Of a stretch of 64,000 bases of DNA, positions 1-64,000 are shown one piece after another. The notes beneath the pieces were generated by a model. The model was not told where the DNA came from, made no database searches, and worked only from the letters and a program-made list of their open reading frames with translations. Source of the DNA: Verrucomicrobiia bacterium (lineage in GTDB: Bacteria > Verrucomicrobiota > Verrucomicrobiia > Verrucomicrobiales > DEV007); the NCBI GenBank assembly GCA_030427505.1, contig JAUICH010000018.1, forward strand, positions 1 through 64,000, written 5' to 3'. Positions within the stretch are counted from its first letter, which is position 1. The number at the start of each line of letters is the position of its first letter. The translations under genes were made by a program, and so were the position numbers.

Positions 1-382
1 TCAGTCAGTTATGATTCACATAGCCTCCTTCATCGCGCCTTGCCCCCAGCCAAAAATCCTCGCCAATCACCCATCATCTTAAGGCGGTCACTGCACTAGT
101 AGTCCGTCAATTTTGAGATGAGAGATGCTTGGTCTGAAACGATAGCCGCCAGCGAGCGAGGTCTCGTGGCTTGGCCGCTTTTCGCGGAGACCTGCTTAGC
201 ATACTACTACCGCCTGACCTAAAAGCGGTGTCGCCGGACCCGCTAACGCGGCTCCTCTGCCACTCGCATTCCAAGACCGCCCGGGACTGGAATGAAGCGC
301 TGAGTTATTCGAGAGCGCGAATCAATTCAGCAGCGGGCGCCGGTCATCCGCGTGAGCCCTCCTCTCCCGCCGCGTCTCTATC
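1..382. other. Intergenic stretch, no gene recognised
   Basis: No convincing coding frame is visible in this left-edge stretch. Around 225-280 it carries a GC-rich segment with an AAGCGGTGTCGC-type core that resembles, on the opposite strand, the TTGGACYGCGG...CCGCTTT part of the dispersed repeat at 45792 and 57323. The resemblance is by eye only. Confidence 0.4.
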
Positions 383-1630
383 TCACACCTGACTCCGGAA
401 CGGATTGCAGACCAGTTCCCGGAGGCGGGCGCCCAGGCCGCGGCGTTTCCAGGCCTGATAGGTGATCGGGTGGCAGCGCTGAAGGTCGTTCTCAAAAATC
501 TGGTCATGCCGCGCCGCGAACGCGGGGCTGAACACGTTCACGTTTATCTCATCATTCAGGGAAAAGGAACGGTTGTCAAAATTCGCGGAGCCGATGATGA
601 CCCACTGGCCGTCCACCACCAGGGCCTTGGCGTGAACCATGGTGGGTTCGTAAACGTGAATGCGGACCCCCGCCTCAATGAGATCGCCCCACGAAGCTCT
701 GGAGGCATAGCGGACCACGTCTTTGTCGATGTGTTTGCCGGGCACGATGACGTCCACGGTGACGCCGCGCTTGACGGCATCGATGAAAATGCCGATGGCG
801 TCCTGGTCCGGCACAAAGTAGGGCGTGGTCAGGCGGACGGATTTCCGCGCGTGCCGGATGGCCAGGCTGAAGGCTTCGTACACGCACTCGCTGTCCCGCC
901 GTGGCGAACTCCAGTAAGCCTGGGCGGGCGCGTATCCGGCGGAATCCACGGGGCGCTCAGCATCGGAGTCAGGCTGGCGGCGCGAGGCTTCTTCCGCCGT
1001 GGGGTCTTTCTCCATGGGGGGCAGGCTGTTTTCGCCCAGCACCTCCGTCCAGACGTGGCGAAAGGCGTCGTGAATCTGCCGCGCCACGGGACCCGTCAGG
1101 CGGTAGTGAAGGTCGTGCCACTCTTCCGGCGAACGGGCGTCGCCCTGCCAGACGTCCGCGATTCCCACGCCCCCGGTATAGGCGAAAAGCCGGTCCACCA
1201 CCATGATCTTCCGGTGGGTGCGGTGGTTCATCCGGTCCAGGTTCCACCAGCGGATGGGGTTGAAATATTTCACCTGGGCGCCGGCGCCGCGCATTTCGTC
1301 GACCAGTTCCTGGCTCATTTTCTTCGCGCCCCAGCCGTCCAGCAGCACCCGCACTTCCACCCCCCGCCGCGCGGCGGCGCTGAGGGCCCCGGCAAAACGA
1401 TGCGCGATGTCTCCCGACCAGTAGATAAAGGTCTCAAAGCAGATCTCCCGCTTTGCGTGGCCGATGTCCTGGAGCATGGCGGGAAAGATCTGGTCGCCAT
1501 TCACCAGCGTTTCCACGCAGTTATTCTCCAAGACCGGCGTCTTCACCGCCTCTTCCAGAAGCGGCTCCACGGGGAAGCGGGTGCGTTCGCGGGGCCGCTC
1601 GCGATCCGGGATGGCTTTGGAAGGTGTCAC
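383..1630 (-). CDS. clsB: Cardiolipin synthase B-type phospholipase D family protein
   Basis: This 415-residue protein has two phospholipase D HxKxxxxD motifs, H139-R-K141...D146 and H333-A-K335...D340, the second followed by the family's IGSAN(F)DNRS segment. Proteins of this family transfer phosphatidyl groups and commonly make cardiolipin at the inner membrane. There are no N-terminal membrane helices, and the length matches E. coli ClsB rather than ClsA, so I infer the ClsB subgroup. A variable acidic linker (about residues 205-240) separates the two halves. It lies 90 bp downstream of a same-strand DUF2293 gene, with no obvious functional link. Another phospholipid headgroup transfer cannot be excluded. 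Confidence 0.85.
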   Translation of the reverse strand: MTPSKAIPDRERPRERTRFPVEPLLEEAVKTPVLENNCVETLVNGDQIFPAMLQDIGHAKREICFETFIYWSGDIAHRFAGALSAAARRGVEVRVLLDGWGAKKMSQELVDEMRGAGAQVKYFNPIRWWNLDRMNHRTHRKIMVVDRLFAYTGGVGIADVWQGDARSPEEWHDLHYRLTGPVARQIHDAFRHVWTEVLGENSLPPMEKDPTAEEASRRQPDSDAERPVDSAGYAPAQAYWSSPRRDSECVYEAFSLAIRHARKSVRLTTPYFVPDQDAIGIFIDAVKRGVTVDVIVPGKHIDKDVVRYASRASWGDLIEAGVRIHVYEPTMVHAKALVVDGQWVIIGSANFDNRSFSLNDEINVNVFSPAFAARHDQIFENDLQRCHPITYQAWKRRGLGARLRELVCNPFRSQV

Positions 1631-1720
1631 TGAAAAGAATTCGGTTGAAGCGCCGGATCGGATTCGGCGGTGTTAGCCTTCGCGACCAGGAGAAGGCGGA
1701 ATCCTCTCCAATCCTCTCCC

Positions 1721-2506
1721 TTACTGCTCCCCCCACTTCCTCGCGGTCGCCGCGATTTTCGCCGCTACTTCCTCACGGGCCTGGTAGCGCTCCAGGCCCC
1801 GGCTGAGCAGACGGTCGTAGGGCGTGTGGGCATGGCGGATGTGGGCGCGGACGGCCAGAACCACGGCGGAGCGCTCCAGGTCCTTCGCGGCGGCGGAACG
1901 GCCCACCCGGCCGCTGTATTTCTGGCAGGCATGCTCGGCGATGGTCTGGCACTCCGCGTCCGGACAGCGGGGGTAAAGCTCCTTCACCCGGGCGGCAAAC
2001 TTTTCCAGGTAAGCCGCGTCCATTACTTCCCGGCGTTCGGCGGCGCGTTCGCGGGCCGCGGCGCGGGCGTCTTCATCCTCCAGGCACTCCTGTTCGGCCT
2101 GCTCCAGCGCGGCGGCTTCCACCAGGGTGCCCTGCCGCTCGTTCCGCCGCCGGGACCGGTTGAACCGCACCACCACGGCCCGGAGGGTGGAGTGCTTGCT
2201 GGCCCGGCGCGTCAGCGCCGTGTTCCCACTGGGCAGGAAAACCAGGTGATCCAGGTCCGCGCAGGAGAGGCAGATCTCCCGCTCGTTTTCAAAGCGGAAA
2301 AAGTTGCCCTTTCGAATTGGCTCGCCGCACTCCGCGCATTTCGTTTCGCGAAAGGAGACGCAGACAGTGATGGGGTCTTTGTTAGGCTCCACGCCCGCGC
2401 CTGGCTTCGCCTTCGGCCCAGAAGAAGCACCGGAATTTCGCCCGTCCCGGGAGCCAGAGCCAGTTCTTGAAGACGAAGGTCGGCGGCGGCGGTTTGGCGA
2501 AGGCAT
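1721..2506 (-). CDS. DUF2293 domain protein with a zinc-ribbon-like segment
   Basis: The 261-residue product carries two CxxC pairs (CAEC and CLSC) about 20 residues apart, followed by the CADLDHLVFLPSGNTALTRR block typical of DUF2293 proteins, and ends in a helical R/E-rich domain with the RHAHTPYDRLLSRG signature. The four cysteines suggest a bound zinc. The function of the family is unknown and no enzymatic motif is apparent. The start at 2506 (MPSPNRR) is preferred because the upstream in-frame extension to 2575 looks non-coding. The gene shares its strand with the downstream clsB-like gene. The N-terminal 40 residues are low-complexity and basic, which suits a nucleic-acid contact, but this is inference. 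Confidence 0.75.
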   Translation of the reverse strand: MPSPNRRRRPSSSRTGSGSRDGRNSGASSGPKAKPGAGVEPNKDPITVCVSFRETKCAECGEPIRKGNFFRFENEREICLSCADLDHLVFLPSGNTALTRRASKHSTLRAVVVRFNRSRRRNERQGTLVEAAALEQAEQECLEDEDARAAARERAAERREVMDAAYLEKFAARVKELYPRCPDAECQTIAEHACQKYSGRVGRSAAAKDLERSAVVLAVRAHIRHAHTPYDRLLSRGLERYQAREEVAAKIAATARKWGEQ

Positions 2507-2580
2507 GGCTGGGCGGGCGGGACTGCGACAAAAGAAAGCGCCGCAAAGGATATTCCCGGGGAGAAGCCGGATCAAGCGTT

Positions 2581-2690
2581 CGCGAGCGGGCCTTCAGCCC
2601 GCGAAGGTTTTAGGGCAGGAATATCCAGGCCTAGAAGGCCTTCGCTCTGCGCGGCCGGCCTGGAGGGCCGGGAACTCTTCGCTTTGGGAA
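2581..2690. repeat. Dispersed inverted-repeat family R2, copy a
   Basis: The segment consists of short palindromes such as GCGGGCCTTCAGCCCGC and GGCCTAGAAGGCC separated by about 30 bp. The same units, with variable linkers, recur near 2811, 26593, 27600 and 45993. Confidence 0.65.
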
Positions 2691-2741
2691 AGGGTCAAGC
2701 CACCCCGGTATCGCACAACCGCCAGAGAGTGGCTGAACCCG

Positions 2742-2804
2742 GCGTTCCTCGCGTTCCTCGCGTTCCTCGCGGACTTTGCGGACTTTGCGGACTTTGCGGA
2801 CTTC
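2742..2804. repeat. Tandem 9-bp repeats
   Basis: Three direct copies of GCGTTCCTC (2742-2768) are followed without a gap by four copies of GCGGACTTT, the last with one mismatch (2769-2804). The two units share the GCG start and the 9-bp period. No spacers are present, so this is a simple tandem repeat. Confidence 0.95.
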
Positions 2805-2810
2805 GCCCTG

Positions 2811-2895
2811 GAAGGGCGCTCGCACAGAGCGAAGGCCTTCTAGGCCTGGAATGCCAACGCCTTTTCTTATCGCGCCCTGGAAGGGCGCTCGCGAA
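2811..2895. repeat. Dispersed inverted-repeat family R2, copy b
   Basis: The copy includes GGCCTTCTAGGCCTGGAAT and two CCCTGGAAGGGCGCTCGC units about 65 bp apart. It is arranged in the opposite orientation to copy a, so 2581-2895 forms a loose inverted pair around the tandem 9-mers. Confidence 0.6.
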
Positions 2896-3104
2896 GAGCC
2901 GGGAACATCTTCTGTTTCTTCCGCTTCTTTCTCTCACCTCCAGTTCCGCGAAGTCCGTCCCAAGACTCCGCGAGTTTGCGAGTCGCAAACTTTTCTGGAT
3001 TTATCCTCGCCCTCGCCTACAATGAATTGACTTACCTTAATTCGCTCTGACGTGCGATTCAACAGAAACCAACACTAAAATCGAACCCATCACTACTTCC
3101 CGCC

Positions 3105-4058
3105 ATGCCTGACCGAATCATCCGCGAATACCTTCTCTTCAGCAGCCGCGTCGACACGCTCTCTTTCGAAGCGGAGGTCTTTTATCGCCGTCTCATGTCA
3201 AAGGCCGATGACTACGGCCGTTACGACGGCCGACTGGCCATGCTGCGTTCCCAGCTCTTCGCGCTCCGGATCGACCAGGTGAAAGAACCCGACGTGGCCC
3301 GGTGGCTGAAGGAATGCGTGGATGCCGGGGTGATCCTCTACTACGAGGTGGACGGCGAACCCTATGTGGAGATCCAGGACTTTAACCAGCGCCTCCGCAC
3401 CGAGTCGAAATACCCCCACCCTCCGGGCAAGGAAGCGGAGGAAGCCGCCCTCTTGGAGGTGGCCCACCAGAACGCGCTGACATTTGCCCGCGAGTCGCGG
3501 TCAAATGACCGCCCTATGCGTATGCGTAAGCGTAGTACAAATTCGAAGGCGAAGACGAGAGCGAGTACGCGCCTGCCCGCGGATGACGGCGCGGATGAAG
3601 ACGGCCCTTTTGAGGCCCCGGACACGGGCTCTCCCCCAGGCTCTCACTCGAACTCTCCCACTCGATCCCCCTCCCGGTCCCGGTCTTCACCGGATTCTCA
3701 GGATGATGGACCGCCCTCGGGAGAGGGGGAACTGGGCAGCGAGGAGGACCTCCGTTCGCTGGTGGACTTCAACGCCTTCTGGGAGGCCTATCCGCGAAAG
3801 TGTCAACGCGCGGCGGCGCTCCAGGCCTGGAAAGACACCGCGGCGGACCGCCCGCCCCTGGAGGAACTGCTCAAGAGCCTCAAAACCCAGAAGCGGAGCG
3901 CGCAATGGGTCAACGACGACGGCGAGTTCATCCCGTATCCCAAGACCTGGCTGTCTCAGCACCGCTGGGCAGACCACATTGACCCTCCGCCAACGCCCTG
4001 CCGCGATTCACCGCAACTCGCGACAAAGGAGGATATTGAGAGGGCGCTGAGGTTGTAG
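3105..4058 (+). CDS. Phage-type replication (DnaD/replisome-organiser-like) protein
   Basis: The 317-residue protein begins with a winged-helix-like block (about residues 1-100: LSFEAEVFYRRLMSKADDYGRY, truncated here) resembling N-terminal domains of phage replisome organisers. Residues 145-225 are a low-complexity S/R/P-rich linker. The C-terminal block (about 230-300) has FWEAYPRK, later W(V)NDDGEFIPYPKTWLSQHRWAD, a pattern known from phage replication proteins that load helicase. The assignment rests on this pattern and is moderate. No other phage gene is recognised nearby, so it may be a prophage relic or a host-domesticated gene. The ATG at 3105 follows an AT-rich leader without a clear Shine-Dalgarno sequence. 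Confidence 0.55.
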   Translation: MPDRIIREYLLFSSRVDTLSFEAEVFYRRLMSKADDYGRYDGRLAMLRSQLFALRIDQVKEPDVARWLKECVDAGVILYYEVDGEPYVEIQDFNQRLRTESKYPHPPGKEAEEAALLEVAHQNALTFARESRSNDRPMRMRKRSTNSKAKTRASTRLPADDGADEDGPFEAPDTGSPPGSHSNSPTRSPSRSRSSPDSQDDGPPSGEGELGSEEDLRSLVDFNAFWEAYPRKCQRAAALQAWKDTAADRPPLEELLKSLKTQKRSAQWVNDDGEFIPYPKTWLSQHRWADHIDPPPTPCRDSPQLATKEDIERALRL

Positions 4059-4446
4059 CAGCAGCGCGGTGGGGAGGAGAAGCGTTGTCTTTAAGGATGG
4101 CGAAAAGTGTACGAACGCGCCGCTTTTACCACCTTCGCTCGCCTCGCGAAGGTGGAACGCGATCTCCGAGCGCGTTCGCGATTCACCCCGCCAGCCAGTA
4201 ATGACCTTGTTAGGACCATAGGAATCGATTCTGCTCCTTATGTTATCCCTCTTCTTCTGTTCCAGTCTCCGGGTGCCTCTGCTCTCCTCCCGTGAAAGAG
4301 CAAACGAACCTGCCGCCTCTTATATTTTCGCCCGGTGCGCGAGTTCCCCGCCCGGAGGTCGGGGACCACCTTTGCGAGGCGGAAACTTGCTCTGGAGATT
4401 CCCCATTTTTCTGGCCCAGTCGCCTTCGCGCTTCTATATTTCGGGC
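4059..4446. other. Intergenic stretch, nothing recognised
   Basis: Short frames cross this stretch but none has family features or a ribosome binding site. It probably contains the promoter of the DUF433 gene that follows. I see no repeat of the families found elsewhere in the window. Confidence 0.6.
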
Positions 4447-4665
4447 ATGCTGGAACGCATCACTTTCAATTCCAAGCAATGCGGCGGCCGGCCCTGTATT
4501 CGGGGGCTGCGCATCCGCGTGAAGGATGCCTTGGAATTGCTCGCCGCCGGTGTTCCAGAGGCGAAGATTTTGGAAGACTACCCCTATCTTGAACCGGAAG
4601 ACATCCTGGCCTGTCTCGAATATGCCGCGGCTGAAGCGGATCATGCCATCCTGGTTACCCGTTAG
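4447..4665 (+). CDS. DUF433 family antitoxin-like protein
   Basis: The 72-residue protein has the DUF433 hallmark: GRPCIRGLRIRV near residues 14-25, then a short helix-turn-helix-like part with ILEDYPYLEPEDILACLEYA. Members of this family are usually encoded just upstream of a DUF5615 PIN-like toxin and are taken to be its antitoxin. That arrangement is kept here: the next ATG is 2 bp downstream, although the toxin frame is broken. The ATG at 4447 is chosen because the family domain starts there; the longer open frame upstream has no similarity to anything I recognise. Confidence 0.85.
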   Translation: MLERITFNSKQCGGRPCIRGLRIRVKDALELLAAGVPEAKILEDYPYLEPEDILACLEYAAAEADHAILVTR

Positions 4666-4667
4666 AG

Positions 4668-4805
4668 ATGCGGTTTTTGGTCGATGCTCAATTACCGCCC
4701 GCTTTGGCAAAACTTCTGAGGGATCGAGACAGGCGACTCGATTCCTTCCAGGTAAGACAACAAGACTTCAACAGCTCACTAAACACTTCAATACTAACTT
4801 TTTAA
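4668..4805 (+). pseudogene. Truncated DUF5615 PIN-like toxin remnant
   Basis: The reading frame opens 2 bp after the DUF433 stop with MRFLVDAQLPPALAKLLRD, the characteristic N-terminus of DUF5615 PIN-like proteins including the first acidic active-site residue (D6). After about 25 residues the similarity stops and the frame ends at codon 46, whereas family members run to about 110-120 residues. No continuation of the domain is visible in the other frames to 4887, so most of the gene has been deleted rather than only frameshifted. The product should be inactive. Confidence 0.75.
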
Positions 4806-4887
4806 GTAAGCGAATTTGGAGTGCGGTGGGCAATGAGGGAGACGTTTTTGCAAATTTGCACAAACGATCACCCAGGATTCGCGCATG

Positions 4888-5154
4888 CTAACCATATACA
4901 TCCCGCCGGTGACCCACCGCAATAACCAAGACCACCAGTTCCTGGTCCTGGATCTGGCAAAGTATGCGGTAGTCTCCAACACGGTATCGCCACAGGCCCG
5001 ACAGATTGGCTTTCAACCCTTTTCCGAAGCGGCGGGGATCCTCATCGCCAGTCACCCGTTCATCAAGAAAGGCGAGGATGCTTTGCTGAGTCCCCCGGTC
5101 GAGTTTCTTCAACTCTTTTAGGGCCCGTTGGTCGAACCTATAGACCCAGCTCAC
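4888..5154 (-). CDS. relE: RelE/ParE family mRNA interferase toxin
   Basis: The 88-residue basic protein matches the RelE fold: an N-terminal helical pair (RFDQRALKELKKLDRGTQ), then the LSGLWRYRVGDYRILCQI strand block and a C-terminal VLVIAVGHRRDVYG. Residues implicated in RelE ribosome-dependent mRNA cleavage (the LWRYRVGDYR arginines and the terminal HRRDVY) are all present. It overlaps its antitoxin gene by 17 bp on the same strand, implying translational coupling. The gene appears intact, unlike the toxin genes at 4668 and 61707. Confidence 0.92.
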   Translation of the reverse strand: MSWVYRFDQRALKELKKLDRGTQQSILAFLDERVTGDEDPRRFGKGLKANLSGLWRYRVGDYRILCQIQDQELVVLVIAVGHRRDVYG

Positions 5155-5344
5155 GCTTCACTTCCCCGGCGGAATAGGACTTGGCGGGACGATTCAGGCG
5201 TTCCTCCGCCAGGTAGATGTCTTCCAGGTCTTCGAGATGGGTCAGGATGGCCTCCCGGGCATAGAAGGTCTTGGTGCGTCCGGTCTTCTTGGCCAGCGCT
5301 TCCAGGCGCTTTTCGATTTCGGGATCGAGACGGATGGCAAGCAT
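5138..5344 (-). CDS. relB: RelB/DinJ-type ribbon-helix-helix antitoxin
   Basis: The 68-residue protein starts MLAIRLDPEIEKRLEALAKK, a ribbon-helix-helix DNA-binding strand and helix, and continues into a helical C-terminus (LEDIYLAEERLN) expected to wrap the toxin. It lies directly upstream of relE with a 17-bp overlap. A perfect palindrome 17 bp upstream of the start is a likely autoregulatory operator. Proteins of this kind neutralise RelE and repress their own promoter together with it. Confidence 0.92.
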   Translation of the reverse strand: MLAIRLDPEIEKRLEALAKKTGRTKTFYAREAILTHLEDLEDIYLAEERLNRPAKSYSAGEVKRELGL

Positions 5345-5360
5345 GTCAAAAAGTTACATC

Positions 5361-5378
5361 TGCTGTACATGTACAGCA
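5361..5378. promoter_or_regulatory. Palindromic operator of relBE
   Basis: An 18-bp perfect palindrome, TGCTGTACATGTACAGCA, sits 17 bp before the relB ATG. On the minus strand it overlaps a possible -35 (TTGCTG) spaced 17 bp from a possible -10 (TAACTT, 5355-5350). A ribbon-helix-helix dimer pair binding here would block the promoter. Confidence 0.7.
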
Positions 5379-5406
5379 AGCGTCCGGATCGCCATCTTTC
5401 CACCCC

Positions 5407-6189
5407 TCACCCCCCAATCACCCTCAGCACCTCCTCCAGCAGCACCTGCGTCGTGCCCAGGCCTTCGCCGCCGTGGATGCCGGGGGTGCCTTTCCAGTCG
5501 CCGAAGTAGCCGCCGGCTTCGGGGAGGATGGCGCCGAAGGGGGCGCAGTCCCAGACCTTGAGGGCGGGATCGACCATGATTTCGACGCGGCCGGTGGCGA
5601 CGAGGAGGTAGCCATACGCGTCGCACCAGCCGGCGTTGTAATACACGGCGTCCTGAAGGCGCTGCCAGGACTCGGCTTTGCCGTAGTTCTGAAAAGTGGT
5701 GTGATCCGCGTGGGCGAGGAAGGCGCGGCTGAGGTCCGTCTGGTCTGAAACCCGGCAGGGCTGGCGGTTCCACCAGGCGCCCAGGCCGGTGGCGCCGGAG
5801 AGGATTTCGTCCAGCGCGGGGTAGCAGGCGGCTCCGACGGTGGGCACGCCCTCGATCTCCAGGCCGAGCAGCACGCCGTAGAGGGGCACGCCGCGGGTGA
5901 AGGATTTCGTGCCGTCGATGGGGTCGATGATCCAGCGGTGGGTCGCGTCTCCGGCGGCGGCTTGTTCGCCATATTCTTCGCCGATGATGGCGTGGCCGGG
6001 ATACGTTTTCTCAATGGCGGCGCGGATGTGTTCCTCGGCCCGTTTATCAGCCAGCGTGACGGGGGTATCGTCTTCCTTGTATTCGGCGGCGGCGCGCTCG
6101 GTCTGGTAGTATTCCAGGGTGATCTGCCCGGCTTCCCAGGCGGTCTGACGGGCGAAATCGAGAAAAGATTGAAGCGATTGACCTTCCAT
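5407..6189 (-). CDS. hisN: Histidinol-phosphatase / inositol monophosphatase family protein
   Basis: The 260-residue protein has the full metal-dependent phosphatase signature: GEEYGE at 70-75, DPIDGTKSF at 89-97, and WDCAPFGAILPEAGG near the C-terminus. Family members remove phosphate from histidinol phosphate, inositol phosphate or nucleotide 3'-phosphates. The length and the spacing of the GEE and DPIDGT blocks favour the HisN type, so I infer the last-but-two step of histidine synthesis, without other his genes nearby for support. The first 29 bp around its start codon are duplicated at 10332-10360. Confidence 0.75.
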   Translation of the reverse strand: MEGQSLQSFLDFARQTAWEAGQITLEYYQTERAAAEYKEDDTPVTLADKRAEEHIRAAIEKTYPGHAIIGEEYGEQAAAGDATHRWIIDPIDGTKSFTRGVPLYGVLLGLEIEGVPTVGAACYPALDEILSGATGLGAWWNRQPCRVSDQTDLSRAFLAHADHTTFQNYGKAESWQRLQDAVYYNAGWCDAYGYLLVATGRVEIMVDPALKVWDCAPFGAILPEAGGYFGDWKGTPGIHGGEGLGTTQVLLEEVLRVIGG

Positions 6190-6494
6190 GGCGGGTTCGG
6201 AATAGCAGACTAAGAATTTGGCGGCTGGGACAACGGGCTAAACGGAATGGGGCACTGAAGTCCCAAGAAGCGGTTCATTCCAACACCAATTTTTCTCGAA
6301 CTTCAAGCGGCCGGTTCCCAGTGGCTACCGGCTGGCGGAGCTGGCATGGGGGAAGGATGACGCCCCTTTGTCATTTCACCTTCCGCCTTTCGCCGAGAGA
6401 TTTCCCAAGGGTTCGCTGGATTGAGAGATGCAGCTTGCTAAGTTTATAGATTAGCCGTAGCCTGACGAATGATCTTATTTGAGAAGGGCTCTTA
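6190..6494. other. Divergent intergenic region
   Basis: This 305-bp gap separates the divergent hisN-like and glycosyltransferase genes and should hold both promoters. No convincing -35/-10 pair was singled out. At the right end a 5-bp stem, GGCTC-TTATT-GAGCC (6487-6501), encloses the TTG start codon of the glycosyltransferase. Confidence 0.6.
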
Positions 6495-8792
6495 TTGAGC
6501 CAGGCTCCCTTTCCGCGACGCATTGCGTTTCTGGGCGATTATCCTCCCCGCCTCTGTGGCATCGCGACTTTTACTCACGATCTTTGTGAGGCTATCAGCG
6601 AGGCTGTTCCCGAGTCTGAATGTTATGTGGGTGCGGTCAACGACCGGCCGGAAGGCTACAACTATCCCTCGCGTGTCCGTTTCGAACTTCGGGAGAAGGA
6701 TCTCGACTCTTACCGGAGGGCGGGAGATTACCTGAATTTTAATAACGCGGAACTCCTTTGCGTACAGCACGAGTTTGGGATCTATGGCGGGACGGCGGGC
6801 AGCCACCTCCTGGCGCTGCTTCAGGAGGTGCGGATGCCGGTGGTGACCACCCTGCACACCGTGCTTCAAGACCCGTCCGCCGCGCAGCACAAAGTACTGC
6901 TGGAACTGGCGGACCGTAGCGAACGGCTCGTCGTCATGGCGGAAAAGGGCGCTGACATCCTGAAAGAGACTTACGAAATCCCGGCCGGTAAGATCGACGT
7001 CATTCCCCATGGCATACCCGATCTAGCCTTCGCAGACTCGGAGCCTTACAAGGCCCAGTTCGGAGTGGAGGGAAAGTCCGTCCTGCTCACCTTTGGGCTT
7101 ATCAGTCCGGGAAAAGGCATCGAACACGCCATTCAGGCCATGGCTGAAATCGTCAGCCACCACCCGGACGCCGTTTATCTAGTGTTGGGAGCCACGCACC
7201 CTCAACTGCTGGCCACGGAGGGCGAACGGTACCGGCTAAGCCTGAAACGCCTGGCTGAAGACTACGGCGTGAACAAGCACGTCATCTTTCACAACCGGTT
7301 CGTCGAGTTGGAAGACCTGACGGAGTTCATCGGCGCGACTGACATCTACATAACGCCCTACCTCAACGAAGCCCAAATCACTTCAGGCACGCTGGCATAT
7401 GTCTTTGGGGCGGGAAAAGCCGTGATCTCCACGCCCTACTGGCACGCCAGGGAACTCCTGGATGGCGGCCGCGGCGTTCTGGTTCCGTTTCGCGACTCGG
7501 GAGCCATCGCGGAAGCGGTCCGCCGCCTGTTGGAAGACCCTTCTCAAATGCAGACCATCCGGGAAAGCGCCTACACCATGGGCCGGGAAATGGTCTGGGC
7601 CAGGGTGGCTCAACGCTACCTGGAAACTTTCAAGGCCGCGGGGGCGAAGACCACGGCCACGCCACGAAGGGCGTTTGCCAAGTGGACTCTCGATCACCGG
7701 CCGCTGGCCCTCCCTCCCCGCCGCCTGGATCATGTGATCCGGATGAGCGATTCCACCGGCATCCTGCAACACGCCATCTACAATGTTCCCAACTATCACG
7801 AAGGCTATTGCACCGACGACAACGCGCGGGCCTTTATTCTTTGCAACCTACTGGATGAACTGGGTGACGAACCCCCATCCGGCAGCCTGAACCGGCTCGC
7901 CTCCTGCTATCTCGCCTTTCTCGCCATGGCTTTGGACCGTTCCAGCGGACGGTTCCGAAACTTCATGAGCTACAGCCGGACATGGCTGGAAAGCGCCGGC
8001 AGCGAGGACAGCCATGGCCGGGCGCTCTGGGCGGCGGGAACCGGGGCGGGACGTTCCCGGGACGGTGGCCACGCCCGGCTGTCCGCCCATCTGTTCGAAC
8101 AAGGAGTGCAGGCCGTGGTGTCATTTACCTCTCCGCGAGCCTGGGCTTTCACCTTGCTGGGGATACATGAATACCTGAGGCGCTACCCTGCTTCCTCCAG
8201 CCTTCTCAGCATCCGCGGCACCCTGACCAATAAACTGATCACACTGTGGCGGGCCGCTTCCTCAAAGAAATGGCCGTGGTTCGAAGAAAGTCTCACCTAC
8301 GAGAACGCGCGCCTGAGCCAGGCGCTCATCCTCAGCGGCCAGTGGATGCCGAGCAAGGACGCCCTGGAGATCGGCCTGAAATCTCTGCGCTGGCTGGCCT
8401 CCGTCCAGACCGCGGAGTCCGGCGCCTTCCGGCCCATCGGTTCCAATGGGTTCTACACCAAAGGAGAGTCTCGTTCTGAAATGGACCAGCAACCCGTCGA
8501 GGCCCAGGCCATGGTGTCCGCCAGTGAGGAAGCCTTCCGGGCGACCCGGGACTCCAGTTGGACGGCTCTTTCCAAACAGGCCTTCGATTGGTTCATGGGA
8601 CGCAACGACCTGGGCGTGGCGCTCTACGACTTCACGTCCGGAGGATGCAGCGACGGCTTGCACGCTGACCGCGTGAGCGAGAACCAGGGCGCGGAATCGA
8701 CTCTGGCCTTTCACCTCGCCCTTGCGGAAATGAACAAAGCGGAAGAAACCGCCGTCACCCTTACCATGCTGCCTTCCCCCTTGCTCAATTGA
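6495..8792 (+). CDS. GT4-type glycosyltransferase fused to a C-terminal helical domain
   Basis: The 765-residue protein is in two parts. Residues 1-390 form a GT-B glycosyltransferase: GDYPPRLCGIATFTHDL at the N-terminus, a TLHTVL block, IDVIPHGIPD, LLTFGLISPGKGIEHAI, and a donor-site EAQITSGTLAYVFGAGKAVI segment typical of GT4. Residues 410-755 are a separate, probably helical-barrel domain with CTDDNARAF and WFEESLTYENARL motifs that resemble glycan-processing barrels. It starts at TTG because no in-frame ATG precedes the conserved N-terminus. The stop overlaps the next gene (GH130) by 4 bp, so the two are co-translated. A role in building or remodelling a mannose-type glycan is inferred from that partner. 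Confidence 0.8.
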   Translation: MSQAPFPRRIAFLGDYPPRLCGIATFTHDLCEAISEAVPESECYVGAVNDRPEGYNYPSRVRFELREKDLDSYRRAGDYLNFNNAELLCVQHEFGIYGGTAGSHLLALLQEVRMPVVTTLHTVLQDPSAAQHKVLLELADRSERLVVMAEKGADILKETYEIPAGKIDVIPHGIPDLAFADSEPYKAQFGVEGKSVLLTFGLISPGKGIEHAIQAMAEIVSHHPDAVYLVLGATHPQLLATEGERYRLSLKRLAEDYGVNKHVIFHNRFVELEDLTEFIGATDIYITPYLNEAQITSGTLAYVFGAGKAVISTPYWHARELLDGGRGVLVPFRDSGAIAEAVRRLLEDPSQMQTIRESAYTMGREMVWARVAQRYLETFKAAGAKTTATPRRAFAKWTLDHRPLALPPRRLDHVIRMSDSTGILQHAIYNVPNYHEGYCTDDNARAFILCNLLDELGDEPPSGSLNRLASCYLAFLAMALDRSSGRFRNFMSYSRTWLESAGSEDSHGRALWAAGTGAGRSRDGGHARLSAHLFEQGVQAVVSFTSPRAWAFTLLGIHEYLRRYPASSSLLSIRGTLTNKLITLWRAASSKKWPWFEESLTYENARLSQALILSGQWMPSKDALEIGLKSLRWLASVQTAESGAFRPIGSNGFYTKGESRSEMDQQPVEAQAMVSASEEAFRATRDSSWTALSKQAFDWFMGRNDLGVALYDFTSGGCSDGLHADRVSENQGAESTLAFHLALAEMNKAEETAVTLTMLPSPLLN

Positions 8793-10255
8793 AAACCTCC
8801 CTTGGACTACGGAGGCATGAGGTGACCTTGCTCCCCGAATGCGCGCGCGTCATCATCCGGCCCTTCATTCCTTCGGACATGCGCCGGGTAACGACCATCA
8901 TTGGCCGCGCCCTGGCCCTTACCGAAGAGGAAGTTCTCTCCCAGTTGGAGATCGTGCTGGGGGAGTTCCGCGACCGCCATTTCGACATTGAAGGCCTGCT
9001 TCTGGCGAACTTTGAAAGGGTGCGGCACCACCTGTTCACCCAACGGCCCCTGTCTCCCGAAAGGACGCTCCTGATCGGAGCGCTGTTCTCGGGAGAATAT
9101 GCCCTGGAATCCGCCGCCATCTTTAACCCCTCGATCGTCGTCCACCCCGACCAGGGGGGAGCGCCCGCGGGCGGCCTGCGGTTCATCATGAGCCTGCGCG
9201 CCACGGGAGAAGGGCACATCTCTTCCATCGAGTTCCGCGCGGGCACCATCACCCAGGAAGGGGAAATCTCCCTCGATCCCGCCTCCCGGTTCGTTACAGA
9301 GCCAACGGTCATTCCAGACCCCAGCTATGAGAGGGCCCCTTTCCTGCAAAAGCTGCACGAGATGGGCATCGATGACAATCACGCGAACGCCGTGGTGGCC
9401 TCGCTGGGCGACTCCTTTAACCGCAGTGACCTGAACCGGAGCATCGGCACTGTTCGCCATGAGACTCCCGACTCTCACGAACTAAGGCGCACCCTGGAGT
9501 GCATGCAGTGGCTGGCGGACTCCAACTACCAAGTCTGCTTCCCGGAACAGCTCGCCATCAGCGAACGCATCATTTTTCCGGTGTCTCCCAATGAGACCAA
9601 CGGCATAGAAGACGCGCGCTTTGTCCGGTTCGCCGACAGCGATGGATCCGTCACCTACTATGCGACCTACACGGCTTTCAACGGCAGGGAGATCCTGCCT
9701 CAACTGATCCGGACGGACGACTTTCTCCACTTCCACATCCTCACCCTGAATGGAGACGCGGTTCAGAATAAGGGCATGGCCCTCTTCCCCCGCCGGATCG
9801 GCGGCCGGTATGCCATGCTCTCCCGCCAGGATGACGAAAACTTGTTCGTCATGTATTCGGACAGCCCGCACTTCTGGAGCGATCCCCAACTGGTCCTGCG
9901 GCCATCCGCCATGTGGGAATGCGTGAAGCTGGGGAACTGCGGGTCTCCGCTCGAAACGGACGCGGGATGGCTCGTCATCACGCACGGGGTCGGACCGATG
10001 CGAAAGTATTGCATCGGCGCCGTCTTGCTAGACCTCGAAGATCCCACCAAGGTCATTGGCCGGTTACGCGAACCCATTCTCAGCCCGGTGGGAGCCGAGA
10101 GGGAAGGTTACGTGCCGAATGTGGTTTATAGCTGTGGATCGCTCATCCATGGCGGCGAACTGATCCTTCCCTTCGCGGTGAGCGACCGGTCATCCGCCAT
10201 TGCCAGCCTGTCCCTGGATGACTTGCTCGCTGCCTTGCGGGAGGGCATGGAATAG
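8789..10255 (+). CDS. GH130 family glycoside phosphorylase/hydrolase-like protein
   Basis: The 488-residue protein has a GH130 five-bladed propeller pattern: YALESAAIFNPSIV, then NETNGIEDARFVRF with the GIED acidic residue that acts as general acid in GH130, KGMALFPRRIGGRYAMLSR, and a closing GYVPNVVYSCGSLIHGGEL. GH130 enzymes phosphorolyse or hydrolyse beta-mannosides. An N-terminal region of about 125 residues precedes the propeller and is larger than in the smallest family members. The TTG start at 8789 overlaps the TGA of the upstream glycosyltransferase, which indicates coupled synthesis. The true substrate is unknown. Confidence 0.82.
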   Translation: MKTSLGLRRHEVTLLPECARVIIRPFIPSDMRRVTTIIGRALALTEEEVLSQLEIVLGEFRDRHFDIEGLLLANFERVRHHLFTQRPLSPERTLLIGALFSGEYALESAAIFNPSIVVHPDQGGAPAGGLRFIMSLRATGEGHISSIEFRAGTITQEGEISLDPASRFVTEPTVIPDPSYERAPFLQKLHEMGIDDNHANAVVASLGDSFNRSDLNRSIGTVRHETPDSHELRRTLECMQWLADSNYQVCFPEQLAISERIIFPVSPNETNGIEDARFVRFADSDGSVTYYATYTAFNGREILPQLIRTDDFLHFHILTLNGDAVQNKGMALFPRRIGGRYAMLSRQDDENLFVMYSDSPHFWSDPQLVLRPSAMWECVKLGNCGSPLETDAGWLVITHGVGPMRKYCIGAVLLDLEDPTKVIGRLREPILSPVGAEREGYVPNVVYSCGSLIHGGELILPFAVSDRSSAIASLSLDDLLAALREGME

Positions 10256-10559
10256 CGGTCTCCACGCTCCCGCCAAATCTAGATAAAAGCTACGAGTCCC
10301 CGTCTTCCCAGATCGCCGGGCACAGGAAAAGGATTGAAGCGATTGACCTTCCATGGCGGGCTTGGGTAGTCTGAGTGGGTAAGCGTTCGTGGCCGCCCAG
10401 GTTTTTTCCCAGGCCAGCGGACGCGAGCATGTCAGCGTGAAATGGCGGCGGGCTCCACCCATTGAAGCGGAGCGAAAACGCGGGAAGGCCCTCACGCAGA
10501 CCCGTGCTTTCCGGGGAGGCCGAACATTGCTATCTTATTCCTGTCTAAGACCAAACCCC
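10256..10559. other. Intergenic region with a duplicated hisN start segment
   Basis: The 304-bp gap before the cytochrome gene holds a 29-bp copy (10332-10360) of the sequence spanning the hisN-like start codon at 6189, in the same orientation. No corresponding gene follows it. The reading frame that extends the downstream gene leftwards to 10389 lacks family similarity and is treated as non-coding. Confidence 0.7.
10332..10360. repeat. 29-bp duplicate of the hisN 5' end
   Basis: The segment is identical to 6167-6195, which encodes the first eight codons of the hisN-like gene plus 6 bp of leader. Flanking bases remain partly similar for a few positions on the right and then diverge. Confidence 0.9.
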
Positions 10560-13500
10560 ATGCGTCTTTCCCAAGCTACCTTTTCCAAGTGCTCCCGGAC
10601 CGGGCCGTTCCCCCGGCGCCGGTCATTTTTGTCCTCCGGCCTGGCGGCTCTGTTCGCGGGAGGCTCGTTCCTTTTCATTTTCACCGGGCCGGCTTCGGCG
10701 GCGGAAACGGAAGAAACGCAGCTTTCCTACAACCGGGACATCCGGCCCATCCTGTCGGATAAATGTTTCAAATGCCACGGGCCGGACCCGAACACGCGGG
10801 AGGCGGACCTGCGGCTGGACGTGCGGGCCAGCGCCATTGCGGCCAAAGGTTTTGTCCCCGGCGACGCGGACGCGAGCGAACTGGTGATTCGCATTTTCCA
10901 CGAGGATCCAGATGAGGTAATGCCGCCCACGGACGAGAACCGGAAGCTCACGGACAAGGAGCGCGCCCTGCTGAAGCGCTGGGTGGCGGAAGGCGCGGAG
11001 TATGAGGCGCACTGGTCCTACATTACCGTGACCCGCCCGGCGGTACCGCCGCTGGACCCGAAGGCCGCCACCTGGGCGGTGAACGAGATCGATGCCTTTG
11101 TCGCGCGGAAGCTGGCGAAGAATGGCCTGGCCCTGTCCCCGGAAGCGGATCGGCGCACCCTGGCGCGGCGGGTCAGCCTGGACCTGACCGGCCTGCCGCC
11201 CACGCCGGAGCAGGTAACCGCCTTTGTGAACGACACTCGCGAGGACGCCTACGAGAAGTATGTGGACAGCCTGCTGGAGTCCCCCCACTACGGCGAACGC
11301 ATGGCGGTCCCGTGGCTGGACGCGGTGCGCTACGCGGACACCGTGGGCTACCACGGCGACCAGGAGCGCGAGGCCTCGCCCTTCCGCGACTATGTCATCC
11401 GCTCTTTCAACGAGAACAAGCCCTTCGACCAGTTCACCATCGAGCAGCTCGCGGGCGATCTCCTTCCCAATGCCACGCTGTGGCAGCGGGTGGCGGCCAG
11501 CTACAACCGGCTGAACCAGATCAGCGCGGAGGGCGGCATCCAGGACAAGGAGTACCTGGCCAAGTACCAGTCGGAGCGGGTGCGCGCCGCCTCCACCGCC
11601 TGGCTGGGCTCCACCATGGCCTGCTGCGAATGCCACGACCATAAGTTCGATCCCTTTTCCATGGCGGACTTCTACTCCTTTGCCGCCTTCTTCGCGGACA
11701 TCCTGGAGAAAGGCGCGTGGAATAACGAAGGCGCCTACCAGGTGGACACCACGCCTTTTGAAGCGCCCGGCATCCGCTTCGAGCGTTTCGGCCCGGAACT
11801 GGAAGTGCCCAACGACGAACAAGCCGCCCGCCTGGAAACGCTGGAGGGCGAACTGACGGTGCAACAGAAAGCGCTCTCCGAAACCACTCCAAAGCTGAAG
11901 GAAGGCGCCCTGCGCTGGGCGGCGGAGCAGCGCGCCGCCATCGCGGACCACCTGCCGCGCGACTTCGTTTACCTGGAAGACCGGGGCGAAGACCGTGAGA
12001 TCTCGGCCAAGGACGCCACCTTCATCTCGCGGAAGGAGGGCCCCGTTTACCAGGGCAGCGTGGCGCGGAAACAGAACGGGAAGGAAACCGTCCAGCACAT
12101 CGTGAACACCGCGAAGCAGCCGCTGGAACTTTCCCAGGGCGACGAACTGTTCGCCTACGTTTACCTGGACCCTAAGAATCCACCGAAGCAGATCATGCTC
12201 CAGTTCCACCGCGACAGCGACCGCTGGGACCATCGCGCGTGGTGGGGCGAGGACCGGATCTCCTTTGGCGGCATCGGCCAGGATACCGTGGCCCACCGCC
12301 GGAAAGGCCCGCTGCCGGAAACCGGAAAATGGGTGCGCCTGAGCGTGAGCCTGGAGGACGTAGGCCTGCAACCGGGCGATAAGCTGACGAACCTGGCCTA
12401 CACGCAGTTTGACGGCCTGGCGTATTGGGACTCCGCCGGCATCCGTACGAGCAACCCGGTTTACCGCTGGGCGGACGTGCCCACTCCGGTACTATCCGCG
12501 CTGAAGAAACCGGACGGCCAGCTCAGCGAAGCGGAGCGCGCCGCTCTCCTGGAACACTACCGCGCCCTGGCGCCGGAGCTTCAGCCCGCGCGGGACAAGA
12601 TCGCGCGGATCGAAGGCGAGATCGGCAAGATCCGCTCCAGCCTCCGCGTGGTGCCTGCTACCTTCTCCGCTGAGCCGCGCCAGATCCGCGTGCTGCCGCG
12701 CGGCAACTGGATGGATGATTCCGGCCAGATCGTGACACCCCAGGCGCCGCACTTCCTGCCGCAGATCGCCACCCCTGACAAAGCCACCAAGGGCCGCCTC
12801 TCCCGCCTGGACCTGGCGCAGTGGATCGCCAGCCGGGAGAATCCGCTGACGGCCCGCACCTTCGCCAACCGCCTGTGGGCGCAGTACTTCGGCGCCGGCA
12901 TTTCCAAGGTGCTGAACGACCTGGGCTCCCAGGGCGAATGGCCTACCCACCCGGACCTGCTGGACTGGCTGGCGGCGGAGTTCATGGAGAGCGGCTGGGA
13001 CGTAAAGCACCTGGCGAAGACCATCGTCATGTCCGCCACCTACCGGCAGAGTTCGCAGAGCAGCCCGGAACTGGACGAGCGCGATCCCTACAACCGCCTG
13101 CTCGCCCACCAGAGCCAGGTGCGCCTGCCCGCCGAGTTCATCCGCGACCAGGCCCTCTCCGTGAGCGGCCTGCTGAACCCCGCCATCGGCGGCCCCAGCG
13201 TGCATCCCTATCAGCCGGCTGGCTACTACGAGCACCTGAACTTTCCCAAGCGCGAATACGAGCCCGACCTGAACGAGAACCAGTACCGCCGCGGCCTCTA
13301 CACCCACTGGCAGCGCACCTTCCTCCACCCCATGCTGATGGCCTTCGACGCTCCGGCGCGGGACGAGTGCACCATGGACCGCCCGGTGTCCAACACCCCG
13401 CTCCAGGCCCTGGTACTGCTGAATGACCCCACCTTTGTGGAAGCCGCCCGCGCCCTGGCCCAGGAGATGGTGGACACCATTCCGGTTAACGGAACCGGAG

Positions 13501-13763
13501 ATGGCGAAACGGCCCGCATCGCCACCGCATTCGAACGCGCCCTGGCCCGCCCGCCTCAGCCGGCGGAACTGGACGCTCTGAGAGCGCTCTATCTTTCCCA
13601 GAAGCAAACCTACGCGAAAGCGCCGGAGGCCGCCGAAGGACTCATCAAGGTGGGGATCGACCCCGTGGACGAAGCCGCCGCGAAAGACCCCGCCGAGCTG
13701 GCCGCCCTGACGGCGGTGACCCGCGCCATTTTAAACCTGCACGAGACGGTCACGCGTTACTGA
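10560..13763 (+). CDS. PSCyt1-DUF1549-DUF1553 planctomycete-type cytochrome protein
   Basis: The 1067-residue protein has a basic N-terminus and a hydrophobic segment (about 26-48) ending ASA, a Sec-type export signal. A single haem motif CFKCH lies at residues 69-73 in a PSCyt1 domain (LSDKCFKCHGPD). A DUF1549 block follows (DAFVARKL ... RRVSLDLTGLPPTPEQV), with CCECHDHKFDP further on, a jelly-roll-like middle part, and a C-terminal DUF1553/PSD1 block (RENPLTARTFANRLWAQYFG). These proteins are abundant in PVC bacteria, occur next to DUF1501 genes, and have no established reaction. The start at 10560 is chosen because it begins the signal sequence. The DUF1501 partner begins 52 bp downstream. 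Confidence 0.93.
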   Translation: MRLSQATFSKCSRTGPFPRRRSFLSSGLAALFAGGSFLFIFTGPASAAETEETQLSYNRDIRPILSDKCFKCHGPDPNTREADLRLDVRASAIAAKGFVPGDADASELVIRIFHEDPDEVMPPTDENRKLTDKERALLKRWVAEGAEYEAHWSYITVTRPAVPPLDPKAATWAVNEIDAFVARKLAKNGLALSPEADRRTLARRVSLDLTGLPPTPEQVTAFVNDTREDAYEKYVDSLLESPHYGERMAVPWLDAVRYADTVGYHGDQEREASPFRDYVIRSFNENKPFDQFTIEQLAGDLLPNATLWQRVAASYNRLNQISAEGGIQDKEYLAKYQSERVRAASTAWLGSTMACCECHDHKFDPFSMADFYSFAAFFADILEKGAWNNEGAYQVDTTPFEAPGIRFERFGPELEVPNDEQAARLETLEGELTVQQKALSETTPKLKEGALRWAAEQRAAIADHLPRDFVYLEDRGEDREISAKDATFISRKEGPVYQGSVARKQNGKETVQHIVNTAKQPLELSQGDELFAYVYLDPKNPPKQIMLQFHRDSDRWDHRAWWGEDRISFGGIGQDTVAHRRKGPLPETGKWVRLSVSLEDVGLQPGDKLTNLAYTQFDGLAYWDSAGIRTSNPVYRWADVPTPVLSALKKPDGQLSEAERAALLEHYRALAPELQPARDKIARIEGEIGKIRSSLRVVPATFSAEPRQIRVLPRGNWMDDSGQIVTPQAPHFLPQIATPDKATKGRLSRLDLAQWIASRENPLTARTFANRLWAQYFGAGISKVLNDLGSQGEWPTHPDLLDWLAAEFMESGWDVKHLAKTIVMSATYRQSSQSSPELDERDPYNRLLAHQSQVRLPAEFIRDQALSVSGLLNPAIGGPSVHPYQPAGYYEHLNFPKREYEPDLNENQYRRGLYTHWQRTFLHPMLMAFDAPARDECTMDRPVSNTPLQALVLLNDPTFVEAARALAQEMVDTIPVNGTGDGETARIATAFERALARPPQPAELDALRALYLSQKQTYAKAPEAAEGLIKVGIDPVDEAAAKDPAELAALTAVTRAILNLHETVTRY

Positions 13764-13815
13764 TTTTTCCGCCCCCCCTGACAGAGCCACCAAATCTTTT
13801 CCCATTTTCACGGTT

Positions 13816-15261
13816 ATGAACCCTCACGCCTTTGCTGACCTGGTCAACCGCCGCACTTTCCTGGGGCATTCGCTCGCGGGCCTGGGAGCCCTTGCCCTGG
13901 GCGACCTGATGCGTCCCACTGGCAGCGCCTCCGCCGCCGCGCCGAAGCCGGGCACGGATGCCTGGCGCGGCGTCATTGGCGACCAGCTTCACGTTCAGCC
14001 CAAGATCAAGCGCGTCATCCACCTCTGCATGGCGGGCGGCCCGTCCCACCTGGAAACCTTCGACTACAAGCCCAAGCTGGCTGAGCTGAACGGTCAGCCC
14101 ATGCCGGAGTCTTTTACGAAGGGACAGCAGATCGCCCAGCTCCAGCGGGCCAAGGATGGCCTGAAGTGCATGGGCCCCCAGCACGCCTTCAAGAAACGGG
14201 GCAAGTCCGGCCAGGAAATCTGCGAGATCTTCCCCCACATCGGTTCCGTGGCGGACGACCTGGCCATCATCCGCTCCATGTACACGGAGCAGATCAATCA
14301 CGACCCCGCCCACACCTTCATGAACACGGGGTCCATCATTCCGGGCAGGCCCAGCATGGGCTCTTGGGTGCTGTATGGCATCGGCAGCGAAAGCCAGGAC
14401 CTCCCCGGCTTCGTGGTGCTGACCTCCGTGGGCGGCGGCCAGGGCCAGCCCATTTCCTCCCGCCAGTGGAACAACGGCTTCCTGCCCAGCCGTTTCCAAG
14501 GCGTGCCCTTCCACTCCAAGGGCGACCCGGTGCACTACGTGAACAACCCCACCGGCGTGACGCGCAATGATCAGCAGGAAATCGTGGAAACGGTCTCGAA
14601 GCTGAATGGCCTGCTCGGCCAGGAACGTTACGATCCCGAGATCGACGCCCGCATCGCCCAGTACGAAATGGCGTTCAAGATGCAGGCCAGCGTGCCGGGC
14701 CTGATGGACGTGAGCGACGAACCGCAACGCATCCTGGACCTCTACGGTTGCGTGCCGGGCGACGGCAGCTTTGCCTCCAACTGTCTGCTGGCCCGCCGCC
14801 TGGCGGAGCGCGGCGTGCGCTTCATCCAGCTCTACCACCGCGGCTGGGATCACCACGGCGGCCTGAAGACAAAGATCAAGGAAACCGCTGGCTACGTGGA
14901 CCAGGGTACCGCCGCCCTGATCGCGGACCTGAAGCAGCGCGGAATGCTGGACGACACCCTCATCATCTGGGGCGGCGAGTTTGGCCGCACCCCCATGGCC
15001 CAGGGCTCGGGGCGCGACCACCACATCAAGGCCATGTCCGTCTTCCTCTGCGGCGGCGGCATCAAAGGCGGCATCACCCACGGCGCCACGGACGAACTCG
15101 GCTACGCCGCCGTGGAAAACGTGACCGCCGTCCACGACCTGCACGCCACTCTTCTGCACCTGTTAGGGATCGATCACAAAAAGCTCATCTTCCGTTTCCA
15201 AGGCCGCGACTTCCGCCTGACGGACGTTCACGGGCACTTGATCGAACCGGTGCTGGCGTAG
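13816..15261 (+). CDS. DUF1501 domain protein, Tat-exported
   Basis: The 481-residue protein starts with a twin-arginine signal, NRRTFLGHSLAGLGALAL at 11-28. The body follows the DUF1501 pattern: VIHLCMAGGPSHLETFDYKP, ICEIFPHIGSVADDLAIIRSM, LIIWGGEFGRTPMAQG and a closing HLLGIDHKKL. The fold is related to alkaline phosphatase/sulfatase, and the GGPSHLETFD and GGEFGRTP blocks supply candidate metal ligands. The Tat signal agrees with folding and cofactor insertion before export. It is paired with the upstream cytochrome-domain gene as in most PVC genomes, so the two probably act together outside the cytoplasm; the substrate is unknown. Confidence 0.93.
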   Translation: MNPHAFADLVNRRTFLGHSLAGLGALALGDLMRPTGSASAAAPKPGTDAWRGVIGDQLHVQPKIKRVIHLCMAGGPSHLETFDYKPKLAELNGQPMPESFTKGQQIAQLQRAKDGLKCMGPQHAFKKRGKSGQEICEIFPHIGSVADDLAIIRSMYTEQINHDPAHTFMNTGSIIPGRPSMGSWVLYGIGSESQDLPGFVVLTSVGGGQGQPISSRQWNNGFLPSRFQGVPFHSKGDPVHYVNNPTGVTRNDQQEIVETVSKLNGLLGQERYDPEIDARIAQYEMAFKMQASVPGLMDVSDEPQRILDLYGCVPGDGSFASNCLLARRLAERGVRFIQLYHRGWDHHGGLKTKIKETAGYVDQGTAALIADLKQRGMLDDTLIIWGGEFGRTPMAQGSGRDHHIKAMSVFLCGGGIKGGITHGATDELGYAAVENVTAVHDLHATLLHLLGIDHKKLIFRFQGRDFRLTDVHGHLIEPVLA

Positions 15262-15450
15262 TCCGGTCTCGCGGCCACAACATCGGATTGGGCGGTCCCC
15301 GCGGACTGTCTCCCCCAAAGATCAAACGGGATTCTTGTCTGGGTTCAGACAACCCTCGTTGACCGTAACAAAAAGCAAATTGACCAGATTGGCGGCGCGT
15401 GATCCATTGGCTCACATACGCGATCGCTCAATAACGAAGCCGCCTCTCCT

Positions 15451-16860
15451 TTGCTCTTCAATTCCATTGCCTACCTGGTTTTTCTGGGGCTTGTCTGGGT
15501 GCTTCACTCTCTCTTGCCCCTGAAATGGCAGAATCGGCTGCTCCTGATCGCCAGCTATGTCTTTTACGGTTCCTGGGACTGGAGATTTCTTTCCCTGATC
15601 TGGATCTCGACGCTTTCGACTTACTATCTCAGTCATGCCATCGCGCGGACCGGCTCTCAGAAGCAGCGAAAGCGCTACGTCGCCTTTGGCGCGATGCTCA
15701 ATCTCGGCATCCTGGGCGTCTTCAAATACTTTGGCTTCTTCCACGAAAGCCTCCAGGATCTGGCTGGCGCTTTGGGAATTAGCCTGCACGGGCCGGCTAT
15801 CCATATCATTCTTCCGGTCGGCATCTCTTTCTATACCTTTCAGGCCATCAGCTATCTGATAGATGTCTATCGCAAAGACTATCAGCCTTCCCAAAGCCTG
15901 ACGAACTACGCGCTGTTCATCAGCTTCTTCCCCCAGCTGGTGGCGGGCCCGATCGAAAGACCCAGCCACCTTCTCGACCAACTCGAAAAGCCGAGACGCG
16001 TGACCGGCGAAATGTTGCACGAGGCTCTCTACCTGCTGCTCTGGGGTTTCTTTAAGAAGGTCGTGGTCGCCGACACCTTGGCACTGCGGGCGGATGCCGT
16101 GTTTTCAGCGGATGAATTCACTTCCGGCATGGTCATTGCCGGGACCGTGGCCTTTGCCTTTCAGATCTACGCGGACTTTTCCGGATACACGGATATCGCC
16201 CGCGGCTCGGCGCGCCTGTTGGGGATCCGGCTGAACAAGAACTTCCTGTTTCCCTACTTCTCGAAGAGTCCTCAGGAATTCTGGAGCCGCTGGCATATCA
16301 GCCTTTCCACCTGGTTGCGGGACTACCTCTACATCCCCCTCGGCGGCAACCGGCGGGGGGAACTCAAGACCTACCGGAACCTGATCGTCACCATGCTGCT
16401 GGGCGGACTCTGGCACGGGGCCGCCTGGAATTTCGTGCTCTGGGGCGGCTACCACGGAGCCGCGCTGGCCATTCACCGCTTCTTTAAGTCCACATACAAG
16501 AGCCGCTCCGGCACTCAGCATTCCGTCGTGAGTGGCCTGATCAAATTAACCCTCATGACGGCGGTCACGCTGTATGGCTGGCTGTTGTTCAGAGCCTCTT
16601 CCTTTCAGCAGATCCAGGACATGACTAGCGGTCTCTTTTCCTCCGAACCGGCCGCCCTGTTCCTCGCCACCTTTTTGAAGACTTGTGTGTACGGCGCTCC
16701 ATTGATTCTGGTCGATTTTGTTTGCTACCGGTCAAACGATGAGTTTGCCATCGTGAAATGGCCTTTGGTTCCCTTGGTGTTGTTCTATCTAGCCTTGATC
16801 TATGGAATCTTGATATTGGGAGTGACCAATGTTCAGCAGTTCATCTACTTCACTTTCTAA
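15451..16860 (+). CDS. MBOAT O-acyltransferase, AlgI-like
   Basis: The 469-residue polytopic membrane protein has the MBOAT/AlgI layout: VGISFYTFQAISYLIDVYR near 123-141, FSGYTDIARGSARLLG near 243-258, and the catalytic-histidine block LLGGLWHGAAWNF with H322. Proteins of this family move acetyl groups across the membrane to a periplasmic acceptor. The start is TTG at 15451, matching the usual N-terminal MLFNS of the family. The next gene overlaps by 32 bp and encodes a membrane-anchored SGNH-like protein, the expected acetyl-acceptor partner. The modified polymer cannot be read from the sequence. Confidence 0.9.
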   Translation: MLFNSIAYLVFLGLVWVLHSLLPLKWQNRLLLIASYVFYGSWDWRFLSLIWISTLSTYYLSHAIARTGSQKQRKRYVAFGAMLNLGILGVFKYFGFFHESLQDLAGALGISLHGPAIHIILPVGISFYTFQAISYLIDVYRKDYQPSQSLTNYALFISFFPQLVAGPIERPSHLLDQLEKPRRVTGEMLHEALYLLLWGFFKKVVVADTLALRADAVFSADEFTSGMVIAGTVAFAFQIYADFSGYTDIARGSARLLGIRLNKNFLFPYFSKSPQEFWSRWHISLSTWLRDYLYIPLGGNRRGELKTYRNLIVTMLLGGLWHGAAWNFVLWGGYHGAALAIHRFFKSTYKSRSGTQHSVVSGLIKLTLMTAVTLYGWLLFRASSFQQIQDMTSGLFSSEPAALFLATFLKTCVYGAPLILVDFVCYRSNDEFAIVKWPLVPLVLFYLALIYGILILGVTNVQQFIYFTF

Positions 16861-17878
16861 GAAACGCCTGCTCTTGATCGTTGGCATTCTGACCGGCGCG
16901 GTGGTTCTTCTGGAAATCCTTTTTTCCAGTCTGCTGCCAGAAGGACTCATGACGCAGTCCCTTCGCGGCAAGTGTGACTACATCGTGTCCCACCCGGCTC
17001 CGGACATCCAAGTTATGGGCGACAGTGTTTCCCAGGGAGGCATCTTCGCGAATAGACTTGAAGAAACCTTGAATGCCCATCCAGGAAGCAGGCCGGTGAC
17101 GGTGCGAAACGACTCTCTGGGCGGGACCTCTCCTCTCTTTGCCTACTATGTGTTGAAGAGACAATTGCGTGCCGGACACAAACCCGATGTCATCCTGTTC
17201 GCTCCCAATATGGCGGTTACCTCGAACCCCATTCCGGAGCGGTTCTGGGGCCGGTTTGCGCGTCCCGGAGAAATGGCGGAGAGCCTCCGCCTGGGAATGC
17301 CCCTGAGCGACATGGTCTTTGGCCTGGCCTGCCGGCTCAGCTATACCATGCGCTATCGCGAGGAACTCAGAGGAGCCGTGACCGCGGGGAACCTGGAATT
17401 CTTCAAAACCGCCCGCCTGCCCGTGGAGCTTCCCGGCAGCGAATCCGTGGAAAGCCAGCCAGCTCCTCCAGAAAATCCGAATGAAACCTTCGATGCGCGC
17501 GAGCTGCCGTGGATGCTGAAGCAACCCTTCCGCCCCCTCCCCTATGTGGACAACCACATCAGGGCCTTCATCGAACTGGCGGCGGAAAACGGCATCCACA
17601 TCTTCTGGATTCCCATGCCCATCCCTCAAGTGGTCAGCGACTTTCAGCGCGAATCGGGAACCGTGGCCGGCTTCGAACGCTACCTCCAGTCCTTCGCCAC
17701 CGAATACGAAAACGTTCGCATCCTGTTTCCGGAAAGCGCGGTGTATCCGGACTCCCATTTCAAGGACACCTGGCACCTCACGGACTTTGGCGCCTGGAAT
17801 TTCTCCGGGACCCTGGGCGAAGCGCTCACGATGTATCTGTCTGAGAACCCAGAACTCCTGCCGGGAACGGCCCGGTAA
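16829..17878 (+). CDS. SGNH/AlgX-like membrane-anchored acetyl-transfer partner
   Basis: The 349-residue protein has one N-terminal membrane segment (about 12-34) and then an SGNH-like domain: QVMGDSVSQGG with the nucleophile serine S66, and near the C-terminus DTWHLTDFGAWN with an Asp-x-x-His pair. These elements are those of the AlgJ/AlgX and DUF1574-type O-acetyltransferases that pass acetyl groups from an MBOAT protein to an exported glycan. The ATG lies inside the end of the MBOAT gene (32-bp overlap in another frame), implying coupling. The middle part (about 180-230) is poorly conserved and proline-rich. Confidence 0.75.
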   Translation: MFSSSSTSLSKKRLLLIVGILTGAVVLLEILFSSLLPEGLMTQSLRGKCDYIVSHPAPDIQVMGDSVSQGGIFANRLEETLNAHPGSRPVTVRNDSLGGTSPLFAYYVLKRQLRAGHKPDVILFAPNMAVTSNPIPERFWGRFARPGEMAESLRLGMPLSDMVFGLACRLSYTMRYREELRGAVTAGNLEFFKTARLPVELPGSESVESQPAPPENPNETFDARELPWMLKQPFRPLPYVDNHIRAFIELAAENGIHIFWIPMPIPQVVSDFQRESGTVAGFERYLQSFATEYENVRILFPESAVYPDSHFKDTWHLTDFGAWNFSGTLGEALTMYLSENPELLPGTAR

Positions 17879-18318
17879 AAAGGGGAAACGGATGCCGGAC
17901 CGCGTCCGGGTGAATAGATGGGAAATAAGCGCTTCGCTGGAGATCGTCCCCGCCACGGAACACGGCCACGGCTTCGCCAAGCAGGATCTGGTGGAGAAGC
18001 TCACACACCGTTGGCCCGTTTCCTGCATCGACGGGATCTGGGCGGGACCATTCGGTCAGCAGCGGAGTACAACCGGATGCCAGCCCTTGCATCTATCGTG
18101 ACACCCTTTTCACTATGGGAACCTTGTCCCGGGGCGGCTGATGGGGTTCTGGTACCTTTCATAAACAAATCGTCTTCCTTCCACTAAGCTCCTCCTGACA
18201 GACTTTCACCCAGTTCCCATTCCGGCACGCTGGATTCCGCACCGGAACCCGGTGGCCGCATGACCGGCAGCTATTTTCTTCCTGTATTCCCGATTTTCTC
18301 CTCTCCCCTCCCAACACC
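17879..18318. other. Intergenic region, 440 bp
   Basis: A frame beginning near 17892 stays open to 18101 but has no ribosome binding site or recognisable family, and other frames on both strands are equally open. The stretch presumably holds the promoter of the phosphofructokinase gene. A decayed gene is possible but unsupported. Confidence 0.5.
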
Positions 18319-19809
18319 GTGCCACCCACCAAGAAATCCAACGCTGCCCCCGAGCCCTACTACCACCACGGCCTGAAGCCGGAAGACCTGAGGGTTACCA
18401 CCCAGGGCGAAGCATCCATCCTTTCGCCGTTACGCGAAATGGGGGGCTACCATTTTGTCGATGACGGCGAACGGGTCATGCTGGTCCGCCGGATGATCGA
18501 CTACCAGCGCACCGTCGAGTCGGGCGCGGAGCTGGCTTCTTTCGAACGCGCGGGGTCCCGGGAAAAGCTCTACTACCAGCCTCCGCGGGTGCACTGCGGC
18601 ATCGTGACCTGTGGGGGCCTGTGCCCAGGTTTGAACAACGTGGTGCGCGGCATCGTGCGCGTGCTCATGCTCCGCTACGGGGTGAAGCAGGTGACCGGCT
18701 TTCAGTTTGGCTACAGCGGCCTGGGGGCCGACCCGCCGCGCCGGCCCATCATCCTGACGCCCGACGTGGTGGAGGACGTGCACCGTTTCGGCGGCACCTT
18801 CCTGGGTTCCTGCCGGGGCGCTCCGCCGGTGGAGGAAATGGTGAATACCCTGGCGCGGATGGGCATCGATATCCTGTTCGTGGTGGGAGGGGATGGCACC
18901 CTCCGCGGGGGACACGCCATCCACGAAGAGATCCAGCGGCGCGGCCTGCACATTTCCGTGGTGGGCGTGCCAAAGACCATCGACAACGACCTGCACTGCG
19001 TGGAGAAGTCTTTCGGCTTCACGACCTCCGTGGAAACGGCGGCGCCCATCATCCAGGGCGCGCATGAGGAAGCCCGCGGCGCGTGGAACGGCGTGGGCGT
19101 GGTCAAACTCATGGGCCGTCACTCCGGCTTCATCGCCATGCACGCCACCCTGGCGAACCACGAGGTGAACTTCTGCCTGATTCCGGAATCGCCCTTCAGC
19201 CTGCACGGCAAGCACGGCTTCCTGACCGCCTTGCGCGAACGCCTGCAGAAGAAGCACCACGCCGTGGTCGTCGTCGCGGAGGGCGCGGGCCAGGATCTGA
19301 TGTTCGATCCCAACGACGCGGACGCCTTCGACCAGTCGGGCAACCGGAAGCTGAAGGACATCGGCCCCTTCCTTGTCAACGCCATCAACAAAGACTGCGC
19401 GGAGCACAAGATGCCCGTCACGGTGAAGTATATCGACCCGTCCTACATCATCCGCAGCGTGCCCGCCGGCGGGGTGGACAGCGAGATGTGCGGCAGCTTT
19501 GCCCAGAACGCCGTGCACGCGGCCATGGCCGGAAAGACGGATCTGTTTATCGGCTACCACAATTCCCGCTTCATCCATGTGCCCATCCTGGCCGGGGTAA
19601 AGAACCGGAAAGCGGTAAACGTCGGCGGCCCCGACTGGCGCCGCGTGCTGGACATCACCGGCCAGGAAACCTTCATGCGGGATGAAGACGCGGAAGCAGT
19701 GGAGGCGGCCGAGGCGAAGGAAAAGCAAGCCGGCGGCGAGGCCCTGACAAAGACTCCATCGGGAACCAAGCGGGTAAAGAAACCAACCGCCGCCGCGGGT
19801 AAACGGTAG
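18319..19809 (+). CDS. 6-phosphofructokinase, long (TP0108/plant-like) group
   Basis: The 496-residue protein has the phosphofructokinase core: TCGGLCPGLNNVVRG (98-111), VVGGDGTLRGG (188-198) and VPKTIDND (217-224), then MGRHSGFIAMHATLA. The glycine in GGDG points to ATP as phosphoryl donor, since PPi enzymes usually have aspartate there. The lysine in PKTIDND is typical of the PPi/long clade and of the ATP-using TP0108 type. It should phosphorylate fructose 6-phosphate in glycolysis. An 85-residue N-terminal extension and a K/A-rich tail flank the core. The start codon is GTG; no conserved N-terminal motif decides between this and later starts. Confidence 0.88.
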   Translation: MPPTKKSNAAPEPYYHHGLKPEDLRVTTQGEASILSPLREMGGYHFVDDGERVMLVRRMIDYQRTVESGAELASFERAGSREKLYYQPPRVHCGIVTCGGLCPGLNNVVRGIVRVLMLRYGVKQVTGFQFGYSGLGADPPRRPIILTPDVVEDVHRFGGTFLGSCRGAPPVEEMVNTLARMGIDILFVVGGDGTLRGGHAIHEEIQRRGLHISVVGVPKTIDNDLHCVEKSFGFTTSVETAAPIIQGAHEEARGAWNGVGVVKLMGRHSGFIAMHATLANHEVNFCLIPESPFSLHGKHGFLTALRERLQKKHHAVVVVAEGAGQDLMFDPNDADAFDQSGNRKLKDIGPFLVNAINKDCAEHKMPVTVKYIDPSYIIRSVPAGGVDSEMCGSFAQNAVHAAMAGKTDLFIGYHNSRFIHVPILAGVKNRKAVNVGGPDWRRVLDITGQETFMRDEDAEAVEAAEAKEKQAGGEALTKTPSGTKRVKKPTAAAGKR

Positions 19810-20147
19810 AGCGGCAAAGCGCCGCCTGCCAAATTGGGGAACAGTGGATTTCGGAACCACAGAGAACACGGAGTGCACAGAGAGATTCTGAAGTCGTAGG
19901 CGCTGGGACTGGGCGGCTGGAAAACCACGGATATGCCTGGGTAGAGGGCCCGGGAAAACTGGTTGCTCGATCTTGCCAGGGGGCTGAAGCGCTTACCTGA
20001 TTGCCCCCTGGGCTATAGGGTACCATTCAATTCTGCTTTGGATACTTCGTTAGGCTAGAAGCAAACTCCGGCGGCTTCCCTTCCGGCCCGCACTTCGCTG
20101 GTTTTCCCGCTTCCCCCGCGGCACACCCTCTGCTACTCTCCCGCGCC
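19810..20147. other. Intergenic region with a short dispersed sequence
   Basis: The 338-bp gap contains ACCACAGAGAACACGGAG near 19856-19873, a phrase that recurs between genes in many PVC genomes, and a GC-rich stem (GCGGC-aaagc-GCCGC, about 19814-19828) right after the phosphofructokinase stop without a T tract. Nothing coding is recognised. Confidence 0.5.
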
Positions 20148-21629
20148 ATGGACGCAGATCCCATCGTCGCACTGACATCTTCCGAGTTTTGGGAAGCCTT
20201 TAAGTATCTTAACAGAGACTTTTTTAGGAAAGTCGAGATCCTCAATGAATTCTTGGGCAAAGTTTCCGGTATTGTCTGGGGACCTTACTTGCTGCTGCCA
20301 CTCCTAGTCCTGACCGGCATCTATCTCACGGCGCGCCTGAAACTCATCCAGATTTTCAAGCTCGGGTTTTCCCTGAAGATGGCGCTTGGCAAACACGGCC
20401 ACCAGTCCCACGGCGCGGGAGACGTAACGCACTTCCAGTCTCTCATGACCGCCCTGGCGGCCACCATCGGTACCGGGAACATCGTGGGTGTGGCCAGCGC
20501 CGTGTCCATCGGCGGTCCCGGCGCCCTGGTCTGGATGTGGCTGATCGCTTTCCTGGGCATGGCCACCAAGTACGCGGAAGGCCTGCTGGCCGTGAAATAC
20601 CGGGTCAAGGACGCCAAGGGTGAAATGGCCGGCGGACCGATGTATTACATCGAAAACGGCCTGGGCAAGAATTGGAAGTGGCTCGCGGTCACCTTTGCCG
20701 TCTTCGGCGCGATTGCCGCGTTTGGCATTGGCAACATGGTCCAGGCAAACTCCGTGGCGGGGAACGTTGTGTTCCTGATCAACCCGGCCGAAACGTTCTC
20801 CGAAGAACAGGTTGCGCTCGCCAAGTGGGTGACCGGAATCCTCCTGGCCATCCTGACCGGGCTCGTCGTCCTCGGCGGCATCAAGTCCATCGCCCGCACC
20901 ACGTCCGTGCTGGTGCCGTTCATGGCCGTCTTTTACATGCTGGGCTGCCTGATCATCCTGGTCATGTTCGCCGGGGACATTCCAGCCGCCTTCGGCCTGA
21001 TCTTTTCCGACGCCTTTACCGGCACCTCCGCCACGGGCGGGTTCGTGGGCGCCGGCGTGATGATGGCCATCCGCATGGGAGTGGCCCGGGGGGTGTTTTC
21101 CAATGAATCCGGCCTGGGAAGCGCGCCCATCGCCGCCGCTGCCGCCAAGACAAACGAGCCCGCCGAACAGGCCTCCGTGTCCATGACGGGCACCTTCCTG
21201 GACAGCATCGTGGTCTGCACCCTGACCGGCCTGACGCTGGTCGTCACCGGCGTGTGGACAGAGGGCGGTGACGCCGCCGCGCACATGACGCAGCACGCTT
21301 TCGAGAAAGGCCTGCCCGGCCAGTGGGGCGGCATCATCGTCGGCATCGGCGTGGTGACCTTCGCCTACTCCACCCTGCTGGGCTGGGCGTACTATGGAGA
21401 GAAGTGCATCGAGTATCTCTTCGGACTCGGTCCCATCTTTGTTTACCGCATCGCCTGGGTGCTGGCGGTCATTGTTGGCGCAAGAATGAAAATCGAAATC
21501 GTCTGGAACCTGGCCGACGTCTTGAACGGCCTGATGGCTCTTCCAAACTTGGTCGCCCTCATCGGCCTGTCAGGGGTAGTGGTTTCGGAAACGAAGCTCT
21601 ACTTCGACAAGCAGAAGCAGCTGAAATAA
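20148..21629 (+). CDS. Alanine/glycine:cation symporter (AGCS) family protein
   Basis: The 493-residue protein has about ten hydrophobic helices and the AGCS blocks: FQSLMTALAATIGTGNIVGVA (truncated family motif near 97-116), GGPGALVWMWLIAFLGMATKYAE, GGPMYYIENGLG, and ARGVFSNESGLGSAPIAAAAA. Family members carry alanine or glycine into the cell with sodium. The GTGNI and SNESGLGSAPI segments form the substrate and ion site in the family. It faces the cyclase gene on the opposite strand, separated by only 55 bp, so the two transcription units converge. Confidence 0.93.
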   Translation: MDADPIVALTSSEFWEAFKYLNRDFFRKVEILNEFLGKVSGIVWGPYLLLPLLVLTGIYLTARLKLIQIFKLGFSLKMALGKHGHQSHGAGDVTHFQSLMTALAATIGTGNIVGVASAVSIGGPGALVWMWLIAFLGMATKYAEGLLAVKYRVKDAKGEMAGGPMYYIENGLGKNWKWLAVTFAVFGAIAAFGIGNMVQANSVAGNVVFLINPAETFSEEQVALAKWVTGILLAILTGLVVLGGIKSIARTTSVLVPFMAVFYMLGCLIILVMFAGDIPAAFGLIFSDAFTGTSATGGFVGAGVMMAIRMGVARGVFSNESGLGSAPIAAAAAKTNEPAEQASVSMTGTFLDSIVVCTLTGLTLVVTGVWTEGGDAAAHMTQHAFEKGLPGQWGGIIVGIGVVTFAYSTLLGWAYYGEKCIEYLFGLGPIFVYRIAWVLAVIVGARMKIEIVWNLADVLNGLMALPNLVALIGLSGVVVSETKLYFDKQKQLK

Positions 21630-21684
21630 GACCGCCAGGTCCAGGTTCTCTGTCTCCTATCTCGTATGCCTCGGCCTAGACGGC

Positions 21685-22590
21685 CTACTCCGGAAACCGC
21701 TCCACGGAGTAGACTTCCACCGGCTGGGCCCGGCCTTTGACCTGCTGCATGCCCAGGGGTTCGCAGTAGGCTTTTCCCTCCGGCCAGTCGCGGAGAAATT
21801 CAATGCTGGCCAGGATGGGCTTCTCAAGGGTGCGGGTCAGCGCCTCGATGCGGTAGGTGAGATTCACCGGATCGCCGATGAGGGTGAACTCCCGCTGGCT
21901 CATGCCGCCGTAGGCCACCTTGCCCAGGTGCAGCGCGGCGCCGGCGGAAAAGCTCAGCCCCAGGCTGTCAAACAGCTCCTGCTGCTCGTGGTAAATGGTA
22001 TCGCAGGCTTTCATGAGGCCTTTCGCGGCCCGCAGAGCGTTCAGCCGGTTGGCGGGCGCGACGTCCGTCCAGTAGGCCAGCACGGAGTCTCCGCCAAACT
22101 TATCCACCGTGGCGCCGTATTGACCCAGCGTGACTTCACAGTTGGCATACCAGTTCCCGATGGCGTGCGCCACCCGGTCGGGTGGCAGCTTTTCGGAGAG
22201 CGTGGTGAAGCCGCGCACATCGCTAACCAGCATAATCACCGGGGCCGAGCGGATCAGGGCCATGGTGGAGGCCCCCACGGAATTCGGGTCCGCCTCCGTA
22301 AATTGCCCACCCTCCTGTTTGAACTGGAGGGTCAGGTCGGCAAACTCCAGCTGGTCGCCGTCCTCCAGCAGCCGGGCCGCCGTGATGCGCGAGCCGTTCA
22401 GGTAGGTGCCGTTGAAGCTGCCCAGATCGAAGAACCAGAAGCCCTCCTCATGCCTCCGGATCATGGCATGGCGGCGGGACACGCGGGGGTCAGGAATCAG
22501 AACGTTGCATTCGGGACTCCGCCCCAGGAACGACACGTTTTCCAATTCGTATTGTTCTCCGGTGGCTTGATTGATCAGGAATCCCTTCAT
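21685..22590 (-). CDS. FHA domain-class III nucleotide cyclase fusion
   Basis: The 301-residue cytoplasmic protein has an FHA domain (residues 1-95: GRSPECNVLIPDPRVSRRHA and SFNGTYLNG) that binds phosphothreonine peptides, joined to a class III cyclase domain (115-298). Both metal aspartates are present (D124 in SDVRGFT, D168 in FGGDSV), as are a substrate lysine (K164), a threonine at the base-specifying partner site (T236) and the transition-state N243 and R247 in PVNLTYRIEA. It should therefore be active and probably makes cAMP. FHA input suggests control by a Ser/Thr kinase. The cyclase ends with the usual KGRAQPVEVYSV segment. Confidence 0.9.
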   Translation of the reverse strand: MKGFLINQATGEQYELENVSFLGRSPECNVLIPDPRVSRRHAMIRRHEEGFWFFDLGSFNGTYLNGSRITAARLLEDGDQLEFADLTLQFKQEGGQFTEADPNSVGASTMALIRSAPVIMLVSDVRGFTTLSEKLPPDRVAHAIGNWYANCEVTLGQYGATVDKFGGDSVLAYWTDVAPANRLNALRAAKGLMKACDTIYHEQQELFDSLGLSFSAGAALHLGKVAYGGMSQREFTLIGDPVNLTYRIEALTRTLEKPILASIEFLRDWPEGKAYCEPLGMQQVKGRAQPVEVYSVERFPE

Positions 22591-22960
22591 CCGATGTAAG
22601 AAGCGGCGATTGAACTACATTTGCGGAGCCGCCGCAAGGAACAAGGCTCCTCTTTGCCCGGCTCCCACACTAGGCAGTGTGGACAAATTGGAGAACGGAC
22701 CGGAAATGAGGAAAAGGAAAGAGAACCCAGCGCCGCGAAGCGGCGAATATCTGGAGACGCAGCCCATTTTTCGCCTGGCTTTGTTCCCGCTCGCTCTATT
22801 GGGGATAGGCCCAATGCCGTTCGCGGCGCCTTGCCAGACAAAAAATGCTCTCGCGCCGGGCCGCCCCAAATTTGTCCACACTGCCTAGCCCCGGGACGGG
22901 GCCTCATTGCGCCACGCTTTGTCGTTGCTTTTAAACGCCGCATGCCGTGTCATTTTCGCC
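22591..22960. other. Divergent intergenic region occupied by a MITE-like element
   Basis: Most of this 370-bp gap between the cyclase and the sulfatase is taken by the 217-bp inverted-repeat element at 22671-22887. The promoters of both flanking genes must lie in the remaining short flanks or within the element. Confidence 0.8.
22671..22887. mobile_element. MITE-like element with TA-flanked terminal inverted repeats
   Basis: The element starts TAGGCAGTGTGGACAAAT and ends with the inverse, ATTTGTCCACACTGCCTA. If the outer TA on each side is a target duplication, the inverted repeat starts GGCAGTGTGG, a pattern of IS630/Tc1-type non-autonomous elements. It is 217 bp long and codes for nothing recognisable. 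Its first 139 bp recur in inverted orientation at 26838-26976 with two mismatches. Confidence 0.75.
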
Positions 22961-24322
22961 ATGGATTTTCCCCCGCGTCTCCTGGCCGCCGCCGCTTGTC
23001 TTGCCTGCCTGGCGTTTTCCACCCTGAACGCCGCGGAAAGGCCGCCCAACGTGGTGCTCATCATGGCGGACGACCTGGGTTTCGAAACGCTGAGCTGCAA
23101 CGGCGGCGCCACCTATGACACGCCAAATCTCGACCGCCTGGCGGCGGAGGGCGTGCGCTTCACCCACTGCTACTCCACCCCCCTGTGCACCCCCAGCCGG
23201 GTGCAGATCATGACCGGCCGCTACAACTTCCGGAACTATGACGAGTTCGGCTATCTGGACCCTAAGGAAAAGACCTTTGGCAACCTCATGCGGCATGCCG
23301 GCTATGCCACCTGCATCGCCGGGAAATGGCAGCTCAACGGGCTGTCCTACCCGGAAAAGTACCCGGAGTCCTTCCGCATGGACCGGAAACGGCCCCACGC
23401 GGCGGGCTTCGACCAGTGGTGCCTGTGGCAACTGACCCGGGAACGAAGAGACGGCGAACGCTTCGCCAATGCCCTGGTGGACTACAACGGGGAAGAGTTC
23501 AAGCGGCTCGAAGGCGGCTACGGCCCGGACGCGTTCCGCGACTTCATTCTGAACTTCATCACCGAGCATAAGGACGGCCCCTTCTTTGTCTATTACCCCA
23601 TGGTGCTCACGCACGACCCCTTTGTCCCCACGCCGGACTCCCCGGAATGGGCCGACCCGAAGAAGCGCATGAAAAAGGACAACCGCTTCTTCAAAGACAT
23701 GGTGGAATACATGGACAAGAACGCCGGCAAGATCGTGGCGCACCTGGAGAAGGAAGGCCTGATGGAAAACACCCTCCTCATTTTCACGGGCGACAATGGC
23801 ACCAAAGGCTCCATCACCTCGAAAATGCGGGACGGCTCCACCATCACCGGTGGAAAAGGCACCACGCCGGATGCCGGCACCCACGTTCCGCTCATCGCCT
23901 GCTGGCGCGGAAAATCTCCTGGCGCGGTCTGTGAGGACCTGATCGATTTCACGGACGTGTACCCCACCCTGGCCAGCGTGGTGGGGACCGACGTCAGCGG
24001 AGAGGTCCTGGACGGCCGCAGCTTCCTCCCCCAGATCCGGGGTGAAAAAGGGAACCCCCGGGACTGGGTCTTCTGTCACTACACCCCCCGTTGGGGCAGC
24101 AACGACCACACCCGCTTTGTCCGCGACCACGTCTACAAGCTCTACATCGACGGGCGCTTCTACAACGTGCCCGCCGACGTGCTGGAGAAAAACGCCCTGA
24201 CACCCGAAGACATGGAAAACCCCGCCGCGCGCGAACGGCTCCAGGCCGTGCTCGACTCCATGCCTCCATGGACGGAGGAGGACGCCATCAATCCCCGCAA
24301 AAAGGAACGCAAATCTGAATAA
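22961..24322 (+). CDS. Arylsulfatase-family sulfatase, exported
   Basis: The 453-residue protein has a Sec signal (1-25, cleavage after LNA) and the type I sulfatase core: NVVLIMADDLG with metal aspartates D37/D38, and C76-T-P-S-R80 in PLCTPSRVQIMTGR, whose cysteine is converted to formylglycine by a maturation enzyme. Also present are GKWQLNG and, later, LLIFTGDNGTKG. It should cleave sulfate esters from polysaccharides in the periplasm. The start at 22961 begins the signal peptide. An oxidoreductase gene follows after 9 bp and an esterase after that, so this is probably a polymer-degradation operon. No dedicated formylglycine-generating enzyme is encoded in the window. Confidence 0.93.
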   Translation: MDFPPRLLAAAACLACLAFSTLNAAERPPNVVLIMADDLGFETLSCNGGATYDTPNLDRLAAEGVRFTHCYSTPLCTPSRVQIMTGRYNFRNYDEFGYLDPKEKTFGNLMRHAGYATCIAGKWQLNGLSYPEKYPESFRMDRKRPHAAGFDQWCLWQLTRERRDGERFANALVDYNGEEFKRLEGGYGPDAFRDFILNFITEHKDGPFFVYYPMVLTHDPFVPTPDSPEWADPKKRMKKDNRFFKDMVEYMDKNAGKIVAHLEKEGLMENTLLIFTGDNGTKGSITSKMRDGSTITGGKGTTPDAGTHVPLIACWRGKSPGAVCEDLIDFTDVYPTLASVVGTDVSGEVLDGRSFLPQIRGEKGNPRDWVFCHYTPRWGSNDHTRFVRDHVYKLYIDGRFYNVPADVLEKNALTPEDMENPAARERLQAVLDSMPPWTEEDAINPRKKERKSE

Positions 24323-24331
24323 GAACACCCC

Positions 24332-25372
24332 ATGAAAAGCCCCCGCATGATCCCTTCATCCACCGCCTCCATCCGCCGGACGCTTGCCACCGCGGCCGCG
24401 GTGGCGGCCATCCTCCTCGCCCTAGTCTCCAGCCCGGTCCGGGCACAGGAGACGAAGGAACTCCGCATCGGCATGGTCGGCATCGACACCTCCCACGCCA
24501 CCGCCTTTACCGGCATCTTGAACGATCCGGAAAACCAGCGCGGGCACGTTCCGGGCGGAAAGGTCGTCGCGGCGGTGAAGCAGTTCAGCGCGGACATTGA
24601 GTCTAGCGCCAGCCGGGTGGACGAGTACGTGGAAACGCTGAAGACCCAGTATGGCGTGACGTTCTACGACAGCATCGCGGAGATGTGCCAGCATGTGGAC
24701 GCCGTGATGATCGAGAGCGTGGACGGCCGCCCGCACCTGGAGCAGGCCCGCCCCGTCATCGAGGCCGGACTGCCCCTCTTTGTCGACAAGCCCATGTCCG
24801 CCAGTCTGAAAGATGTGCTCGCCATCTTCGACCTGGCGAAGCAGCACGAGGTGCCGGTGTGGAGTTCGTCGAACCTGCGCTTTCATGAAGGCGTCATCAA
24901 GGCCGCCACGGCCGACATCGGCGACATCACCTACGCGCTTTCCTACGGACCCGCGCCTACCGAAGAACATCACCCGGACCTCATGTGGTATGGCATTCAC
25001 CCCTCCGAGGCCCTGTTCACCGTCATGGGTCCGGGCTGCGAGACGGTGGCCCGCACCTACACGGAGGGCACGGACCTCGTCACCGGAACCTGGAAAGACG
25101 GCCGGATCGGCAGTGTCATGGGCATCCGCTCCGGAAAGCGGATCTATGGCGTGAAGGTCTTTGGCACCAAGGGCACCGTGGAGGAGTCCGCCGGGGCGGC
25201 CTACCCGGAGTTGGTGACCGAAGTTATCAAGTTCTTCCAGACCGGCACGCCTCCGGTCTCAGCGGAAACGACCATCGAGCTTTTCGCCTTTATGGAAGCC
25301 GCCGACGAAAGCAAACGCCAGGGCGGCGCGCCGGTGTCGATTGCGGACTATATCGCGAAACAAAAGCCCTGA
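24332..25372 (+). CDS. Exported Gfo/Idh/MocA-type oxidoreductase
   Basis: The 346-residue protein has an N-terminal Sec-like signal (about 15-38, ending VRA-Q) followed by a Rossmann start, LRIGMVGIDTSHATAF, and the family blocks DAVMIESVDGRPHLEQARPVIEAG, LFVDKPMSASL (lysine of the EKP-type motif) and GIHPSEALFTVMG. Members reduce or oxidise sugars or sugar derivatives with a tightly bound NAD(P). The usual GxGxxG is replaced by GMVGID, so cofactor binding may differ. Its position between a sulfatase and an esterase suggests a role in carbohydrate breakdown. Confidence 0.85.
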   Translation: MKSPRMIPSSTASIRRTLATAAAVAAILLALVSSPVRAQETKELRIGMVGIDTSHATAFTGILNDPENQRGHVPGGKVVAAVKQFSADIESSASRVDEYVETLKTQYGVTFYDSIAEMCQHVDAVMIESVDGRPHLEQARPVIEAGLPLFVDKPMSASLKDVLAIFDLAKQHEVPVWSSSNLRFHEGVIKAATADIGDITYALSYGPAPTEEHHPDLMWYGIHPSEALFTVMGPGCETVARTYTEGTDLVTGTWKDGRIGSVMGIRSGKRIYGVKVFGTKGTVEESAGAAYPELVTEVIKFFQTGTPPVSAETTIELFAFMEAADESKRQGGAPVSIADYIAKQKP

Positions 25373-25391
25373 AGCGGCGTTACATCGTGCG

Positions 25392-26564
25392 ATGAAATCT
25401 TCAGCTTTCCTCCTCTCCGCCGCTGCAATCCTAAGTCTTTCCATCGTTTCACCGGTCCGTTCCCAGATACCGGACCGGTTTGATCAGTGGGACAAAGATA
25501 AGGACGGCAAGCTGACGAAGGAAGAATTGCCCGCGCCCATTCAGCGGAATTTCGACCGTCTGGATCAAGATGGGGACGGCTTTGTTTCCCGCGCGGAAGA
25601 CACCGCCTTCCGCGAGCGGATGGCCCAGAACCGCAATCCCGGCCAGCGTCCGGGCGGAAACCCGAACCAGGGCGGGGCCGCGCTGGAGGGCATCAAGAAA
25701 CTGGAGAACCAGGACTACGCCGGCACCGGCAATCCCCGGCAAATGCTGGACCTTTACCTGCCGGAAAGCCCGGCGGCGGAAGGCCCCCTGCCCGTGGTGG
25801 CCTTCATCCATGGAGGCGGCTGGCAGAACGGCAGCAAGGACGGCGCCGGCCGCCAGGTCGTTCCCTTTGTCGCCACCGGAAAATACGCCGGCGTCAGCAT
25901 CGGCTACCGCCTGACGGATGAAGCGCACATGCCATCCCAGATTCACGACTGCAAGGCCGCCATCCGCTGGCTGAAGGCCAACGCGGAAAAGTATAACCTG
26001 GACCCCGAGCGCATTGCCGTCTGGGGATCCTCCGCCGGCGGACATTTGGTGGCCATGTTAGGCACCACCGGCGACGTGCCGGACCTGGAAGGCGACATTG
26101 GCCCCAACACGGCCCAAAACAGCAAGGTCGCCTGCGTGGTGGACTACTACGGCCCCACCGAACTGCTGACCATGGACGAAGGCCCGGGCGGCGCCCTCAG
26201 CCACATGGCGCCGGACTCCCCGGAGTCCAAACTGGCCGGCGGACCCATCCTGGAAAACCAGGAAGCGGCGAAAGCTGCCTCTCCCATCACTTACGTGTCC
26301 GCGGAAGACGGCCCTTATTTGATCGTGCATGGCGACGAAGATCCCGTGGTCGTTTACAGCCAGTCCGTGAAGTTCGAAAAAGCCCTGGAAGCCGCCGGTG
26401 TGGAAACCTTCCTGGTCACCGTGAAAGGCGGCGGCCACGGCAAGGGCTTCGGGCCTGACGTAAAGGAGATCGTCACCAAGTACCTGAACTGGAAGCTCCT
26501 GGGCGAAGAGCCGGAAACGCCCATGACGGACCAGACGGTGTCCGCGGTGAGGCCCCAGCGATAA
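25392..26564 (+). CDS. EF-hand/alpha-beta hydrolase (esterase) fusion, exported
   Basis: The 390-residue protein has a signal peptide (1-22), two EF-hand calcium loops (DKDKDGKLTKEE and DQDGDGFVSRAE), then an alpha/beta hydrolase of the esterase/lipase type: FIHGGGW oxyanion motif, serine in GSSAGG, aspartate in HGDEDPVV and histidine in GGGHGKGF, completing the triad. It probably removes acyl groups from polysaccharides outside the cytoplasm, with calcium stabilising the N-terminal module. The ATG at 25392 is 19 bp after the oxidoreductase stop and begins the signal peptide. It closes the three-gene operon. Confidence 0.9.
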   Translation: MKSSAFLLSAAAILSLSIVSPVRSQIPDRFDQWDKDKDGKLTKEELPAPIQRNFDRLDQDGDGFVSRAEDTAFRERMAQNRNPGQRPGGNPNQGGAALEGIKKLENQDYAGTGNPRQMLDLYLPESPAAEGPLPVVAFIHGGGWQNGSKDGAGRQVVPFVATGKYAGVSIGYRLTDEAHMPSQIHDCKAAIRWLKANAEKYNLDPERIAVWGSSAGGHLVAMLGTTGDVPDLEGDIGPNTAQNSKVACVVDYYGPTELLTMDEGPGGALSHMAPDSPESKLAGGPILENQEAAKAASPITYVSAEDGPYLIVHGDEDPVVVYSQSVKFEKALEAAGVETFLVTVKGGGHGKGFGPDVKEIVTKYLNWKLLGEEPETPMTDQTVSAVRPQR

Positions 26565-26592
26565 GGCCCGTCAGGAAAAAAAGTCAGAATAG

Positions 26593-26700
26593 CGGTCAGC
26601 CCTGCCTGAAGGGCCGGCCGCCCAAAGCGAAGGCCTTCCAAGCCTGGAACTTTCGCCAAAAGGTTTCGCGGGCGGGAAGCCGGCTCGCGCGCGGGGCAAG
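26593..26700. repeat. Dispersed inverted-repeat family R2, copy c
   Basis: It contains GAAGGGCCGGCCGCCC, GCGAAGGCCTTCCAAGCCTGG and GCGGGCGGGAAGCCGG, the same ordered units as copy a at 2581-2690 read on the other strand. Confidence 0.6.
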
Positions 26701-26837
26701 AAGTGAGGGCCAAAGGCCCGGCGCATACCAGCCTGGGACGCGAATCCCAGGTTAACGGGTAGCGTATGTTTCGAGGGCCGTAGGTCCGGCACATTCCCTG
26801 TGGCTTGGGTGGAGCCACGGCGCGGCAGGCCTTCAGC

Positions 26838-26976
26838 CCTATCCCCAATGGAGCGAGCGGGAACAAAGCCAGGCGAAAAATGGGCCGCGTCTCCAGATAT
26901 TCGCCGCTTCGCGGCGCTGGGTTCTCTTTCCTTTTCCTCATTTCCGGTCCGTTCTCCAATTTGTCCACACTGCCTA
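26838..26976. mobile_element. Partial MITE copy, inverted relative to 22671
   Basis: Read on the minus strand the 139 bp match 22671-22809 with two substitutions. One TIR (ending CACACTGCCTA at 26976, followed by the next TA) is kept. Beyond 26838 the sequence switches to unrelated repeat DNA, so the other end is missing. Confidence 0.85.
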
Positions 26977-27072
26977 ATATTCTCTTCGCTACACCTATTC
27001 CTGGGCCTGTCGCCCCAGGCTGGTATGTGACGCGCCCTTGGCGCTCGCAGCCGTGGTTGACGCTCCGCCTGA

Positions 27073-27579
27073 ATGGCAGACCTTTCCTCCGTGACAATAG
27101 GGAAAGCAGCCAACCAACGCCCGGAAGCCGAAACCCCCTACGTCTTCCGCCAGATCATCCACAACAGTCCGGACTACCTTTCTTTAATAAGCCTGAGAGA
27201 TAATATCCTGCGCCGCCCGCTGGGCCTGGTCTTCTCTCCCGAAGATCTCGCGGCGGAGAGTCAGGACTTTCACCTGGCCGTTTTTGACGAAGCGGGCGAA
27301 CTGTCAGGCGGCTTGCTCCTTCATCCCGTCCCCAATCAACCCGCCCTCATTCACCTGAAACAACTCGCGGTGTCAGAGGCAAAACGGAGCCTCGGCCTCG
27401 GCCGCCGGTTGATGACTTTCGCCGAAGCTTTCGCGAAAGAACACGGCTACACGGAAATCAAGCTGCACGCCCGGGCGGAAGTCGTTGCTTTTTATACTAA
27501 GCTAGGCTACCGGGAAATTGGCGAACGCTTTGTGGAGGTGACGATTCCGCACCAAGAGATGCGGAAGAGTCTAACCTGA
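27073..27579 (+). CDS. GNAT family N-acetyltransferase
   Basis: The 168-residue protein fits a single GNAT domain: a variable N-terminus, an acceptor-side LRDNILRRPLGLVFSPEDL segment, the strand LIHLKQLAVSEAKRSLGLGRRLM with the acetyl-CoA pyrophosphate loop (RSLGLGRR, about 113-120), and the terminal VVAFYTKLGYREIGE. It should acetylate a small molecule or amine; the arrangement resembles ElaA/YjcF-like members. The acceptor is unknown. It stands alone between repeat-rich gaps. Confidence 0.85.
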   Translation: MADLSSVTIGKAANQRPEAETPYVFRQIIHNSPDYLSLISLRDNILRRPLGLVFSPEDLAAESQDFHLAVFDEAGELSGGLLLHPVPNQPALIHLKQLAVSEAKRSLGLGRRLMTFAEAFAKEHGYTEIKLHARAEVVAFYTKLGYREIGERFVEVTIPHQEMRKSLT

Positions 27580-27599
27580 GCCAAAACGCAAGACAGCGG

Positions 27600-27710
27600 C
27601 GAAAGTTCGCCAGCGGACTTTCAGCCCGCGAAAACTTCGGGTGAGATTTCCAGGGGCTGGCGCCCCTGGCTAGGCGCTATCGGGCCTTCAGCCCTTGGTA
27701 GGCAGCTGGC
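27600..27710. repeat. Dispersed inverted-repeat family R2, copy d
   Basis: Units GCGGACTTTCAGCCCGC, CAGGGGCTGGCGCCCCTGG and GGGCCTTCAGCCCTTGG follow one another with 20-40 bp linkers. This diverged copy fills most of the gap 27580-27799. Confidence 0.55.
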
Positions 27711-27799
27711 TCTGACGATCCCGGTTAATAGAGTTTCCGGAGCACGGAAGAGGGTGGAGTATTATTGAAGGGCTGAATTCTTCCTTCCACATCTTTTTC

Positions 27800-28387
27800 A
27801 TGAACAAGTACAACATTAGAGCTAACTATGACGACACATCCATTCGCGTCTATCAGGCCTACTGCCCGGAGATCGCGTTGCCGGCGCTGGAAGCGCAGCG
27901 CTTCGTGCCGCCTTTCAAAATGAGCCGGATGACGTGGATCAAGCCGTCCTTTAACTGGATGATGTATCGCTGTGGCTATGCCTCCAAGCCAGGACAGGAA
28001 ATTGTCCTGGGCATCGACATCACGCGGGAGGGATTTGAGTGGGCGCTACAGAACGCGGCGCTCTCCACCTTCAAACAAGACATCCACGGTACCCACGAAG
28101 CTTGGAAACGCGAGCTGGAAACGAAGCCCGTCCGGATCCAATGGGACCCGGAGCGGGACTGGAAACTGAATCCCATGGAGGGCATCCGTTCCATCCAGAT
28201 CGGACTTTCCGGCGAGGCCGTGGATCACTACGTCAACGAATGGACATTGCACATCTCCGGCGTCACCCCTATGGCCAAGGCAATCGCTGAGGCGGTGAGT
28301 GAGGGCAGGCCCGAACCGCCAGAAGGTCACCCTAGCCTTTCAGAAAAGCTCTACCCTTTACCTCCGGGCACCCCCGTTCCCGTGTAA
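27800..28387 (+). CDS. DUF4291 domain protein
   Basis: The 195-residue protein matches DUF4291 over nearly its whole length: IRANYDDTSIRVYQAYCPEI at the start (shortened here), FVPPFKMSRMTWIKPSFNWMM (shortened), then VLGIDITREGFEWAL and VRIQWDPERD. The family is widespread in bacteria and fungi with unknown biochemical role. There is no signal peptide, so it should be cytoplasmic. The stop is 14 bp from the stop of the convergent protease gene on the other strand. Confidence 0.9.
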   Translation: MNKYNIRANYDDTSIRVYQAYCPEIALPALEAQRFVPPFKMSRMTWIKPSFNWMMYRCGYASKPGQEIVLGIDITREGFEWALQNAALSTFKQDIHGTHEAWKRELETKPVRIQWDPERDWKLNPMEGIRSIQIGLSGEAVDHYVNEWTLHISGVTPMAKAIAEAVSEGRPEPPEGHPSLSEKLYPLPPGTPVPV

Positions 28388-28401
28388 TCCCGCAACGGTT
28401 T

Positions 28402-29340
28402 TCACCTCCGCTCCGCCCGGTCCTTTTCGATCAGTTCCCGAATCCATTCGGGATCGGGACAGACGGTCAGGCAGCGGTAGCCGCGCAGGTGTTTCTGTCC
28501 CAGAAACCGGAAGACCCGGAAGCTCCCTGCGCTGTTGATCCCCAGGAGCCGGCCGTGGGTGTCAGCGGCGGGACCGCCGCTGTCCCCCTGGATGAGGGGG
28601 GCACTGTGGATCACCTCTATCCACCGGGCCCCAGATGTCTTCGAGGTTTTCCAAGGGCTCCGGTCCAGGACTCTGCCGTAGGCCTGGTTCTGATTCAGGC
28701 CGCCGTAGCCGGCGATCACCACCCGGGTCCCCGGAGAAATCTCATCCGGCCGCGCCAACGGAAATTTCCACTCTGGACGAAGCTGCACATGGATCAACGC
28801 CAGGTCGGGTTCATCGGGATCGTAAATAGGTACCTTAGCAGGACTGACCCAGACCACACGGGCCCGCACCACTTCGGCTCCGTTCTCATTTCCGCAAATG
28901 ATGTAAACCGGCGACTTCTCGACGCAGTGGGCGGCGGTCAGAAAATACCCATCTTCCGTGATGGCACAGGCCGTGCCCCACCCAGAGACCCCTTTCCCCT
29001 CGGCCTCGACTTGTACCGTGATCTTTCCTTCCTCCACGTTTTTCTGGATACCGGAAAGAGTCAGGGAAACCTCTCCCTCCACCAGGGGATTGGCCCGGTT
29101 TTGCGCATACTCCCGGACGGTCTCCTTCCCAATCCGCCGGTTTCGCCAGCCCGGCTTGACCCGGTCTTTCCGCGCACTGAGCAAAGCCAGCGCCGCCGCG
29201 TTGGCCTCCTCCCCATCCGGAACGGCGCAGCCTGACAAGCTCAGGCCGAGACCCAGGCACAAAACAGCCAGCAGGACACGCGTCCCACGGTGCTCTACCG
29301 GTCCGGCTAAGGCCAGAGTCTCGCAATCGCCTGCCGCCAT
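28402..29340 (-). CDS. Trypsin-like serine protease lipoprotein (paralogue A)
   Basis: The 312-residue protein has a hydrophobic signal with lipobox LSGC (C38), a basic spacer of about 90 residues, and a chymotrypsin-fold protease domain with H138 (LTAAHC), D179 (DLALIHV) and S254 (GDSGGP). Length and active-site positions are identical to those of the neighbouring paralogue at 29460. The start at 29340 is used because it precedes the signal sequence and corresponds to the paralogue's start. It is therefore an envelope-anchored, probably active endopeptidase. It lies last in a same-strand series after two caspase-like genes and its twin. Confidence 0.88.
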   Translation of the reverse strand: MAAGDCETLALAGPVEHRGTRVLLAVLCLGLGLSLSGCAVPDGEEANAAALALLSARKDRVKPGWRNRRIGKETVREYAQNRANPLVEGEVSLTLSGIQKNVEEGKITVQVEAEGKGVSGWGTACAITEDGYFLTAAHCVEKSPVYIICGNENGAEVVRARVVWVSPAKVPIYDPDEPDLALIHVQLRPEWKFPLARPDEISPGTRVVIAGYGGLNQNQAYGRVLDRSPWKTSKTSGARWIEVIHSAPLIQGDSGGPAADTHGRLLGINSAGSFRVFRFLGQKHLRGYRCLTVCPDPEWIRELIEKDRAERR

Positions 29341-29459
29341 GAATCGGGGGTTCGACGTTTCAAGGGTAACCCGTATTCCCAAAATTCCGCCAGCCCAGAA
29401 AAGAGACCGTCCCTTCAGGCCCGTGGGTTCTGATGAAAGTAAGACTCCCGTCGCGGAGC

Positions 29460-30398
29460 TCATCGCCGCTTCGCCCGGTCTTTTTCGATCAATGCCCGAA
29501 TCCACTCGGGATCGGGACAGACGGTCAGGCAGCGGTAGCCACGCAGGTTCTCCTGGCCCAGAATCCGGACGACCCGGAAACCCACGGCGGAATTGATCCC
29601 CAGGAGACGGCCCTGGTCATCGACCGCGGGGCCGCCGCTGTCCCCCTGTATGATGGGGGCACTGTGGTCCAGCTCCATCCAGCGGGCGCCGGAGGTTTCC
29701 GAAGTCTTCCAAGGGCCCAGCCGGAGAACCTTGCCGTAGGCCTGGTTCAACTGAAGTCCACCGTAGCCGGCGGTGACGACCCGGGTGCCGGGTGAAATTT
29801 CCTCTGGCTGCGCCAGCGCAAAATTCCTCGATGGATGAAGCGGCACATGGATCAACGCCAGGTCGGGTTCATCCGAATCGTGAATGGGATCTTTCGACGG
29901 GCTAACCCAGACCAGGCGCGCCCGGAACGCCTCGGGACCCAACTCATTGCCGCCGATGATATAAACCGGGCCGGTCTTCACACAGTGGGCCGCGGTCAGG
30001 AAATAGCCGTCTTCCGTGACGGCACTGGCCGTGCCGGCCCCCCACTCGGCTTCCCCCTCTCCCTCGATGCGGACCCGCCCCGTGGCCGTGCCATCGGCCA
30101 GGTTCACGTGGACGTCGGAAAAGGTCATGGACACCTCCCCCGCCACCAGAGCGGCGGTCCGGTTTTCCGCATACTCGCGGGCCGTCTCTTTACCGATGCG
30201 CCGGCTTCCCCAATCCGGCTTGGCTTGGTCTTTCCGTGAACTGAGCAGAGTCAGCGCCGCCAGATTGGCCTCCTCCACGGTCGGAACCGTGCAGGCCTGT
30301 AAGCCCAGACACAGGCACAAAGCGGCGAGCAAGGCTTTCGCCCCACGGCGCCAAACCGGCCCGGCCAAGGCCGGAGTCTCGCAATCGCTAACAACCAT
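29460..30398 (-). CDS. Trypsin-like serine protease lipoprotein (paralogue B)
   Basis: The 312-residue protein has lipobox LQAC (C36) after a hydrophobic stretch and a serine protease domain with H138 (LTAAHC), D179 (DLALIHV) and S254 (GDSGGP). The C-terminal RGYRCLTVCPDPEWIR segment, with a cysteine pair, is shared exactly with paralogue A. The twins also share a conserved stretch about 50 bp upstream of the start, so the duplication included regulatory DNA. It starts 108 bp after the caspase-like gene at 30507 on the same strand. Confidence 0.88.
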   Translation of the reverse strand: MVVSDCETPALAGPVWRRGAKALLAALCLCLGLQACTVPTVEEANLAALTLLSSRKDQAKPDWGSRRIGKETAREYAENRTAALVAGEVSMTFSDVHVNLADGTATGRVRIEGEGEAEWGAGTASAVTEDGYFLTAAHCVKTGPVYIIGGNELGPEAFRARLVWVSPSKDPIHDSDEPDLALIHVPLHPSRNFALAQPEEISPGTRVVTAGYGGLQLNQAYGKVLRLGPWKTSETSGARWMELDHSAPIIQGDSGGPAVDDQGRLLGINSAVGFRVVRILGQENLRGYRCLTVCPDPEWIRALIEKDRAKRR

Positions 30399-30483
30399 GA
30401 ATCGTGGGGTCACCGCGTCTCCGGTGACTTGGAACCCACGATACCCTGAAAATTCCGCCAGCGCAGAAGAGATGTCCTCCATC

Positions 30484-30494
30484 TAGGCAGTGTG
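30484..30494. repeat. Solo MITE end remnant
   Basis: TAGGCAGTGTG is identical to the first 11 bp of the element at 22671, including the TA. The following bases do not match, so this is either an eroded end or chance similarity. It lies between the caspase-like gene and the protease upstream region. Confidence 0.4.
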
Positions 30495-30506
30495 ATTTCG
30501 CGGCGA

Positions 30507-32198
30507 CTATTCCGGCTGATAGCTGATGGCTACGCGAAAACCAATGTTATACAGGATGAAATCCGGTGTGTTCTTGCTGCGGTTTGCCGACCGGCAATAC
30601 CGTGCGCTGATGTACCAGCTGCCGCCACGGAACACCTTTCTCTCGCCGGAATCCGGCCCCACCGGGTCCTTCACGCTCCAGCTGGGATAATCGTCAAACC
30701 AGTCCAGGGTCCATTCGCAGACGTTTCCGTGCATGTCGTACAGCCCCCAGGGGTTCGCCGGGTAGCTCCCCACCGCTGAAGTCTTCCGCAAATAGGGGCT
30801 GTCCGCGCCACGGCTTTGGCTGTAATCCCCGTCGAAGTTGGCGAGCTTGCTGTTCAAACTGGAACCAAAAGAGAAGGGCGTCACCGTTCCGGCCCTGCAG
30901 GCATACTCCCACTGGGCCTCGGTGGGAAGAGTGGCTTTCCATCCCGGAGGCAGACCCAGCTGCTTTCCCCATTTCTCGCAGTAGGCCACGGCGTCATTCC
31001 AGCTCACCTTTTCCACGGGCAGGTTGTCCGAGCCGGAAAAATTGCTGGGAGAGGCGCCCGTGATCTCCCGGTACTGTCCTTGGGTGCATTCCTTCCGGGC
31101 CAGCCAGAAGCCCTGCGTCAAGACCACGCGGTGTTCCTGCTCGTCATCGTCCCGGTCCACTTCGTCCGCGGAGCTTCCCATCATGAACTCGCCGGGCGGA
31201 CACCACACCATCTCCGTCCCGCCAAAGTTCCGGATTTCTCCCGCCCGCTGACCTTCCAGGGGGTTCCGGGGCCGCGCCGGCATGTCCGCTGGCGAAGCGG
31301 GCGCTCCCGGCGTGGCCGCTGGCGAAGGGGTCGCTCCCGGCGTGGTCGCCATCACTTCCGGCCGTGAGTTCGAAACCGGGGTCACCGCCCCATCGCTTAG
31401 GGTAAAGAGGCGAAAAGTCCGGCCCGCTCCGTCGAACTTGATCCACGGCACCTGCCGTTCGCCAGTGGTTCTGGCTACTTCGTCACTCACACCCAGGAAA
31501 GCATCGAACGCGCTGACACCCGGCTGTGCCAGATGCCTGACCAGAGCGGTCGTGAATGGGCTGTTCCCGCCCGTGCCGTCCAGCGCCACCTGGCCCGGGG
31601 CACTGGCGTACATGATCATCGTCGCCTCGGGCACCGCCGCGTCGGGCAGCGCTATCAGTCCTCCGGACGTGCTGCTCCGCGTGGCCATCCAGCTCCGGGT
31701 GAGCGGATTGTCCCGGCAGCAGTCCAGGACCACCATCTTGGCGGGTAGCCGGGCCGCCTTCATGTCCGTCAGGACGGCGTCCAGAGAGATGGTCTGACTC
31801 CGCAACTGCGCGGAAGTGTCCAGCACCGCGTCCACCGGCAAGAGGTAGTTCTTTCCGTCCACCTCCATGCCGTGCCCGGCATAGTAAAACAGGCCCACCT
31901 TCGCGCCCGCCGCCACTCGTTTGAAACGCTCCAGCCCTTCATACATGGCGTCGACTCCCCCATCCTCCACGGAGACCACTTCGAACCCGGCGCCGCGAAG
32001 CAACTTCGCCACCGCCGCCGCGTCGCGCGTGGGGTTCGCCAGCCGTTTGGCGTTCTGGTAGGCCCCATTCCCGATGACCAGAGCCACGCGCTCCGCCCCC
32101 TCGGCGGCCAGGGGCAGCCAGGCGGCGAACGCCATCCAAAAACCAAAGAGAAGACCTCTCGTGCAAAGGTGAGAACAAAAGACTGAAAAGTGACGCAT
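30507..32198 (-). CDS. Exported caspase-like (C14) peptidase with SUMF1-type domain (A)
   Basis: The 563-residue protein has a signal peptide (1-35), a caspase-fold domain (36-265) and a SUMF1/FGE-type domain (320-560). The catalytic pair is present: H109 in YYAGHG and C161 in LDCCRDNP, as in bacterial orthocaspases. A proline/alanine-rich linker (270-310) joins the domains. In the C-terminal domain only one cysteine (RYC) is found where formylglycine-generating enzymes need two, so it is probably a binding module, not an FGE. The protein follows its paralogue at 32239 by 40 bp and precedes two trypsin-like lipoproteins. Confidence 0.9.
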   Translation of the reverse strand: MRHFSVFCSHLCTRGLLFGFWMAFAAWLPLAAEGAERVALVIGNGAYQNAKRLANPTRDAAAVAKLLRGAGFEVVSVEDGGVDAMYEGLERFKRVAAGAKVGLFYYAGHGMEVDGKNYLLPVDAVLDTSAQLRSQTISLDAVLTDMKAARLPAKMVVLDCCRDNPLTRSWMATRSSTSGGLIALPDAAVPEATMIMYASAPGQVALDGTGGNSPFTTALVRHLAQPGVSAFDAFLGVSDEVARTTGERQVPWIKFDGAGRTFRLFTLSDGAVTPVSNSRPEVMATTPGATPSPAATPGAPASPADMPARPRNPLEGQRAGEIRNFGGTEMVWCPPGEFMMGSSADEVDRDDDEQEHRVVLTQGFWLARKECTQGQYREITGASPSNFSGSDNLPVEKVSWNDAVAYCEKWGKQLGLPPGWKATLPTEAQWEYACRAGTVTPFSFGSSLNSKLANFDGDYSQSRGADSPYLRKTSAVGSYPANPWGLYDMHGNVCEWTLDWFDDYPSWSVKDPVGPDSGERKVFRGGSWYISARYCRSANRSKNTPDFILYNIGFRVAISYQPE

Positions 32199-32238
32199 GA
32201 CGATGACAGGTTTCTCGTTTCGTGATTGGGAAAGCCCC

Positions 32239-34065
32239 TCACTTCACGGAAGGACTCAGTGCCACCCGGAACCCCCAGTTCCGGATGCGAATGGTGGGCT
32301 GGGTAAAGTCCCGCAGCGCGGAACGGCAGAGGTAGGCTTGATTCTCCCAGCTCCCTCCGCGCGCCACGCGAAGCGTTCCCGTCCCCACTCCCTTGGGGTC
32401 TACGGCATAACCCTGCGGATAGTCACCATACCAGTCCTGACACCACTCAAACATATTCCCGATCATGTCATACAGGCCCCAGTCATTCGGCGCCTTCTGG
32501 CCTACCTCCCGCGGCCCCGCTCTCCCTCCCGGGTACTGCTTCTCCGCCCAGTCGTCCGTACTCCATCCCCGCCCTTCATAGTCCACGCTGCTGTTGCCGC
32601 CGTACCAGGCAATCTCGTCCAGCTCCGGGCCGTTCTTATCTCCCTTGATGGTCAGCGCTCCGGTGTACAGCGTGGTGCTGGTTCCCGCGCGGCATGCGTA
32701 TTCCCACTCGGCTTCCGTGGGCAGGCGGTATTCCCAATTCTCCGGCAGTTTTCCGGCGCGGCGTTCGCGCTCCGTGAGTTCCCGGCAAAACTCCGTCGCT
32801 TCTTCCCAGTTCACCAGGTAGATCGGAATGTTGCCCCCTTCCGTGCCGATCGCCACCGTGGGATCCGCGTCTTTTTTCTGGTTGTTGAACTCCCGCAAGG
32901 TGGCCGGATCTCCGGGCAGACAAGTGTAAACGGTGTCATCCTCCAACATCAACCGTGCCTGGTCGCGCAGGCTCCGGCCCATGACCGCTTCCCACTCGCC
33001 CTGCGTCACCTCATACTGCCCTAACCAGAAACCTTGGGACAGCGACACTTTGTGACGCACTTCGTCGTCAAACCGGCCTTTCTCGGTTTCCGGGCTCCCC
33101 ATCCAGAACTCACCCGCGGGGCACCAGCGCAGTTTCATGCCCAGGGCATTTCGCATGCTGTCGCCCGCGAGTTTTCCTTCCATGGCATCTCCAGGTTGAG
33201 AGGGAGGTTCCACCATGACTTCCGGCCGGGTGCTCGAACCGGAGGAAGAACCCGTTCCTTCCCGCCCCAAGGCAAAGAGACGGAAGGTCCGGCCCGCTCC
33301 GTCGAATTTGATCCACGGCACCTGCCGCTCGCCCGTGGACTTCGCCACGGCATCGCTTACGCCCAGAAAGGCGTCAAAGGCACTCACCCCCGGCTCCGCC
33401 AGGTGTTTGACCAGCGCCGCCGTGAACGGACTGTTTCCGCCCGTCCCGTCCAGCGCCACCTGACCGGGCGCGCTGGCGTACATGATCATCGTCGCCTCGG
33501 GAATGGATGCGTCCGGCACCGCGATCAGCCCCCCGGCCACGTTGCTCCGCGTGGCCATCCAGCTTCGGGTCAGCGGATTGTCCCGGCAGCAGTCCAGGAT
33601 GACCAGCTTGGCAGGCAGCCGCACCGCTTTCATGTCGTTCAACACCGTGTCCAGAGACACCGTCTGGGTGCGCAACTGCACCGGAGACTCCAGCACGGCG
33701 TCCACGGGAAGAAGAAAGTTCTTCCCGTCCACCTCCATGCCGTGGCCCGCGTAGTAGAAAAGTCCGACCCGGGCGCCCGCCGCGGCCTTTTTGAACTTCT
33801 CCATCCCCAAATACATTTCCTCCACCCCGGCGTCTTCCACGGTGACCACTTCGAACCCAGCGTCCCGGAGCAACTTCGACACCGCCGCCGCGTCACGCGT
33901 GGGGTTCGCCAGGGGCTTGGCGTGCTGATAGCCGCCATTTCCAATGACCAGGGCCACGCGCTCCGCAGCCTGAACCCCCGCCATGCCAGCGGTCCAGACC
34001 GTGAAGAGCGCCACCAGGTAGATCCACGGCCAGAGCCTGAAGTTTGTCCAAGTCAGTCTGTTCAT
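32239..34065 (-). CDS. Exported caspase-like (C14) peptidase with SUMF1-type domain (B)
   Basis: The 608-residue protein parallels the downstream paralogue: a signal peptide (1-34), a caspase domain with H108 (YYAGHG) and C160 (LDCCRDNP), a short linker and a SUMF1-type domain (about 305-605). GGAGGG lies 7-8 bp before the ATG at 34065, which decides that start over an earlier ATG at 34098. The SUMF1 block has RGGSWENQAYLC, with one cysteine only, again unlike true formylglycine-generating enzymes. It has an extra loop of about 60 residues rich in D and K relative to copy A. It heads the caspase/trypsin series. Confidence 0.9.
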   Translation of the reverse strand: MNRLTWTNFRLWPWIYLVALFTVWTAGMAGVQAAERVALVIGNGGYQHAKPLANPTRDAAAVSKLLRDAGFEVVTVEDAGVEEMYLGMEKFKKAAAGARVGLFYYAGHGMEVDGKNFLLPVDAVLESPVQLRTQTVSLDTVLNDMKAVRLPAKLVILDCCRDNPLTRSWMATRSNVAGGLIAVPDASIPEATMIMYASAPGQVALDGTGGNSPFTAALVKHLAEPGVSAFDAFLGVSDAVAKSTGERQVPWIKFDGAGRTFRLFALGREGTGSSSGSSTRPEVMVEPPSQPGDAMEGKLAGDSMRNALGMKLRWCPAGEFWMGSPETEKGRFDDEVRHKVSLSQGFWLGQYEVTQGEWEAVMGRSLRDQARLMLEDDTVYTCLPGDPATLREFNNQKKDADPTVAIGTEGGNIPIYLVNWEEATEFCRELTERERRAGKLPENWEYRLPTEAEWEYACRAGTSTTLYTGALTIKGDKNGPELDEIAWYGGNSSVDYEGRGWSTDDWAEKQYPGGRAGPREVGQKAPNDWGLYDMIGNMFEWCQDWYGDYPQGYAVDPKGVGTGTLRVARGGSWENQAYLCRSALRDFTQPTIRIRNWGFRVALSPSVK

Positions 34066-34247
34066 TTCATTCCCTCCCACTTTCGAATCGAACCCCACTC
34101 TTTTAATTCATGCAGCCAGGGTCAATAAACACAAAAAAGAAGAGATCCTCGCCGGATCACAACAGCCGGTGAAGGAAGCCAACCCAGAGGACCGGGCACG
34201 AAGGGGCGGACTCTCCCCTGCCCCAAGGGAACCGGTTCGCGGACCCG

Positions 34248-36167
34248 CTACACTTCCAGGGCCGCGATCTCCCGGTTGGCTTTCCGGAGCCGGGCGGCAA
34301 ACATCATGGCGAGGTTTTCGAGAAGCTTGATCTTCAGCTTGGGGTGATTGTCCCCCAGCGAATCGAAGTCTTCAGGAGAAATGATCCAGCAGCGGGTCTT
34401 TTCGTCCGCGGCCACCAGCGCGGAACGCGGGGCCCGGTCCAGCACCGCCAGTTCGCCGAAGGCCATGCCCGGCGTGAAGGTGGCGAGCCGCCGGTCTTTC
34501 CCCGTGTCCGCCACGCCAATCAGGGCCGAGGCCCGGCCTTCGATGACCACGTAAATACCGTCCGCCGGATCTCCCACGTCCACAATGACACTGCCCTTTT
34601 CGTAGGTCCGCTCCTGGAGCATGGGATTGAGGATCGACAGGTCGGAGTCGTTCAGGCCGTTGAAAAGCTCGCTCTGGTCCAGCATGGCCAGGGTTTCATC
34701 GATGCGGGCCAGCGAGTCATGCCCTTTCTGGCTGCCTCCATCCGCTCCTAATCCTTCCTCATCCGGGAGGCTCTCCAGCAAGAGATCCTCGCAAGCCTCA
34801 AGCGCCCAATCCACACTGTCGAAGGCCAGGGTACGGGCGGAAGCCTCCGCTCCCGCCACACTCTTCAGGATTCGCCGCAGCAGCGTCAGGTTCTCGGTCT
34901 CCACCAGGAAGACTTCCACTTTCTGATCCACCAGCCGTTTGACCAGTTCCGACAGCATCCAGCAGGCGGGTTCGTCCGCTTTGACGACTTGCTTGCAGTC
35001 GATAATGAAGAAATCGGATTCTCCAATGCCATTCCGGATCTCCCGGAGCACCACCTCAATCGCGGCGAAGTCGAGTTCCCCCTGAAGGTAGTAAATGGCG
35101 GTCTTCTTGCCCAGGCCGCGAAGGACCAGCTCTTCCCGCGACGACCGGCGGCAATTGGATTGAATCTGGGAACCGTGCAGTTTCCGCCGGATGACCGGGG
35201 CCTGAACGTTGAGCACATTGAACATGTGCAGGTCGAAGTGGCGGGACAGTTCCTGGCATACCTTGATGCCGCGCACGCTGTTACCCCGGGGGTCGAGCCG
35301 GGGCGAAAAGACCGCCACCCCCAACTTGCCTGGCAACACCGCCACGATGCCGCCCGCCACGCCGCTTTTTGCCGGCATGCCCACTTTGTAAACCCACTCC
35401 CCGGCATAGTCGTACATGCCGCAGGAACTCATGACACCCAGGATGTTGGGAATGTAGTCACTGACCACGGCGCGGGTGCGCGTCACGGGATTGACGCCGC
35501 CGTTCGCCACCGTGGCGGCCATCATGCCCAGGTCCCGGCAGTCCACCAGGATGGAGCACTGGCGAAAGTAGGCATCCAGAGACTCCAGGGCTTCGTCTCC
35601 CAGGATGTCAAAATTTCTCAGCATGTAGGTAATGGCCCGGTTGCGGTGCCCCGTCAGGCTTTCCGACCGGAAAACCTCTTCGTCCACCTTCATGGGCCGG
35701 CCCACGTACCGGGAAAAGGCATCGAGAATCCGGTGAATCTTTTCCTGCGACGTTTTGCCCGCGACCAGGCCGGTGGCGGCAATGGCCCCCGCGTTGATCA
35801 TGGGGTTGGCCGGCTGACCGGTAACGGGGTCCAGGCTGATGGAGTTGAACGCGTCCCCAGTGGGCTCGACGCCAATCTTCTCCAACACGGCATCCCGGCC
35901 ATTGTCTTCCAGCGCCACTCCATAGGTAAAAGGCTTGGAGATGGACTGGATCGTAAAACTCTGACGGGTATCCCCCACCTCGTAAACCTCTCCACTGGTG
36001 GTGACCAGACTGATGCCGAACCAGTCGGGATTGGCCTTGGCCAATTCGGGAATGTAGGTAGCCACTTCGCCCTCGTGACAGTCCGCGAACTGGTCATGGA
36101 GACGCTTCAAGTAGTCCCGGATCGGACAGGGAATCGACACTGGAGGGGCTTCGGCTAAAGTCGTCAT
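34248..36167 (-). CDS. glsA: Glutaminase-STAS-cyclic-nucleotide-binding fusion
   Basis: The 639-residue cytoplasmic protein starts with a complete glutaminase domain (about 10-320) of the serine-dependent beta-lactamase fold: the SxxK motif S75-I-S-K78 in QSISKPFTYG, NPMINAGAIA, and the KSGVAGGIVAVLPGKLGVAVFSP region (shortened) near its end. It is followed by a STAS domain (about 350-460: YYLQGELDFAAIEVV ... DEPACWMLSELVKRLVDQ) and a cNMP-binding domain (about 495-625: PADGIYVVIEGRA, PGMAFGELAVLDRAPRSA). It should hydrolyse glutamine to glutamate and ammonia under control of a cyclic nucleotide. The ATG at 36167 is the first ATG in frame. Confidence 0.9.
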   Translation of the reverse strand: MTTLAEAPPVSIPCPIRDYLKRLHDQFADCHEGEVATYIPELAKANPDWFGISLVTTSGEVYEVGDTRQSFTIQSISKPFTYGVALEDNGRDAVLEKIGVEPTGDAFNSISLDPVTGQPANPMINAGAIAATGLVAGKTSQEKIHRILDAFSRYVGRPMKVDEEVFRSESLTGHRNRAITYMLRNFDILGDEALESLDAYFRQCSILVDCRDLGMMAATVANGGVNPVTRTRAVVSDYIPNILGVMSSCGMYDYAGEWVYKVGMPAKSGVAGGIVAVLPGKLGVAVFSPRLDPRGNSVRGIKVCQELSRHFDLHMFNVLNVQAPVIRRKLHGSQIQSNCRRSSREELVLRGLGKKTAIYYLQGELDFAAIEVVLREIRNGIGESDFFIIDCKQVVKADEPACWMLSELVKRLVDQKVEVFLVETENLTLLRRILKSVAGAEASARTLAFDSVDWALEACEDLLLESLPDEEGLGADGGSQKGHDSLARIDETLAMLDQSELFNGLNDSDLSILNPMLQERTYEKGSVIVDVGDPADGIYVVIEGRASALIGVADTGKDRRLATFTPGMAFGELAVLDRAPRSALVAADEKTRCWIISPEDFDSLGDNHPKLKIKLLENLAMMFAARLRKANREIAALEV

Positions 36168-36250
36168 TGGTTGGCGCAAAGGAAGTCGCGAGGTCCGCAA
36201 GACTCATACCAAACTTCTGCCGAAACAATGACTTTGAATTACTTGACAGT

Positions 36251-37492
36251 TCACTCCTTGCCTACCGCTGAAATCGAGGCCGCATCCACCGCGGGCGCCT
36301 GCCCGGCCAGCGCGTCCAACTCCGCCAGAGAAAAACGCACGCAAACGACATACGGTTCCGCCCCCAGAGTCCAGTGACCGTAGGTAGTGGTCACGAAAGT
36401 TCCGTCCAGCAGCACTTCCACGCCGGGATAGGTGGTGTCCCAGCCGTTTCTATTGTCCATGACCCGCACCACGTATTGCCCCGGCGTGCCGTTGACCAGA
36501 TCCTCATAGGTGCCAACCCACCCGGCCCAGTCGCCCTCCGTGGGGAGCGGACCGGCCATGTCGCCCGGCGTTTCGGCCTTGGTTCCGGAGGGGGTCCGGC
36601 CCCGGAAACTGACGAACAACCGCCCATCCGGCCCGTAGGCGCCGGTGTGCCGGTCGCCCGTCAAGGTCAGGGGCATCTCCCGGGGCTCGGTCCAGGTTTG
36701 TCCTTCATCATTGGAAAAGATGATGTGGCTGTTCTTCCGCCGGGCGTTTTCCCGAAGCATGACGGCAATCTGTTTTCCATCGGGAGAGCGCACGAATCCA
36801 GGTTCGCAGAGATGAATTTCGGAAGAAGCGAAGATGGTTTCCGGCTGTCCCCAGGTCAGCCCCCCGTCTTCCGAGCGGGATTGGTAGAGCGTCATCACCT
36901 GCGGGTCTTCTTTCTTGGACCCTTCGCGGATGAAGCGGCCATCGTCGTGAAAGAGCGCCAGGTAGTGGCCCGGACCCGTCTTCAGTGGAATGACGCAGCC
37001 CATCGCCACAATACCGCCGAAGTCCCCGATGGGCTCCAACTCGCTCCAGGTGGCCCCATCGTCCTCAGACACCGCCATCCGGATGGGGTAGAGGCCGGAG
37101 AACATGATCAGGCGCTTCTTCCCTTCGGGATCCACCACCCGGTAGAGGGTGGGCACTTCCAGGGAGGTTTCCCAACTTTTCGGAGTAGGCAAGCGCTCCG
37201 ACCACGTCTTCCCCCCATCCGGGCTGCGCTTGTAGACGATGCCGCCGCGCCCATGGCCCTTGGGGTAAACGCAGAGCAGCGTTTTGCCGTCTTCCAGCAA
37301 TTGCGTGGTCGGGTGGCCCAAATACTGCCCTTCTTCCCGGTCCACCACGACCTGCCTGAAGGCCTGGCCCGCCAGGTCTATGAACTTGAGACCGGCTTCA
37401 TCGGCTCCAACCTCCGGAAGAAAGTCAGAATGCACGCACACAAAAGGACAGAGAATGAGGAGCCGCGAAAGAAAAGCCTTGAGGGTTATCAT
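36251..37492 (-). CDS. Exported sialidase/BNR-repeat family protein
   Basis: The 413-residue protein has a signal peptide (1-22) and a six-bladed propeller indicated by four Asp-boxes: SPDGGKTW, SEDDGATW, SEDGGLTW and SNDEGQTW, with RIMA-like ligand blocks such as YPIRMAVSE. Family members cleave sialic acid or related sugars from glycoconjugates, or in PVC bacteria act on other glycosides. I cannot point to a complete arginine triad with confidence, so the catalytic assignment is moderate. It is upstream of and co-directional with the glutaminase fusion. The start 37492 begins the signal sequence. Confidence 0.8.
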   Translation of the reverse strand: MITLKAFLSRLLILCPFVCVHSDFLPEVGADEAGLKFIDLAGQAFRQVVVDREEGQYLGHPTTQLLEDGKTLLCVYPKGHGRGGIVYKRSPDGGKTWSERLPTPKSWETSLEVPTLYRVVDPEGKKRLIMFSGLYPIRMAVSEDDGATWSELEPIGDFGGIVAMGCVIPLKTGPGHYLALFHDDGRFIREGSKKEDPQVMTLYQSRSEDGGLTWGQPETIFASSEIHLCEPGFVRSPDGKQIAVMLRENARRKNSHIIFSNDEGQTWTEPREMPLTLTGDRHTGAYGPDGRLFVSFRGRTPSGTKAETPGDMAGPLPTEGDWAGWVGTYEDLVNGTPGQYVVRVMDNRNGWDTTYPGVEVLLDGTFVTTTYGHWTLGAEPYVVCVRFSLAELDALAGQAPAVDAASISAVGKE

Positions 37493-37546
37493 CCTACGAT
37501 CTTTGATGAAGACGGCTGATTGGGTCAATATTTGAGGCGCAAGGGG

Positions 37547-37632
37547 GCGAAAATCGCATCGCTCCGATAGATTTTGTAAGAATCAGAATTACCTTAATTA
37601 GAACTGATTTTCTCTCAAAATTGCGATTTTCG
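37547..37632. promoter_or_regulatory. Inverted repeat upstream of the pseudokinase gene
   Basis: CGAAAATCGCA (37548-37558) and its perfect complement TGCGATTTTCG (37622-37632) flank an AT-rich stretch in the 219-bp divergent gap. Such an arrangement could bind a dimeric regulator. No promoter elements were identified with confidence. Confidence 0.35.
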
Positions 37633-37711
37633 AAATTTCTAGAATATTACCGTCTCAATTTACAGAAAAGCTGCTAAGATTTGAACCTAAATCCGTTCTC
37701 TTTCTCCTGAC

Positions 37712-40243
37712 ATGGCCGACTCTAACGTCCCGCCCATTCCCGGATTTCAGCTTCGCTCCTCCGTGGGTCATGGTAGCTTCGGCGAGGTGTATTCGGCCAC
37801 CCTCCCCGACGGCACGCCTTGCGCGATCAAGCGCTTCAGTTCCATGGCGATCGACCGGATGCACGTCGCCAAGACTTTCCACCAGTACTGGCGCATTCCA
37901 GAGCGGCATTCGGGCCTGGTTCATTTGCTGGACTGGAATTTCGAGCAGGCTCCCTACTACTGCGCGTCCGAATGGATGGGAGACTTTCAGCGGCTGGAGG
38001 ACTGTCCGGCGCCTCTGCCCGAACCGGAAGCCTGGGCGCTTCTGGAGCAGATCGCGGACGCTTTGGCGCACCTCCACAAGCACGGAGTGACCCACGGGAA
38101 CCTGCACCCGGGAAACATCTTTGTACGGCGGGACAAGGACGAAACAGTCGTAAAGGTAGCGGAATTCGGCGCCTGTTATAAAGAAGGCATTCACTACCTG
38201 GACCTGCGGGAAAACGCCTATTTCGCCAGCCCGGAGCAGCTCTTGGAGCCCGCCGGCATCGAGGCGGGACTGGGGCCGCGGTGGGACGTCTACCGCTTCG
38301 GCGCCATCGCTTTCTGGCTCATCACGGGGAAACTGCCCCGGGGACGGGGCTATCGCAATCAGCGGGCCCACCAGCAGGCCAATTCCGACGGCCGCTACAT
38401 CCCGGTGGACCCGCAGGAATTCGCCCAAGACTGTCTGGCCAACCCAGATTTTGAGTGGACCGAAAAGACCACCGACCGGGCCTTCGTCACCCGCCGGGAA
38501 CTGGTCGAAAAATGCCTGGCCATTAACACCGCGGAACGTCCCGTGGATCTTCGCGACGTGGTACACCAATTCCGGGAACTGGACGCTCAGTTCTCGCTGG
38601 AAGACGCCGAAAAGCGCATTGCCGCCGAACGCCGGCGTCAACACGGCAAGCTGGCGGCCACCCGGGCGCTGTCCTTTGTCCTGGCCGTCCTGCTCATCGC
38701 GGCGGGCGTGCACCTCACCAAGCACCTTCTGGAAAACCGCGCTTACAGCCGCAGCGTGGCCGCCCTGGACGAAACCGTCGTCACACAGCGCGAAAAGATC
38801 GAAGGCATCGTGGCGCAGTCAAAGGAACTGGAACGGGACCTGAAAGAGTCCCGCGCGGCGGCCGATCAGTTTTTCGCCCGCCTCGCCCAGGATGGGTTCT
38901 CCCTGAACGGGAAACCCTGTGGAGAAATGACCCCGGCCCGCCTGCTGGAGGCGGAGGAATACTACCAGAGAACCCTGGAGCAGGTCAGCACCGAACCGGA
39001 AAATGACGTGGAGCGCGCCCGCTGCATGCACAGTCTGGCGCACATCGAAAACTGCCTGGAACGGCGGGACAAGGCGCTGGCCATGTTCGAGAAGTCCGCT
39101 CTCCTCCTCACCAGTATTCTGAAAAAGGAAGACCTGGGCGACCTGGACCGCGAAGACAGCTATGAAAGGCTGGCGGACTGCTACCTGGAACTGGCCGAAC
39201 TGTACACTCCGGATCCGGATGACTACGTGCTCCGCTGTCTCCAACTGGCAACCCGGCACTTTACCCACCTGACGGAATTCCGGGCCCGGGACCGGGCCCT
39301 GGAACTCCTGCGCGTGGAGACCGGAGTCCGTCTGGCGAAGGAACTCGAAAACCACCGCCGCTTCGAGGAAAGCGTCAACGCCTATGCCGAAGCGGCCGTG
39401 CTCCTGGAGAACCTGAAAGGCTGGGAGGAGACCGCCGCCCAGCGCCTGGATCTGCGGGCGGACATCCAATACCACACCGCGCTGGCCTTGAGAAAGCTGG
39501 AGCGCAACGCGGAAGCCATCGACGCCCACCTCGCCGCCCTGGAAACGCTGGGCGAAATCCGGGCCAAGACGGACGGTTACGGTCCCGGCCAACGCCTGCG
39601 CATGGCCCTGAGCTACACGGAACTGGGCGAACTTTTTGCCGCTGGTTCTCAGGAAGACAAGGCCCCGGACATTCACAACGAAGCGCTGCGCGTCCTGCTG
39701 GGCCTCTCGGAAACGCAACCCGACTCCCCTGAAATCGCCCTGGCGCTGGCCCGCAACTGTAGAGACGTGGCCCGGCTTCAAGCCAAGTCCGGGCAGTCCG
39801 GAGAAGCCCAGCGCCTCTCTCAGTCCGCCCTGGAAACCCTGGAAGAGATCGCTCAAACCCATCCGGACAACCTGGCCTGCCTCTTTGCCTTGGCGGAAGC
39901 TCAAGTCGGCCACGCGGAACTGCTAGGCGTGAAAGGAAAAACCGCCGGCGGCTATCTGGAAAAGTCCATGGCGGGCACGGAAAAGATTGCCGAAACCGTC
40001 AGCAAAGCCGCCGGATCTCTGCCCAGCGCTCAACAGCGCAACCACCAGATCCGCCTGGCTGGCCTCTACCACCACCTGGGCGACCTGGCCGAACAGCGCG
40101 GCGAAAAAGAGACCGCGAAAACCTGCTACTCCCGCGCCGTCAAGGAATGGGAATTTCTCGCCAAGAATCAGAACACTTCTGACCGGACGTGGATTGAGGC
40201 GAGCCTGAACGTGAGCCGCAACGAATTGCGGAGCCTTCAGTAG
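37712..40243 (+). CDS. Membrane-anchored degenerate protein kinase with TPR region
   Basis: The 843-residue protein has an N-terminal Hanks-type kinase domain (10-290), one membrane segment (about 318-338), a coiled-coil (345-375) and a TPR-like helical region (380-840). The glycine loop GHGSFGEV (19-26) and the ATP-anchoring K40 are intact. The catalytic loop reads HGNLHPGN (128-135) instead of HRDLKPxN, and the DFG position is EFG (151-153). Loss of both aspartates predicts a pseudokinase. It may sense or scaffold through the external TPRs. It is divergent from the sialidase and convergent with the oxidoreductase at 40262. Confidence 0.85.
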   Translation: MADSNVPPIPGFQLRSSVGHGSFGEVYSATLPDGTPCAIKRFSSMAIDRMHVAKTFHQYWRIPERHSGLVHLLDWNFEQAPYYCASEWMGDFQRLEDCPAPLPEPEAWALLEQIADALAHLHKHGVTHGNLHPGNIFVRRDKDETVVKVAEFGACYKEGIHYLDLRENAYFASPEQLLEPAGIEAGLGPRWDVYRFGAIAFWLITGKLPRGRGYRNQRAHQQANSDGRYIPVDPQEFAQDCLANPDFEWTEKTTDRAFVTRRELVEKCLAINTAERPVDLRDVVHQFRELDAQFSLEDAEKRIAAERRRQHGKLAATRALSFVLAVLLIAAGVHLTKHLLENRAYSRSVAALDETVVTQREKIEGIVAQSKELERDLKESRAAADQFFARLAQDGFSLNGKPCGEMTPARLLEAEEYYQRTLEQVSTEPENDVERARCMHSLAHIENCLERRDKALAMFEKSALLLTSILKKEDLGDLDREDSYERLADCYLELAELYTPDPDDYVLRCLQLATRHFTHLTEFRARDRALELLRVETGVRLAKELENHRRFEESVNAYAEAAVLLENLKGWEETAAQRLDLRADIQYHTALALRKLERNAEAIDAHLAALETLGEIRAKTDGYGPGQRLRMALSYTELGELFAAGSQEDKAPDIHNEALRVLLGLSETQPDSPEIALALARNCRDVARLQAKSGQSGEAQRLSQSALETLEEIAQTHPDNLACLFALAEAQVGHAELLGVKGKTAGGYLEKSMAGTEKIAETVSKAAGSLPSAQQRNHQIRLAGLYHHLGDLAEQRGEKETAKTCYSRAVKEWEFLAKNQNTSDRTWIEASLNVSRNELRSLQ

Positions 40244-40261
40244 TCAGCGGGGATCTCCGCC

Positions 40262-40900
40262 TCAGCCGGAAAAGCGGTCGTTCGTCCAGGGATCGGCGGA
40301 GTTGCTGTAGCCGCGCTTTTCCCAGAACCCGGGTTCGTCCTCGGCCCGGAACTCGATTTTCCGGACAAACTTCGCGCTCTTCCAGGCATACAGCTTGGGG
40401 ACCACCATCCGGACCGGCCCGCCATGCTCCAGGGTGAGCGGCTTACCCCCAAAGCGCCAGGCCAGCAACACGTCGTCATCCAGCAGCGGCTCCAGCGGGG
40501 TATTGGTGGTGTAGCCGTCGTAGGACGTGAAAAACACAAAGCGCGCTTCACCCGTGGGCCGGACCCGGTCCACCAGTTCCGAAAACCGTGCTCCGCCCCA
40601 GCGGCAGTCATACTTGCTCCAGGTGGTCACGCAGTGGAAATCGCTGACGTCTTCCGTGAACGGGAGGGCCTTCAGGCCCGCCCAGTCCAGCGTGAGGGGT
40701 TCTTCCACCTCTCCGCTCACTTCCAGCCGCCATTCATCCAGGGGAACCCGCGGGCGGATGCCCAAGTCCAGCACGGGAAAGCCCTCGGTCAGGTGCTGTC
40801 CGGGCGGCAGGCGTTCGGCGGAACGCGCCTCGCTCCAGACTTCGCGACGTTCCCTCATCTTCGCCGCCCAGCGTTCTTTGCGTTCGATGTAGTCCTTCAT
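40262..40900 (-). CDS. Sulfite-oxidase-like molybdopterin oxidoreductase
   Basis: The 212-residue protein matches the compact molybdenum-binding domain of the YedY/YuiH type: ITEDVSDFHCVTTWSKYD-like block with the molybdenum-ligand cysteine (DFHCVTTWS), RWGGARFSELVDRV, GYTTNTPLEPLLDDDVLLA and GGPVRMVVPKLYAWKSAK. There is no Tat signal, so it should be cytoplasmic, unlike YedY itself. Its substrate is unknown; MsrPQ-like methionine sulfoxide reduction is not implied without a membrane partner. GAGG lies 5 bp before the ATG at 40900 and decides that start; an open extension upstream looks non-coding. Confidence 0.88.
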   Translation of the reverse strand: MKDYIERKERWAAKMRERREVWSEARSAERLPPGQHLTEGFPVLDLGIRPRVPLDEWRLEVSGEVEEPLTLDWAGLKALPFTEDVSDFHCVTTWSKYDCRWGGARFSELVDRVRPTGEARFVFFTSYDGYTTNTPLEPLLDDDVLLAWRFGGKPLTLEHGGPVRMVVPKLYAWKSAKFVRKIEFRAEDEPGFWEKRGYSNSADPWTNDRFSG

Positions 40901-41113
40901 CGCGCCTCTACCGGTTTTTCGTGATCTTGTTTTATATTTGCCAGAATCGTTTAGGATGCCACGGCGGAAATCCTCGGAAAAAACGTAGAAAAAGAGAGAG
41001 AAACCCCGGCTGGCCCCGCTCCAATAGGAGTGGAACGCCGGCAGTTTTTCGCCACATTCCGCCAAGACGGCTCAATTTGAATAACTTCCCCCGAAACTGG
41101 ATCAAATCACATC

Positions 41114-42898
41114 ATGAAATTCCTCCGCGTCCTGTTCCTGCTGTTTCTGACGACTGCCTACGCCACCAGCGAAGAGAGTTTTCCGAAACCGGGATGGGAG
41201 CCCAAACCGTCTCCTCTGGCGGGCGAGTGGTCCGTCCCCGGCGGCCGGTACACGGAGTTTGTTTCCCAGTTTCCCAAGAGCTTCAACTACCTGCTGGATA
41301 ACAATGTCGCCAGCCGCGAGGTCTGGATCCTCATGTTTGACACGCTCCTCGAACTGGACGAGCTGACCCTGGACTTCAACCCCTCGATCGCCAGTGAGTG
41401 GAGCATTTCCGATGACAAGAAGGTCTTCACCTTCAAGATCGATCCCAAGGCCCAGTGGAGCGATGGCCAGCCCATCACCGCGGAGGACGTGGTGTGGACG
41501 TTCGAGGCCATCATGAAGGAGGAAAACCTCACCGGTGTGCACAAGGTCGCTCTGGAAGAGTTCGAAAAGGTCGAAGCGCTCGACGAACGCACCGTGCAGT
41601 TTACCGCCAAGCGCGTTCACTGGCGGAACCTGCTGGGCGCCTCCAGCATCTACGTGCTGCCGAAACACTGGTGGAAAGACCAGGACTTCAACCGGGTGAA
41701 CTTCGAGTTCCCCATCACCTCCGGCCCCTATGTGGTCAAGGAGATCAAAGAGCCGCACTCCGTGATCATGGAAAAACGGCAGGACTACTGGAATGCCGGC
41801 AACCCGCTCCTGGAAGGCATGTGGAACTTTGACGAAATCGAGTACCGTTTCTACGGCGACCGCGCGGTGGCGTTTGAGGCCTTTAAGAAAAACGAGTTCG
41901 ACATCTTCGCCGTTTACACCTCCCACCGCTGGGTGGAGGGCGCGACGGGTGACCGCTTTGATAAGAACTGGATCGTGAAGCAACTCGTCGCCAACTACTC
42001 CCCCATCGGCTTCCAGGGCTTCGCCATGAACATGCGAGAGGCGCCCTTCGACGATCCCAAAGTCCGCCGCGCCATGGCGCACCTCGTCAATCGCGAGGAG
42101 TTCAACCGGACCCTGATGTACAACCAGTACTTCCTCCACAAGTCCTACTGGGAAGACCTCTACGACGCCGAACACCCCTGCCCGAACGAACTCATCGAGT
42201 TCAGCCCCGAGAAAGCCCGCGCCCTGCTGTCCGAAGCCGGCTGGAAGCCAAACGCCAGCACCGGCCTGCTGGAGAAAGACGGGAAGCCCTTCAAATTCAC
42301 TTTCCTGGCCCGCGACGCGTCGGAGGACAAGTTCCTCCTGCCCTTCAAAGAAACGCTCCGCGATGTCGGCATCGAAATGAAGATCGAACTCAAGGACTGG
42401 GCCGCGTGGACGCGGGACATGGATGAGTTCAACTTCGAAATGACCTGGGCCTCCTGGCGGGCCGTGCCTTTCAAGGACGCGGAAGGCATGTGGCACTCCA
42501 AGCAAGCGGACGTGAAAACGTCTAACAACTACACCGGTTTCGCGGACCCCGAAGTCGACGCCCTCATCGACAGCACCGTGGAGGAGTTCGACGTGGAAAA
42601 ACGCCATGAAGCGATCCGGAAGATCGACAAGATCGTTTACGACGCCACGCCCTATGTCCTGCTTTGGAACATCCGGGAAACCCGCTTGCTTTACTGGAAC
42701 AAGTTCGGCATGCCGCCGCACGTGCTGGGCCGCCTCTACAATGAAGACGGCGCCAAGCGCTACTGGTGGATCGATCCGGATTCCGAGGCCGACCTGGAAG
42801 CCGCGAGGGAAAACGATCTCCCCCTCCCGCCCCGTCCCTACAACGTAAACTTCGACGATGTCTTTACCATGCCGGCGCAGGCCGAACCCCTGCAGTGA
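41114..42898 (+). CDS. YejA-like peptide ABC transporter substrate-binding protein
   Basis: The 594-residue protein has a signal peptide (1-19) and a class C solute-binding fold: FNPSIASEWSISDDKKVFTFKI, QWSDGQPITAEDVVWTFEA (shortened), FPITSGPYVVKEI, and a C-terminal TPYVLLWNIRETRLLYWNKFG typical of the YejA branch (shortened). It should bind oligopeptides or peptide-like compounds and deliver them to the two permeases encoded directly downstream (gaps 44 and 9 bp). Related Yej systems import microcin C-type and antimicrobial peptides. There is no lipobox, so the protein is probably soluble in the periplasm. Confidence 0.88.
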   Translation: MKFLRVLFLLFLTTAYATSEESFPKPGWEPKPSPLAGEWSVPGGRYTEFVSQFPKSFNYLLDNNVASREVWILMFDTLLELDELTLDFNPSIASEWSISDDKKVFTFKIDPKAQWSDGQPITAEDVVWTFEAIMKEENLTGVHKVALEEFEKVEALDERTVQFTAKRVHWRNLLGASSIYVLPKHWWKDQDFNRVNFEFPITSGPYVVKEIKEPHSVIMEKRQDYWNAGNPLLEGMWNFDEIEYRFYGDRAVAFEAFKKNEFDIFAVYTSHRWVEGATGDRFDKNWIVKQLVANYSPIGFQGFAMNMREAPFDDPKVRRAMAHLVNREEFNRTLMYNQYFLHKSYWEDLYDAEHPCPNELIEFSPEKARALLSEAGWKPNASTGLLEKDGKPFKFTFLARDASEDKFLLPFKETLRDVGIEMKIELKDWAAWTRDMDEFNFEMTWASWRAVPFKDAEGMWHSKQADVKTSNNYTGFADPEVDALIDSTVEEFDVEKRHEAIRKIDKIVYDATPYVLLWNIRETRLLYWNKFGMPPHVLGRLYNEDGAKRYWWIDPDSEADLEAARENDLPLPPRPYNVNFDDVFTMPAQAEPLQ

Positions 42899-42942
42899 GC
42901 TGACGCGGACCCGCCCTATCTGCATCACGCTAACGGCACGGA

Positions 42943-43980
42943 ATGGATCGCCTTCAATACTTCGCGAGACGGCTGCTCCTGGTCATACCGACCCTGTTGG
43001 GCATCGTCATCCTGAACTTTCTGGTCTGCCAGTTCGTGCCGGGCGGACCGGTGGAACAAGCGCTGAGCCAGATGCGCGGCTCGGGCGCGGCCCAGGGCGG
43101 CCTGCCTTCCTCCACCATTTCGGAAGGCCAGCGGGAAGCCATTGAAAAACATTTCGGCTTCGACAAACCGATTCCGGTCCGCTTCTGGAAATGGCTCGTG
43201 GAGGACAAGATAGGGCTGGACGGTTATTCCTATCACTACACCCACAAGAAGGTGTGGGAGCTGATTGTCGAGCGCTTCCCCGTTTCGCTGACCTTTGGCA
43301 TCACGGGCTTTGTGCTCACCTATATCATCTGCGTGCCCCTCGGGATCGCCAAGGCTCTGCGGAACAGCACGCCATTCGACGCCCTTTCCAGCATTGTCGT
43401 CTTCGTGATGTATGCCATCCCGGCCTTTGCCTTCGGCATGCTGCTGAAGACCTTGCTGTCCGGCACCTCGGACAATTTCTGGGACATCTTTCCCATCGGC
43501 GGCTTCCGCTCGGAAAACTGGGATCAGCTCTCCCTCTGGGGAAAGATTGAGGACCAGTTCATGCACATGTTCCTGCCCGTGACCTGCTACGTCATGGGGA
43601 ACTTTGCCTTCCTGACGCTACTCATGAAGAACTCCCTGCTGGAGCAGATTCACCAGGACTATGTGCGCACCGTCCTGGCAAAGGGCGGCACCATGCGCCG
43701 CGCGGTGTGGCTGCACGCCCTGCGGAACGCCCTCATCCCCGTGGCCACGGGCATTGGCGGCGTGCTGACCATCATGTTCGCCGGATCGGTCTTGATCGAG
43801 CGCGTCTTCACCATTCGCGGCATCGGCATGCTCAGCCTGGAGTCCGTCCTGACCCGGGACTACGCCGTCTTCATGGGCATCGTCGCCATCCAGTCTGTGC
43901 TCTACCTCATCGGCCGCATCGTATCGGACTTCTGTTACGTGCTGATCGATCCGCGCATCAACTTTGAAGGGGACCGTTAG
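42943..43980 (+). CDS. yejB: YejB-like peptide ABC transporter permease
   Basis: The 345-residue membrane protein starts YFARRLLLVIPTLLGIVILNF, shortened here, the first helix of OppB/YejB permeases. It contains the ABC permease EAA-type loop (QDYVRTVLAKGGTMRRAVWLHALRNALIP, shortened) and ends with FCYVLIDPRINFEGDR. The large periplasmic loop with GSGAAQGG and HFGFDKPIPVRFWKW is characteristic of YejB. It should form the transmembrane pore together with the YejE-like product 9 bp downstream. Confidence 0.9.
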   Translation: MDRLQYFARRLLLVIPTLLGIVILNFLVCQFVPGGPVEQALSQMRGSGAAQGGLPSSTISEGQREAIEKHFGFDKPIPVRFWKWLVEDKIGLDGYSYHYTHKKVWELIVERFPVSLTFGITGFVLTYIICVPLGIAKALRNSTPFDALSSIVVFVMYAIPAFAFGMLLKTLLSGTSDNFWDIFPIGGFRSENWDQLSLWGKIEDQFMHMFLPVTCYVMGNFAFLTLLMKNSLLEQIHQDYVRTVLAKGGTMRRAVWLHALRNALIPVATGIGGVLTIMFAGSVLIERVFTIRGIGMLSLESVLTRDYAVFMGIVAIQSVLYLIGRIVSDFCYVLIDPRINFEGDR

Positions 43981-43989
43981 GAAATTCTT

Positions 43990-45582
43990 TTGGCAAGCAT
44001 GTTAGGAAAGATCCTCGATCCCGATACCCGCAAACGCCTGGCCCGGTTCCGCCAGATCCGGCGGGCTAATATCTCGTTCTGGCTGCTCATCGCTGTCTTT
44101 GCCGTCAGCCTGTTCAGCAACTTCATCGCGAACGACAAGCCCATCCTGGTGAAACATGACGGCCACCTCTACTGGCCCATCTTCAAGTACTACCCCAGCG
44201 ACACCTTCACCGGCAGCGGCATCCTGACCCGCACCGACTATAAGGCCCTGGCCAAAAGCGAAACCTTCACTGAAAACAAGGACAACTGGATGCTCTGGCC
44301 CCCGATCCGCTTCGGCCCGGCGGAGAGCCTCGGCAGTGGCGACATCGAAGTGGAGGAACGCGTCCAGGTGGTTTTCTCCCCCACCCCGCGCGTCGCCACC
44401 ATCAACCTGCTGCCGGACCTGACCATCCAGCGCGCCCTGCAGGCGGCGAGCTTCTTTGGGAAGGAAAGCGACCGCGAACTCGGCGGCGTGGACATCACGG
44501 AAACCCTGAACTTTTCCGACAAGCTGAAGGACGCCATCGGCAAGCGCTTCAAAAACGAAGCCGCCCCCGCCTTTTCTCAGATCGACGAAGAACACGGCGT
44601 GGAGATTTCGATGACGGAGTACCAGCCCCGCGGCCGGCCCTCCCCCTCCGTGCGGATCACCCTGCGCGACGGGGGTAACGCGGCGCGGGAGGAGCAGGCC
44701 TTCTGGTTCACCACGGCGGAAGGACCCGACTCGCCGAATGAGTTCTGGAAAAACCTCAGCGAAAGCACCCAGACCACCATCTCCAGCAAGGTGGGCGCGG
44801 CCCTGGAAGCCAGCGTGGCGAACATGAACCTGACCCTGGACGGCAAGGCCTTCGTCGTCCGCTTTGTGAAGGAGACCGTGCAGTTCCCCTTCCGTCCCGT
44901 GAAAGAGCATCCCTTCGGCCTGGACAACAGCGGGCGCGACGTGCTGGTGCTGATTCTCTACGCCACCCGCACGGCCCTCATCTTTGGAGCGGAACTCGTC
45001 ATCGCCAGTCTCTTCATCGGCATGATCATCGGCGGCCTGCAGGGCTACTACGGCGGCTGGCTGGACATCATCGGCCAACGGCTTATCGAGATCTGGGAGA
45101 GCCTGCCCTTCCTCTATATTATGATTCTGTTAGGCTCCATCTACGGCCGCAGCTTCACGCTGCTGCTGGTGGTCTATGCCTTGTTCAACTGGATCTCCAT
45201 TTCCTACTACAACCGCGGGGAGTTCCTGAAACAACGGAAAATGCCGTATGTGGAATCCGCCCGCGTCATGGGCATTCACCCCTGGAAGGTCATGGCCAAG
45301 CACATTCAACTGAACGCCCTGGTGCCCGTCATCACGCTGTTCCCCTTCCTCCTCGTCAGCGCCATTTTCTCCCTCGCCGCGCTGGACTACCTGGGCTTTG
45401 GCCTGCCCGCCGGCACCCCCAGCTGGGGCGACCTGCTGTCTCAGGGCCAGGAGTTTCCCTACGCTTGGTGGCTGGTCTTCTTCCCGTCCCTCGCCCTTTT
45501 CGTGGTCATCCTACTCGCGGTCTTTATCGGCGAAGGCATCCGTAGCGCCTTCGATCCCAAGCACGAAAGCCGCCTGGAGTAG
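43990..45582 (+). CDS. yejE: YejE-like permease with a large periplasmic insertion
   Basis: The 530-residue protein aligns by eye with E. coli YejE at both ends: RLARFRQIRRANISFWLL, NFIANDKPILVKHDG and IRFGP at the N-terminus, then from about residue 305 HPFGLDNSGRDVLVLILYATR, GGLQGYYGGWLDIIGQR, LDYLGFGLPAGTPS and IRSAFDPK. Between residues about 115 and 300 it holds a soluble insertion of roughly 170-190 residues absent from E. coli YejE (341 residues). The insertion should lie in the periplasm after the first helix. Start: TTG at 43990 or ATG at 43999; AGGA 8-10 bp before favours the TTG. Confidence 0.9.
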   Translation: MASMLGKILDPDTRKRLARFRQIRRANISFWLLIAVFAVSLFSNFIANDKPILVKHDGHLYWPIFKYYPSDTFTGSGILTRTDYKALAKSETFTENKDNWMLWPPIRFGPAESLGSGDIEVEERVQVVFSPTPRVATINLLPDLTIQRALQAASFFGKESDRELGGVDITETLNFSDKLKDAIGKRFKNEAAPAFSQIDEEHGVEISMTEYQPRGRPSPSVRITLRDGGNAAREEQAFWFTTAEGPDSPNEFWKNLSESTQTTISSKVGAALEASVANMNLTLDGKAFVVRFVKETVQFPFRPVKEHPFGLDNSGRDVLVLILYATRTALIFGAELVIASLFIGMIIGGLQGYYGGWLDIIGQRLIEIWESLPFLYIMILLGSIYGRSFTLLLVVYALFNWISISYYNRGEFLKQRKMPYVESARVMGIHPWKVMAKHIQLNALVPVITLFPFLLVSAIFSLAALDYLGFGLPAGTPSWGDLLSQGQEFPYAWWLVFFPSLALFVVILLAVFIGEGIRSAFDPKHESRLE

Positions 45583-45665
45583 CCGCGAGCGATCTTCTCT
45601 TACTCATGTTTGTCTGGAAAAGATGACCGATCACCCACCAGTCAGCCCTCAAATCAAAAGCAACC

Positions 45666-45741
45666 GGGGACGCGCAGCGTCTCTTGAGTGCGGCGAATCT
45701 TCTTTCGCCGCTCTGGGGAGGGAGCCGGAGGCGCGGCGGGG
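45666..45741. repeat. Dispersed repeat family R1, copy A
   Basis: It begins GGGGACGCGCAGCGTCTC and ends GGAGCCGGAGGCGCGGCGGG, with a CGGCGAA-TTCGCCG hairpin between. Copies B (45792) and C (57323) share the start. Confidence 0.8.
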
Positions 45742-45791
45742 AGAAAAGGTCAACGTAGTCCGTTTCGTCCAACTTCAACCACCCAGTTCCC

Positions 45792-45850
45792 GGGGACGCG
45801 CAGCGTCTTTGGACTGCGGCGATTCTTCGCCGCTTTCGCCGCTCTTTCGT
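45792..45850. repeat. Dispersed repeat family R1, copy B
   Basis: It starts GGGGACGCGCAGCGTCTTTG, identical to copy A for 17 bp, followed by TGCGGCGATTCTTCGCCGC. It is in direct orientation, 126 bp after copy A. Confidence 0.8.
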
Positions 45851-45992
45851 CACCGAAATCTCCTCAACACTCCCCGCAGTGGCGAAGCCTCTCCACTTCC
45901 GCCAGTCCGGCGCCGGACCGGCGATTCTTCGCCGCTTTCGCGGCAGCTCTTTCACGACCGGTCTCTTCAAACCCAGAACCTTCGCCCCCTCG

Positions 45993-46085
45993 CGAGCGGG
46001 CCTACCGCCCGCATCCAATTACGCAACCACATTTCCAGGCCTAGAGGCCTTCCCTTTGCGCGGCCGGGCTGCCAGCCCGGTATAT
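45993..46085. repeat. Dispersed inverted-repeat family R2, copy e
   Basis: It shows GCGAGCGGGCCTACCGCCCGC, TTTCCAGGCCTAGAGGCCTT and GCGCGGCCGGGCTGCCAGCC in the same order and spacing as copy a at 2581. Confidence 0.65.
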
Positions 46086-46146
46086 ATTCACCCGCGATTG
46101 CCCTGACAAGCTAGCAGGCTTCCACCCGTAACGTTTTCCCACCACC

Positions 46147-47889
46147 TTGCCGGACCCTACCTCCAACACCCTTCTCGAAGTCAAAAGCCTCTCTGTCACC
46201 TTCCAGACGGAGGAAAAACTCGTGCCCGCCGTGCGCGACGTCTCCTTTACTGTCAAAAAGGGCGAGATCCTCGGTCTCGTGGGCGAATCCGGCTCGGGCA
46301 AGACCGTCACCGCCATGTCCATCGTGCGGCTCTTCCCCCGGCCACCCGGACGCTTCGACAGTGGCGAGATCCTCTTCCACGGCGCTTCCCAGAAACCGAA
46401 AGACCTCCTGAAGATCCCGGTGGAAGAACTCCGCAAGATCCGGGGCCGGGAAATTTCCGTCATCTTTCAGGAACCCATGACCGCCCTCTCGCCCCTTCAC
46501 AAAGTGGGCGACCAACTGGCGGAAGCGGTGCGCATTCACAACCCGAAGGTCACCCAGAAGGAAGCCCTGGATACCGCCGCCGAATGGCTGGACAAGGTGG
46601 GCATTCCCGATCCCCGGGAACGGATGAAGGCCTTTCCCTACCAGTTTTCCGGCGGCATGCGGCAGCGCGCCATGATCGCCATGGCGCTCATCCTTCAGCC
46701 GAAACTCATCATCGCGGACGAGCCGACCACGGCCCTGGACGTCACCCTCCAGCAGCAGATCTTCGAACTCATCCTGAAGATGAAGCAGGAGGACACCTCC
46801 ATCGTTTTCATCACGCACGACATGGGCGTCATCTGGGAACTGGCGGACCGTGTCCTCGTCATGAAAGACAGCCACATCGTGGAACGTGGCGAGGTGGAAA
46901 CCCTCTTCGGCAATCCGCAAGAGGCCTATACCAAGGAACTGCTCGCCGCCGTGCCTAAACTCACGGACCCGCCCGTCGGCAACCGCCAGTATCCGGAAGG
47001 CGAAGCGCCGCTCATCGAAGTCAAAGACCTGAAGACCTGGTTCCCGGTCAAGAGCGGCATTTTCGCCCACACCGTGGGACATGTGAAGGCCGTGGATGGG
47101 GTCTCGTTCGACATCTTCAAGAACGAAACCGTTGGGTTGGTGGGCGAATCGGGAAGCGGTAAAACCACCATTGGCCGTACGCTGCTGGGCCTGGATAAGT
47201 CGACGGAGGGCTCCGCCTTGTATGATGACAAGAACATCCTGAACCTCCCCTTCAAGGAGATGCTCCCCTTCCGCCGGAAGATGCAGATGATCTTTCAGGA
47301 TCCTTTCTCCTCCCTGAATCCACGGCTTACCATCTTGGACATCCTTACTGAAGGACTATTGGAACACGGCTTGCTGAATGGGAAGGACCGCAAGGACGAA
47401 GCCGCCCGCTGGCTGAAGGAAGTGCACCTGGACCCGGATTACATGAACCGCTACCCCCACGAATTTTCCGGCGGCCAGCGCCAGCGCATCTGCGTGGCCC
47501 GCGCCATGGCCGTGCAGCCGGAGTTTGTCGTCTGCGACGAAGCCGTCAGCGCCCTGGACGTGACCATCCAGGCCAAGGTCATCGATCTCCTCGTCGAGCT
47601 GAAGGAGAAATTCGGGCTCTCCTACCTCTTCATTTCCCACGACCTCAGCGTGGTGAAACGCATCTGCGACCGCGTTCTGGTCCTGCACCACGGCGTGGTG
47701 GTGGAAGAAGGCAAGACTGAAGACGTGGTCTCCGATCCCCAGCATCCCTACACAAAGAAACTCATCTCCGCCGTGCCCGTGCCGGGCGATAAATCCAAGC
47801 GCGCCCGCCTGGAAATCGGCAGCGGAAAAGCAAACGGCGTCAAAAGCGGCGATTCATCATTGCCAGCGGCTCCGAAATCCGAAGAATGA
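46147..47889 (+). CDS. yejF: YejF-like dual ATP-binding protein of peptide ABC transporter
   Basis: The 580-residue cytoplasmic protein contains two complete ABC ATPase domains. The first (5-260) has Walker A GESGSGKT at 46-53, signature FSGGMRQR and Walker B LIIADEP. The second (about 280-545) has GESGSGKTT, FSGGQRQR and VVCDEAVSALD. Both should energise the YejBE-type permease encoded upstream. The start is TTG at 46147. A 564-bp repeat block separates it from yejE, so it may have its own promoter. The following solute-binding gene overlaps its stop by 4 bp. Confidence 0.92.
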   Translation: MPDPTSNTLLEVKSLSVTFQTEEKLVPAVRDVSFTVKKGEILGLVGESGSGKTVTAMSIVRLFPRPPGRFDSGEILFHGASQKPKDLLKIPVEELRKIRGREISVIFQEPMTALSPLHKVGDQLAEAVRIHNPKVTQKEALDTAAEWLDKVGIPDPRERMKAFPYQFSGGMRQRAMIAMALILQPKLIIADEPTTALDVTLQQQIFELILKMKQEDTSIVFITHDMGVIWELADRVLVMKDSHIVERGEVETLFGNPQEAYTKELLAAVPKLTDPPVGNRQYPEGEAPLIEVKDLKTWFPVKSGIFAHTVGHVKAVDGVSFDIFKNETVGLVGESGSGKTTIGRTLLGLDKSTEGSALYDDKNILNLPFKEMLPFRRKMQMIFQDPFSSLNPRLTILDILTEGLLEHGLLNGKDRKDEAARWLKEVHLDPDYMNRYPHEFSGGQRQRICVARAMAVQPEFVVCDEAVSALDVTIQAKVIDLLVELKEKFGLSYLFISHDLSVVKRICDRVLVLHHGVVVEEGKTEDVVSDPQHPYTKKLISAVPVPGDKSKRARLEIGSGKANGVKSGDSSLPAAPKSEE

Positions 47890-49538
47890 AGCGCGTGCTG
47901 TCCACCTTCCTCCGCCTGCTGCTCACCGTCACGCTGCCCTGCGCGCTGCTGGCCTGCGGCGGCCCCAGCCCAGTGGAGGAAGCGACCGCCAATAACGTGC
48001 TTCTGTTAGGAAATGGCGCCGAGCCTAAAGCGCTGGACCCGCACCTGGTCTCTTCGGTGGGAGATTCAAACATTCTCCTCTCGCTCTTCGAAGGACTCTG
48101 CGCGTTTCACCCCAGCGACGACAATATGTCTATTCCCGGCGCCGCGGAAAGCTGGGAAAGCAACGAAGACTACACCGTCTGGACCTTTCACCTCAGGAAG
48201 AACGGCAGATGGTCCAATGGCGATCCCGTCACGGCGCACGACTTTGTCTATGCCTACGAACGCATCCTGACGCCGGCCATGGGCTCGCCTTATTCGAGCA
48301 TGCTGTATTTCCTGAAGAACGGCGCAAAGTTCAACCAGGAAGAAATCGATTCCTTCGATGAAGTGGGGGTCAAAGCCCTGGACGACTACACGCTGGAATG
48401 CACCCTGGAGCAGCCCACGGCCTTCTTTCCGGAGCTCACCAAGCACACCACCTACTACCCCGTCCACCGGGCCACTATCGAAAAGTTCGGCAGCATGACC
48501 GACCAGTTCACCAAGTGGCAGCGCCCGGGCAATCACGTCAGCAACGGCGCGTTCAAGCTGAAGTCCTGGTGGATTAACCACTCCGTGGTCGTCGAGCCAA
48601 ACCCCTACTACTGGGACAAGGACACCGTGACGCTGAAGGAGATTCACTTCATCCCCATGACGGAATTTACCGAGGAACGGGCCTTCCGGGCGGAGCAACT
48701 GCACTACACCTACGCCATGCCGTCCAACCTCATCCCCTGGTATGGCGAGCACTACCCGGATCTCGTCCGCAGGGAGCCCTACTACGGCAGCTACTTCTAT
48801 CGCTACAACACCACCAAGCCTCCCTTGGACAATCTTAAGCTGCGCCAGGCGCTGGCCTATGCCATCGACCGGAACGCCATCATCGACAATGTGACTCTGG
48901 GCAACCAGACCCCCGCGGGCGGCTTCACGCCCCCTACTCCCGGCGGTTACCAGCCTCCCACCCCCTACTCCTTTGACCCCGAAAAGGCGCGGCAGTTGCT
49001 GCAAGAGGCTGGCTACGCGGATGGCGGCGAGGTTCCCGAATTTGAGATCCTGATGAACACGCACGAAAGTCACCGGGCCATCGCCGAAGCCATCCAGGAC
49101 ATGTGGCGCAAGCACCTCGGTCTGACCAACGTGTCCATCGCCAACCAGGAGTGGAAGGTCTTTCAGTCCACCATCATCGAGATGAAGTACGACGTCGGCC
49201 GGGCGGGATGGATCGGCGACTACATGGACCCCACCACCTTCCTCGACATGTGGCGGACGGACGACAGCAACAACAACACCGGCTGGAGCAACCCGGACTA
49301 CGACCGCTACCTGAAGGAAGCCGCCCTGGAACCTACCCCGGAAGCGCGTCTCGCCAAGCTTCACGCCGCGGAGGAAATCCTCATGGCGGAGCTGCCCGTG
49401 CTGCCCATTTACTGGTACACCCGGAACTACCTGATCCATCCCGACGTCCAGAACTGGAACCCGCTCCTCCTGGACCACCACAACTATAAGTTCATCCACC
49501 TGAAAGCCGCTCCGCCCCATCCGTTTTTCAAACGCTGA
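47886..49538 (+). CDS. oppA: OppA-like peptide-binding lipoprotein
   Basis: The 550-residue protein has a lipobox LLAC (C24) after a hydrophobic signal and a class C peptide-binding body: EPKALDPHLVSSVGDSNIL (start of domain), FHLRKNGRWSNGDPVTAHDFVYAYERIL (shortened), NGAFKLKSWWINHSVVVEPN and LRQALAYAIDRNAIIDNV. It should capture oligopeptides at the outer face of the membrane. Its ATG overlaps the stop of the yejF-like gene (ATGA), and oppB follows 27 bp later, so the two transporters are probably co-transcribed from at least 46147. Confidence 0.92.
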   Translation: MKRVLSTFLRLLLTVTLPCALLACGGPSPVEEATANNVLLLGNGAEPKALDPHLVSSVGDSNILLSLFEGLCAFHPSDDNMSIPGAAESWESNEDYTVWTFHLRKNGRWSNGDPVTAHDFVYAYERILTPAMGSPYSSMLYFLKNGAKFNQEEIDSFDEVGVKALDDYTLECTLEQPTAFFPELTKHTTYYPVHRATIEKFGSMTDQFTKWQRPGNHVSNGAFKLKSWWINHSVVVEPNPYYWDKDTVTLKEIHFIPMTEFTEERAFRAEQLHYTYAMPSNLIPWYGEHYPDLVRREPYYGSYFYRYNTTKPPLDNLKLRQALAYAIDRNAIIDNVTLGNQTPAGGFTPPTPGGYQPPTPYSFDPEKARQLLQEAGYADGGEVPEFEILMNTHESHRAIAEAIQDMWRKHLGLTNVSIANQEWKVFQSTIIEMKYDVGRAGWIGDYMDPTTFLDMWRTDDSNNNTGWSNPDYDRYLKEAALEPTPEARLAKLHAAEEILMAELPVLPIYWYTRNYLIHPDVQNWNPLLLDHHNYKFIHLKAAPPHPFFKR

Positions 49539-49565
49539 CCAGAGAGCCCGCTCCTTTTCCCGCGC

Positions 49566-50501
49566 ATGTTCCGCTTCCTCCTCAACCGCCTGCTGCAATC
49601 GATCGTGGCGCTCATCGCCATCATATCGATTACGTTTTTTCTGGCGCGGGCGGCCCCAGGCGGGCCGTTCCTGGAAGAGAAGGCCATTCCGCCCCACATC
49701 GTAAAGCAGATGGAAGCCTACTACGGCCTAGACAAACCCTTGCCCGTTCAATGGCTTACCTACATGGGTAACTTCATTCAGGGCGATTTGGGGCCCTCTT
49801 TTGGGAACAAGGGTTATACGGTCAATGAAGTCATCGCCCAGGGCCTGCCGGTCTCCCTCACCATCGGCCTCGGAGGCTTGCTCATCGCTCTTGGCATCGG
49901 CGTTCCCATCGGCATCATTGCCGCGGCGCGTCAGAATCAGTTCGCGGACTACTCGCTGATGTCCCTGGCGATGATGGGCATCTGCCTGCCCACCTTTGTC
50001 ACCGGGCCGCTGCTCTCCATTTACTTGGGCATCAAGTTCGGCTGGTTCAACGCCACGGGCTGGAACGAACCCTCCGACTGGTTCCTCCCCTCCCTGACAC
50101 TGGGCGTCTTTTACGCGGCCTATATCGCGCGGCTTAGCCGGGGTGGCATTCTGGACATCCTGCGTCAGGACTACGTCCGCACCGCCCGGGCCAAAGGCGT
50201 GCCCGAGTGGCGGATCATGGTTCGCCACACTCTGCGCGGCGGGCTGTTACCCGTGGTCATCTACCTGGGGCCCGCCATCTCCGGCCTCATTAGCGGCTCC
50301 TTCATCGTGGAAAACATCTTCGAGCTGCCCGGACTCGGCACGCACTTCATCGTCGCCACGACGAACCGCGACTACACTCTCATCCTCGGCACCGTGGCGG
50401 TCTATGCCGTCCTCATTCTGACCATGAACTTCCTGGTGGATATCGCCCAGGTGTATCTGAACCCTCGCCTCAGAAGCTCCACCGCTCCCGAGAAAGCCTG
50501 A
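49566..50501 (+). CDS. oppB: Oligopeptide ABC transporter permease OppB
   Basis: The 311-residue protein has six predicted helices and typical OppB features: FRFLLNRLLQSIVALIAIIS at the start, ARAAPGGPF, QMEAYYGLDKPLPVQWLTY, and the EAA loop RQDYVRTARAKGVPEWRIM preceding LPVVIYLGPAISGLISG. It should pair with OppC as the translocation channel. The oppC gene begins 10 bp after its stop. Confidence 0.93.
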   Translation: MFRFLLNRLLQSIVALIAIISITFFLARAAPGGPFLEEKAIPPHIVKQMEAYYGLDKPLPVQWLTYMGNFIQGDLGPSFGNKGYTVNEVIAQGLPVSLTIGLGGLLIALGIGVPIGIIAAARQNQFADYSLMSLAMMGICLPTFVTGPLLSIYLGIKFGWFNATGWNEPSDWFLPSLTLGVFYAAYIARLSRGGILDILRQDYVRTARAKGVPEWRIMVRHTLRGGLLPVVIYLGPAISGLISGSFIVENIFELPGLGTHFIVATTNRDYTLILGTVAVYAVLILTMNFLVDIAQVYLNPRLRSSTAPEKA

Positions 50502-50511
50502 TCTCCACAGT

Positions 50512-51438
50512 ATGTCCGACGCCGCTTCCATAGACAGCATGCCGGTGGTTCCGGAAAAGGTGGAAAAGGGTACCTCCCTGACCCGGGACGCCTGGCTCCG
50601 CCTCCAGAAGAACAAGCTGGCCATGATCTGCCTCTGGGTCTTCGCCGCCATCGCCGCCCTCTGCTTCATCGGCCCCTACTTCAAGTACATCCCCGGCCTG
50701 CGGGAGGTCCTTCCCGACCCGAACGCCACCCATCTTTCCGAACGTTCCCAGCTTCCCAACGCGACCTACCTCCTGGGCTCGGATCACCTGGGGCGCGATA
50801 TTTTCTCCCGCGTCGTGCACGGCGGGCGCGTCTCTCTAATGGTGGGCCTGCTCGCCACCCTGGTCTCCATCACTATCGGCGTGGTCTATGGCGCCATCTC
50901 CGGCTATGCCAGCGGCCGGACGGACGCGGTGATGATGCGGATCGTGGACATCCTCTACTCCATGCCCTTCATGATTATGGTCATTATCCTGACCACTATG
51001 TTCGGCAATCAACTCTGGCTCCTCTTTGTCGCCATCGGCGCGGTGGAGTGGGTCACCATGGCGCGGATCGTTCGTGGCCAGATCATGTCCCTGAAGAAAC
51101 AGGAGTTCGTGGAGGCCGCGGTGTCTCTCGGTTACTCGGATGCCCGCATCATCTTTCGCCACCTCATCCCGAACACCATCGGGCCGGTCATCGTTTACAC
51201 CACGCTCACGGTGCCCTCGGTCATGCTGCTGGAGGCCGTGCTCTCCTACCTGGGCCTGGGGGTCCAGCCGCCGGACAGCTCCTGGGGCACGCTGATCAAG
51301 GAAGGCGCCGACCGCATGCAGAGCGATCCCGCGCTCCTCGTCTTCCCCGCCATTTTCTTCTCCGCCACGCTCTTCTGCCTGAACTTCCTGGGCGATGGCC
51401 TGCGCGACGCCTTTGACCCGAAATCTTCCAAAGATTGA
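50512..51438 (+). CDS. oppC: Oligopeptide ABC transporter permease OppC
   Basis: The 308-residue protein shows OppC features: an N-terminal cytoplasmic segment, DAWLRLQKNKLAMICLWVF, LLGSDHLGRDIFSRVVHGGR, an EAA loop KKQEFVEAAVSLGYSDARII and the terminal LNFLGDGLRDAFDPK. It should form a heterodimer with OppB. It lies inside the opp operon with short gaps on both sides. Confidence 0.93.
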   Translation: MSDAASIDSMPVVPEKVEKGTSLTRDAWLRLQKNKLAMICLWVFAAIAALCFIGPYFKYIPGLREVLPDPNATHLSERSQLPNATYLLGSDHLGRDIFSRVVHGGRVSLMVGLLATLVSITIGVVYGAISGYASGRTDAVMMRIVDILYSMPFMIMVIILTTMFGNQLWLLFVAIGAVEWVTMARIVRGQIMSLKKQEFVEAAVSLGYSDARIIFRHLIPNTIGPVIVYTTLTVPSVMLLEAVLSYLGLGVQPPDSSWGTLIKEGADRMQSDPALLVFPAIFFSATLFCLNFLGDGLRDAFDPKSSKD

Positions 51439-51468
51439 TCCTGCTTCTTCCTTCCTGACAGAACCACC

Positions 51469-52446
51469 ATGGCGCTCCTCGAAGTCGAAAACCTCAGGAC
51501 TTACTTCCACACCCGCGACGGCATTGTCCGGGCGGTGGACGGGGTATCGTTCTCCCTGGACAATGGCGAGACCATCGGCGTGGTGGGCGAGTCCGGCTCG
51601 GGAAAGTCGGTCACCTTCTACTCCATGCTGGGCCTTATTCCCATGCCCCCGGGGCGAATCGAGGGCGGTTCCGCCAAGTTCGACGGCCAGGAGATTCTCC
51701 ATGCCCCCGGCCCGGTCCTCCAGAAGATACGCGGCAAACGCATCGGCATGATCTTCCAGGACCCGATGACCTCGCTGAATCCCTACCTGAAGATCTCTTC
51801 CCAGCTCATCGAGCCACTGCAGATCCACGAAAACATGGGCAAGACCGAGGCGCTGAAGCGGGCCATCGCGGAACTCGAACGCGTCGGCATCGCGGACGCG
51901 GCGAAGCGAGTCCACAGCTATCCCCACGAATTTTCCGGCGGCATGCGGCAGCGCGTCATGATTGCCATGGCGCTCATCACCCGCCCGGAAATCCTGATCG
52001 CGGACGAACCCACCACCGCGCTGGACGTCACCGTTCAGAAGCAGGTCATGGACCTCATTCGCGCGCGGCAGAAAGAGCTCGGCACCGCCGTCGTCCTCAT
52101 CACGCACGACTTGGCGGTCGTGTCAGGATTTTGCGATCGCGTCCACGTCATGTACGCCGGCCGTTTCGTGGAGAGCGCTTCCTCGAAAGAGCTCTTCACC
52201 AAACCGCTGCACGCCTATACCAAAGCGCTGCAGGCTTCCATACCCGCCATGCAGAAAAAGGGCGAGCCACTCTTTACCATTCCAGGCGCGCCGCCGGATC
52301 TCAGCACGGAAATCAGGGGTTGCGCCTTTGCCCCCCGCACCGAGAACCACGACCCCGCCAAGTGTCCCCCAGACCGCCGGCCCGAGTACAAAGAAATCGC
52401 TCCCGGCCACTGGGTTCAGGACTGCCCCTGCTGCGTGCAACTGTAA
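51469..52446 (+). CDS. oppD: Oligopeptide ABC transporter ATP-binding protein OppD
   Basis: The 325-residue protein has Walker A GESGSGKS (about 39-46), signature FSGGMRQR, Walker B LIADEPTTALD and the H-loop ITHDLAV. The C-terminal oligopeptide-transporter extension carries five cysteines (RGC, AKC and QDCPCC), the spacing expected for a metal or Fe-S site in this family. It should couple ATP hydrolysis to peptide import with OppF. The operon gap to oppC is 30 bp. Confidence 0.93.
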   Translation: MALLEVENLRTYFHTRDGIVRAVDGVSFSLDNGETIGVVGESGSGKSVTFYSMLGLIPMPPGRIEGGSAKFDGQEILHAPGPVLQKIRGKRIGMIFQDPMTSLNPYLKISSQLIEPLQIHENMGKTEALKRAIAELERVGIADAAKRVHSYPHEFSGGMRQRVMIAMALITRPEILIADEPTTALDVTVQKQVMDLIRARQKELGTAVVLITHDLAVVSGFCDRVHVMYAGRFVESASSKELFTKPLHAYTKALQASIPAMQKKGEPLFTIPGAPPDLSTEIRGCAFAPRTENHDPAKCPPDRRPEYKEIAPGHWVQDCPCCVQL

Positions 52447-52473
52447 CCGAAAGAGCTTACCAACTAAGTTACC

Positions 52474-53277
52474 ATGAGCTTTCTCGAAATCGACCACCTC
52501 ACCAAGCACTTCCGTGTGCACAAGGGGCTCTTTGGAGCGGAAGAGGAAACGGTAAAGGCGGTGGAGGACGTAACCCTCTCTCTGGAAAAAGGCGAGATCC
52601 TCGGCCTGGTCGGCGAATCGGGCTGCGGGAAGACCACGCTCTCCCGCCTGATCATGCAGCTCCTGCCCCCGACCTCAGGGTCCGTGGTGCTCCAGGGCGA
52701 AAGGCTCGCGGCCTTGCCCCCGGAGGAAATCCGGATGCGCCGCATCGATTTCCAGATGGTCTTTCAAGATCCCTACGCTTCCCTCAATCCCCGCCTCACG
52801 GTGTTCAGCACGTTGGCGGAAGCGATCCGTACCCGCCACCCGGAGTCATTTGGCGATAACCTCGCGCGCCGGGTGGGCGAACTGATGAGGCGCGTTGGCC
52901 TGGAGCCACGCTACATGAAAAAATATCCGCACGAGTTTTCCGGCGGTCAGCGCCAGCGCATCGCCATTGCCCGGGCTCTGGCCACGGAACCAAAGCTCAT
53001 CATCGCCGACGAGCCGGTCTCCGCCCTGGATGTGTCCATTCAGTCCCAGATTCTGAACTTGCTGATGAATCTCTCAAAGGACCTGGACCTGACCATGCTC
53101 TTCATCTCTCACGACCTGGCCGTGGTGCACTACGTGGCCGACCGGATTGCGGTCATGTACCAAGGCCGCATCGTCGAACTGGGCGATGCTGACGAGGTCT
53201 TCCATCATCCCAAGGAAGCCTACACCCGTCAGTTGCTCGAAGCGGTGCCCCGCATCGAATACCAGAACGCGTCCTGA
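52474..53277 (+). CDS. oppF: Oligopeptide ABC transporter ATP-binding protein OppF
   Basis: The 267-residue protein has Walker A GESGCGKT (about 46-53), signature FSGGQRQR, Walker B LIIADEPVSALD and the H-loop ISHDLAV. It ends at RQLLEAVPRIEYQNAS and so lacks the C-terminal extension of about 60 residues usual in OppF. It is the partner of OppD and the last gene of the operon; a convergent gene follows after 69 bp. Confidence 0.92.
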   Translation: MSFLEIDHLTKHFRVHKGLFGAEEETVKAVEDVTLSLEKGEILGLVGESGCGKTTLSRLIMQLLPPTSGSVVLQGERLAALPPEEIRMRRIDFQMVFQDPYASLNPRLTVFSTLAEAIRTRHPESFGDNLARRVGELMRRVGLEPRYMKKYPHEFSGGQRQRIAIARALATEPKLIIADEPVSALDVSIQSQILNLLMNLSKDLDLTMLFISHDLAVVHYVADRIAVMYQGRIVELGDADEVFHHPKEAYTRQLLEAVPRIEYQNAS

Positions 53278-53346
53278 CCTCCTGACTCTGACCGAAAGGG
53301 CGAAGAGGAAAAAAACCACTCCTCCCTGCCAACTCAGGCGTGGGGT

Positions 53347-54231
53347 TCAGGGCTCCGTCGGCGGCGGAAGCGGGATGGTCGTGTCCGGCACCGCGGGTTC
53401 GATCACGACCGGCGGCAAGTCCCCACTGCTGGCTGACGATGCTGCGGAACCCGGAGCGGGACTGCTGGGCATCGGGACCTGGGGAGCCGTTTCCTGAGGC
53501 GGCCGGTTTGGAACCATCGGCGGCGCGGGCGGCGCCGGCTCCGCCGTGGAAGACGAGTTGTTCAGAATGACTGGAGGCGAAGGGCTCGTCTCGGTAGTGG
53601 ACTGCCGGATGGAGGCAGACATGGCGGAATCGTCCACGCTGGGGGCTCCACGAAACCGCTCCTTGCGATCGATCCACAAAGTCCGGAGGATGCTGCCGGT
53701 TTCGCCGGACACATAGACTTTGCCCACGAGGAAATCCCGGGCATCGACCAGGTCGAGGATCCACAGGGGTTCGTCGCTCAATTCCCGCGCGCGCAGCGTG
53801 TAGTTTACGCTGTCAAATCCCACCCGCGCCGCCCGCGCGGCGCCTTCCGCCACGGTGAAGGCCGCGTTGCTGTCCAACAGAAACTTGTCGTAGTTAATAA
53901 AACCCGCCGGCGGCTTTAGGGGGTAAAGGTCATCGCAATCCCCCTCATCGGTGGCCTCCTGCCCGCCGACCCAGTAGTAGCGGAGTTGATTAGGGGAGAG
54001 GTGATTGTGGCTGATGATCTCCCATTCCCAGGGTTGAGACTGACCATCCTGGGCTCTCATCTCCACCAAAGCGCGGAGAGGTTCCGGGCCGAACCGGAGC
54101 GAAAGAACCTGAAGGGCGCCCTTGGCGGTCAACCGCTGCTCTTGTGCTTGAGTGAGTGAACTGGCAGCCAAGAGGAGGGCTGTTCCAGCGAGACAGGGCC
54201 AAAGAGATGAACTTGCGCAACGAACCTTCAT
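53347..54231 (-). CDS. Uncharacterised exported protein
   Basis: The 294-residue protein has a signal peptide (1-29, cleavage near TQA-Q) and an alpha/beta body with two similar segments (SLRFGPEPLRALVEMRA and VGFDSVNYTLRARELS) that each precede a predicted strand, somewhat like a pair of PepSY-type units, though this is only a loose resemblance. About 75 C-terminal residues are low-complexity, rich in proline and serine (PPAPPMVPNRPP). I do not recognise a family. Start 54231 begins the signal sequence. The uncharacterised lipoprotein gene upstream at 54329 shares its strand. Confidence 0.6.
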   Translation of the reverse strand: MKVRCASSSLWPCLAGTALLLAASSLTQAQEQRLTAKGALQVLSLRFGPEPLRALVEMRAQDGQSQPWEWEIISHNHLSPNQLRYYWVGGQEATDEGDCDDLYPLKPPAGFINYDKFLLDSNAAFTVAEGAARAARVGFDSVNYTLRARELSDEPLWILDLVDARDFLVGKVYVSGETGSILRTLWIDRKERFRGAPSVDDSAMSASIRQSTTETSPSPPVILNNSSSTAEPAPPAPPMVPNRPPQETAPQVPMPSSPAPGSAASSASSGDLPPVVIEPAVPDTTIPLPPPTEP

Positions 54232-54328
54232 GTCTTTATGACGGGGTTTTCGCAAAATACATTCAGAATCCAATCCCGCAACCCACCGAGGGCCAGAGTT
54301 CCACATGTTGAAGGAATTGGAGCCTTCC

Positions 54329-55636
54329 CTAACGGAGCGTGACCGGTACCGCGCGAAGCGAGGGGCTGACCGCAAAGCGAGCCACCAGGATCGAAGTCCG
54401 GGTGGGGTCATTCATGTAGCCGATGCCAAAATTGACCGGTTTCACCGGATAGGCGCGCGTTTGATAGGCCCGCGCCAAATCGGCCTGATAGTGCTCTTTG
54501 AACATATCCAGCGTACCAGTGTAATTACCATAAAGACTAATCTGCCAGGAACCGGGTGCGATCAGCCGGAATGGAATGCCGGAAGGATCCTGTAACAACG
54601 CCACGCTGCGCTTCAGAATGCCTTCCCGGATCTCGGAAAAGTAGTCGTAGTGCATCAGGTAGGAAGCACTCTTCACAAACGTCACGGGCCGCCCCATGCC
54701 ATCCAGCAGCGCAAACAGACGGCGGTCCCGCCGCAGATTGTCGTCCGACAGATCTTCCTGGAAGTAGTACACGTCTTTCCGCCGGCCGGTGGGCGTCTGG
54801 CAGATGATCTGCAGGCCCGGCGCGTCGTGACCGACCGGCGCGCCTTCCCTGACATACAGCTCGCCACTTTCGTTCAGCCCCACGGGCTGGACCGAGACAA
54901 TGTGGTGCCCCGTCCGGGCCATGAAAAGAAGGATGATGGGCAGCGTGCCCCGGAAGCGCGTGGCCTTCAGCTCGGTCTTCATTTCCTTCGTCACGAAGTA
55001 GCTGGCCCCCAGAATCTCATCCAGGGAATGACTGAGCCCATTGAGCCCCTGGGCAATCTCCGCGTCGCTCAAGCTTTGCAGATCCGGCAAGAGTTCCGCG
55101 TCTTCCAGGCCACACATCACATAGCGGCCCCCATAGGGAAAAAAGGCGTTCGCGAAGAGGAAATCCGGACCGGAGAAAGGATAGAAAACGAGCCCCGCGC
55201 CCACCAAGTCCGGGGTCTCTGTCTCCCGCCAGTAACGGATGTGGCGGTAGCGGACGATCTCGAAGTGATTCCAGTAAAGTTCCATGCGCTTCCGGTGCGC
55301 CTCCCACTCCGGCGTATTCCGGTAGCGGCGCAAAGAGGAACGCTCGCCCCCTTCCAAGCCCGCGAGGAACCGGGCCAGATCATTCAGCGCGTCGTATTCC
55401 CTGACCTGCCCCACCACGGCGGCCTCCTCCAGCGGGCGGGCCTGAAGTGGCGCTGCCTGGGCCGGAGCCGGCGCGGGCTTTTTCGCGGGGCTGGACGAAC
55501 GGCCACTGAGCGAATCGGGCAGGGAACACCCCGCCATGGTCAGGGCCACCAGCGTCCCGGCGGCGATCACGCTCCGGACGGCGGAGACACCTGGTGTGAC
55601 GGAGCGCGGGCGCGGAAACTTAGGCCTTGGGTTCAT
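54329..55636 (-). CDS. Uncharacterised lipoprotein
   Basis: The 435-residue protein has a signal with lipobox MAGC (C37), a proline/alanine-rich linker (about 40-70), and a globular domain (75-430) with conserved-looking aromatic segments: WNHFEIVRYRHIRYWRET, FYPFSGPDFLFANAFFPYGG, MARTGHHIVSVQPVG and SASYLMHYDYFSE. I do not recognise a family or an active site. The protein should be anchored at the membrane's outer face. It precedes another uncharacterised exported protein by 97 bp. Confidence 0.7.
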   Translation of the reverse strand: MNPRPKFPRPRSVTPGVSAVRSVIAAGTLVALTMAGCSLPDSLSGRSSSPAKKPAPAPAQAAPLQARPLEEAAVVGQVREYDALNDLARFLAGLEGGERSSLRRYRNTPEWEAHRKRMELYWNHFEIVRYRHIRYWRETETPDLVGAGLVFYPFSGPDFLFANAFFPYGGRYVMCGLEDAELLPDLQSLSDAEIAQGLNGLSHSLDEILGASYFVTKEMKTELKATRFRGTLPIILLFMARTGHHIVSVQPVGLNESGELYVREGAPVGHDAPGLQIICQTPTGRRKDVYYFQEDLSDDNLRRDRRLFALLDGMGRPVTFVKSASYLMHYDYFSEIREGILKRSVALLQDPSGIPFRLIAPGSWQISLYGNYTGTLDMFKEHYQADLARAYQTRAYPVKPVNFGIGYMNDPTRTSILVARFAVSPSLRAVPVTLR

Positions 55637-55803
55637 GTCTTGAGTTTGGGGAAAAGAGTTACGCGGCGCCTGTCTTCATAGATCAATTCAACCTCAGGCC
55701 GCAAGGCCCGGTACTTCAGGCCGGATGGCCCCTCCGTCAAAAACGCGGATTTTCTTTCACTTGTTTCAAGTGCCGCCTGGGATTTGTGAGATAGTCTTCC
55801 AGC

Positions 55804-57174
55804 ATGGCTCAAGCCACCCCCAGCCGCGGAATATCGGTACCCGTCGCCACGGCCATCGTGGTGGCCAACATGGTCGGCACGGGAGTTTTCACCAGTCTGG
55901 GCTTCCAGGTGGGCGATCTGCCCTCCGGTTTCCCCATTCTCCTGCTCTGGGTTCTGGGCGGGCTGCTGTCGTTCTGCGGCGCGGTCTGTTACGCGGAACT
56001 TTCCGCCATGATGCCCCGCTCCGGCGGCGAGTACCACCTGCTGCGGGAAAGCTGGCACCCCCTGGTGGGCTTTCTCAGCGGCTGGGTCTCCATGACCGTC
56101 GGCTTCGCGGCGCCGGTTGCCGCGGCAGCCATGGCCACGGGCGCTTACCTGGTGGAGGCGGTTCCCGCCATGCAGTCCGGGGGTAGAGCTTCCGCCTCTA
56201 TCAATTTCGAACCCTTCATTGCCACGGCCGCGGTCCTGCTGCTCACCTGGCTGCACTTGGGCAAGTTGCCGGTCACGGGAAGGGTTCAACTCGTCCTGAC
56301 CAGCCTGAAGATAGCGCTCATCCTCATCCTGATCGGAGCCGCCTTTCTCTTCGTTCCCGCTCAGCCGGTGTCTTTCTTGCCCGCGGCCGGAGACGGCGCG
56401 CTCATCCGGCAGCCCGCGTTCGCCGTGTCTCTCTTCTTCGTCATGTATGCCTACACCGGCTGGAACGCGACCGCCTACGTGGTGGACGAGATCAAGAATC
56501 CCACGCGGAACCTGCCCCTTTCCATGTTCCTGGGAACGGGCCTGGTCATGGCGCTCTACGTGGCGCTGAATGCCGCGTTCCTTCACGCCGCGCCAATGGC
56601 TGACCTGGCCGCCGCGCGGGAAAAAGTATCGTTCGCCGCCGCGCGGGCCATTTTCGGGAAAGAAGGCGGCACGCTCATGGGACTGTGCATTGCCTTCGGC
56701 CTGCTCTCCACGATCTCCGCCATGACCTGGGCCGGCCCCCGTGTGGGCCAGACCATCGGGCAGGACTACTCCCTGCTTCGCTTCCTGGCCCGGACCAACC
56801 GCCATGGCGTGCCGCATGTGGCCATTCTATGCCAGGCTGCCATCGTCATTGCGCTCGTCTGGACCGCTACTTTCGAGCAGGTCATTCTCTACATCCAGGG
56901 CCTGCTGATCCTCTCGTCCCTCATGGTGGTGGCGGGACTTTTCTGGCTGCGCTGGCGCCAGCCGAAAGCACCGCGTCCCTACCGCGCCTGGGGCTATCCC
57001 GTCACGCCCCTGCTCTACATTGCCGTTTCGATCTACATGCTCTACCACCATGTGCGGATGAATTCGGCGGAGAGTCTCTGGGGCCTCATCACGCTGGTGA
57101 TGGGACTGATTGTCTTCTTCCTCTCCCGGCCCATCCCGCCCTCGGCCTCAACTCCGGACAAAACGGCGTCCTGA
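55804..57174 (+). CDS. APC superfamily amino acid permease
   Basis: The 456-residue protein has about 12 helices and the APC opening GISVPVATAIVVANMVGTGVFTS (shortened) with the GTGVF substrate-site loop, GGLLSFCGAVCYAELSAMMPRSGGEY (shortened) and SLFFVMYAYTGWNATAYVVDEIKNP (shortened) containing the family's GWN helix break. It should exchange or import amino acids. There is no neighbouring gene to suggest a substrate. Its upstream gap (167 bp) is divergent to the uncharacterised lipoprotein. Confidence 0.9.
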   Translation: MAQATPSRGISVPVATAIVVANMVGTGVFTSLGFQVGDLPSGFPILLLWVLGGLLSFCGAVCYAELSAMMPRSGGEYHLLRESWHPLVGFLSGWVSMTVGFAAPVAAAAMATGAYLVEAVPAMQSGGRASASINFEPFIATAAVLLLTWLHLGKLPVTGRVQLVLTSLKIALILILIGAAFLFVPAQPVSFLPAAGDGALIRQPAFAVSLFFVMYAYTGWNATAYVVDEIKNPTRNLPLSMFLGTGLVMALYVALNAAFLHAAPMADLAAAREKVSFAAARAIFGKEGGTLMGLCIAFGLLSTISAMTWAGPRVGQTIGQDYSLLRFLARTNRHGVPHVAILCQAAIVIALVWTATFEQVILYIQGLLILSSLMVVAGLFWLRWRQPKAPRPYRAWGYPVTPLLYIAVSIYMLYHHVRMNSAESLWGLITLVMGLIVFFLSRPIPPSASTPDKTAS

Positions 57175-57322
57175 CATTGCCACCATGGGAGCCGGTCTCG
57201 ATGCTGTTCGCTTTGTAGCTCAAACGGACGATGCCGGGCATATTCGGAGTCGCCACGTAGAATCGGTGATACACGATACCTTTTTCGCTTCTCACGAAAG
57301 CATCCCAAATCTTGACGCCAAC

Positions 57323-57395
57323 GGGGACGCGTAGCGTCCTTGGACCGCGGTGATCGGAATCGCCGCTTTGGGGTTGGCGCCGGAGGCGTGGTGGG
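57323..57395. repeat. Dispersed repeat family R1, copy C
   Basis: GGGGACGCGTAGCGTCCTTG differs from copy B by two transitions in the first 20 bp. It retains the CGGTGATCGGAATCGCCGC hairpin and the GGCGCCGGAGGCGTGGTGGG tail seen in copy A. Confidence 0.8.
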
Positions 57396-57893
57396 ACAGG
57401 TTTGGCGAACGCGGTTCCAACAAGCTCCCCTCTATGCCCGACAGTTTCGGGGAAGATCTTCGCGCGCCTTGTCAATGCGAGCCTCGCAGCGTCTCGCCAC
57501 GAGAACTGGTCAGAAATGCAGGCCAAAGGTTTCCCTTTTAAGGTAAGGCCCATTCCAGCGAATGGGATAGAGAGCCACCGGTCAGAGAATGCCAAGGCTC
57601 CTTACCCCCCCACCGCGCCGCCGGCCGCCTGCCGCCTGCCGCCTGCCACAAAGCGCCGATTTTTGTCGGCGCACTCCGAGGAAGCTTCGCTTCCCCGTAC
57701 CGTCTGGGATTCGGCGGACACTCTCGACTCATTGCGGCTTATGTTATGAGATATGTAACTTTAGAGGTAAAGGCCAGGAAACATCTCCGCATTTCAAAGC
57801 AGCTTCCCTTCAATACCCGGCTGCCGCATCCGGCACCGGAGACGCTCTATTCCCGGAGGCGCCTGATTGGCGAAACACACGGGGGGCTACCGG

Positions 57894-57942
57894 AAAAAAG
57901 AAAGCCGCCAGCCCGCCGGTTTTCACCGGACAGACTGGCGGC
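57894..57942 (-). terminator. Rho-independent terminator of the zinc peptidase gene
   Basis: Read on the minus strand, GCCGCCAG and CTGGCGGC form an 8-bp outer stem enclosing an inner CCGGT/ACCGG stem, followed directly by TTTCTTTTTT. It lies 71 bp after the stop at 58013. Confidence 0.85.
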
Positions 57943-58012
57943 CCACCAACGATCAGGCTAATGAAAGTTACGTGCCAGCCGCGCTGGTTCTCTCACTCGC
58001 GCGGCAGGTTTT

Positions 58013-58696
58013 CTAGTCGCTACGCCCAGTCAAGAGGGGCAGCAGATACATGAGGAAATAAGACAGGGACGTGATGAAGGCGGCCACGTAGGTCCAGCCC
58101 GCGGCGTTCAGCACGCGGTTCATGCCGTCGGCTTCCTCACCCTCGGCAATCATGCCGGTCTGGGTCAGGATGACCTTGGCCCGGCGCGTGGCGTCGAACT
58201 CCACCGGCAGGGTGATGAGGTTGAACACCATCATGATTCCCCAGCCAATCGCCATGGCCATCAGGGCCATGCCCCAGGGCACCAGCCCGAAGGTCGCGCC
58301 CAGGATGGGTAGCCAGCCACAGAGCGGGCTGGCAAAGTTCGTGATGCCGACGGCGGCCATCCGCCACTCCAGCGGCTTGTAGGCTTTCTTGTGCTGAATG
58401 GCGTGACCCGCCTCGTGGGCCGCGATGCCCAGCGCCGCCACGGAGTTGCCGTAAAAGTTTTGCCGGGAAAGCACCAGACGCTTGTGAATGGGATCGTAGT
58501 GGTCCCCCATCATGCCGTCTTTGCCGACGATCTCCACGTCGTGAATGCCCGCCATGGCCAGAATACGCTGGGCCGTCTGGGCCCCGGTCAAGCCGGAGCG
58601 CGTGGACACCTGGCTGTATTTCGCAATAGCGGACTTCACCCTGGCCATCGCCAGGAAAGAGATCCCCATCGTTACGATAACAACAAATAAGAACAT
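58013..58696 (-). CDS. Membrane zinc metallopeptidase, YugP-like
   Basis: The 227-residue protein has an N-terminal membrane helix, then NFYGNSVAALGIAAHEAGHAIQH (shortened) with the zinc-binding HEAGH motif, and three further hydrophobic segments up to the C-terminus. The EFDATRRAK block near residue 165 is typical of the YugP/DUF-type neutral zinc peptidases and may provide the third ligand. The substrate is unknown; a role in membrane protein quality control is inferred only from its neighbours, two small heat-shock genes transcribed toward it. A clear terminator follows. Confidence 0.9.
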   Translation of the reverse strand: MFLFVVIVTMGISFLAMARVKSAIAKYSQVSTRSGLTGAQTAQRILAMAGIHDVEIVGKDGMMGDHYDPIHKRLVLSRQNFYGNSVAALGIAAHEAGHAIQHKKAYKPLEWRMAAVGITNFASPLCGWLPILGATFGLVPWGMALMAMAIGWGIMMVFNLITLPVEFDATRRAKVILTQTGMIAEGEEADGMNRVLNAAGWTYVAAFITSLSYFLMYLLPLLTGRSD

Positions 58697-58845
58697 GGTA
58701 TGGATAGGTATGGTTGAGTTCTGTGTTCGTCTGAATAGACGCCGTAACCGGCTGGAACCGTCTTATAATTTTACCCTTATTTTCTACGTCCCGGCCCTGA
58801 CAAAGGCAGAACCGCCACCTCCGGGCAGCCGTCCGCCACGCAAGA

Positions 58846-58886
58846 CCGGCCGCCCAGTCCGGGAAGACTTCCCGCCAGGCGGCCGG
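58846..58886 (-). terminator. Stem-loop downstream of the hsp20 genes
   Basis: CCGGCCGCC and GGCGGCCGG form a 9-bp stem enclosing a second stem CGGGAAG/CTTCCCG. It lies 37 bp after the second hsp20 stop on the minus strand. There is no T tract, so it may stabilise the mRNA end rather than terminate. Confidence 0.45.
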
Positions 58887-58922
58887 CCGGCTCGTTCACC
58901 TACCGCTTCCGCGGAAAAGGGC

Positions 58923-59315
58923 TTACTGGATTTCGATGCGTCGCGGCTTCACCGCTTCCGCCAGCGGCAGACGCAGGCTCAGCACCCCGTCTTCCAGTTT
59001 GGCGGAAACCGCTTCGGCGTTGATCTCCACGTTCAGTTGCAGCCGCAGGCGATAGTCGCCACGGGTGCGTTCCTCGTAGAGCGGACGCCAGCCTTTCGGC
59101 ACGGTGTCGCTTCGCGTCCCGATGACGGTGAGCTGGTCGTCTTCCAGGGAAACGGACAGGTTGTTTTTCTGGACGCCCGGCATCACCACGCCCACTTCGT
59201 AGGCGTCTTCTTCCTGCCGCACCGTGTAGCGGGGCTTCAGGAAGTATTCGGTCTTGGCTTCGCCGTTCACCGCTTCAGTGGCGCCATGGGTCTCTTTCAA
59301 TTCAGTGTCAGTCAT
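58923..59315 (-). CDS. Hsp20/alpha-crystallin small heat-shock protein (second)
   Basis: The 130-residue protein has the alpha-crystallin core: VGVVMPGVQKNNLSVSLED, LTVIGTR, a long beta-loop, and VSAKLEDGVLSLRLPLAEAVKPRRIEI (shortened) with the final P-R-R-I-E-I in place of an I-x-I tail. These chaperones hold unfolded proteins in an ATP-independent manner. It is 55 bp downstream of the other hsp20 gene on the same strand, so they probably form a heat-inducible operon. The two copies are diverged from each other. Confidence 0.93.
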   Translation of the reverse strand: MTDTELKETHGATEAVNGEAKTEYFLKPRYTVRQEEDAYEVGVVMPGVQKNNLSVSLEDDQLTVIGTRSDTVPKGWRPLYEERTRGDYRLRLQLNVEINAEAVSAKLEDGVLSLRLPLAEAVKPRRIEIQ

Positions 59316-59370
59316 GATTTTGTATAAAGGTTAGGATTATGGTTGGTTCGGTTGGGTTCTACACATCCAC

Positions 59371-59808
59371 TCAGTTCACGGAGATCTGGCGCGGCTTGCG
59401 TTCTTCGGCTTTCGGCAGCGTCACGGTCAGGACGCCGTCTTCCAGCTTCGCGGAAATGTCGTCGGCCTTGATGCTGTCTGGCACCGCGAGCGAGCGGCGC
59501 AGATCCACGCTTTCCTGACGGTCGTCGCCTTCGGTCTTCCGGTTGTAGGAGATGGTCAGGGAGCCATTGTTCAGTTCCACGTTCACGTCTTCCTTCTTGG
59601 CGCCGGGAAGCTCGACCCGGGCGTAGAAGTTGTGGTCGTCTTCATAGAGATCGGCGGCCAGGCGGTAGCGATTGGCGCCAGCCAGACGGTCCGCCAGTTC
59701 AAAGAACCGGCCAAAGTTCCCCAACCCTTCCGCGGGGTTGGAAAACCAGCGGTCCAGATCGTTGAAGTGACTCAGCAGGGGATGTTCGTTGTAGCGTACC
59801 AGTTTCAT
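59371..59808 (-). CDS. Hsp20/alpha-crystallin small heat-shock protein (first)
   Basis: The 145-residue protein contains an N-terminal arm (HFNDLDRWFSNPAEGLGNFG), the alpha-crystallin domain (ARVELPGAKKEDVNVELNN, ISAKLEDGVLTVTLPKAEE) and the ending KPRQISVN, an I-x-V tail. GAGGAGGT 8 bp before the ATG at 59808 is the strongest ribosome binding site in the window, suggesting high expression. It leads the two-gene heat-shock operon. Confidence 0.94.
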   Translation of the reverse strand: MKLVRYNEHPLLSHFNDLDRWFSNPAEGLGNFGRFFELADRLAGANRYRLAADLYEDDHNFYARVELPGAKKEDVNVELNNGSLTISYNRKTEGDDRQESVDLRRSLAVPDSIKADDISAKLEDGVLTVTLPKAEERKPRQISVN

Positions 59809-59893
59809 GATGGGTTACCTCCTCAGGTGTGTTTTTCAGGTTGTTGTTTGATTCAGATATCCCGGCCACTATTGCGGCCTCACCTGTTTAAAG

Positions 59894-59910
59894 TGCACAT
59901 TCCATGCCGG
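59894..59910 (-). promoter_or_regulatory. Possible sigma-54-type promoter of the hsp20 genes
   Basis: On the minus strand CCGGCATGGAATGTGCA has GG and GC separated by 10 bp, as in -24/-12 promoters, with partial agreement to TGGCACG-N4-TTGCA. It lies 86 bp before the start codon. The match is incomplete. Confidence 0.25.
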
Positions 59911-59981
59911 AAAGAATCTGTATCCTGTTATCCCTTTATTAACAATAGGTTACAAAAACCCACCCTCTAGGACACCTACCC

Positions 59982-60006
59982 TTTTCGCGTCAAATTGACG
60001 CGAAAA
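59982..60006. promoter_or_regulatory. 25-bp perfect inverted repeat upstream of hsp20
   Basis: Arms TTTTCGCGTCAA and TTGACGCGAAAA flank a single central A. The length and symmetry suit binding by a dimeric repressor. It is 174 bp upstream of the first hsp20 gene and 52 bp beyond the terminator of the candidate small RNA. Confidence 0.55.
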
Positions 60007-60057
60007 CAAAACACCCATGCGACATTTTGTTGGGTCATTTTGTCTCACTTCCGGCCC

Positions 60058-60115
60058 AAAAAAAACCGCGGGAAGCATGGTCTCGGTGTCCCTCCCGATT
60101 CACATGTTCCCGCGG
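60058..60115 (-). terminator. Strong intrinsic terminator
   Basis: Minus-strand reading: CCGCGGGAA and TTCCCGCGG form a 9-bp stem extended by CATG/CATG with one bulged base, followed by eight T residues (60065-60058). It may end the transcript started at the LexA box. On the plus strand a weaker TTTTATT follows, so it may work in both directions. Confidence 0.85.
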
Positions 60116-60137
60116 CATTTTATTACACCCTGGCGTC
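60058..60137 (-). ncRNA. Candidate SOS-controlled small RNA
   Basis: A possible promoter (TTGACT at 60173-60168, 17-bp spacer, TAAACC at 60150-60145) with the LexA-type box in its spacer would start near 60137 and run about 80 nt into the terminator. The loop includes a GGGAGGG stretch. This is a prediction from layout only; a 27-codon frame starting at 60118 overlaps the hairpin. Confidence 0.3.
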
Positions 60138-60152
60138 GGCAATAGGTTTAAT

Positions 60153-60170
60153 ACTGTTCTCATGAACAGT
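60153..60170. promoter_or_regulatory. LexA-type box
   Basis: ACTGTTCTCATGAACAGT is an inverted repeat with 7-bp arms. Its centre TGTTC-TCAT-GAACA (60155-60168) matches exactly the TGTTC-N4-GAACA motif reported for LexA of Verrucomicrobia. On the minus strand it occupies the spacer of a possible promoter. Confidence 0.55.
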
Positions 60171-60366
60171 CAACAAAATAACAGTAGTTTCCTCAGAAAA
60201 TTTTCCCGAATTCTCTCTCCATCACCCGTCACCGCTCCACCCCGCCCCATCTCCTTGTCTCCCCTCTCCCTCTTCTCCTTGTCTGTCGCAACGCGATGAC
60301 CACGCCCCGCCCCGCCCGCCGGCCACCTTTAAAACACCGCCACGCCGTCCACCTACCCCTCCACCC

Positions 60367-61593
60367 CTAAAGTCCCACCAAAGGCGCCGGCACCAGGAAG
60401 GCGTGCTGCTCCAGAAGGCTGAGGGTGCCGCTAAAGGTCAGGTACTGCGTCAGGTAAACAAAGAGCACATACGCCGCCGCCACCGGCAGCGCCGCCAGGC
60501 GGCTCAACCAGCGGAAGCCCCAGAAGGCCGGGCGCTCCTCCGGCCGCTTCGTGGCCCGGGCCATCGCCCAGCCAGTCAGCAGACGGGCGGGAAAGATGAA
60601 GATCACGAAAATCAGGGCTGGCAGCCAGGCCACCTCCCGCGGCGTCAGGGGAATCTTTAGGAGATACAGCGGCAGCGAAAAGAGCAGCAGGATGAAAAAC
60701 GCCAGCCAGAACGCCAGCGGCGCCCGGCCAAACAGCCGCCGCACCGCGCCCACCTCAAACATCGCCCGGAAGCGATTCTCCTGCGCGAATCGCGCCTGGA
60801 GGAAGGGCAGATACAATACCGACACCAGCATCAGCCCCGCTCCCAGCAGAGACAGCAACGCTCCGGGACCCTGCTTCGCCTGAGACGCCAGGAACAGCAC
60901 CCCCACCGGGAGCGCCAGCCACGCTACCGCCCCCACAAAGCCGCGCAGCCCCAGCCAGAAAAAGTAGGGCAGCTTCAGCCCCAGCACATAGTCCACCGTG
61001 GCGTCCCGCATCCGCGCGTACTTGCCCGGCGTCTTCAGCCACCGGAAAAATTTCACCGGAGCGGGCCATAGAAAGTGCCAGGGCCGCCCTCCGCGAATGA
61101 CCGCCCACGCCAGGTGCGCCAGGATCAGAACCGTCACCACAATCGTTGCCACCTGCCAGGCCGTGGCCGTTCCGCTCCCCGGAGCGATCAACTCCGCGTC
61201 TTTCCACAGGCCCGACAGAAATCGTACCGGCAACAGGAACAACCACCCCACCGCCACGATGCTCCCCAGGACGGACGCCTTCCGGATGCCAATGAATCCG
61301 GCGGAAAACTTCCCCGTCCGCGCAATGCGTCCGCTGACCTCCAGAAGGTAGCCGAGGGAGAGCAGGTTCAACACTGGCACCACCGAAAGCACCGCCAGTC
61401 CGCCAAGGATGGCGAGAAAACCAAAGAGCCAATCCAGAACAGAGGCGATGCCGCGGAGAAACCGGGATACCGGGCCAGCTATCGTTTCATTCTCTTCACC
61501 GGAATCCTCCGGCATGCCACCAGACCGCTCCTCCATGGCTTCCCCCACATTTGCTGGCGCGGCTTCCACTGCTGAATCGGTAACACTCATCAT
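60367..61593 (-). CDS. DUF4013 family polytopic membrane protein
   Basis: The 408-residue protein has an acidic N-terminal tail (1-40) and about eight membrane helices. The block VVPVLNLLSLGYLLEVSGRIARTG after the second helix (shortened) matches the DUF4013 pattern in which a PxL-LGY-LE motif is followed by a charged loop. No function is established for the family. AAGGA lies upstream of the ATG pair at 61593/61590, which favours this start over the open extension to 61665. The terminator at 60058 is 250 bp beyond its stop. Confidence 0.75.
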   Translation of the reverse strand: MMSVTDSAVEAAPANVGEAMEERSGGMPEDSGEENETIAGPVSRFLRGIASVLDWLFGFLAILGGLAVLSVVPVLNLLSLGYLLEVSGRIARTGKFSAGFIGIRKASVLGSIVAVGWLFLLPVRFLSGLWKDAELIAPGSGTATAWQVATIVVTVLILAHLAWAVIRGGRPWHFLWPAPVKFFRWLKTPGKYARMRDATVDYVLGLKLPYFFWLGLRGFVGAVAWLALPVGVLFLASQAKQGPGALLSLLGAGLMLVSVLYLPFLQARFAQENRFRAMFEVGAVRRLFGRAPLAFWLAFFILLLFSLPLYLLKIPLTPREVAWLPALIFVIFIFPARLLTGWAMARATKRPEERPAFWGFRWLSRLAALPVAAAYVLFVYLTQYLTFSGTLSLLEQHAFLVPAPLVGL

Positions 61594-61706
61594 CCCGTCC
61601 TTCCCCTCAATGACGTGCCTTTCGGAAAGGAGGTTACAAGAACCTTCCGGACGCTCAAGAACCACCGTTCACGCCCGGGACGCGCTCCAGCCAAAGCAGC
61701 GATCCC

Positions 61707-62123
61707 TTACGCCGCAAAAGGATTCACTACCGTCACTCCGTGATAGTTCTGTCCGGCATTCAGGTCTTCTGAGTAAACGCGGTGGCACCCCAACATGCGT
61801 GCGGCGGTGAGGATCGCGGCGTCGAAATACCCAATGCCAAAACGCTGTGCCGTCTCGACCGCTTGCATCACCAATTCATGGGTCACCGGCAGGATCGGGT
61901 AAATGTCCAAACGGGCAATCACTTCCATCGCTCTGCCGTGGGAAACTCCCAGCCGGTCTTTCCGGGTGGCAGCAAGATAGAACTCCTGCACCACTTGAGC
62001 AGACAACCCAAGACCCGGCTCGGCCAGTATTTCTCACGCCCGGCTCCGGCGTGCTTGGTCGTCCGGAGCTTGCGAAGCGGCATAAATCAGGATGTTCGTA
62101 TCCAGGAAAGCCTCAGCGGTCAT
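61707..62123 (-). pseudogene. vapC: VapC-type PIN toxin with an in-frame stop
   Basis: The frame starts MTAEAFLDTNILIYAAS, the PIN-domain N-terminus with the first active-site aspartate, and continues through VVQEFYLAAT, GYFDAAILTAARMLGC and VYSEDLNAGQ, the last carrying the C-terminal acidic residues. A TGA at 62036-62034 interrupts it after codon 29; a single C-to-T change in CGA would explain it. Without readthrough the toxin is inactive. Total length 138 codons is normal for the family. Confidence 0.85.
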
Positions 62124-62354
62124 GAAGTTCGGCCCGGTTCAGCGGAGGCACTTTGCCATGGGATTCACAGACATCCAAAGAATCCAACAGTCTTCCAACG
62201 CCTCTTTCCCGCTCTCGGACCAACTCCGAAAATTTAGTCTCCCTTTCGAGGAACTCGCGGACCATGCCAATGACCGTGGTTTTGTTTGAGCTGCTACTTT
62301 GCGTGCCTCGGCCAGAAGCGCATCGTCCAGCCTCAGGGTCAAATCAGCCATCAA
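62113..62354 (-). pseudogene. vapB: VapB-type antitoxin with a frameshift
   Basis: The first 25 residues, MADLTLRLDDALLAEARKVAA, are a ribbon-helix-helix start (shortened). After the AAAACC run near 62285 the frame must shift by one base to continue as VIGMVREFLERETKF ... CESHGKVPPLNRAELHDR, the expected antitoxin C-terminus. A one-base loss in the run fits. The restored frame ends within the first codons of the toxin gene (11-bp overlap), the typical VapBC layout. Confidence 0.8.
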
Positions 62355-62442
62355 GACCCAGCCTATCCACTCCGTGGAGTCGAAAGGTTAGACAGCGGGT
62401 CAACTTTCGCTAACTTCCGGCAGCGGACTCACGCGACGCTCT

Positions 62443-63156
62443 ATGAAGAAGGACGAAATCACAGCGATATTCGACAAACAGGCGTCCACCTATGACGAAA
62501 AATGGAGCAAGACCGCTCCTATCAAGAACGCCTTGCACTTGCTGATTGGCACGGTGCTGTCGGAACTCCCACCGGATGCCAGGATACTGTGTGTCGGATC
62601 GGGGACCGGATCGGAGATTTTGTATCTTGCAGAAAAGTTTCCGGGCTGGCGCTTCACCGCCGTCGAACCTTCCGCGCCCATGCTGGAGGTCTTCCAGAGC
62701 CGGATGGAAGCACAAGGGCTCGCTTCCCGGTGCGAACTTCATTGCGGCTATGTCGAATCTCTCCAACCGGGCGCCAGATTCGATGCGGCAACGTCGATCC
62801 TGGTTTCGCAATTCATCCTGGAGCGCCAGGAACGCGCTGAGTTCTTCCGGGGCATCGCGGACCGTCTTCTTCCTGAGGGCGTCTTGATTACCGCGGATCT
62901 AACCGGGGACCTGAGAAATCCAGTTTGTCAAAGCCTCCTGGAGGTCTGGTTTCGGCTAACCAATACCGATGGCACTCTTGAAGGCCTCGAAAAACTGAAG
63001 GAGGCCTACACAAAGGACGTCGCAGTCCTTCCGCCTCGCGAAGTCTGTGACATTATTTCGCTGGGCGGATTTGAGACACCGGTGCAGTTCTACCAGGCGG
63101 GATTGATCGGCGCCTGGTTTGCGAACCGATTGTCAGATCTATCGCGCTCGGCGTAG
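62443..63156 (+). CDS. Class I SAM-dependent methyltransferase
   Basis: The 237-residue protein has the Rossmann methyltransferase motifs: I, ILCVGSGTGSEIL (48-60); post-I acidic residue in FTAVEPSAPML; and motif II-like region RFDAATSILVSQFI (about 110-123) with RLLPEGVLITADL. It resembles the tRNA cmo5U/YfnB-like small-molecule methyltransferases by the FDKQASTYDEKW opening, but the substrate is not evident. The second half (160-235) is a helical lid. It stands alone after the degenerate vapBC locus. Confidence 0.87.
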   Translation: MKKDEITAIFDKQASTYDEKWSKTAPIKNALHLLIGTVLSELPPDARILCVGSGTGSEILYLAEKFPGWRFTAVEPSAPMLEVFQSRMEAQGLASRCELHCGYVESLQPGARFDAATSILVSQFILERQERAEFFRGIADRLLPEGVLITADLTGDLRNPVCQSLLEVWFRLTNTDGTLEGLEKLKEAYTKDVAVLPPREVCDIISLGGFETPVQFYQAGLIGAWFANRLSDLSRSA

Positions 63157-63291
63157 AGTGAGGATTGGTGTTGATACCGTCCTCTGACTCAAGTGAGCGC
63201 TCTCCGGCGCATTGCCGGAAGTCTGGTGAGTCTCGCTCTTTTCTTGTAACCTGGGGCGCAAGACCCTGCGTCTTCCCTTCTCAAGAACGCA

Positions 63292-64000
63292 ATGCTTGCC
63301 CCCATGGAACGCGCGCCCGACTCCTCTCAAACCCTGCCGACCCCAACGAGACTGGGTCCGTTCTGGCGGAACGCCCTCTTCCTCTCTCTCTGCGCGGCGG
63401 GCCTGGGCGCGGTCGGTTGGGCCTACCTGACGGCGGATGCGATGCCCGCGTCTTCTCTGCTTTCTTCCCTTCAAAGCCCCAAGTCCCCAGCCACGGCAGG
63501 TGTTTCCGATTCTTCCTCTCCAGACCTTTCGGCGGAAGGCAAAGCCGGCTCTGGCGAGTATCCCGATCTCGCCACCACCCTTCGCCGCGTGAACGCGGCG
63601 TTTGAAACGCAGTGGACCGAAGCCGGTCTGGAGCCCGCGCCTCCCGCGCCGTCACTGACCGTGGCCCGCCGCCTTTCGCTGGCTCTGACAGGTACCATTC
63701 CCTCTCTGGAAGAAGTCCGCGCCCTGGAAGAGATCCCCGAGGAAGAACGCCTCACCTGGTGGCTGGACCATCTCTTTCAGGACCGGCGCCATGGCGACTA
63801 TTTGGCGGAGCGTTTGGCCCGCGCCTGCGTGGGGGTGGAAGACGGACCGTTCATCATCTATCGCCGCAGCCGCTTTGTCACCTGGCTGAGCGATCAGCTC
63901 ATGACGAACCGCCCCTATGACGACCTGGTACGCGACCTCATTACTTCTAAGGGGCTCTGGACCAGCGAGCCGGCGGTGAACTTCATCACCGTCACCGCCA
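63292..64000 (+). CDS. DUF1549-containing membrane-anchored protein, truncated by window end
   Basis: An open frame runs from ATG 63292 to the right edge without a stop (236 codons seen). It has an N-terminal membrane anchor (about 28-46, LSLCAAGLGAVGW), a variable linker and the start of a DUF1549 block: PSLTVARRLSLALTGTIPSLEEV, then WWLDHLFQDRRHGDYLAERLAR (shortened) and RPYDDLVRDLITSKGLW. This is the domain also found in the protein at 10560, so a second cytochrome/DUF1501-type pair probably continues outside. The PSCyt1 haem domain seen in that protein is absent from the N-terminus here. ATG 63304 is an alternative start. Confidence 0.85.
   Translation, partial: MLAPMERAPDSSQTLPTPTRLGPFWRNALFLSLCAAGLGAVGWAYLTADAMPASSLLSSLQSPKSPATAGVSDSSSPDLSAEGKAGSGEYPDLATTLRRVNAAFETQWTEAGLEPAPPAPSLTVARRLSLALTGTIPSLEEVRALEEIPEEERLTWWLDHLFQDRRHGDYLAERLARACVGVEDGPFIIYRRSRFVTWLSDQLMTNRPYDDLVRDLITSKGLWTSEPAVNFITVTA

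Follow-up and report, generated by a model that had tools for sequence, protein, structure and literature searches.

A tandem pair of predicted exported caspases with lectin-fold domains, followed by two HtrA-like lipoproteins, in a Verrucomicrobiia genome

The window analysed here is a 64,000-nt stretch of a Verrucomicrobiia genome. Four genes on its minus strand, to which all coordinates below refer, lie in the order A-B-T1-T2 and form two tandem pairs. Gene A (32239..34065) and its tandem duplicate B (30507..32198) encode predicted exported proteins with a Peptidase_C14 (caspase) domain and a C-terminal SUMF1/FGE-fold domain. Gene T1 (29460..30482) and its tandem duplicate T2 (28402..29505) encode lipoproteins with an HtrA-like Trypsin_2 protease domain. 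ORFs and Pfam matches defined all four genes, together with the A-B identity for gene B and a structural model for T1. The coordinates, domains and identities confirmed the compact same-strand duplications described in an earlier sequence-only reading of this DNA. The ORF of A is open up to a GTG at 34098 (32239-34098); the ATG at 34065, which has GGAGG upstream, is the likelier start. The intergenic gaps are 40 bp between A and B and 24 bp between B and T1, and the stop codon of T1 and the start codon of T2 overlap as ATGA, provided that T2 begins at ATG 29463. The spacing of the four genes appears operon-like. Later internal starts are possible for both T1 and T2.

The C14 domains are located at 33304..33960 in A (E-value 2e-37; His119 and Cys171 in the 619-aa ORF) and at 31434..32090 in B (6e-37; His109 and Cys161). 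The His/Cys dyads, in the motifs YYAGHG and LDCCRDNP, are intact in both proteins. The two domains share 83% identity, and their substitution rates (dN/dS 0.11, dS 0.86) showed that the caspase part of the duplication is under purifying selection. By sequence and by fold, the nearest solved relatives of the C14 domain are MALT1 structures; the model of B matched MALT1 and placed a disordered linker between the C14 and FGE-fold domains. Three acidic residues, D26, D126 and D174 (B domain numbering), were invariant in 32 of 32 C14 domains; D26 and D126 were aligned to MALT1, and D174 was placed by motif only. We take them to be the counterparts of D365, D462 and E500, which form the Arg-selecting pocket of MALT1. 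The caspase pocket of A and B is therefore predicted to be MALT1-like with an Arg/Lys preference at P1, in agreement with the preference that the sequence-only reading had given for orthocaspases. The closest caspase paralogue of A and B in the genome, on contig C50, is 67% identical and has no FGE domain.

The SUMF1/FGE-fold domains, which have a C-type lectin fold, are located at 32260..33123 in A and 30528..31217 in B (Pfam FGE-sulfatase E-values 1e-45 and 7e-50). They had been called SUMF1 domains; the fold held, and the enzyme did not. Where human FGE has Cys336, B has Ile and A has Asn, so that the catalytic, copper-binding pair Cys336/Cys341 is missing. The true FGE that this genome encodes on contig C4 (L186) has both Cys residues. 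A function as sulfatase activator, for which a sulfatase-like gene at 22907 was considered, was ruled out by the absence of this pair. The model of the B domain resembled PvdO, FGE and Treponema TvpA, the last a protein of a diversity-generating retroelement (DGR). The lost Cys336 equivalent together with a fold like that of FGE and TvpA makes binding a likelier role than catalysis, and the model suggests that the domain is more likely a lectin-fold ligand-binding module than an enzyme. The FGE parts of A and B are only 44% identical, with synonymous sites saturated. Their nearest relatives were FGE proteins of a DGR locus on contig C7 (45-47% identity, with low branch support), and the FGE domains of other caspases were less close. 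Because the lectin-fold parts have diverged far more than the caspase parts and show this affinity to C7, the recognition part has had a history separate from that of the protease part. The pattern is consistent with swapped recognition modules.

T1 and T2 matched Pfam Trypsin_2 (E-values 1e-16 and 3e-16) and are 68% identical overall, rising to 75% in the protease parts (dN/dS 0.24). T1, T2 and 12 relatives all have the triad H166/D207/S282 (T1 numbering); thus the active sites of all four proteins are intact, as the sequence-only reading had it. Inspection placed the lipobox Cys codons at 30291..30293 in T1 (LQAC) and 29227..29229 in T2 (LSGC), where an L-x-[AG]-C motif follows a hydrophobic stretch. 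The Cys is retained in 13 of 14 family members, suggesting that T1 and T2 are lipid-anchored envelope proteins. The best PDB fold matches of the T1 model (mean pLDDT 85) were Deg, HtrA and DegS. No PDZ domain was found in T1 or T2 by Pfam, and in the T1 model only one helix follows the protease domain. The earlier label 'trypsin-like' is right for the Pfam match and wrong for trypsin S1 specificity: position 189, placed by spacing from Ser195, is Pro, Glu or Ala in the family and Asp in none of 14 members. The fold is HtrA/Deg-like. Proteases of the T1/T2 type are paired only here within the genome, and the next match in it is distant (30%). In a related genome (G050), a protease of this family and an FGE-fold domain are fused in a single 620-aa protein, which by its domain composition is an independent link between the two modules.

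The genome (6.4 Mb, 56 contigs, ~96% complete) contains 21 C14 matches, corresponding to ~20 genes in several clusters, and 25 FGE matches. A and B each carry a hydrophobic leader that ends just ahead of the C14 domain. By inspection, leaders in A/B and lipoboxes in T1/T2 bore out the export signals that had been reported for all four proteins; these leader and lipobox calls were made by inspection and hydropathy, not by SignalP. An apparent leader was also seen by inspection on 20 of the genome's 20 caspases, whose other C-terminal parts are Sel1, YARHG, DUF4384 or none. C14 matches were found in 39 of the 96 genomes searched (this genome and its relatives), and a hydropathy rule gave leader-like N-termini in ~61 of 72 caspase ORFs of the relatives. 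Caspase export thus appears to be the norm here and not special to A and B.

We then compared the neighbourhoods of the two families in other genomes. T1/T2 orthologues were found in 12 relatives (64-138 bits), with no caspase nearby at 14 loci; a scan of 84,980 species gave 67 named loci of the T1/T2 family, again with no caspase. These sets (81 loci in total) overlap, and many of the contigs are short. Conversely, no T1/T2-type protease was present at 60 caspase loci of the relatives or in 9 other regions of this genome. Five bare 'GDSGG' matches in caspase regions were discounted, as they had no protease-profile support. One relative (G023, ~90% complete) has two T1/T2 orthologues and no C14 gene at all. 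The named contigs of the relatives belong to Verrucomicrobiota, mostly Verrucomicrobiales. A conserved four-gene order was rejected, since searching from either family's side did not find it among the genomes compared, all from outside the genus. The survey, which had been set beforehand as the refutation test of a four-protease cascade or defence module, therefore found that the pairs occur independently. Conserved co-localisation with an effector partner, as in caspase/trypsin/gasdermin systems, was not found, and PADLOC gave only weak generic domain matches to known defence systems. Because the caspase and serine-protease pairs are apart in all other genomes checked, these results suggest a local partnership and not a fixed defence module.

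The same survey would also fit a simpler explanation, in which two locally duplicated families are adjacent by chance and share no pathway. In line with this, caspase genes often form tandem clusters here (contigs C9, C21, C33 and C50). However, all four genes share a strand and export signals, only 24 bp separate B from T1, and the chance of a given gene abutting one of ~11 caspase loci is ~0.4%, a value that applies to a pairing chosen post hoc. The protease-FGE fusion in G050 also speaks against mere adjacency. We consider chance neighbourhood a possible but rather unlikely explanation.

The search for caspase neighbours also brought an unexpected result: in the related genomes G079 and G038, DGRs target sister genes of A and B that encode exported caspase-FGE proteins. 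At the G079 locus (L151), a bAvd gene, a reverse transcriptase (RT) gene and a template lie between two such genes, and the differences between variable region (VR) and template (TR) fall at template adenines in 17 of 17 and 18 of 18 cases (P 4e-14 and 4e-15; hypergeometric test). In G038 (L171), one caspase-FGE gene shows 19 of 23 VR/TR differences at adenines (P 1e-12), and the locus contains an RT with the motif LPIGSLVSQ and an HRDC accessory gene. RT and bAvd genes also adjoin exported caspases in G032 (L147), and G044 (L153) has a cut-off version of such a locus; a template was found in neither. Adenine-directed variation in the lectin domain of these caspases would be expected of a binding domain.

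The present genome holds traces of such elements. Contig C7 carries a template copy together with variable FGE genes that lack leaders; a STAND-WD40-FGE gene lies next to them. On contig C33, a template-like copy lies behind two exported caspase-FGE genes. It was rejected as a perfect template for these caspases: its differences are adenine-biased, yet there are other mismatches too, and the copy may have decayed or may belong to a target that the assembly does not contain. The C-terminal segments of A and B at the position of the DGR variable region are located at 32266..32358 and 30534..30626, respectively. When the whole assembly was searched with changes at adenines allowed for, no template for either gene turned up. 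No DGR-type RT was found in the assembly; its two RTs carry the motif QGAPTSP, which is not that of DGR enzymes. A and B were accordingly not assigned as DGR targets, as the assembly has neither template nor DGR-type RT, and they are best read as non-diversified members of the exported caspase family.

The sequence-only reading had proposed a zymogen cascade or a surface processing/defence module. In such a cascade, the lipoproteins would be cut by the caspases at their basic spacer, or would themselves cut the caspases. The predicted Arg/Lys preference of the caspases and the Arg/Lys-rich spacer ahead of the protease domain fit this proposal, as does a published cytoplasmic defence pathway in which a partner enzyme is activated through caspase cleavage (PMC12799240). 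However, the spacer lies within an N-terminal segment conserved throughout the family, including members with no caspase next to them and genomes with no caspase at all; it is thus no specific evidence for caspase cleavage. An HtrA-like fold does not require N-terminal clipping. This fold and the absence of Asp189 do not indicate a trypsin-type zymogen cascade, and the linkage of the two pairs is not conserved. We regard the cascade as improbable. Least probable of all is that A and B are current DGR targets forming an actively mutating sensor-protease unit whose RT and template were lost to a gap in the assembly: their architecture matches that of the targeted caspases of G079 and G038, and the genome has the copies on C7 and, degraded-looking, on C33, but the searches described above recovered no A/B template and no DGR-type RT from an assembly of ~96% completeness.

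We favour, at about an even chance, the reading that A and B are exported MALT1-like ligand-gated caspases and that T1 and T2 are HtrA-like lipoproteins captured locally. We infer that a surface or extracellular ligand would be bound by the lectin-fold domain of A/B, and that binding would cluster the proteins and activate the caspase by proximity, by analogy with other caspases. Activated A/B might then cleave envelope or extracellular substrates. The T1/T2 family normally stands alone in Verrucomicrobiota; a duplicated copy would have been captured downstream of A/B and is probably co-transcribed with them, and any functional link between the two pairs would belong to the same inferred scheme. 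More tentatively, and with clearly less confidence, we suggest that exported caspases of Verrucomicrobiota, with a lectin-fold part diversified by retroelements in part of the family, combine an envelope-facing, antibody-like sensor with a death-type protease. The A-B-T1-T2 operon would then be a fixed member of this family that recruited HtrA-like lipoproteins as co-effectors or regulators.

Discussion of bacterial caspases and of DGR-diversified sensors has mostly treated them as parts of cytoplasmic defence. Here, a lineage exports caspases routinely, in up to ~20 copies, and in some relatives they are fused to a retroelement-diversified binding domain. Extracytoplasmic caspase function thereby becomes directly testable through ligands and substrates, with defence, self/non-self recognition or feeding as possible roles. 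The four-gene set is a local arrangement, and the family of exported caspase-lectin proteins matters more widely. A limited literature search found no published description of exported DGR-diversified caspases in Verrucomicrobiota.

Several parts of this picture have known counterparts. Bacterial metacaspases/orthocaspases with a C-terminal FGE-sulfatase domain have been described (PMC3501461); they share with A and B the order of C14 and FGE-fold domains and the presence of several paralogues per genome, and multi-caspase operons were reported in other phyla, whereas all caspases appear exported here. The family is also large in an order of Verrucomicrobiota that was described as metacaspase-poor in a metagenome survey (PMC4933709). 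Cyanobacterial DGR variable proteins with an orthocaspase N-terminus and a lectin domain are known (PMC7517822), and DGR-diversified antigen sensors of multicellular bacteria adjoin trypsin-like and caspase-like effectors (PMC10907252; see also PMC7159879). In a global survey, most cellular DGR target clusters had a leader or membrane segment (PMC8144416). The systems of PMC7517822 and PMC10907252 resemble ours in joining a peptidase to a C-type-lectin (FGE subtype) domain, and relatives of A and B have VR, TR, RT and Avd. By contrast, A and B lack a template, are predicted to be exported and have no STAND, MoxR or vWA partner; most of the cyanobacterial variable proteins are predicted to be cytosolic.

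MALT1 paracaspase, the nearest solved C14 structure with the same acidic S1 positions, differs in that A and B appear exported and carry an FGE-fold domain in place of its death and Ig domains. T1 shares its fold, catalytic triad and predicted envelope location with the HtrA/DegS/DegP family and the HTRA1 protease domain, but T1 and T2 are predicted to be lipid-anchored, have no PDZ domain and possess an N-terminal segment of their own. In the family alignment, identity to relatives is only 28-36%.

A complete diversity-generating retroelement (DGR) was found together with two exported caspase-FGE genes in a relative's genome (L151, G079:C59, 1906-8427), with bAvd at 4697-5050, the reverse transcriptase (RT) at 5067-6056 and the template (TR) at 6246-6385. 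In both caspase-FGE genes, the variable region (VR) differed from the TR only at adenines. A DGR was also present in a second relative (L171, G038:C102, 4660-8208), where an exported caspase-FGE gene preceded an HRDC-type accessory gene, the RT and the TR; 19 of the 23 VR differences in this gene fell on template adenines. Three exported caspases lay alongside an RT and bAvd at L147 (G032:C7, 5112-12894), and a contig-end fragment, L153 (G044:C94, 931-3347), contained a caspase-FGE gene, an HRDC accessory gene and the start of an RT; a template was looked for at L147 and L153 and found at neither.

Within the window's own genome (G000), two tandem exported caspase-FGE genes preceded an adenine-rich template-like copy (L042, C33, 12970-13110). 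No RT was found at this locus, whose contig ends about 400 bp past the copy. Another locus (L179, C7, 2411-11510), likely a cytoplasmic DGR conflict locus, combined an nSTAND1-WD40-FGE gene with three leaderless FGE genes in tandem. It also held an HRDC-type DGR accessory gene, which is truncated, and a copy of a template at about 3429-3510. Seven exported caspase genes were clustered within about 19 kb of C50 (L047/L048, 266056-284592), and their C-terminal parts were FGE, YARHG, DUF4384 and TPR-like.

A protease of the type of the window's lipoproteins T1 and T2 was fused to a C-terminal FGE-fold domain in one protein of another relative (L032, G050:C11, 7388-9250), in which a membrane anchor replaced the lipobox. 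In the window, the immediate upstream neighbour of the exported caspase gene A, on the same strand, encodes a fusion of glutaminase, STAS and cyclic-nucleotide-binding domains (34248-36200).
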